24,121 nucleotides of DNA. It comes from a virus. The stretch is from positions 1 through 24,121 of IMG/VR virus record IMGVR_UViG_3300048592_000950, one strand, 5' to 3'. How positions within the stretch are numbered: the first letter of the stretch is position 1; each line of letters opens with the position of its first letter. This document shows, in pieces, positions 1 through 24,121 of this stretch. The notes beneath the pieces were generated by a model. The model was given only the letters and a program-made list of their open reading frames with translations, searched no databases and was not told the DNA's origin. Position numbers and translations under genes: made by a program.

Positions 1-1
1 C

Positions 2-1027
2 AAGGACCCCAAGGAAGCGGACAGCGAAACGATCCGCGAGAACATCTGGGACTGGTGGCAAAGCACCTTCCTGACCCGCGACGAGGGCGACGCCGCGATC
101 GTGGTCTGCGCCACCCGCTGGCATGAGGACGACCTGATCGGCCGCATCCTGCAGGCCGAGAAGGAAGCCGCCGAGGCCGGCGACCCCACCGAGGGCTGGG
201 TGGTCATCCGCTTCGAGGCCGTGCGCGAGGACATGGCCGAGCCCGCGGCCAACGCCCCCAAGTACGTGCGAGACCCCCGGCCCCTGGGCGGCGCGCTCTG
301 GCCTGGCAAGTTCGACGCCGAGCGCCTGGCCCGCATCAAGGCCCGCTACCGCAAGAGCGGCCTGCGCTGGTGGAACGCGCTCTACCAGCAGCGACCCACG
401 GCCGCCGAGGGCGAGATCTTCAAGCGGGCCGCCTGGGCCTACGCCACGGCCGCCCAGGTGAAGGAGGGCATGATCTGCCGGGTGCAAAGCTTGGATACGG
501 CCTTCAGCAGCAAGCAGACCAACGCCCGGTCGGTCATCGGCACCTTCGCCGTGCTCAAGGGCGGCAAGGCTGTCCTGCTGACGGTGGACAAGGGCTGGTG
601 GGCCTTCCCCGAGCTGAAGCGCCGGTCCAAGGCCAGCTACAACAAGCACACGCCCTACCGGGTGCTGATCGAGGACAAGGCCAGCGGCAAGGACCTGTTG
701 CCCGAGCTGGCCGAGACTTTGCCCAGGGGCGTGCTGGTGCCGGTGGAGCCGGCCGGCGACAAGCTGACCCGCGCCAACGCCGTGGTCGGGATGGTCGAGG
801 CCCCCGAGCCCGGCGAGCGGGACCCCAAGCAGGTGTTGCTGCTGGAGGGCGCCGACTACCTGACCGAGTTCATCGACGAGCTGGCGGCCTTCCCCACGGG
901 CAAGCTGGCGGACCAAGTCGATATGTTCACCCAGTTCTGCGCGTGGTATCGTACCGAGTGGCGCGAGCCTGCGGAGAAGATCCTGGTCAACCGGCAGCGG
1001 CGCTCCCGCGGCCACTACGAGGAGTAG
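2..1027 (+). CDS. terL: Terminase large subunit (C-terminal part, start outside window)
   Basis: This is the DNA-packaging motor of a tailed phage: an ATPase that pumps DNA through the portal, joined to an RNase H-fold nuclease that cuts genome units. The frame is open from the first bases of the window, so the N-terminus with Walker A is missing. The first segment ends the ATPase domain and carries the family motif CATRWHEDDLIGR, the usual T-x-W-H-x-D-D coupling motif. The nuclease follows, with acidic residues in SLDTAFSSK, in VLIEDKASGKDLLPEL and in KLADQVDMF, the three clusters expected for metal binding. The in-frame GTG at base 101 lies inside the conserved motif and is not the true start. 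The portal gene follows after one small gene, the usual order. I see no small terminase, which would lie upstream. Confidence 0.93.
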   Translation, partial: KDPKEADSETIRENIWDWWQSTFLTRDEGDAAIVVCATRWHEDDLIGRILQAEKEAAEAGDPTEGWVVIRFEAVREDMAEPAANAPKYVRDPRPLGGALWPGKFDAERLARIKARYRKSGLRWWNALYQQRPTAAEGEIFKRAAWAYATAAQVKEGMICRVQSLDTAFSSKQTNARSVIGTFAVLKGGKAVLLTVDKGWWAFPELKRRSKASYNKHTPYRVLIEDKASGKDLLPELAETLPRGVLVPVEPAGDKLTRANAVVGMVEAPEPGERDPKQVLLLEGADYLTEFIDELAAFPTGKLADQVDMFTQFCAWYRTEWREPAEKILVNRQRRSRGHYEE

Positions 1028-1031
1028 ACCC

Positions 1032-1373
1032 ATGAACCGAGAGCAGATCATTGCCCACCTCAAGGGCAGCACCAACGCGATCGACGTGGCCGTTGCCGAC
1101 ATGTTCGAGAAGGGCGGCATCGACCACCTGCGCCTGGTGCGCATCGAGCGCATGCTGGAGTTCCTGCTGAGCAAGCAGACCGTCGAGGTCCCGCGCCGAC
1201 TCAGCCAGGCCGAGCTGACGGCCTACGCCGCCGCCAAGCTGCCCGCGCCGCTCAAGGTGATGGAGCAGCGCACCTGGCTGGACGAGTTCAACGCCCAATA
1301 CGCCGAGTTCTTGAACAAGCTGCAGACCCCCAAGCCCGCGGCCCCGGCCGCTGAAGGAGAGCCCCATGCGTAA
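1032..1373 (+). CDS. Hypothetical protein between terminase and portal
   Basis: A 113-residue protein that I do not recognise. Residues 1-85 look helical and mixed in charge, with a possible helical hairpin around RLVRIERMLEFLLSKQ. The C-terminus is rich in Pro and Ala (PKPAAPAAEGEPHA). The ATG lies four bases after the terminase stop, with a GAGGAG sequence just upstream that overlaps the terminase end. Its last eight bases overlap the portal start (ATGCGTAA), so the three genes are probably translationally coupled. The position suggests a packaging or head-assembly accessory, but no motif supports a specific role. The good coding signal, tight fit and ribosome binding site make it a real gene. 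Confidence 0.75.
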   Translation: MNREQIIAHLKGSTNAIDVAVADMFEKGGIDHLRLVRIERMLEFLLSKQTVEVPRRLSQAELTAYAAAKLPAPLKVMEQRTWLDEFNAQYAEFLNKLQTPKPAAPAAEGEPHA

Positions 1374-3360
1374 GACACCTAAGGCCCTGGTCCACCCCAG
1401 GGACCGCGCTGCGGCCCCAGCCCGGCGCCCGCACGTCAAGATCATCAAGGCCCCCGAGTACAATCCCGAGGCCGAGTTCACCGAGCCCACGATCAGCGCC
1501 TTCGACTTCCACAAGCGGGCCTCCATCGAGAGCAAGGCCCTGGCCGCCGGCAAGGTGACCGTGCGCGGGCGCTTCGCCGTGGTCAGCGCCTACAAGGATG
1601 GCCGCATGGCCGAGGCCACCAAGGGCCGCAAGGGCTGGAGCCTGGGCTTCGCCCAGACCCGCGAGAGCGACCGCCACGTGCCCAAGGAGGGCACCAAGTA
1701 CGTGGTGGAGTTCAAGCGCATCGAGAGCGCGGCCCAGTTCAAGGCGCTGACCGAGAGCAAGCCCTGGGCCACGGCCAAGCTGCTGGAGACCCTGGGCCTG
1801 TCCGCCTTCGACTTCGGCGGCGACGACATGACCACGGGCAGCGTCGTGGGCCCGCCCAACGACGAGTACACCCCGCTCATGGGCGGCCCTTTCAGCAAGC
1901 AGCTCTACCTCTACGACTACCTGGAGATGCACGCCAAGTGCTTCTGGGCCAAGAACCACCACCCCTTCGGCAAGGCCATCGTCAACACCCTGCGGGCCTA
2001 CATCATCGGCAAGGGCGTCAAGCTGCTGTTCCGCAACCCCGACTGCCAAAAGGCCTGGGACGCCTTCGAGAAGCGCGTCGACTTCCCCGCCAAGCTGCGC
2101 ACCGACGTCGAGACCCTGATCTGGGCCGGCGAGATCATGACCGAAAAGACCCGCTCGGCCGACGGCAAGCCCAGCATGGCCCAGATCGACCCCAGCACCG
2201 TCTGGGAGATCGTCACCGACCCCGAGACGCCCGAGGTGGCGCTCTACTACCACCAACAGTTCCCCACCCAGTGGCAGCTCACCTACAAGGGCAGCGACAA
2301 GAGCAGCGAGTACATCATCAACGACATCGACGGCGCCAAGGTCGTCCACGTGAAGATCAATGTGGCCCCCGGCGAGAAGCGCGGGCGCTCGGACCTGTTC
2401 GCGGTGCTGAGCTGGCTGAAGCGGTTCCGCGACTACTTCAACGCCAAGGTGGTGAAGGCCCAGATGGAGGAGAGCTGGGCCCTGGACATCGCCATCGACG
2501 GCAGCCAGGCCGACGTGGACGCCATCGCGGCCAACAACGACGTCACCCGCGTGCCGCCCGCCGGCAGCACCCGCATCCACAACAAGGACGTGGAGTACCA
2601 GTTCCTGCAGCCCACCTCCAGCAGCACCCAGGGCCGCGACAACGTCGGCGAGCAGCTCAAGAACGTGATCGCCGTGGGCGCCGGCATCGCCCCCGAGTGG
2701 CTGGGCGAGAGCGCCGCCGGCAGCACCAAGGAGACGGCCCGCACCAAGGAGGGCCCCGCCGGCCGCAACATCGAGGACAAGCAGCAGGTGGTAGAGCGCT
2801 ACATCCGCGAGATCGCCGAGTACGTCATGGCCACCGACACCGAGATCCCCGAGATGCAGGTGCGCCCCGCGGCGCTGGGCAAGCTGAAGCAGGCCATGCT
2901 CAAGCGGGACTGGAAGGCCCTGGTCTTCGAGGCCACGGCCCTGCTCACGGGCAGCCTGGTCACCGAGCCCACGGACAAGAGCTTCGAGATCATCTTCCCT
3001 GAGCCTGCCAGCGAGGACCGGGCGGCCAAGCTGCAGGCGATCATCCAGGCCGAGGCGGCCCGCTTCATCAGCCATGAGCGCGCGGCCACCATGTACGCCA
3101 AGGAGCTGGGCATCACCGACTACGATGCCGGCGAGGAGGCCGAGCAGATCCAGGCCGAGGCGGACATGGGCGGCAACAACCCCGAGTGGGCCGGGGCAGC
3201 CGCGGGCAACGGCGGCCAGGGCGGCCCCCAGGGCGGGAAGCCCGGCGACAAGCCCAAGGACGACGAGGAGGATGAGGACGACGAGGACGACGACGAGCAG
3301 CAGCCGCCCAAGGGCAAGCCCGCGGCCAGGGAAGCCCGCGGCCCCCGCAAGAAGGGCTGA
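1366..3360 (+). CDS. Portal protein
   Basis: The portal forms the dodecameric ring at one head vertex through which DNA enters and leaves. The 664-residue product lies directly after the terminase and before a MuF-type gene, the standard place. A portal-like body runs from about residue 155 to 600. It contains HPFGKAIVNTLRAYIIGKG (a wing/clip-like start), a long middle region with WEIVTDPETPEVALYYHQQ and an alpha-helical stretch VKAQMEESWALDIAID. It also has the typical APEWLGESAAGSTKETA segment, which matches the P-x-x-x-L-x-E portal pattern. The C-terminal tail (about 605-664) is Gly/Pro-rich with a run of Asp and Glu near 631-645. Odd point: about 154 residues precede the usual start of the family. 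The ATG at base 1828 has no clear ribosome binding site, so I keep the long form. Confidence 0.85.
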   Translation: MRKTPKALVHPRDRAAAPARRPHVKIIKAPEYNPEAEFTEPTISAFDFHKRASIESKALAAGKVTVRGRFAVVSAYKDGRMAEATKGRKGWSLGFAQTRESDRHVPKEGTKYVVEFKRIESAAQFKALTESKPWATAKLLETLGLSAFDFGGDDMTTGSVVGPPNDEYTPLMGGPFSKQLYLYDYLEMHAKCFWAKNHHPFGKAIVNTLRAYIIGKGVKLLFRNPDCQKAWDAFEKRVDFPAKLRTDVETLIWAGEIMTEKTRSADGKPSMAQIDPSTVWEIVTDPETPEVALYYHQQFPTQWQLTYKGSDKSSEYIINDIDGAKVVHVKINVAPGEKRGRSDLFAVLSWLKRFRDYFNAKVVKAQMEESWALDIAIDGSQADVDAIAANNDVTRVPPAGSTRIHNKDVEYQFLQPTSSSTQGRDNVGEQLKNVIAVGAGIAPEWLGESAAGSTKETARTKEGPAGRNIEDKQQVVERYIREIAEYVMATDTEIPEMQVRPAALGKLKQAMLKRDWKALVFEATALLTGSLVTEPTDKSFEIIFPEPASEDRAAKLQAIIQAEAARFISHERAATMYAKELGITDYDAGEEAEQIQAEADMGGNNPEWAGAAAGNGGQGGPQGGKPGDKPKDDEEDEDDEDDDEQQPPKGKPAAREARGPRKKG

Positions 3361-3363
3361 GCC

Positions 3364-4407
3364 ATGCCCAGCGTCAAAGCGGCGACCAAAGGCGGCTTCC
3401 TGACCCAGCGGCAGATCATCGACCGGCTGTACGCCCAGGCCATGAAGGTGCTGCGAGGCCAGGAAAACGAGAGCATCAGGCGGCTCATGGACTCCTACCG
3501 CCTGGCCCAAGACAACATCGTGGCGCAGATCTTCTCGCGCTTCGGTGACGCCGAGGGCTGGACGCTGCAGCAGTGGGAGGAGAGCGGCCGGCTGCGCGGC
3601 CTTCTGCAGGCGGTCGAGGAGACCCTGGGCCGCCTGCAGGCCGCCGCCGACGGCGAGATCAGCCGCGGCGCTTCGGTCCAGTTCTTCGGCAGCTACGATC
3701 AGACGGCCTGGACGCTGGACCAAGCGACCCCGCCCACGGTGCCCGTCACCTACGCCCGGCCCCCCGAGGACGCGGTCAGGGTGCTGACGGCCACGCCCTA
3801 CAAGGGCGCGATGTTCAGCCAGCGCATCGGGCTGATCACCAACGCGATGGCGGCCGACATCCGCGACGAGCTGACCCAGGCCTTGATCCAGGGCGAGGGC
3901 GCCGAGGCCGCGGCCCGCCGGGTGCGCGACATCATTGGCATCAGCAGCAAAAACGACCCTCGAAGCTACACCAACCGGGCCCGCGTGATCGCCCGCACCG
4001 AGATCATGCGCGCCCAGAACCTAGCCCGCGAGTTCGCCTACGAGCAGAACAAGGACCTGCTGGAGGACGGCGAGACCGAGTGGCTGGTGACGCCCGACGA
4101 CCGCCTGTGCCCCTGGTGCATGCGGCGCGAGGGCCTGAGCGACGCCGAGATCGAGGCCAGCAACCCAGGCAACGACCCCTGGGGCAACAGCACGGACGTG
4201 CCCCTGCACCCCAACTGCAGGTGCACCAAGGTGCCCAGGCTCAAGAAGTGGAAGGACTTGATCGGGCTGGACATGCCCGAGGCTCTGGACAAGACGGCCC
4301 GCGGCATCCGCGACGCCGACGGCGAGTGGACGATCGTGAAGCCCGAGCGGTTCGAGCGCTGGCTCGAAAAGCGGACGGGCGAGATGGACGTTGAGCTTTC
4401 GAGGTGA
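3364..4407 (+). CDS. Minor head protein, Mu gpF / SPP1 gp7 family
   Basis: A 347-residue head morphogenesis protein. Members of this family sit inside the head near the portal and are injected or needed for infectivity. The hallmark domain is clear: IARTEIMRAQNLAREFAYEQ from about residue 210, then EWLVTPDDRLCPWCMRREG near 238-256, and PLHPNCRCTKVP near 279-290. The two Cys of CPWC and the HPNCRC Cys/His cluster are the usual zinc-type signature. The N-terminal half (1-190) is helical and variable, as usual. The ATG lies three bases after the portal stop. The stop TGA overlaps a GTG, and the next gene starts three bases further on. Portal followed by MuF is a classic pair, so confidence is high. 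Confidence 0.93.
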   Translation: MPSVKAATKGGFLTQRQIIDRLYAQAMKVLRGQENESIRRLMDSYRLAQDNIVAQIFSRFGDAEGWTLQQWEESGRLRGLLQAVEETLGRLQAAADGEISRGASVQFFGSYDQTAWTLDQATPPTVPVTYARPPEDAVRVLTATPYKGAMFSQRIGLITNAMAADIRDELTQALIQGEGAEAAARRVRDIIGISSKNDPRSYTNRARVIARTEIMRAQNLAREFAYEQNKDLLEDGETEWLVTPDDRLCPWCMRREGLSDAEIEASNPGNDPWGNSTDVPLHPNCRCTKVPRLKKWKDLIGLDMPEALDKTARGIRDADGEWTIVKPERFERWLEKRTGEMDVELSR

Positions 4408-4409
4408 CC

Positions 4410-4613
4410 ATGAAAAAGACGATGCTGGCGCTGGCGCTGATGCTGCGCGTTTTCTACACGCTGGGCGGCGAGACCAAGAGCGGCGTGGTGGTGGGCGGCG
4501 GCGTGACCCTCCAGGGCACGGGCTGGGTGATCGCCCGCGGCGACGACGGCAAGCTGGACACCGTCGGCGCCGACAGGATCAAGGACAGCCGCTGGGAGGA
4601 CGTGAAGCCATGA
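4410..4613 (+). CDS. Small hypothetical protein with signal-like N-terminus
   Basis: A 67-residue product that I do not recognise. I chose the ATG at 4410 because GAGGTG stands just upstream. A GTG at 4404, overlapping the MuF stop, would add two residues. Residues 1-18 (MKKTMLALALMLRVFYTL) look like a short signal peptide or weak membrane segment, although an Arg interrupts the hydrophobic run and I see no signal peptidase site. The rest is Gly-rich and probably beta (GVVVGGGVTLQGTGWVIAR). The stop overlaps the next ATG as ATGA, which shows coupling. It could be a small virion or membrane protein. Function unknown. Confidence 0.6.
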   Translation: MKKTMLALALMLRVFYTLGGETKSGVVVGGGVTLQGTGWVIARGDDGKLDTVGADRIKDSRWEDVKP

Positions 4614-4843
4614 TCAGCGTGGACCATGACGAGCAGCGGGCCCTGGTGATCGCCGTCGACGACGGCCACCGCACCACGCTGACGCTGGCCCACCAAGACG
4701 GCGTCCTGCTGCTGCAGCACCTGACCGAGTACTACGGCCGCATCGAATACGGCCACGGCACCGACGAGCCCGCCGACAAGAAGGGCCTGCTGGCCAGGCT
4801 GCTGGCCCGCTTCTTCCCCCCCACCCCAGGAGCACCGCGATGA
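4610..4843 (+). CDS. Small hypothetical protein
   Basis: A 77-residue product. The open frame reaches back to 4391, but that upstream part is a shadow of the previous gene. The ATG at 4610 forms ATGA with the previous stop and has GGAGG about eight bases before it, so it is the better start. The N-terminal half looks like beta strands (ISVDHDEQRALVIAVDDG), followed by a helix. The C-terminus is basic and hydrophobic (KGLLARLLARFFPP), possibly an amphipathic helix. The stop again overlaps the next start (ATGA at 4840). No family recognised. Confidence 0.65.
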   Translation: MISVDHDEQRALVIAVDDGHRTTLTLAHQDGVLLLQHLTEYYGRIEYGHGTDEPADKKGLLARLLARFFPPTPGAPR

Positions 4844-5568
4844 ACGAGCCCACCCATCAGGGCGAGATCCAGCCGCGCAAGCACACCTGCCCCCAGTGCC
4901 AGGCGTTGATCACAGCCCCCACCGAGCGCGAGTTCGAGGCGCTGTGGGAGCGCCACAAGGCCGAGCACCGGGCCGAGGCCGAGGCGGCCCAGGCCAGCCT
5001 GGCGCCCACCGAGGAGGAGATGGCCGCGGCCACCACCAAGGCCAAGGCCGACGCCGCCCTGATTGAGCGGGCCTTCAAGAACGACCAAGACCACCTGCGG
5101 GACCTGGAAGACCACTTTGAGGCGCTGAGCCGCATCGAGCACAAGCTGCCCCAGCTCATCGACTTCGCCTTCAAGATCGCCAACGCCGTGGGAGCCTGGG
5201 CCCGCGAGAAGGGATACCGCACCAAGGCGCTGAAGCTGGGCACCATCTACTGGACGCCCACGGGCGAGATCGCGGTGGAGTTCACCTACGACAAGTTCGA
5301 CCTGAGCGCCCCCGAGGAGCCCGAGTACTTGAAGCGCGGCTACGCCCGGCTGCCCCAGCTCAACGCCAAGTACCCCGCGGTCTTTGAGCTGACCATGACC
5401 CTGGGCGAGCACCTGGTCAACATCTGCATGCAGCGCAAGCTGACCAAGAAGGACATCAGCTTCACCGGGCTTCACCACTTCACTAACCCCAACACCGGCG
5501 CCCAGATGTGGTCCTTCAAGATCATCAACCACCGGGCCGTGTTGAAGGCCGGGCAGATCCGGTTCTGA
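4840..5568 (+). CDS. Hypothetical protein with C2H2-like zinc site
   Basis: A 242-residue protein of unknown function. The N-terminus carries CPQC (Cys17, Cys20) followed by HKAEH (His39, His43), a spacing of C-x2-C-x18-H-x3-H that could bind one zinc. A charged helical stretch follows (about 45-125), probably coiled-coil, with many Ala, Glu and Lys. The C-terminal part (about 130-242) mixes beta and alpha segments and includes IYWTPTGEIAVEFTYDKFD and SFTGLHHFTNPNTGAQMW. It starts with an ATGA overlap, so it belongs to the operon. The zinc site might serve protein or nucleic-acid contact. I cannot assign a role. Its place between MuF and the protease suggests a head accessory or a passenger gene. 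Confidence 0.75.
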   Translation: MNEPTHQGEIQPRKHTCPQCQALITAPTEREFEALWERHKAEHRAEAEAAQASLAPTEEEMAAATTKAKADAALIERAFKNDQDHLRDLEDHFEALSRIEHKLPQLIDFAFKIANAVGAWAREKGYRTKALKLGTIYWTPTGEIAVEFTYDKFDLSAPEEPEYLKRGYARLPQLNAKYPAVFELTMTLGEHLVNICMQRKLTKKDISFTGLHHFTNPNTGAQMWSFKIINHRAVLKAGQIRF

Positions 5569-5578
5569 GGAGGCGGGC

Positions 5579-5851
5579 ATGAAGCTGGACCCCAAGGAAG
5601 CGCGATTGATCGCCGAGCTGCGCGGCACGCCCACGGGCAAGGTCACCGTCTCCAAGTTCGGCGGCGAGATCAGGAGCATCCGCACCGAGATCGACGCCGA
5701 GCTGGCAGACAAAGCCCGCGGACAGGCCGGCCCCTGGTCCGTTCCACGTGGAACGGTGCCCGGCGAGACCGAAACGAAAAAAATATCTGAGCCCCTCAAA
5801 AGGCCAGGAAGCATTGCCAAGCCTGACGAAATCCGCACCCGCGAGGCCTGA
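5579..5851 (+). CDS. Small hypothetical protein carrying a parS-like palindrome
   Basis: A 90-residue product with a good start: GAGGAGGCGGGC lies just before the ATG. Residues 1-45 (MKLDPKEARLIAELRGTPTG and following) look folded. The second half is Pro, Lys, Glu and Thr rich and probably disordered. Codon use changes from about codon 60 onward, with A-rich codons such as gaa, aaa, ata and tct, unlike the neighbours. The change begins next to the 18-bp palindrome at 5739-5756, which encodes SVPRGTV. This suggests that a piece of other DNA was joined to the gene or that the end of the gene serves as a DNA site. No family recognised. Confidence 0.6.
   Translation: MKLDPKEARLIAELRGTPTGKVTVSKFGGEIRSIRTEIDAELADKARGQAGPWSVPRGTVPGETETKKISEPLKRPGSIAKPDEIRTREA
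5739..5756. promoter_or_regulatory. parS-like ParB binding site (perfect 18-bp palindrome)
   Basis: The sequence CCGTTCCACGTGGAACGG is a perfect palindrome. Its inner 14 bases, GTTCCACGTGGAAC, match the core of chromosomal parS sites (consensus near TGTTYCACGTGRAACA), which load the CTPase clamp ParB. Only the outermost base pair of the usual 16-mer differs (C/G in place of T/A). Seen: the palindrome. Known: the parS consensus and its conservation across bacteria. Inferred: that a host or phage ParB binds here. No parA or parB gene lies in the window. A given 14-mer would occur by chance about once in ten thousand windows of this size at equal base frequencies; GC bias changes this somewhat. 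Confidence 0.6.
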
Positions 5852-6010
5852 CCCCACGGGCGGTATGAAAAAAACATTGGACACAGAATATAGGGCCATG
5901 CTACAAATGACGCTCAAGCAGACAGGCTGTCTCCACCTGCATGGGGGCGGTGCCAAGCGCAGAGCCGATGAGGCGAGCGCGGGCCCCGCCCCCTTTTTCA
6001 TTTGGACCCC
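5852..6010 (+). promoter_or_regulatory. Non-coding, lower-GC island with promoter-like sequence and operator-like dyad
   Basis: This is the longest gap between confident genes, and it is visibly richer in A and T than the rest. A TTGGAC at 5877-5882 resembles a -35 box. TACAAA at 5902-5907 is a possible -10 box, but the spacer would be 19 bases, longer than ideal. TATAGG near 5889 is another weak candidate. The dyad AGACAG-G-CTGTCT (5920-5932) has the look of a small operator. A hairpin with a T tract follows (separate entry). A short open frame from ATG 5865 crosses the gap and runs into the protease gene; I do not call it a gene. Together these suggest a local promoter and control point for the protease-scaffold-capsid genes. 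Confidence 0.35.
5943..5998 (+). terminator. Hairpin with T5 tract before the protease gene
   Basis: GGGGGCGG (5943-5950) pairs perfectly with CCGCCCCC (5986-5993), and TTTTT follows at 5994-5998. The 35-base loop holds further GC-rich segments that may pair internally. The form resembles an intrinsic terminator, though the loop is long. It ends only 12 bases before the protease ATG, so full termination here would silence the gene. Partial termination, antitermination or control of translation are alternatives. Confidence 0.4.
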
Positions 6011-7552
6011 ATGCCCGCTGGCATCAAGAACCACGATCTCTGGGACAAGGCCAAGACCCAGGCCGGCCCCGAGCAGGGCGACGGCTACTGGGCCCAGGTG
6101 ATGACGCGCTACAAGGCGCTGGGCGGCGAGGCGAGCACCGAGGCCGAGGAGGCCTGCGCGAGCGGCCAGATGGGCCAGCTCCTGCGCGCCGCGGCCGAGA
6201 GCGACTGGCGCGACAGCAAGCCCCAGTTCGTGAGCCTGCGCGAGGCCCAGGTCGACCGCAAGAAGCGCACGGTGCGGTGCATCCTGATCACCGAGGGCCC
6301 CGGCAACCTGCGGGACCGCAACTACTACACCGCCGACTTCATCGCCGACGCCGCCAAGAAGTACAACGGGGCTCGCGCCTACCTGAACCACGCGAGCGAG
6401 GCCGAGTACAAGAGCCGGCCCGAGGGCGATGTTCGAGAGCTCTGCGGCTTCTACCGCGACACCAAGGTCGTCGCGGTGCGGGACAAAAAGACCGGCGAGC
6501 CGGTCGCCGCGGTCGAGGGCACGCTGGTGCTGGACGAGAGCCGGGCCGGCAACGACGCCCTGGCCAAGGTCGAGGCCCAGCTTGAATACAGCAAGATCTT
6601 CCCCGATAGCGCCGAGGAGTACTGCGGCCTGAGCATCAGCGGCAGCGGCGTGCGCGAGGGACAGGCCGAGATCCGCGGCCAGAAGTGGAATCGCATCGTC
6701 GGAGTGGGCCAGGCCGACAGCGTGGATGTGGTGACCCGCCCTGCACGTGGCGGTGCATTCCTGGCCCTGACCGAGAGCGCCGCCACGGCGCAGCACCTAC
6801 CCAAGGAGGAAAGCACCATGCTGAAAAAGCTGATGGCCCTGACGGCCGAGCTCACCGAGGCCACCAAGGCGCTGGGCGAGGCCAAGACCGACGCGGCCCG
6901 CGAGGCGGCCAAGACCAAGATCGACACCCTCAACAAGCAGCTCCGCGAGACCGCTGCCACCGCCGAGGCCGACGACAAGAAGAAGTCGGACGAGGGCGAC
7001 GACGACATGGGCGCGCTCAAGAAGCTGCTGCCCAAGGGCTCCGAGGAAGCCGACGACGCCTACAACGAGCGCCTGGCCAAGGTGAAGGCCGCGGCCAAGG
7101 GCAAGGAGAGCGCCGAGCCCATCAAGAAGGCGGACATCTTCGAGGCCATCGGCGACATCACCGCCGACGACCTGCGCAAGAAGGCCCCGCGCCTGTTCGA
7201 AGCCGTGGCCTCGCGGGTGCGCGAGAGCCTGGCCGAGCAGGGCGAGGACATCAAGGCGGTCAAGGCCGAGCTGCGCGAGGCCAAGATCGAGCTCCAGATC
7301 CTGCGCGACAAGGAGCTGGCCACCAAGCTGCTCAGCGAGGCGGGAGTGCCCACCAAGCTGCTCAGCATCGGCGACCTGATCGGCAAGGGCGAGAGCGAGA
7401 TGCGCCGCGAGATCGAGCGCGTGCAGGCGATGGTGGAGGCCGCCGGTGGGCGTGTCGCCTTCCCCGCCGGCGCCAAGGGCGGTCAGAACAAGGGCGGCTC
7501 GTCCAAGCTGAGCGAGAGCCTGGCCACCCTCAAGCAGCAGGCCGGCGTTTAA
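6011..7552 (+). CDS. Prohead protease fused to scaffold protein
   Basis: A 513-residue protein with two parts. The maturation protease (about 45-265) has the pattern of phage His/Ser prohead proteases: YLNHASEAEYKSRPEGDVRE with a likely catalytic His127, and CGLSISGSG with a likely nucleophile Ser208. The short N-terminal part with KNHDLWDKAKTQ resembles segments often seen in phage head proteins. The scaffold part (about 270-513) is long, charged and helical, with an acidic Asp/Glu/Lys-rich link near 315-335, as expected for a core removed by proteolysis. The ATG at 6011 lacks a clear ribosome binding site and sits behind a hairpin. A TTG at 6002 would add three residues. Decoration and capsid genes follow directly, which supports the role. 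The C-terminal part probably also has its own start (next entry). Confidence 0.85.
   Translation: MPAGIKNHDLWDKAKTQAGPEQGDGYWAQVMTRYKALGGEASTEAEEACASGQMGQLLRAAAESDWRDSKPQFVSLREAQVDRKKRTVRCILITEGPGNLRDRNYYTADFIADAAKKYNGARAYLNHASEAEYKSRPEGDVRELCGFYRDTKVVAVRDKKTGEPVAAVEGTLVLDESRAGNDALAKVEAQLEYSKIFPDSAEEYCGLSISGSGVREGQAEIRGQKWNRIVGVGQADSVDVVTRPARGGAFLALTESAATAQHLPKEESTMLKKLMALTAELTEATKALGEAKTDAAREAAKTKIDTLNKQLRETAATAEADDKKKSDEGDDDMGALKKLLPKGSEEADDAYNERLAKVKAAAKGKESAEPIKKADIFEAIGDITADDLRKKAPRLFEAVASRVRESLAEQGEDIKAVKAELREAKIELQILRDKELATKLLSEAGVPTKLLSIGDLIGKGESEMRREIERVQAMVEAAGGRVAFPAGAKGGQNKGGSSKLSESLATLKQQAGV
6818..7552 (+). CDS. Nested scaffold protein from internal in-frame start
   Basis: Inside the protease-scaffold gene an in-frame ATG at 6818-6820 is preceded by AAGGAGGAAAGCACC, one of the best ribosome binding sites in the window with ideal spacing. 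The product would be 244 residues starting MLKKLMALTAELTEATKA, which is the scaffold half without the protease. Lambda makes Nu3 scaffold from the end of gene C in the same way. The outer gene has a poor ribosome binding site, so the arrangement would give little protease and much scaffold. Seen: the site and frame. Known: the lambda C/Nu3 precedent. Inferred: that the shorter form is made here. Confidence 0.7.
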   Translation: MLKKLMALTAELTEATKALGEAKTDAAREAAKTKIDTLNKQLRETAATAEADDKKKSDEGDDDMGALKKLLPKGSEEADDAYNERLAKVKAAAKGKESAEPIKKADIFEAIGDITADDLRKKAPRLFEAVASRVRESLAEQGEDIKAVKAELREAKIELQILRDKELATKLLSEAGVPTKLLSIGDLIGKGESEMRREIERVQAMVEAAGGRVAFPAGAKGGQNKGGSSKLSESLATLKQQAGV

Positions 7553-7585
7553 GCCGCCGGCTCCAACCCAAGGAGAGAAGCAGCC

Positions 7586-8062
7586 ATGACCGCACCCAAC
7601 TACAGCTACGAGAGCCTCGTCGGCCCGTGGCCCCTGAAGATCACCACCACCGACACCGTCAACCCCGGCGACATGCTGTTCTGGGACGCCGCCACCAAGA
7701 CCCACCGCCCGCTCGTGGCCGCCGCCAACGGCGACCTGTTCAGCGGCGTGGCGATGGGCCAGTGGCCGATCAGCAGCAACATCGACAACGGCCAGGTGAC
7801 CCCCGACCCGAGCGTCAGCGCGGCGCTGGGCGGCCTGCACCAGTTCTTCGGCACGGCCGGCGAGACGCTGACGATGGGCGACCCCCTGTACCTGGGCGCC
7901 GACAGCCAGACGGTCGTCAAGGCCGCGCCCGGCGGCACCACCGTCGCCGACATCGTGGGCTTCTTCTGGCCCGACGACGGCAACGACGTCACCGTGGCCG
8001 CCGCCCAGAAGGTGCCGGTGCGCATCCGCGTCAACTGGCCCAGCCCCGACTTCGCGTCGTAA
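7586..8062 (+). CDS. Head decoration protein (probable)
   Basis: A 158-residue, beta-rich, Cys-free protein directly before the major capsid protein, the usual place of the capsid decoration or stabilising protein (lambda gpD-like position). Its text resembles DUF2190-type capsid cement proteins: an early TTTDTVNPGDMLFWDAATKT, then VAMGQWPISS, and a late segment on volume and state such as GDPLYLGADSQTVVKA and IVGFFWPDDG. AAGGAGAGAAGCAGCC precedes the ATG, a strong ribosome binding site suited to an abundant virion protein. The family assignment rests on position and general pattern, so some doubt remains. Confidence 0.7.
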   Translation: MTAPNYSYESLVGPWPLKITTTDTVNPGDMLFWDAATKTHRPLVAAANGDLFSGVAMGQWPISSNIDNGQVTPDPSVSAALGGLHQFFGTAGETLTMGDPLYLGADSQTVVKAAPGGTTVADIVGFFWPDDGNDVTVAAAQKVPVRIRVNWPSPDFAS

Positions 8063-8089
8063 GCCGACGCCTCAGAGGAGACCTACACC

Positions 8090-9370
8090 ATGCCACAGAT
8101 CACCGCACGTCAGATCATCGAGGCCCTGGGCGGCCAGATGGGCGCCGGCAACGAGCGCCTGCAGGAGGCGCGCTCGGGCAAGATCGTCCGCGTCGCCGAC
8201 CTGAAGTACCTGAAGGAAGCCCGCGGCAAGGAAGGCCTGGGCATCCGCCTCAACGAGGCGATGGCCGCCACGGTCGAGGAGCTGTCCCCCGTTTTCCTCA
8301 GCGAGGGCTGGGACGACTTCGACAGCCTGGCCAACATCGCCCAGGACCACTTCGTGGAGATGGGCGAGGCCACGGCCGCCTCGGCCTTCGGGCAGCTCCT
8401 GCGCGCCGGCGTCCAGGTCATCGCCAACGACTGGTACCTGCGCACCCCGGTGAGCTGGCCGGAGTACGTGCAGGAGGTCCAGAGCGACAAGCGGCAGGAG
8501 TTCTACGCGCCGCTGCACCGCTCCAGCCTGCCCAAGCAGACGCGCCCCCAGCAGCCCTACAAGGAGCAGCCCCTCAGCGGCGAGGACATCGAGCTCATCA
8601 ACCGCAAGTTCATGGGCGGTGAGAGCTTCGAGGCCGAGCTGTGGGAGGACGACCAGACCGGCCAGATCCGCACCCGCGCCCAGAGCCTGGGCGAGGCCCA
8701 GCGCATCATCGAGGAGATCTACGTCGCCGGCCGCCTGCAGGGCCTCAGCAACTACACGGTCGCCGACTTCGTGGTGCCTGCGTCGCAGTACCGGACGCGC
8801 AACGCCGCCGGCACCGTGATCACCACGCCCTACAGCACCAACATGTACACCACCGGCCAGGGCAACCGCCCCGCTGCCTTCGCGCAGCTCAACGCGGTCA
8901 CCTTCAAGCAGGGCCGGGCGGCGCTCATGAACGCGCTGGATCCCAAGGGCATCAAAATCCTCTGCCGCCCCAACCACCTGGTGGTCAGCACCCAGGACGA
9001 CCAGAACGCCCGCACGCTGATCGAGAGCGACTACTGGCCGGCGGTGCAGGGCCTCAGCGGGCAGACCGCCTCCACGGCCACCGCGGGCGGCCTGGCCGGC
9101 GCCTTCGCCAAGAACACCTTCAAGGGCCTGGTGTCCTTCTCCGTCAACTACTTCTTCCGCGACTGGGCGTGGGTGATGATGGAGAAGAAGAAAGGCCCCG
9201 TGTTCCAGCGCCGCGTCCCCATGAGCGTCGTGCAGGAGATCCCCAACAGCGGCGCGTCCTTCGACCTGGACAGCATCCGCTGGCGCAGCCGCAGCCGCTG
9301 GGAGTTCGACTTCGTCGACGCCCGGTTCTGCTGGCTGGGCAACAACGGCAGCGTGGCCGGCTCCCAGTAA
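8090..9370 (+). CDS. Major capsid protein (HK97 fold)
   Basis: The 426-residue shell protein. It follows the protease/scaffold and decoration genes and precedes a strong terminator, the standard setting. The pattern fits the Mu gpT-like branch of HK97-fold capsid proteins. It has an N-terminal helix region (1-60), then EELSPVFLSEGWDDFDSLA and a middle portion with DKRQEFYAPLHR. A late A-domain part includes NALDPKGIKILCRPNHLVVS, TLIESDYWPAVQG and VNYFFRDWAWVMM, ending near DFVDARFCWLGN. CAGAGGAGACCTACACC before the ATG gives a strong ribosome binding site. No large N-terminal delta domain is seen, in line with a separate scaffold. Confidence 0.88.
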   Translation: MPQITARQIIEALGGQMGAGNERLQEARSGKIVRVADLKYLKEARGKEGLGIRLNEAMAATVEELSPVFLSEGWDDFDSLANIAQDHFVEMGEATAASAFGQLLRAGVQVIANDWYLRTPVSWPEYVQEVQSDKRQEFYAPLHRSSLPKQTRPQQPYKEQPLSGEDIELINRKFMGGESFEAELWEDDQTGQIRTRAQSLGEAQRIIEEIYVAGRLQGLSNYTVADFVVPASQYRTRNAAGTVITTPYSTNMYTTGQGNRPAAFAQLNAVTFKQGRAALMNALDPKGIKILCRPNHLVVSTQDDQNARTLIESDYWPAVQGLSGQTASTATAGGLAGAFAKNTFKGLVSFSVNYFFRDWAWVMMEKKKGPVFQRRVPMSVVQEIPNSGASFDLDSIRWRSRSRWEFDFVDARFCWLGNNGSVAGSQ

Positions 9371-9398
9371 GGGCTGACCACACCCGAGGACAGAAAGC

Positions 9399-9441
9399 CT
9401 GGGGGGCCAGGGCCGCGGCCCCGGCCCCCCAGTTTCTTTTT
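9399..9441 (+). terminator. Intrinsic terminator after the capsid gene
   Basis: CTGGGGGGCC (9399-9408) pairs perfectly with GGCCCCCCAG (9423-9432). The intervening bases contain a second self-complementary run, GGGCCGCGGCCC, and TTTCTTTTT follows (9433-9441). This is the strongest terminator-like structure in the window. The next gene starts 18 bases later without an obvious promoter, so read-through probably continues and the site sets a step down in transcript level after the most abundant protein. Confidence 0.8.
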
Positions 9442-9458
9442 AGAGGAGGGCACCCATC

Positions 9459-9932
9459 ATGCCCGCAAGCACCGCCCGCAAGCGCACCACCGAGGCAGGC
9501 CGCCCGGCCGCCCGCACCCTTTCCGCCAAGAGCCCCGCCAAGGCCAAGGCCGCCAAGCGTGCCCCTGCTCGGTCCACCAAGGACTGGAAGGACGAGGAAG
9601 CCAACGAGACCGACTCCAAGAGCTACCGCGGCAAGGCCGGTGGCCCGGTGACCACCCCCGAGGAAGCGGTCGCCGGCGACAATTACCACATCGCCAACTG
9701 GAGCCATCCCGACTGGCAGGACGACGAGGACAACCGCCTGACGGTCAGCCTCTGGTTCCCCACCCAGCGCGTGGCCCTGGACTACCCCGAGGACGAGGCC
9801 GAGCGCGACACCAAGATCGCCGTTTTCAAGAAGCTGAAGGTGCCCTACGTCGGCGTGCTGCCCGGCCAGCCGCTCAAGGTGGACGAGGCCCGCAAGCAGC
9901 TTCTGGCCCAGGGCGCCAAGATCGCCCACTGA
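9459..9932 (+). CDS. Hypothetical protein with basic disordered N-terminus
   Basis: A 157-residue protein behind the capsid terminator, with GAGGAGGG before the ATG. Residues 1-40 are almost all Ala, Lys, Arg, Pro, Ser and Thr (for example SPAKAKAAKRAPARSTK), like a histone-type tail. Residues 45-157 are acidic and look folded (NWSHPDWQDDEDNRLTVSLW, KKLKVPYVGVLPGQPLKVDE). The tail could contact packaged DNA or another virion protein. I do not recognise the family. The position among head genes suggests a virion or assembly protein. Confidence 0.65.
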   Translation: MPASTARKRTTEAGRPAARTLSAKSPAKAKAAKRAPARSTKDWKDEEANETDSKSYRGKAGGPVTTPEEAVAGDNYHIANWSHPDWQDDEDNRLTVSLWFPTQRVALDYPEDEAERDTKIAVFKKLKVPYVGVLPGQPLKVDEARKQLLAQGAKIAH

Positions 9933-9945
9933 GGAGACCGAGACC

Positions 9946-10362
9946 ATGATGGACGAGATCCTGCGCTCAGCAACGAGCGAGCCCGGCACGGCCCCCATCG
10001 GCAACCGCGTCGTCAACATCCAGGGCGTGGCCGGCGGCACGGCGATCCCCGTCAGCGTGGCTGGCGGGACCCCCAACCCCTCGGCCTTCTACACCGCCCA
10101 GAGCACCGTGGCCGTGGCCGGCACGGCGGTGAATCTGGCCGCCCAGGTGATCGCCACCGGCCAGAAGCTGACGATCAAGGCCAAGAACACCAACACCGGC
10201 CGTATCCGCGTGGGCAACAGCGCGGCCAACGCCCAGAACGTGGCCGTGGCTTTCAGCCTCGGCGCCAACGAGGCGATCAGCCTGCAGGTCGACAACGCCA
10301 ACAAGGTCTGGATCGACGCCACGGTCAACGGCGAAGGCGTCGAGCTGATCAGCGAGGTTTAA
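9946..10362 (+). CDS. Putative beta-rich virion protein (head decoration or fibre base)
   Basis: A 138-residue protein rich in Ala, Val, Asn and Thr and lacking Cys. It opens with IGNRVVNIQGVAGGTAIPVS, a phrase common in phage virion proteins before a beta domain. It continues with short strands such as LTIKAKNTNTGRIRVGNS and LQVDNANKVWIDATVNGEG, which suggest a small beta sandwich on the particle surface. GAGGAGACCGAGACC precedes the ATG. The fibre gene follows two bases after the stop, so the two are likely expressed together and may form one structure. The exact role is inference. Confidence 0.6.
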   Translation: MMDEILRSATSEPGTAPIGNRVVNIQGVAGGTAIPVSVAGGTPNPSAFYTAQSTVAVAGTAVNLAAQVIATGQKLTIKAKNTNTGRIRVGNSAANAQNVAVAFSLGANEAISLQVDNANKVWIDATVNGEGVELISEV

Positions 10363-10363
10363 G

Positions 10364-11779
10364 ATGGCCCTTTTCAGCGGCAGCAGCGGCATCCCCGACC
10401 TGGCGGCAGACCCGTCCCCGAGCTTGGGCGGCAACCTGGACGTGGCCGGCAACGAGATCGTCGGCGCCACGATCACGCTCAACGCCACCAACGACCTGTT
10501 CCTGCAGAAGGCGGGCTTCGACTACTTCAAGGTCGACGCCTCCAATGTGGTCACGATCCAGGAGCCCAGCGGCGCATTCATCCTCATGGATGGCGACGTG
10601 AACGTGGACTCCTCGGGGGCGGGGGGCGGCTTCTTCGTCAACGCCGTCGGCGTCACGATTGCGTCGGTCGGCAGCGGCATGATCCTCAACGCCCCCACGA
10701 TCAGCCTGCAGGGCCCCGTCAGCGCCACGTCCTCGATCGCGGCCACCACCGACATCCTCAAGGGCGGCTTCACGATCCTGCCGGAGACCACCAACGGGGA
10801 TCTGGTCTACTACGATGGGACCAAGCGCGTGCGCCTGGGCATCGGCACCGCCGGACAGGTGCTCACGGTCAGCGGGGGGCTGCCGGCCTGGGCCACGGGC
10901 AGCACCACGGATGAGAAGGTCAAGATCAGCGCCACCGACACCACCGCCGACTTCCTCACCAACAAGCTGGTGGCCGGCAGCACGAAGCTGAGCAAGACCA
11001 TCCTCAACCCCGCCGGCAACGAGCAGATCAGCCTGGATGTGGTGCCCGCCAACATCGACAAGAACACCCTGGGCGGGGCGGTCCTGAGCGTGGGCAACGG
11101 TGGCACGGGCCAGAACAACGCCTCGGCCGCCTTCACGGCCCTGGCCCCCAGCCTCATCAACGGGGACCTGATCTACTACAACGGCAGCGCCCATGCCCGT
11201 CTGCCCATCGGCACGGCGGGCCAGGTGCTGACCGTCTCGGGCGGCATCCCCGCCTGGGCCGCTGCGGGCGGCGGTTCCACGGTCAAGCATCACTTCATGG
11301 CCAGCCTGCCAGGCAATGCGAGCAGTACGGTCGGCCTGCTGAGCAAGGCCAACAGCACCACGGGCAATCCTGGCGGACTAAAACCGACCACAAGCAGCGG
11401 AGACCCCGGCATCAACAACGGGGGCCCCGATCCGCTCTTGGCCATCGCGGCCATGACGATCAAGCGGGCCACGCTGAAGGTCGCGCACGCGGCCGTGGGC
11501 ACGGGCACGTTCACGTCCCCCGCCACGGCCAAATTCAACGTCTACCGCGTGAACTACAGCACCCGCACGCTGCTGGGCACGATCACGTTCAACGTCACCA
11601 ACGCGGACGTGTTCAACAACCTGGGCAGCGACCGTTTCGCCGCCTACACGGCGACGGGCCTGAGCATTGCCCTGGCCGCCGGCGATTGCTTCGGCATTGA
11701 GTTCCTGAACGAGGGCAGCACCAACAGCCAGATCAACGCCCTGGGCGGGATCTTCCTGACCCTTGAAGCTGAGGAGTAG
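10364..11779 (+). CDS. Putative head fibre or other virion fibre protein
   Basis: A 471-residue protein with clear fibre features. The N-terminus has the phrase PSPSLGGNLDVAGNEIVG, typical of phage fibres. Two repeat units occur, near residues 143-176 and 265-297, each with NGDL-(V/I)-YY, then R-L, GTAGQVLTVSGG and a closing PAWA. VLSVGNGGTGQNNASAAF near 243-260 is another fibre phrase. The C-terminal domain (about 305-471) is beta-rich, contains FNVYRVNYSTRTLLGTITFN and ends in ALGGIFLTLEAEE. It could be a receptor or carbohydrate-binding head. The gene stands among head and connector genes, far from the tail tip genes, so a fibre on the head or neck is more likely than a tail fibre. Confidence 0.7.
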   Translation: MALFSGSSGIPDLAADPSPSLGGNLDVAGNEIVGATITLNATNDLFLQKAGFDYFKVDASNVVTIQEPSGAFILMDGDVNVDSSGAGGGFFVNAVGVTIASVGSGMILNAPTISLQGPVSATSSIAATTDILKGGFTILPETTNGDLVYYDGTKRVRLGIGTAGQVLTVSGGLPAWATGSTTDEKVKISATDTTADFLTNKLVAGSTKLSKTILNPAGNEQISLDVVPANIDKNTLGGAVLSVGNGGTGQNNASAAFTALAPSLINGDLIYYNGSAHARLPIGTAGQVLTVSGGIPAWAAAGGGSTVKHHFMASLPGNASSTVGLLSKANSTTGNPGGLKPTTSSGDPGINNGGPDPLLAIAAMTIKRATLKVAHAAVGTGTFTSPATAKFNVYRVNYSTRTLLGTITFNVTNADVFNNLGSDRFAAYTATGLSIALAAGDCFGIEFLNEGSTNSQINALGGIFLTLEAEE

Positions 11780-11782
11780 GCC

Positions 11783-12013
11783 ATGCCCAAGTACTGCTTC
11801 CGCTATCCCCTGGGCCAGGACGCGCTCGCGCCCGACAGCCTGCCGGGCGTCCGCGAGGTGCTCCAGCACCAAGACGGAACCCACTACGCCTGCCGGTGGA
11901 CCGTCACCGACACCACCGTTCAGGCTGCGATCACCGCCGACCCCCTGGTCGAGATGATCAGCGAGGCCGAGTTCGAGGCGGCCCAGGCCAGCGGCAACTA
12001 CGGGGCCCGGTAA
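11783..12013 (+). CDS. Small hypothetical protein
   Basis: A 76-residue product starting three bases after the fibre gene stop (TAGGCCATG). It has two Cys (Cys5 and Cys37) and ends in an acidic helix (MISEAEFEAAQASGNYG). The stop TAA overlaps the next ATG as TAATG. The fit and codon use support a real gene. Function unknown. A fibre accessory or a passenger are both possible. Confidence 0.6.
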   Translation: MPKYCFRYPLGQDALAPDSLPGVREVLQHQDGTHYACRWTVTDTTVQAAITADPLVEMISEAEFEAAQASGNYGAR

Positions 12014-12201
12014 TGGCCCCCGCTGCGTCGATGGCCGAGCGCATGGCCCAGGTCGAGACGAGGGTCGAAGCCGCCCAGATCGAGATCAAGACCGTGGCCG
12101 ACCGGCTGGACCGGCTGCAGTTCTGGATCATGGCCACCTTCGGCGGCATGCTGGTCTCGATCTTCCTGCTGGCGCTGACGCTCCTGACGAAAGGACGTTG
12201 A
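12013..12201 (+). CDS. XhlA-like coiled-coil membrane protein
   Basis: A 62-residue protein with a charged helix (about 8-36, VETRVEAAQIEIKTVADRLD) followed by one membrane segment (about 37-58, FWIMATFGGMLVSIFLLALT) and a short basic end. This layout matches the XhlA family (haemolysin/holin-accessory, PF10779-type) in length and order. XhlA-like proteins usually sit beside holin and endolysin genes; here the gene lies between a fibre and the head-tail connectors. The ATG at 12013 overlaps the previous stop. Later ATG codons at 12031 and 12043 are possible starts. Possible jobs are a role in lysis timing, in superinfection exclusion or in membrane contact during assembly. Confidence 0.6.
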   Translation: MAPAASMAERMAQVETRVEAAQIEIKTVADRLDRLQFWIMATFGGMLVSIFLLALTLLTKGR

Positions 12202-12205
12202 CACC

Positions 12206-12877
12206 ATGAGCCTGACCGTCGAGAACATCATCGACCGCGCGCGCGGGCTGATGCACGACCGCAAGAACGGGCACTACGTGCGCGAGTTCCTGAACGAGCA
12301 GGCCAACGGGGCCAACACCACCTTCCAGGTCCGCAACCGCAACCTGCTGCAGGCGGCCGACGGCGCCCCAACGGACGTGAAGATCTACATCAGCGGCACC
12401 GACACCCCGATCACCGTCCTGGACAAGGATGCCGGCCTGGTCAGCGTGGCCGTGGCTCCGGCCGCCCAGCTCACCGTTGAGGTCCGCTACTACTTCGAGA
12501 TGGCGACCGACGCCGAGTGGCTGGACTTCTACCGCACGGCCGCCGGCTTCATCGGTTCCACCCACGAGGTGGCGCTGGTCACCGAAGCCGTGGCCTGGGA
12601 TCCGGCCTACGCCCCCGCCGTGGTCCAGTACTGCGCCGCCCAGGCCAGCCGGGCCTTGGCCAGCCTGACGCACTGGTACTACAGCGCCCAGGCCGGCAAC
12701 AAGAGCTTCAACAAGGATCAGGTCAGCCGCAAGTTCATGGAACAGGCCGACGACTGGGAGGCCCAGGCCGAGAAGCTGCGCCTGGCGGTGCCCGAGCGCT
12801 TCGATCAGAACAAGGCCCCCGCCTTCGCCTACACAGGCCCGGCGCGCGGCACGCGGTACTGGGAGCCGAGGCGCTGA
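12206..12877 (+). CDS. Putative head-tail connector (adaptor-like) protein
   Basis: A 223-residue protein placed first in the connector block, where the portal adaptor (gp6/gp15-like) is expected. The N-terminus is helical (ENIIDRARGLMHDRKNGHYV). The middle part forms a beta-rich piece (TTFQVRNRNLLQ, VKIYISGTDTPITVLDKDAG), and the C-terminal half is helical again with AQASRALASLTHWYYSAQA and KFMEQADDWEAQAEKLRLA. The latter resembles the helices of adaptor proteins that scan connector subunits. I rely on order and shape, not on a motif. GAAAGGACGTTGACACC lies before the ATG. Confidence 0.5.
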   Translation: MSLTVENIIDRARGLMHDRKNGHYVREFLNEQANGANTTFQVRNRNLLQAADGAPTDVKIYISGTDTPITVLDKDAGLVSVAVAPAAQLTVEVRYYFEMATDAEWLDFYRTAAGFIGSTHEVALVTEAVAWDPAYAPAVVQYCAAQASRALASLTHWYYSAQAGNKSFNKDQVSRKFMEQADDWEAQAEKLRLAVPERFDQNKAPAFAYTGPARGTRYWEPRR

Positions 12878-12878
12878 C

Positions 12879-13325
12879 ATGGTGATGGTCCCCAGCACCG
12901 GCTTCCCCGACGGCGAGTTCTTCGACGAGGCGATGGCCGAGACCTTCCAGGCCTTCGAGGAGCAGGTCGTCATCAAGCGCTTCTCGGCGACCGTGGGCGG
13001 CAACCCGGTCGACGGCGTGGCCCCCACCAAGCAGTATCTTTCGATCCAGGCGACGGCGCTGATCGAGGCGCTCACCGCCCAGGAGATCGCAAGCGCCACA
13101 GGCTTCTACCAGGCCGGCGACATCAAGGCCCAGTTCCGGCAGCAGGTCTACGGCGCCGAGGGCGGCGCCAACGGGGCCCAGGGCGGCGACCTGCAAAGCG
13201 CCGGCCGCTACAGCGACCTGATCGTGTTCCGCGGGCGCGAGTACAAGATCGTCGGCCACGCCGAGCGCATCCACTACGGCGGGCAGTACTACTGGAGCGT
13301 GGTGCTGCGGCAGGCCAAGGCCTAG
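12879..13325 (+). CDS. Putative head-closure (stopper) protein
   Basis: A 148-residue protein right after the adaptor candidate. The second half fits head-tail stopper proteins (SPP1 gp16/lambda FII-like position): GFYQAGDIKAQFRQQVYG, then LIVFRGREYKIVGHAERIHY and YYWSVVLRQAKA. This gives the usual order of a turn, a strand on 'required for Y-x-V' and a final strand. Only one base separates it from the previous gene. Function is inferred from order and weak pattern. Confidence 0.55.
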   Translation: MVMVPSTGFPDGEFFDEAMAETFQAFEEQVVIKRFSATVGGNPVDGVAPTKQYLSIQATALIEALTAQEIASATGFYQAGDIKAQFRQQVYGAEGGANGAQGGDLQSAGRYSDLIVFRGREYKIVGHAERIHYGGQYYWSVVLRQAKA

Positions 13326-13337
13326 AAGGGCGGCCCC

Positions 13338-13883
13338 ATGTTCACGATCACGGCCACCATGCAGACCGAGACGGCCGAGCTGAAGGACGACACCCTGCAG
13401 CAGATGGTCAAGTACATGGACGGGGCGCACCGCGAGTTCGAGCTGGCCGCGCTGAAGGTCCACCGCAAAACGGTCTTTGAGATCCTGATCGCGCTGATCC
13501 GCTACACCCCCGTGGACACCGGGCGGCTGCGCGGGAGCTGGACCCCCTACCTGGACCGGCACGGCAAGTCAGCCGCCTACAGCCGCTTCATGGGCGACAG
13601 CAGCCTGGCCATCGGCGACCGAGGCGGCGCCGCACGGCTGGACGCCGCGGCGATCAGCCAGGGCAAGCGCGAGGGCTTTTTCACCGACGGCACGCTGATC
13701 ACCACCGTCGGCAGCAACGTGGCCTACGCCTACGCGGTCAACGAGTACAGCCGCTACTTCGACCGGGCCGCGATCGACGCCAACAGGATCATCAACAAGA
13801 ATTTCGAGGAGTTCCTGAAGGCCTCACGCGAGGCAGGCTGGATCCCCCCGCGCTACAGCGACGAGCCCAAGCCGGAGAGCTGA
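13338..13883 (+). CDS. HK97 gp10-like neck / tail completion protein
   Basis: A 181-residue protein with the family signature TPVDTGRLRGSWTPYL at about residues 55-70 and VGSNVAYAYAVNEYSRYFDR near 128-147. The phrase 'TPVDTG-LR-SW ... NV-YA--VN' is typical of HK97 gp10-type proteins found between the head-closure and tail-terminator genes. The N-terminus is a helical segment and the C-terminus is a charged helix with a flexible tail. AGAAGGGCGGCCCC precedes the ATG. Expected role: completing the head-tail joint. Confidence 0.8.
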   Translation: MFTITATMQTETAELKDDTLQQMVKYMDGAHREFELAALKVHRKTVFEILIALIRYTPVDTGRLRGSWTPYLDRHGKSAAYSRFMGDSSLAIGDRGGAARLDAAAISQGKREGFFTDGTLITTVGSNVAYAYAVNEYSRYFDRAAIDANRIINKNFEEFLKASREAGWIPPRYSDEPKPES

Positions 13884-13884
13884 A

Positions 13885-14475
13885 ATGCCGATCAGCAGCA
13901 GCTACACCAACCCGACGGGCAAGCGCAACGCCCTGGCCAGCTTCAAGGCCTGGCTGGTGGCCCAGGCCCCAACGGCAGGCAACGCCGACTTCGTCTACGC
14001 CTTCTTGAGCGACGTCTCCAACCCCGAGACCTTCACCCGCGTGGGCGTCAGCGAGCTGCAGTACTTCCAGCCGGGCAATTCGGCCTTCGGCATGAACGTC
14101 TTCCCCGCGAGCGCCTACCCCGTCGCGGCCCCGGCCAAGCACGGCACGCTGCAGACCATGCTGCTGCAGATCGAGATCAAGGCCGACGCGAGCGTGGATG
14201 TCGACGCGCTGCGCAAGGTCTACAAGATCCGAGACCGCATCCGCGCCGCCATCGAACAGGCCGGCGTGGCCAACGACGAGACCGGCGTTGTGGCGGTGGA
14301 CGCCTGCGAGATCCAGGACTTCGAGAACGCGCAGGCGCTCACCGGCATCATCCTGCGCTGCCCCCTGGAGCAGGAGAACGCGATCCAGGAGATCTACATC
14401 CCGCCCGACGCCAACGCGCCGAGCATTCACACCCTGCGGCTGCTGATGCGGCTGGAGTGGTACGAGCTAAACTAG
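13885..14475 (+). CDS. Putative tail terminator protein
   Basis: A 196-residue protein between the gp10-like gene and the tail tube gene, where the tail terminator (lambda U-like) stands. It has an N-terminal helix (RNALASFKAWLVAQA), then strands and a paired helix (DVDALRKVYKIRDRIRAAIEQ), and a closing strand IHTLRLLMRLEWYEL, which matches the usual 'R-R-L-x-F/Y' ending of these proteins. It is longer than lambda U (131 residues). It starts one base after the previous stop. The stop TAG is part of a TAGGAGG ribosome binding site for the tube gene. Confidence 0.6.
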   Translation: MPISSSYTNPTGKRNALASFKAWLVAQAPTAGNADFVYAFLSDVSNPETFTRVGVSELQYFQPGNSAFGMNVFPASAYPVAAPAKHGTLQTMLLQIEIKADASVDVDALRKVYKIRDRIRAAIEQAGVANDETGVVAVDACEIQDFENAQALTGIILRCPLEQENAIQEIYIPPDANAPSIHTLRLLMRLEWYELN

Positions 14476-14479
14476 GAGG
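14473..14479 (+). promoter_or_regulatory. Stop codon inside ribosome binding site (TAGGAGG) before tail tube gene
   Basis: TAGGAGG combines the stop of the terminator-like gene with an ideal Shine-Dalgarno sequence six bases before the tail tube ATG. A ribosome that ends the first gene is placed to begin the second, so the two are likely coupled. The same motif recurs after the tail hub gene. Confidence 0.6.
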
Positions 14480-14485
14480 AAGGCC

Positions 14486-15592
14486 ATGCCCGCTGACACA
14501 CGCAATCCGCTGTCCATCTTCACCGGCCAGCGCAACCAGATCCGCCTGGTCACCAAGACCCACGGCGTCATCCGCCCCAACCTGGTGGACAGCTTCGAGT
14601 TCACGCCGAAGCTGAGCAACAAGCGGGTGCCCGAGTTCGACAACCTGGTCGACGCGCTCACCTACACCACCTTCGACGGCGGCAGCGGCAAGATCAGCTA
14701 CCTGGAGAGCAACCAGGGCCAGATCAGCGCCGCCCTGATGGACATCGACCCCGCGTCCGTCACCCAGATGCTGAATCCGGCCACGCTGGCCGACTTCCAG
14801 GTCTTCATGAACCTGATGGGCCTGGACGGCAAGATCAAGGGCTGCATGCTGCTCTACGGTTGCACCCCCACGGGCAACCCCTTCCAGCAGACGGTGAAGG
14901 AGGGCGCCAAGCGCTCGCTGGACTTCGAGTGCTTGAACGGCATCATCTTCCCCGGCCTGGCGCTGCAGTACACCCGCGCCCGCGGGGCCACCACCCAGCA
15001 GGCGGCCCCGGCCGACCCGGCCCTGGCCACGGCCAACGCCGGCGGCTTCCTGACCGGCGGCGACACGGTCTACGTCCAGCTCACGGCCGTCACGGCCGCG
15101 GGTGAGACGCTGGCCGGCAACGAGGCCGCGATCCACATCCCCACGGGCACCAACACCAACAAGGTGACCGTGACGGTGCCCGCCCCCGCCGGCGCGATCA
15201 CGTCCTACAACGGCTACGTGAGCAACCGCTCCAACGGCGAGCGCTTCAGCTTCAACACGGCCGTGGGCGGCGCGATCGACGTGCTGGAGCTGCCCAGCAC
15301 CACGGCGGCCCGGCCCCCGCTGCAGAACACGTCGGGCGTCTTCGCCGCGCCCAACGACAAGACCTTCAGCGGCGCCGGCCCCTGGACGGTGACCCTGGAC
15401 AACGCGGCCTTCAAGCTGCCCCAGACCGGGCTGGACTACGGGCTGGTGAAGCGCGACGGCGCGATCGTGGGCACGGTCGACAACCCCGCCACGATCGACA
15501 CGTTCCTGTTCAACAGCGCGGGCACCCAGTTCTCGGTCAACGAGGACCCGGCCACCCACGCCTGGGAGCTGTTCACCTTCTACCAGCCGTGA
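14486..15592 (+). CDS. Major tail tube protein with Ig-like insertion
   Basis: A 368-residue tube protein. The first part (about 1-170) has the look of a tail tube subunit: IRLVTKTHGVIRPNLVDSFE, KISYLESNQGQISAALMDID and LGLALQYT-like strands around 155-170. An Ig- or fibronectin-like domain seems to be inserted at about 185-285, with VYVQLTAVTAAGETLAGNEA and ITSYNGYVSNRSNGERFSF. The end (about 290-368) returns to strands and closes in DPATHAWELFTFYQP. Tail tubes with surface Ig-like domains are known from lambda gpV and others. The very strong ribosome binding site and position before the G/G-T and tape genes support the call. A tail protein of another kind is possible. Confidence 0.75.
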   Translation: MPADTRNPLSIFTGQRNQIRLVTKTHGVIRPNLVDSFEFTPKLSNKRVPEFDNLVDALTYTTFDGGSGKISYLESNQGQISAALMDIDPASVTQMLNPATLADFQVFMNLMGLDGKIKGCMLLYGCTPTGNPFQQTVKEGAKRSLDFECLNGIIFPGLALQYTRARGATTQQAAPADPALATANAGGFLTGGDTVYVQLTAVTAAGETLAGNEAAIHIPTGTNTNKVTVTVPAPAGAITSYNGYVSNRSNGERFSFNTAVGGAIDVLELPSTTAARPPLQNTSGVFAAPNDKTFSGAGPWTVTLDNAAFKLPQTGLDYGLVKRDGAIVGTVDNPATIDTFLFNSAGTQFSVNEDPATHAWELFTFYQP

Positions 15593-15703
15593 GAAGGGCT
15601 CCACAACCCCCTGGATTAAATCGAGGAGGCCTTTTCAATTAACGCAAACCGCCCGGCCGCCCAGAGCCCCAGCTTTGGGCGGCCGTGGCCCAAGGAGGAC
15701 CAC
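15593..15703 (+). promoter_or_regulatory. Intergenic region between tail tube and chaperone genes, with 10-bp hairpin
   Basis: CGGCCGCCCA (15654-15663) pairs perfectly with TGGGCGGCCG (15676-15685) over a 12-base loop, with no T tract, so it is not a standard terminator. The hairpin ends seven bases before AAGGAGG of the chaperone gene. Upstream lies a second GAGGAGG (15623-15629) without an ATG behind it; an ATT at 15638 is in frame with the chaperone gene. The hairpin may lower or time chaperone translation, or protect the tube mRNA end. Confidence 0.5.
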
Positions 15704-16423
15704 ATGGACGAGACACTGGCCTCGGCTGCCGCCAAGCTGGCGACCACCGAGCACCCCATCGCAGTGCATCGCCACAAGCACCTGATCCACGGACTGAAGG
15801 ACGAGGCCGCGCGGCTTGAGCGTGTGCTGACCCAGGGCGACGAGATCGTGGCCCAGTCGGCGCTCAAGCTGCCGGCCTTTTTTCCTGCCTGGCTGCAGCG
15901 CCTGATCCGCTGGGCGGCCCGGCCCCTTCTGCGGGCGCGCCTGCAGCAGCGGGCCGTGGCCCCCGAGCTGATCCGGGCCCAGCTCCAGGACTTGAAGCAG
16001 CGCACCGCCACGGCCACCAACGACGTGCTGCGCGGGATCCTGACCCCGCTGACGGTCTCCGACGACGCCGAGTGCCACGCCTACTACTTCAAGACCCGGC
16101 GCCACCTGGAGGCCAGCCTGCCCGAGGAGATCACCGAGGACGGACAGCGGGCCCGCGCCGAGGCGATCGAGTTCACCACCAACGCCTACCTGCTGGCCAA
16201 GCGCGTGGAGTGCGCGCTCAAGAAGGCCGAGGAGCGCAACGGCCGCCTGGCCCTGGTCGAGCCCGTCACGCGGGCCCTGACCAACAAGGAGGCCCACGCG
16301 CTGGACCCCCGGCTGACGGCCGAGATCTGGACGGAATACCGGCAGGCCTTCGAGCTGAGCGAGGACGAGCTGGGAAAATCACAGGCGCCGCGCCCGGCGA
16401 GCTCAGCTTCATCGGCGAGCTGA
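15704..16423 (+). CDS. Tail assembly chaperone (G-like, zero-frame product)
   Basis: A 239-residue, mostly helical protein between the tail tube and tape measure genes, the fixed place of the tail assembly chaperone. These proteins coat the tape measure during tail assembly and are not in the virion. The text shows no enzyme motif. It has charged helices throughout, with a central stretch around KLPAFFPAWLQRLIRWAARP. AAGGAGGACCAC precedes the ATG. The zero frame ends 45 bases after a slippery heptamer, and the last residues (APRPASSASSAS) look like non-functional filler, as expected where part of the ribosomes shift frame first. See the fusion entry. Confidence 0.8.
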   Translation: MDETLASAAAKLATTEHPIAVHRHKHLIHGLKDEAARLERVLTQGDEIVAQSALKLPAFFPAWLQRLIRWAARPLLRARLQQRAVAPELIRAQLQDLKQRTATATNDVLRGILTPLTVSDDAECHAYYFKTRRHLEASLPEEITEDGQRARAEAIEFTTNAYLLAKRVECALKKAEERNGRLALVEPVTRALTNKEAHALDPRLTAEIWTEYRQAFELSEDELGKSQAPRPASSASSAS

Positions 16424-16584
16424 TCGAGCTCGGCGCCTACATCGGAACGCCGCTGCACCGCGGCAGCGTCTGGCAGATGCCCCTGGAGACCTGGAGAGCC
16501 GTGCGCGCCCGCTGGAACGAAAAGAACGCCCCCGAGGAGAGCGAGCCCGGCGCCACCAAGATGGTCTTCAAAAACACGGATTGA
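15704..16584 (+). CDS. Tail assembly chaperone G-T fusion by -1 frameshift
   Basis: Slippage at 16372-16378 joins the first 225 residues of the G-like protein to 68 residues read in the -1 frame, giving about 293 residues. The added part begins ITGAAPGELSFIGELIELG and includes RGSVWQMPLETWRAVRAR before the end at the TGA of 16582-16584. It has no start codon of its own in a fitting place, so it only makes sense as an extension. In lambda the T part binds the tail tube protein while the G part binds the tape measure. A minor amount of fusion relative to G is usual. The tape measure gene begins three bases after the stop. Confidence 0.82.
16372..16378 (+). other. Programmed -1 ribosomal frameshift site GGGAAAA
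   Basis: GGGAAAA lies in the zero frame as G GGA AAA (after CT of codon CTG), the X-XXY-YYZ phase needed for -1 slippage. Lambda uses GGGAAAG at the same spot between G and T. A hairpin can form downstream: GGCGC at 16384-16388 with GCGCC at 16433-16437, and CGAGCTC (16398-16404) with GAGCTCG (16426-16432), starting five bases after the heptamer. The frame entered is open to 16584. Confidence 0.85.
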
Positions 16585-16587
16585 GCC

Positions 16588-18279
16588 ATGCCCAACCAAA
16601 CCCTGACTCTTACGATCGCGTCGCAGCTCCAAAAGGCCGGCTTCACCGAGGCGGCTGAGCACATGCGCGTGCTCCAAAAGGAGACCGAGGGCGTCAAGAA
16701 GGGCAACGACGCCTGGGCCGACGCCATCGGCAAGGTCAAGGGAGCGCTCACGGTCACGGCCGTGCTGGCCTTTTACAAGACGGCGGTGGACGAGGCCAGC
16801 CGCGCCGAGCAATCCCAGCTCAAGCTTAAGACGAGCATCGAGAGCACGGGCCTGAGCTGGGACCGCGTCAAGGAGCAGGTGAACGGCACCACCCAGGCCT
16901 TGAGCGCGCTCTCGCGATTCAGCAAGGGCGACCTGGACGAGAGCCTGAACGTGCTGATCCAGCGCACCGGCGATCTGGGCGTGGCCCAGGCCAACCTGCA
17001 GACGGTCATGGGCATCAGCGTGGCCACGGGCAGGGACCTGAACGACGTCGCCGATCAGATCGGAAAGGCCGCGGCCGGCAGCGAGCGCGACACCATGCAG
17101 CTCGCCAAGGCCTTTGGCATCACCGGCAAAAACGCGAAGGACGCTGACTTTGTGCTGGAGGAGCTGGGCCGGCGCTTCGGCGATCTGGCCACCACGGAAA
17201 AGACCACCCAGGCCGAGCTGGACAAGCTGAAAAACACGCTGATGGACATCGCCGAGCAGGTCGGCACCTTCGTGCTGCCGATCTTCAACGCGATCGTCGA
17301 CGGCACCCGGCGCTTCACCCTGGCGCTTAAAGAGCTGGTCGGCAGCGGCCTGGCCGCCCTGATCGGCGCGATCACGGCCCTGGTCACCGGCGACATGAAC
17401 CTCCTGAAGGCGAGCTGGCAGGAATTGAAGGACGGCGCGAGCGCGGCCTGGAAGGAAATGGCCGACGAGAACAAGCCCGCCCAGGTCAAGATCACCGGCA
17501 AAAAGACGATCGCCGCCGTGAAGGAGATCAACGGCGAGCTGCTGCAGGCCATCCAGGACTTGAACGCCGAGACCGCCAAGATCCAGGCCAGCATGCAGGC
17601 CGATGAGGCGCTGCGCCTGGAAGCCGAGATCGCCGCCTACAAGGCCGCCACCCTGGCGAAGTACGAGCATGAAATCCAGACGGCCGAGCAGCGCAACGCC
17701 CTGCTGGCAGCCTTGGATGCGAGGGCTGCGGCCCAGCGGCAAGCATTCCAGGCCAAGCAGTACGAGGAGCAATTCAGGGCTGCGGTCACCTTTGGATCAG
17801 CCATCGGCGCGATCACTGGCCGCATGGTCGCCGGCGAAAGGGAAGCCTGGAAGCAGATCACCGACGTGGTGATCGACAGCCTGGTCCAGCAGCTCCAGGC
17901 CAGCATCATCGCCGGGCAGGCCCGCGCCTGGATCACCGAGGTCGCCGGCAAGGGCTTCCTGGGCCTGGCCACGGGCGCCGTCTTGTCGGGCTTGGTGGCC
18001 GGCGTCGGCGAGGCCGCCAAGGCCGCGATCCGTGGCGGGGCAGGCTCGACCCCCTCGGTCGGTGGCGGTGGTGGCGGTAGCTTTGGCGGTGGCGACTTTG
18101 GAGGCGGTGCCGCGGCCGAGCCCGCGGCTGCCCCCCGGCCCGAGAGCACGGTGCGCGTGAACATCTACGGCGACATGTACGGCGAGCCGGCCTTCGTGGA
18201 CCGGCTGGCCATGAAGATCAGCGAGGCCGTCGAGAACCGCGACGTGCGCCTGGTCTCCACCACCACGGCAGGGAGCTGA
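16588..18279 (+). CDS. Tape measure protein
   Basis: A 563-residue protein that follows the chaperone frameshift pair. It sets tail length and is ejected with the DNA. Long helical regions alternate with hydrophobic stretches: LTVTAVLAFYKTAV near 52-65, VGSGLAALIGAITALVTG near 251-268, and GFLGLATGAVLSGLVAGVGE near 454-474. Residues 325-400 are a strongly charged coiled coil (EAEIAAYKAATLAKYEHE). A Gly-rich linker (about 490-515) precedes a compact end (VRVNIYGDMYGEPAFVDRL). A usual 0.15 nm per residue gives a tail of about 84 nm, short for a siphovirus. The ribosome binding site is weak, which fits a low-copy protein. Confidence 0.85.
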   Translation: MPNQTLTLTIASQLQKAGFTEAAEHMRVLQKETEGVKKGNDAWADAIGKVKGALTVTAVLAFYKTAVDEASRAEQSQLKLKTSIESTGLSWDRVKEQVNGTTQALSALSRFSKGDLDESLNVLIQRTGDLGVAQANLQTVMGISVATGRDLNDVADQIGKAAAGSERDTMQLAKAFGITGKNAKDADFVLEELGRRFGDLATTEKTTQAELDKLKNTLMDIAEQVGTFVLPIFNAIVDGTRRFTLALKELVGSGLAALIGAITALVTGDMNLLKASWQELKDGASAAWKEMADENKPAQVKITGKKTIAAVKEINGELLQAIQDLNAETAKIQASMQADEALRLEAEIAAYKAATLAKYEHEIQTAEQRNALLAALDARAAAQRQAFQAKQYEEQFRAAVTFGSAIGAITGRMVAGEREAWKQITDVVIDSLVQQLQASIIAGQARAWITEVAGKGFLGLATGAVLSGLVAGVGEAAKAAIRGGAGSTPSVGGGGGGSFGGGDFGGGAAAEPAAAPRPESTVRVNIYGDMYGEPAFVDRLAMKISEAVENRDVRLVSTTTAGS

Positions 18280-18281
18280 CC

Positions 18282-19643
18282 ATGCCCGGCACGATCCTGC
18301 AAAGCTTCCCCCGCTTCAGCGACGGCCTGCTCCTTTTTGAGAGCTTCGAGGCCGAGAATTTCATGAGCGATCAAAACTGGACGCTGCTCAATGGCACGCC
18401 CCAGATCAGCAGCGACGTCTCGGTGGACGGGCTCAAGAGCCTCAAGCTGGACACCACCTATCCCCAGATCCAAAAGATCACCGGCGCCTTCCAGTTCGGC
18501 GTGGCCTGGTTCTACGACGACAGCAGCATCGTCGCCGGCGGCTTCACCCCCTTCGCGATCTGGGAGACCACGGGCGGCCAGATCTTCGGCCTGGGCGTGG
18601 ACCTGGGCGTCAGCACCGTCAACTACACCAAGATCGTCAACGGCGTCAGCAGCGACAGCGGCGTGGCCCGCACCACCGACTACCGGCGCTTCACGATCAA
18701 GCAGTCCCTGGGCAGCGTGGACCTGGCCATCGACGGCGTGAGCGTGGGCGGCGCGGCGATCGCCACGGCCCTGACCAAGACCAAGATCGGCTGCAGCGTC
18801 TACAGCGGAACCTCGGCCTTCGGCTACTTCGATTCGATCCAAGTCTGCCAGTTCGCCGACTTCACGGTGACGCACCTGGATAGCGGCCAGATGGTGAAGG
18901 TCTACCTGTCCGACGGCACGCTGGTCGGACAGGCCACGGCCGCAAGCGGGCTGGCCCAGGTGGACACCACAGCCCAGGACTCGCCCTTCAACGGCTACGT
19001 GACGATCACGCGTCCCGACGGCCAGAGCCCCTACTTCTGGGGCGCCGTGCTGAGCTTCTCCACGGGCGACCGCTGGGCCCAGCACGTCTACCGCTTCGGG
19101 CGCCGGCCGGTCAGCCTGGACATCCGCCCCACCGCCAACCGGCAGGACAAAGAGAGCAACAGCGGCAAGAACCAAAGCGTGTTCTTCTACGACCGCGACA
19201 TTGTCAGCTTCACGATCACCGACCTGACCGAGGACGAAAAGAACGCGCTCATGCGGTGGTGGTCCACGGCCCAGCGCGGCGAGGTCTTCGGCTGCGCCAT
19301 CGACGAGGGAGGCACCTATCGCAGCACGCTGGCTGAGGCGATCGTGTCTGCGGCCCAGACCCTTTTCAAGCCCGCCTCGCTGGTGGGCGCCAACAAGGGC
19401 AGCCTGCTGGTGATCCGCACGGCCACCGGGCAGTTCCGCGACACCAAGAAGGTGGTCGGGCGCAGCGGCCCCTACCTTGAGGCGGACAGCTTCTTCATTT
19501 CGCCCTTCGAGATCGGCGACGAGATCCGCGACCTGCTCTACTGGCCGGCCGCGATCACCACCGACAAGGTGCTGCAGGTGAGCCTGGCCAACCTGCGCCG
19601 GCGCCGCTGGAACGCCACCATCAGCTTTAAGGAAGCGCTGTGA
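18282..19643 (+). CDS. Distal tail-like protein with possible lectin-type N-terminal domain
   Basis: A 453-residue protein directly after the tape measure, where the distal tail (Dit) protein is expected. The N-terminal half (about 1-195) resembles a concanavalin-like jelly roll: LLLFESFEAENFMSDQNWTL, SVDGLKSLKLDTT, FTIKQSLGSVDLAIDG and AFGYFDSIQVCQF at the end. This pattern (a sugar-binding or laminin-G-like fold) is my inference. The second half has a short beta part (MVKVYLSDGTLVGQATA) and a region similar to tail tip proteins, with WWSTAQRGEVFGCAIDEGGT and a closing RRRRWNATISFKEAL. A tail-tip protein with a host-surface binding domain would help adsorption. Confidence 0.6.
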   Translation: MPGTILQSFPRFSDGLLLFESFEAENFMSDQNWTLLNGTPQISSDVSVDGLKSLKLDTTYPQIQKITGAFQFGVAWFYDDSSIVAGGFTPFAIWETTGGQIFGLGVDLGVSTVNYTKIVNGVSSDSGVARTTDYRRFTIKQSLGSVDLAIDGVSVGGAAIATALTKTKIGCSVYSGTSAFGYFDSIQVCQFADFTVTHLDSGQMVKVYLSDGTLVGQATAASGLAQVDTTAQDSPFNGYVTITRPDGQSPYFWGAVLSFSTGDRWAQHVYRFGRRPVSLDIRPTANRQDKESNSGKNQSVFFYDRDIVSFTITDLTEDEKNALMRWWSTAQRGEVFGCAIDEGGTYRSTLAEAIVSAAQTLFKPASLVGANKGSLLVIRTATGQFRDTKKVVGRSGPYLEADSFFISPFEIGDEIRDLLYWPAAITTDKVLQVSLANLRRRRWNATISFKEAL

Positions 19644-21289
19644 CCCAGCAGGTCAACACGCGCTACGGGCGCGTCCTTCAACGAAGCGCGATCCAGCCCG
19701 TCTACCTGGTGGAGCTGGCCGGCATCCCCACGCGCTTCTCCACGCAGCCGGTGCGCAACCCCAGCGGCCCCACCAAGGTCTACCTGAGCGCCATCGACGG
19801 CGCGGGCAGCCAGATCACCGTGGACGAGGGCCGCTCCAGCCTGGGCAACGCCACCTTCAGCGTGCTGGACAAGGACGGCGAGATCACCAAGCTGGCCTTC
19901 GAGTACCAGCTCGCCAACCGCGTGGTCACGATCAAGAGCGGATTCTTGGAGCTGGACGAGAGCGAGTACGTGACGGTCTTCACCGGGCGCGTGCTGGACT
20001 ACACGCTGGAGCGCGACAACACCACGTGGAAGATCCAGGTGGTGACGCGGCTCAAGGACGAGAAGCAGGACATCTTCGAGGCCTTCACCAAGCTGACCGT
20101 GGCCGCCGGCGCCGGCGACGCAACGCTGACGGTGGCGGGGACCGGTCCTTTTCCAGCGGCCACGGGCGGCGTGCTGTACCTGAAGATCGACGACGAAGTG
20201 ATCAGCTACACCGGCAAGACGCTGACGACCTTCACGGGCTGCGTCCGTGGCCAGCTCGGCACCGTGGCCGCGGCGCACGGCGTCGACGCAGAGGTGGTCA
20301 ACCTGGCCTACCTGGCCGGAAACGCGCTGACGCTGGCGCTGCAGATCCTGACGAGCACCGGCCTGGGCACCAACGGTCCCTACGACGTGCTGCCGGCCTG
20401 CGCGGGGCTGGGCATCGACCACGCCGACATCGACGTCGCCAAATTCGAGAGCGAAAGGGATCGCTGGCTGGCGGGCTTCGATTTTCGCTTCACCGAGTTC
20501 GAAAAGGTCGAGGGCAAGAAATTCCTTGAGGAGCAGATATTCACCTTCTGCAACGCCTACCCCACCACCGACAACCTGGGCCGCATTTCGGTGAAGGTCT
20601 ACGCGCCCCCGCTGCCCAATGCCATTGCGCCCGAGCTGAACGACGATGCGCTGATCGGGCCGCCGACGTTCAAGGGCAATGTCCTGCAGACCTATTTTTT
20701 CAACGAGATCGACATCAAGTACGACTGGGACTTCAGGTTCAACGAATACTTGAGCCGGGCGCTTTACGAGGAGAGCAACAGCCAGGTCACCTTCGACACC
20801 ACAAAGACCCGCGCGCTGCAGAGCCGCGGGATCCACGTGGGCACCGGCCCCACCGACATGCGGCAGACCCGGCTGGACGGATACGCCGTGCGCTTCTTGA
20901 AGCGGTTCGCCTTCCCCTCCCCGGTGCTGGAAGCGACCGCATTCTTCTCGAAGCGGCTTTTAGAGCTGGGAGACGTGGTGCCGCTCAGCTCGGATTTCGT
21001 CCCCAACCTGGCTACGGGCAAGATCGGGATCCAGGCCCAGCTCATGGAGCTGATCGAAATCACGCCCAGTTACCTGGAAGCCACCCAGCGCTACACGCTG
21101 CTGAACACCGGCTACAGCTACGGCCGCAAGTACGGCGCGATCAGCCCCAGCGCCAAGCCGCCCGTCAACTTCCCCGTCTTTTCAGCCGCCACGCCGCTGC
21201 AGCGCAACTACTGCTTCATCAGCCGCAAGATCAACGCCACCAAGGGCGTGATGGGCGACGGCAGCGACGGCTACTACATCACTCCGTAG
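19640..21289 (+). CDS. Tail hub / baseplate-like protein
   Basis: A 549-residue protein overlapping the previous stop by GTGA, with a GTG start. It is the best candidate for the tail hub that closes the tube (gp27/Tal-like). The first part has strands such as VYLVELAGIPTRFSTQPV and GNATFSVLDKDGEITKLAFE, the usual 'reduced curvature' pieces of hub proteins. A small beta insert follows (about 152-215) with GVLYLKIDDEVISYTGKTLT and CVRGQLGTVAAAHG, which resembles segments widely seen in phage tip proteins. The remaining part (about 240-500) carries FEKVEGKKFLEEQIFTFCNA and ends near NTGYSYGRKYGAISPS. GC content drops between about 20430 and 20990. Role is inferred from order and pattern. Confidence 0.65.
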   Translation: MTQQVNTRYGRVLQRSAIQPVYLVELAGIPTRFSTQPVRNPSGPTKVYLSAIDGAGSQITVDEGRSSLGNATFSVLDKDGEITKLAFEYQLANRVVTIKSGFLELDESEYVTVFTGRVLDYTLERDNTTWKIQVVTRLKDEKQDIFEAFTKLTVAAGAGDATLTVAGTGPFPAATGGVLYLKIDDEVISYTGKTLTTFTGCVRGQLGTVAAAHGVDAEVVNLAYLAGNALTLALQILTSTGLGTNGPYDVLPACAGLGIDHADIDVAKFESERDRWLAGFDFRFTEFEKVEGKKFLEEQIFTFCNAYPTTDNLGRISVKVYAPPLPNAIAPELNDDALIGPPTFKGNVLQTYFFNEIDIKYDWDFRFNEYLSRALYEESNSQVTFDTTKTRALQSRGIHVGTGPTDMRQTRLDGYAVRFLKRFAFPSPVLEATAFFSKRLLELGDVVPLSSDFVPNLATGKIGIQAQLMELIEITPSYLEATQRYTLLNTGYSYGRKYGAISPSAKPPVNFPVFSAATPLQRNYCFISRKINATKGVMGDGSDGYYITP

Positions 21290-21298
21290 GAGGAGAGC

Positions 21299-21595
21299 AT
21301 GGCCCTGCTTCCCAAGGTTCCCTGGACCGACATCGACGACACCCGCGTGGCCGTCGACGCCCCGGTCAGCACCGATCTCTGGATCGACACCGTCGTCGAT
21401 CTCAACTATTTGAAGGCCACGCTCACCGACGGCGTGCTGGCTCCCCAGAACTTGAACATCAACGGTCTGACGGTGGCGGCCCCTTCGACCTTCAACGACG
21501 ACGTCCAAGTGAACGCGGACGTCGTGATCACCGGAACGCTCACGGTCGGCGACTTTTTCAAGTCGAGCGATCTGATGTTCCTCACCGCCCTTTAG
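21299..21595 (+). CDS. Small fibre-like tail protein
   Basis: A 98-residue product with TAGGAGGAG before the ATG. The C-terminal half has short repeated strands typical of fibre shafts or needle bases: LNINGLTVAAPSTFNDDVQV and VVITGTLTVGDFFKSSD. The N-terminus (WTDIDDTRVAVDAPVSTDLW) could dock to the tail tip. It might be the base of a side fibre whose distal part is the next gene. Function is inferred from position after the hub and from strand pattern. Confidence 0.6.
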   Translation: MALLPKVPWTDIDDTRVAVDAPVSTDLWIDTVVDLNYLKATLTDGVLAPQNLNINGLTVAAPSTFNDDVQVNADVVITGTLTVGDFFKSSDLMFLTAL

Positions 21596-21604
21596 GAGAC
21601 GGAC

Positions 21605-21958
21605 ATGGCCGGGTACATCCTCGCAAAATTCTTCAACGGTTCGATCGCGGCCGGCAGCACGGTCACGCTGCTGACGGTCCCAGCCGGGCACCGCTACCTC
21701 ATCAAGCAGGCTTCTAGCCGCATTGACCACAATGCTTCGGCGCAGGATACCTACCTGCGCGCCAACGGGAGGACGGTCGCGTATTACAGGAATAACGGTG
21801 GTGGTGAACGGGTTTGCAATTTTTGCGCCGAAAGCGCGGATGATATGGCTGGGGGCGCCGACAACCTCGTGCTGGAAGCCGGCGACACGCTCTCCATCGT
21901 CAATCCCAGCAGCAACGCTGGCACGATGGTCGTCAGCGGCATCGATTACACCGAATAG
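21605..21958 (+). CDS. Putative small receptor-binding or tail tip protein
   Basis: A 117-residue, beta-rich protein with a jelly-roll-like pattern: GSTVTLLTVPAGHRYLIKQA, then QDTYLRANGRTVAYYRNNGG, and ending NLVLEAGDTLSIVNPSSNAG, MVVSGIDYTE. Small proteins of this form occur near tail fibres. The two Cys in VCNFC are close together. Codon use differs from the neighbours, with att, aat, gct, tat, agg and ggt codons between about 21710 and 21860. This suggests recent gain or fast change, common in host-range proteins. I do not recognise a named family. Confidence 0.6.
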   Translation: MAGYILAKFFNGSIAAGSTVTLLTVPAGHRYLIKQASSRIDHNASAQDTYLRANGRTVAYYRNNGGGERVCNFCAESADDMAGGADNLVLEAGDTLSIVNPSSNAGTMVVSGIDYTE

Positions 21959-21967
21959 GAGGCGGCC

Positions 21968-22162
21968 GTGGCCATCGTCTACATCAGCACTGAGCAGCAA
22001 GAGGCGCAGGTAATCATCCGTCACGATTACCGGATCGCGGGCAAGTACATCACCAGCGACTGCGCCGCCAAGAGCGAGGACACCGCCGAGCTGCGCGAGG
22101 AGGCCAGAGCGGCCTTCGAGACCTGGCTCACCGAAACGGGCTTCGACCCGCAAGCAGAATAG
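21968..22162 (+). CDS. Small hypothetical protein
   Basis: A 64-residue product starting at GTG behind TAGGAGGCGGCC. It has short strands (VYISTEQQEAQVIIRHDYRI) followed by an acidic helix (AELREEARAAFETWLTETG). This strand-then-helix plan is shared with the next two genes. Function unknown. Confidence 0.6.
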   Translation: MAIVYISTEQQEAQVIIRHDYRIAGKYITSDCAAKSEDTAELREEARAAFETWLTETGFDPQAE

Positions 22163-22174
22163 GAGGCACCACCC

Positions 22175-22408
22175 ATGAGCATCACCGCCGAGATCAGCGT
22201 CAAGATCCTGAAGGTCACCCAACACGGCCAGTGCGAGGCCGACGTGGAAGTCGAGATGAGCATGAACGGCAAGGCCATCGGCCGGCAGACCTACCGCGTC
22301 AACCGCACGGGCAAGGACGCTGAGCTGGTGGCCGTCGCCGCGGCCAAGAAGGACGGCGCCGCCCTGGCCCCGCCCCCCAAGAACACCCCCAAGCCCGCGG
22401 ACGAATAG
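22175..22408 (+). CDS. Small hypothetical protein
   Basis: A 77-residue product with a strong ribosome site (TAGGAGGCACCACCC). It has strands ISVKILKVTQHGQCEADVEV and GRQTYRVNRTG, a short Ala-rich helix, and a Pro/Lys-rich tail (PPPKNTPKPADE). It resembles its neighbours in layout. Function unknown. Confidence 0.6.
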   Translation: MSITAEISVKILKVTQHGQCEADVEVEMSMNGKAIGRQTYRVNRTGKDAELVAVAAAKKDGAALAPPPKNTPKPADE

Positions 22409-22438
22409 CCCGCGGTTCACCCCCATCAAGGAGCAGTC

Positions 22439-22732
22439 ATGATCCCCAGCTTCACGATCGAAGGCATCAAGCGCGCCGGCAACAGCGGCTACGCCGTCAC
22501 GGTGGCGGCGACCAACGAGGACGGCACCGAGGCCTGGCGCCGGCAGTACCTCGTCCAGAGCAAGCACGCCCAGGGCCTCAACGAGGCGCTGCAGGCGGCC
22601 ACCGAGGGCTGGCGCAAGGAGAACCCCGACCTGGCCACCGAGCTGGGCGATAAGCTGACCGCCACGGTGCAAGGCTGGATCAGCGCCGGCATGGCCAAGG
22701 CCCGCGCCTTGTTCGGCACCAAGGGCGAATAG
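22439..22732 (+). CDS. Small hypothetical protein
   Basis: A 97-residue product preceded by AAGGAGCAGTC. It has strands (FTIEGIKRAGNSGYAVTVAA, WRRQYLVQS) followed by helices (GLNEALQAATEGWRKENPD, KLTATVQGWISAGMAKARAL). The plan is like the two genes before it, with a longer helical end. Function unknown. The lysis genes follow. Confidence 0.6.
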   Translation: MIPSFTIEGIKRAGNSGYAVTVAATNEDGTEAWRRQYLVQSKHAQGLNEALQAATEGWRKENPDLATELGDKLTATVQGWISAGMAKARALFGTKGE

Positions 22733-22763
22733 CCCAGGGCCCACCTTCCACTACGGAGACGAC

Positions 22764-23213
22764 ATGGAGCTGATCTGCAGGCGCCGCCCCACGGTCAAGG
22801 ACACCACGCTCGGCGAGCTTTGGCTCGGCAACGAGCGCCTCTGCTACACGCTGGAGGACGCCGTGCGCGAGATCGCCGGCCGGCCCGTCTCCGAGTGGAA
22901 GGTGGCCGGCAAGACCGCCATCCCCGCCGGCCGCTATCGCCTGACGCTGGAGCACAGCCCCCGCTTCGGCGCCGACACCATGACGCTGAACCTCGTGCCC
23001 GGCTTTGTGGGCGTGCGCGTCCACGCCGGCAACGACGACGCCGACACCGAGGGCTGCCCTTTGCTGGGCATGGCGATCACCGACAAAGAGGAGGACGGCG
23101 GCGGGATCGTGGGCGGCACGTCTCGGCCGGCCGTGGAGAAGGTGAAGGCGCTGGTGAAGCAGGCCATCGACTGCGGCGAGGAAGTCTGGTGGCACATCAA
23201 CCCGGCCGCGTGA
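22764..23213 (+). CDS. DUF5675 family protein (possible wall-acting enzyme)
   Basis: A 149-residue protein with the full pattern of the DUF5675 family: DTTLGELWLGNERLCYTLED near the start, then GKTAIPAGRYRLTLEHSPRF near 50-70, VPGFVGVRVHAGNDDADTEG near 79-97 and a final helix with WWHINPAA. Family members are frequent in phage lysis regions and their function is not settled to my knowledge. His87 in VRVHAGN and Cys98 in TEGCPLLG are spaced and placed much like the His and Cys of L,D-transpeptidases (YkuD type, H...S-x-G-C). This hints at a cysteine-based wall enzyme. The gene lies next to a holin-like and an SLT gene, which supports a lysis or wall role. The link to YkuD is inference. Confidence 0.8.
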   Translation: MELICRRRPTVKDTTLGELWLGNERLCYTLEDAVREIAGRPVSEWKVAGKTAIPAGRYRLTLEHSPRFGADTMTLNLVPGFVGVRVHAGNDDADTEGCPLLGMAITDKEEDGGGIVGGTSRPAVEKVKALVKQAIDCGEEVWWHINPAA

Positions 23214-23225
23214 GGAGAGCGCCCC

Positions 23226-23606
23226 ATGTTCAAGCGACGCATTGAAGCCAAGCAGGTCAACAACGAGGCGGACCTGGAGCGCGAGCGCCTGGCCTACGCC
23301 CCGGTCCTGGGCAAGGACGCCTGGTACGCCTGCCTCTGGTACGCGATCTTCCGCGTGCTCACGGTCCACCTGCTGACCCCCGCCGGCATCTGGGCGCTGG
23401 TCACCACGCCGCTGGCCTTCAACATCACGGCCCGCGCGCTGCAGGCCGACACGCTGCCCGCCGGTGGCTGGTGGACCATCGGCGGCTTCGGCGCGCACAC
23501 GGTGCTGGCGTGGGTCTACCTTTGCGAGCGCTACCAGGCCCGCAACCTGCTCAGCGCCGCGGCCGACTGGATCCGCGGCCGAGCCAAGCCCAAGGAGGCC
23601 GCATGA
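23226..23606 (+). CDS. Putative holin (membrane protein)
   Basis: A 126-residue protein with a basic, charged N-terminus (about 1-28) and two or three membrane segments: WYACLWYAIFRVLTVHLLT (33-51), GIWALVTTPLAFNITARAL (54-72) and WWTIGGFGAHTVLAWVYLC (82-100). The C-terminus is a basic tail (DWIRGRAKPKEAA). Size, layout and position between DUF5675 and a transglycosylase fit a holin that forms membrane lesions at lysis. The stop overlaps the next start (ATGA). No holin family motif is certain, so another membrane protein is possible. Confidence 0.6.
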   Translation: MFKRRIEAKQVNNEADLERERLAYAPVLGKDAWYACLWYAIFRVLTVHLLTPAGIWALVTTPLAFNITARALQADTLPAGGWWTIGGFGAHTVLAWVYLCERYQARNLLSAAADWIRGRAKPKEAA

Positions 23607-24121
23607 GCAAGGACCCCTTCGAGCCTTCATTCTTCACGCTGCTGATCGGCCTGGTGGTGGTCACGCTCCTCGCGGTGCTGGCGGGCACCGGCCTGTTCGG
23701 GCTGCTGCGCCTGGCCCCCCCCTCCCACGCCGCGGCCACGGCGCCGGCCTTCACGCCTTCGCCCTACGAAAGGCTGGAGGAGTTCTACGCCGGCTGCCTC
23801 CCCGCCTGCGTGAATCTCGATCACGTCGCCGAGGTGGTGGTCAACGCCGAGGAGGCCACGGCCCACCTCTGCATCGAGGACGAGCTCAAGACCTTCCTGG
23901 CGATCGTTCACCGTGAAAGCAGCTTCAACCCCAAGACCGACGACGGCGACAGCCGGGGCGTGGCCCAGGTGCGCCGGCGCTATGAGAAGCGGCTACGCAA
24001 GGCCTGGTCCGCCCTGGGCGTCAAGCTGGGCCCGATCACCGAGATCCGCACCCAGGTCTTCATGGGCGTGATGGTCTTCCGCGACAAACTGCGCAAGGCC
24101 GAGGGCTACACGCTCGGCGCC
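23603..24121 (+). CDS. Membrane-anchored SLT lytic transglycosylase, probable endolysin (cut by window end)
   Basis: The frame is open from the ATG at 23603 to the last base, 173 codons. The start overlaps the holin stop as ATGA, with AAGGAGGCC upstream. Residues 9-38 are a hydrophobic segment (SFFTLLIGLVVVTLLAVLAG) with the charged end on the cytoplasmic side, so the rest would face the periplasm. A Pro/Ala linker follows. The SLT-type motif FLAIVHRESSFNPK, with the likely catalytic Glu105, and SRGVAQVRRRYEKRL identify a lysozyme-like transglycosylase that cuts peptidoglycan glycan strands. The anchor could be of signal-anchor-release type, which delays activity until lysis. The C-terminus is outside the window, so the length is unknown. 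Confidence 0.8.
   Translation, partial: MSKDPFEPSFFTLLIGLVVVTLLAVLAGTGLFGLLRLAPPSHAAATAPAFTPSPYERLEEFYAGCLPACVNLDHVAEVVVNAEEATAHLCIEDELKTFLAIVHRESSFNPKTDDGDSRGVAQVRRRYEKRLRKAWSALGVKLGPITEIRTQVFMGVMVFRDKLRKAEGYTLGA

Follow-up and report, generated by a model that had tools for sequence, protein, structure and literature searches.

A DUF5675 protein of a phage has the predicted fold and putative active site of L,D-transpeptidases and is a candidate lysis enzyme

The DUF5675 gene and its surroundings

The window, meaning the whole stretch of DNA that was analysed, is a virus record of 24,121 bases. It contains an open reading frame (22764-23213, plus strand) with an ATG start and a GGAG upstream, whose product matches the Pfam family PF18925 (DUF5675) with an E-value of 2.7e-24 and 85.7 bits, for a cut-off of 26.7. 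The assignment to DUF5675 made in a preliminary description of this DNA is thus confirmed. In PHROGs the same product matches phrog_1501, whose function is given there as unknown, and nothing in its fold or residues sets it apart from this family. The features of the locus are the following:

22764..23213, plus strand: DUF5675 protein of 149 aa, predicted L,D-transpeptidase-fold cysteine enzyme (PF18925 match and structural model)
23022..23024, plus strand: codon of His87, proposed catalytic base (invariant; paired by hhalign with the YkuD catalytic His)
23055..23057, plus strand: codon of Cys98, proposed nucleophile (invariant; paired by hhalign with the YkuD catalytic Cys)
23226..23606, plus strand: membrane protein of 126 aa, possible holin (one membrane segment predicted from hydropathy)
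23603..24121, plus strand: 5' part of a possible SLT-type transglycosylase gene, truncated where the contig stops (ESSFNP...GVAQV phrase recognized by eye)

The closest relatives of the window protein are encoded on viral contigs (about 60% identity), followed by a contig of a Rhodoferax MAG (58%) and by Curvibacter phage PCA1 (48%), and the host of the window virus may belong to the Burkholderiales. The phage collection holds 171 DUF5675 records, and the search of the plasmid collection for relatives returned one record, a Prevotella replicon of 1.77 Mb. Compared with the sequences of solved structures, the window protein gave chance matches only (best E 0.21). Elsewhere in the window, a large open reading frame (19640-21289) has low-scoring hits in families of phage baseplate and virion structural proteins, the best being phrog_2885 with an E-value of 2.5e-10 over about 60 residues.

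The two downstream genes had been called holin and SLT genes in the preliminary description. The membrane segment of the first and the SLT-like phrase of the second agree with these names, but neither product matches a family in Pfam (E 0.1), PHROGs (0.01) or the phage collection (0.01), so that both names are plausible rather than established for the window. The 23226-23606 product also had no relative in the scan of viral contigs. The 23603-24121 gene overlaps the preceding one as ATGA and its product has a hydrophobic N-terminus; none of its matches passed a cut-off, and comparison with PDB sequences gave nothing convincing. These neighbours may form a lysis cassette with DUF5675, and if the SLT gene is real, the window would encode two wall enzymes.

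Conservation of the putative active site

The conservation of the family was studied on 104 relatives, of which 73 were collected through peptide patterns and 31 by other routes (16 phage records by tblastn and 15 bacterial loci by the Pfam model). His87 and Cys98 lie, as first described, in VRVHAGN and DTEGC phrases, and their invariance, proposed at that stage as a check, is borne out in the sampled relatives: both are present in 104/104 sequences, as are Gly97 and Tyr58, while Glu31 is found in 103/104 and Thr or Ser occupies position 95 in 95/104. The narrower set of 73 sequences also has His87 and Cys98 constant, but four further residues that seemed invariant there (Cys27, Asp32, Arg35 and Lys46) vary among the 104. 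Some of the collection patterns include the His phrase whereas none includes Cys98, and both residues are kept in all 31 relatives found without patterns. An artefact of pattern collection was therefore rejected as the source of this conservation. Inspection by eye of two loci found with the HMM and lying outside the 104 (L116 and L155) showed both residues again.

Several members of the family are unusual in other respects. Two bacterial proteins (L115 and L116, open frames of 438 and 419 aa) carry DUF5675 at the N-terminus, followed by a C-terminal region of about 250 aa, and their motif reads GGC without the Thr at Cys-3. One bacterial genome (L122) has two DUF5675 copies, the second of which has an in-frame TAA and was excluded from the counts. 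In the crAss-like phage cr124_1 (L156), an in-frame TAG stands at codon 109 of the annotated CDS at 5001, which suggests stop-codon reassignment.

Predicted fold and relation to YkuD enzymes

An AlphaFold model of the window protein, built with the 73-sequence alignment, had a pLDDT of 94.8 and a pTM of 0.88. Searched with Foldseek against the PDB, it had 194 matches with E-values of 10 or less. None reached E 0.001, and YkuD entries were absent from the best 50 of the 194; against viral models, DUF5675 relatives were found, 12 of them at E 0.001 or better. Structural re-alignment covered Foldseek's top 1000 chains and is therefore a second look at that list and not a free search. It left 33 rows, of which 24, at Z 5.2-9.0, all belonged to the L,D-transpeptidase superfamily, among them Pgp2 (Z 9.0, rmsd 2.7 over 110), DpaA (8.5) and Tlde1a (8.0), whereas the nine others were unrelated, with Z of 2.6 or less. 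A second model, made for the DUF5675 domain of a Marinifilum relative that is fused to SH3_3 (pLDDT 85.5), gave 30 rows at Z 6.4-9.2, again all from this superfamily, and one other row at 2.3. According to the tool's own note, a Z under 8 can reflect a common arrangement in such models; we judge the match convincing because of the gap in Z and its repetition in two models. The overlay on YkuD that had been proposed at the outset thus yields, with Z up to 9.0 and 9.2, a predicted YkuD/L,D-transpeptidase superfamily fold for DUF5675.

Comparison of profiles gave a fainter signal. The YkuD model PF03734 did not match the window protein at E 0.1, and hhalign of the 73-sequence profile against 13 YkuD domains scored 16.4, with a probability of 0.8%, a score equalled by 4 of 60 column shuffles. 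For the 104-sequence profile it rose to 22.8 (probability 7.9%) and with the 31 divergent ones to 27.4 (28.4%), in both cases with 0 of 100 shuffles as high, but the wider profile was built once the narrow result was known and does not constitute an independent test. Every one of these alignments paired the catalytic His with His87, the catalytic Cys with Cys98 and the Ser of SHGC with Thr95.

A chance resemblance, placing DUF5675 outside this enzyme superfamily, would be in line with the hhalign probabilities, which stay under the usual thresholds, and with the frequency of Z values below 8 for such models. We consider it very improbable: in each of two models a single superfamily lies above Z 2.6, the His, Thr/Ser and Cys land on catalytic positions, and members of the family are fused to wall-binding domains (see below).

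The textbook motif H-x(14-17)-[ST]HGC does not describe the window protein, which has a spacing of 11 and reads TEGC. Within DUF5675 the His-Cys spacing is 11 in 98/104 sequences, 12 or 13 in two and 19 in four, whereas it ranges from 16 to 22 in the 13 YkuD sequences. A short loop is nevertheless compatible with the fold, because the solved structure of Tlde1a has a spacing of 10 (H121, S128, C131) and shows S128 bonded to H121, as described in the portion of that paper covered (PMC9638812). The YkuD-like site of the preliminary description therefore stands as regards the predicted fold, the pairing of His and Cys and their invariance, but neither the textbook motif nor PF03734 is matched. 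The four sequences with spacing 19 (L148, L152, L153 and L154) form a subgroup, L148 reading THGC, and judging from these motifs the subgroup may link DUF5675 to classical YkuD enzymes.

Closest known enzymes and the type of reaction

With YkuD enzymes (PF03734; LdtMt2 and others) DUF5675 shares the predicted fold and the order of an invariant His followed by [ST]-x-G-C. Apart from the spacing and the missing PF03734 match, the main difference is at Cys+2, where 8 of the 13 YkuD domains have Arg and DUF5675 has none in 104/104, the position being always L, I, V, M, A or G. The same replacement is reported for the hydrolase DpaA, in which Ala145 takes the place of the Arg that many L,D-transpeptidases have at Cys+2 (PMC10653827, in the part covered). 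Taken with the best structural matches, this residue leads us to expect hydrolysis rather than cross-linking, and we predict that DUF5675 proteins cut.

Both models have the L,D-carboxypeptidase Pgp2 as their best match (Z 9.0 and 9.2), and Csd6, another L,D-carboxypeptidase, is among the matches of the second (Z 7.7); both are multi-domain, chromosomal cell-shape enzymes. DpaA, an Lpp-peptidoglycan amidase (8ikr; Z 8.5 and 8.0), resembles DUF5675 in being a single domain without Arg at Cys+2, but it is a periplasmic enzyme of the host with a signal peptide (PMC10653827, same part), whereas DUF5675 proteins have no obvious one and are mostly phage-borne in our sample. Tlde1a, a type VI effector with L,D-carboxypeptidase and exchange activity (Z 8.0 and 7.6), shares the short His-Cys spacing and a Ser at Cys-3, but differs in its SHGC, its disulphides and its capping subdomain, again from the portion of the source covered (PMC9638812). 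Its family, PF10908, matches one DUF5675 relative weakly (L113, E 0.071), which by the cut-off is not a member.

Three fusions fit a target in the cell wall: DUF5675 with SH3_3 in the Marinifilum protein, with PG_binding_1 in gp261 of Sphingomonas phage PAU, and, as the C-terminal domain (E 2e-17), with an RHS-repeat protein (L119, 262-1890, plus strand). The last of these comes from a bacterial genome of the class of the Rhodoferax MAG. Because polymorphic toxins carry variable C-terminal domains, this protein could, by analogy, be such a toxin aimed at rival bacteria.

These similarities also bear on an enzyme that makes bonds, that is an L,D-transpeptidase or a D-amino-acid exchanger, which during infection would alter the wall of the host cell or poison that cell like Tlde1a. 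The Tlde1a match and the RHS fusion, with its suggestion of an interbacterial toxin domain, speak for it, as do the names of GenBank crAss-phage members ('L,D-carboxypeptidase/transpeptidase', 'putative transpeptidase'), copied at least once to a Pseudomonas phage. We nevertheless regard bond-making as unlikely, given the absence of Arg at Cys+2 throughout the family and the position of the gene in lysis cassettes.

Position among lysis genes

Neighbourhoods were counted in 86 non-redundant loci out of the 104, with 144 genes from the same loci as controls. An adjacent gene on the same strand encodes a protein with a predicted membrane segment in 66 of the 86 loci, compared with 27 of the 144 control genes; such neighbours stand on both sides in 25 cases (2 among controls), a Rz-like protein lies downstream in 16 (2 among controls), and 20 of the 86 loci have no membrane-protein neighbour. 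The upstream gene usually ends close by, its stop codon falling between -20 and +10 bases from the DUF5675 start in 60 of 80 loci. Among the 80 upstream neighbours, 10 match the PHROGs holin family 3427 (among the matches listed), 9 match the Pfam family GTA_holin_3TM and 2 match SLT; PHROGs endolysin families match 2 upstream neighbours each, among the matches listed, and these are probably the SLT ones. At least 4 of the 61 downstream neighbours match Rz-like spanin families (seven families, possibly overlapping), and holin families account for 2, 1 and 1 matches there. Reading of individual sequences gave the same picture: the DUF5675, Rz-like and Rz1-like lipoprotein genes stand in a row in the H. 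pullorum prophage, and a Rz-like gene lies downstream of DUF5675 in Curvibacter phage PCA1. In Vibrio phage 1.122.B, DUF5675 and a 3TM holin are a lone pair between genes of the opposite strand. At the level of the family, the DUF5675 gene thus has the setting expected of a holin-endolysin-spanin cassette.

Other surroundings raise the question whether the fold has been reused in a protein of the virion or of its assembly, next to which lysis genes would be incidental. In three large contractile-tail phages, VPALA, Cygsa01 and D506, the gene comes after the portal gene and before prohead genes, and tail or capsid genes are nearby in some crAss phages. We hold this explanation to be improbable in view of the excess of membrane-protein neighbours over control genes, of the adjoining holin and spanin families and of the invariant His and Cys. 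The position between portal and prohead/scaffold genes was recorded at loci L125, L126 and L127 (two Vibrio phages and Pseudomonas phage Cygsa01).

Alternation with classical endolysins

Viral contigs were then searched with the GTA-type holins from DUF5675 loci, and 75 of 80 loci were examined. DUF5675 lies directly downstream of the holin in 13 of the 75 (the DUF5675 searches had already brought up 7 of the 13 contigs); in 12 it starts at the holin stop codon as ATGA, and in the remaining one (L195) it starts within a few bases. For the 62 holin loci without DUF5675 in the examined DNA, 78 neighbour proteins from non-redundant loci were scanned and gave, among the matches listed, Peptidase_M15_3 (10), Phage_lysozyme (4), Glyco_hydro_108 (3) and Amidase_2 (1). 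The same place beside homologous holins can thus be taken by DUF5675 or by a classical endolysin (Phage_lysozyme, M15_3, GH108, Amidase_2), and the two seem to exclude each other. Classical endolysins have folds, and cut bonds, that differ from those predicted for DUF5675.

Whole contigs agree with this alternation. Phage_lysozyme, Amidase_2 and Peptidase_M15_3 were each found in 0 of the 45 DUF5675 contigs of 25-130 kb, while among 30 contigs of the holin set, Phage_lysozyme occurs in 9 and M15_3 in 5, and neither in the 4 that carry DUF5675. Comparing 49 DUF5675 contigs with 26 others gave P values of 2.5e-5 (Phage_lysozyme) and 0.004 (M15_3), which ignore kinship and fragmentation and overstate the contrast because the loci are related and contigs may be fragments; moreover, the holins whose query supplied the control contigs were themselves neighbours of DUF5675. 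The 104 annotated CDS of Bacteroides phage VA7 and the H. pullorum prophage (BK070133) were compared with Pfam and PHROGs, and 41 of them, picked by size, again with Pfam; known families of wall hydrolases were absent from the matches listed, which comprised 25 of 45 Pfam and 25 of 179 PHROGs families for the 104 and all 20 Pfam families for the 41. DUF5675 is not always alone, since SLT occurs in 4 of the 45 contigs (over the cut-off in 2) and upstream in 2 of the 80 loci. In Vibrio phage 1.122.B, one of the tail-region genes is annotated as coding for an NlpC/P60 protein. From the alternation beside homologous holins and the absence of the three lysin families from these contigs, DUF5675 appears to stand in for the classical endolysin.

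The same fold and chemistry could also serve a helper, which would detach outer-membrane proteins from peptidoglycan in the manner of DpaA or trim stem peptides while another enzyme breaks the wall. The presence of DpaA and of the carboxypeptidase Pgp2 among the best structural matches, the absence of Arg at Cys+2 that DpaA shares, and the SLT genes, probably including one in the window, all suit a helper, and we keep it as a serious though less probable alternative, against which stand the three classical lysin families missing from all 45 contigs and the endolysin place that DUF5675 takes beside homologous holins.

Proposed mechanism and significance

The reading that we prefer, with a probability of roughly 0.7, is that DUF5675 proteins are single-domain YkuD-fold cysteine enzymes acting on peptidoglycan and serve as the lysis enzyme in most of the phages that carry them. 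The predicted fold, the active-site pair and the position among lysis genes make this probably an unrecognised type of lysis enzyme. In the mechanism we propose, a holin, usually the product of the gene just upstream, would release the leaderless DUF5675 protein. Cys98, activated by His87 and held by Thr95 at the position of Ser128 in Tlde1a, would attack the carbonyl at the L centre of the third stem-peptide residue, meso-DAP, and water would resolve the acyl-enzyme, so that the mDAP-D-Ala bond, or another mDAP amide as in DpaA, would be cut. Rz-type spanins would then open the outer membrane.

A broader proposal, for which we see even chances, is that DUF5675 represents a new class of endolysins, cysteine L,D-hydrolases that would be the main or only lysin of many phages with Gram-negative hosts, possibly including microviruses, and that would also serve as a wall-attacking domain of RHS toxins. 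Endolysins known so far comprise glycosidases, amidases, and peptidases of the metallo or papain-like type. If the proposal is true, it would provide a function for a widespread family (171 phage-collection records) and a new chemistry among endolysins, and it would suggest that lysis by phages of this kind might be blocked by carbapenems or by other inhibitors directed at Cys.

The preliminary description held that the family has no settled function and that a role at the wall would be new. The first point holds for Pfam and PHROGs, which give none, but the crAss-phage names in GenBank already say transpeptidase, so that this idea is not wholly new. What would be new is the proposed placing of a known fold and chemistry in the role of an endolysin, which gives the loose naming in crAss-phage records the form of a claim that can be tested on specific residues. 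In the portions of the DUF5675 literature covered, the family appears as an annotation and its function is not discussed, and a search covering part of the journals found no description of a phage L,D-transpeptidase or of a DUF5675-type endolysin. The main text of the PhiCrAss001 paper, as far as covered, contains neither 'transpeptidase' nor 'endolysin'. PMC11476376, in the part covered, deals with another domain.

Finally, three microviruses of about 6 kb (L128, L159 and L160) carry DUF5675. For a microvirus, possession of a genuine lysis enzyme would be out of the ordinary. In L159 the next gene encodes a protein of 71 aa that has a membrane segment as well as a lipobox-like Cys, and the following gene in L128 is similar.
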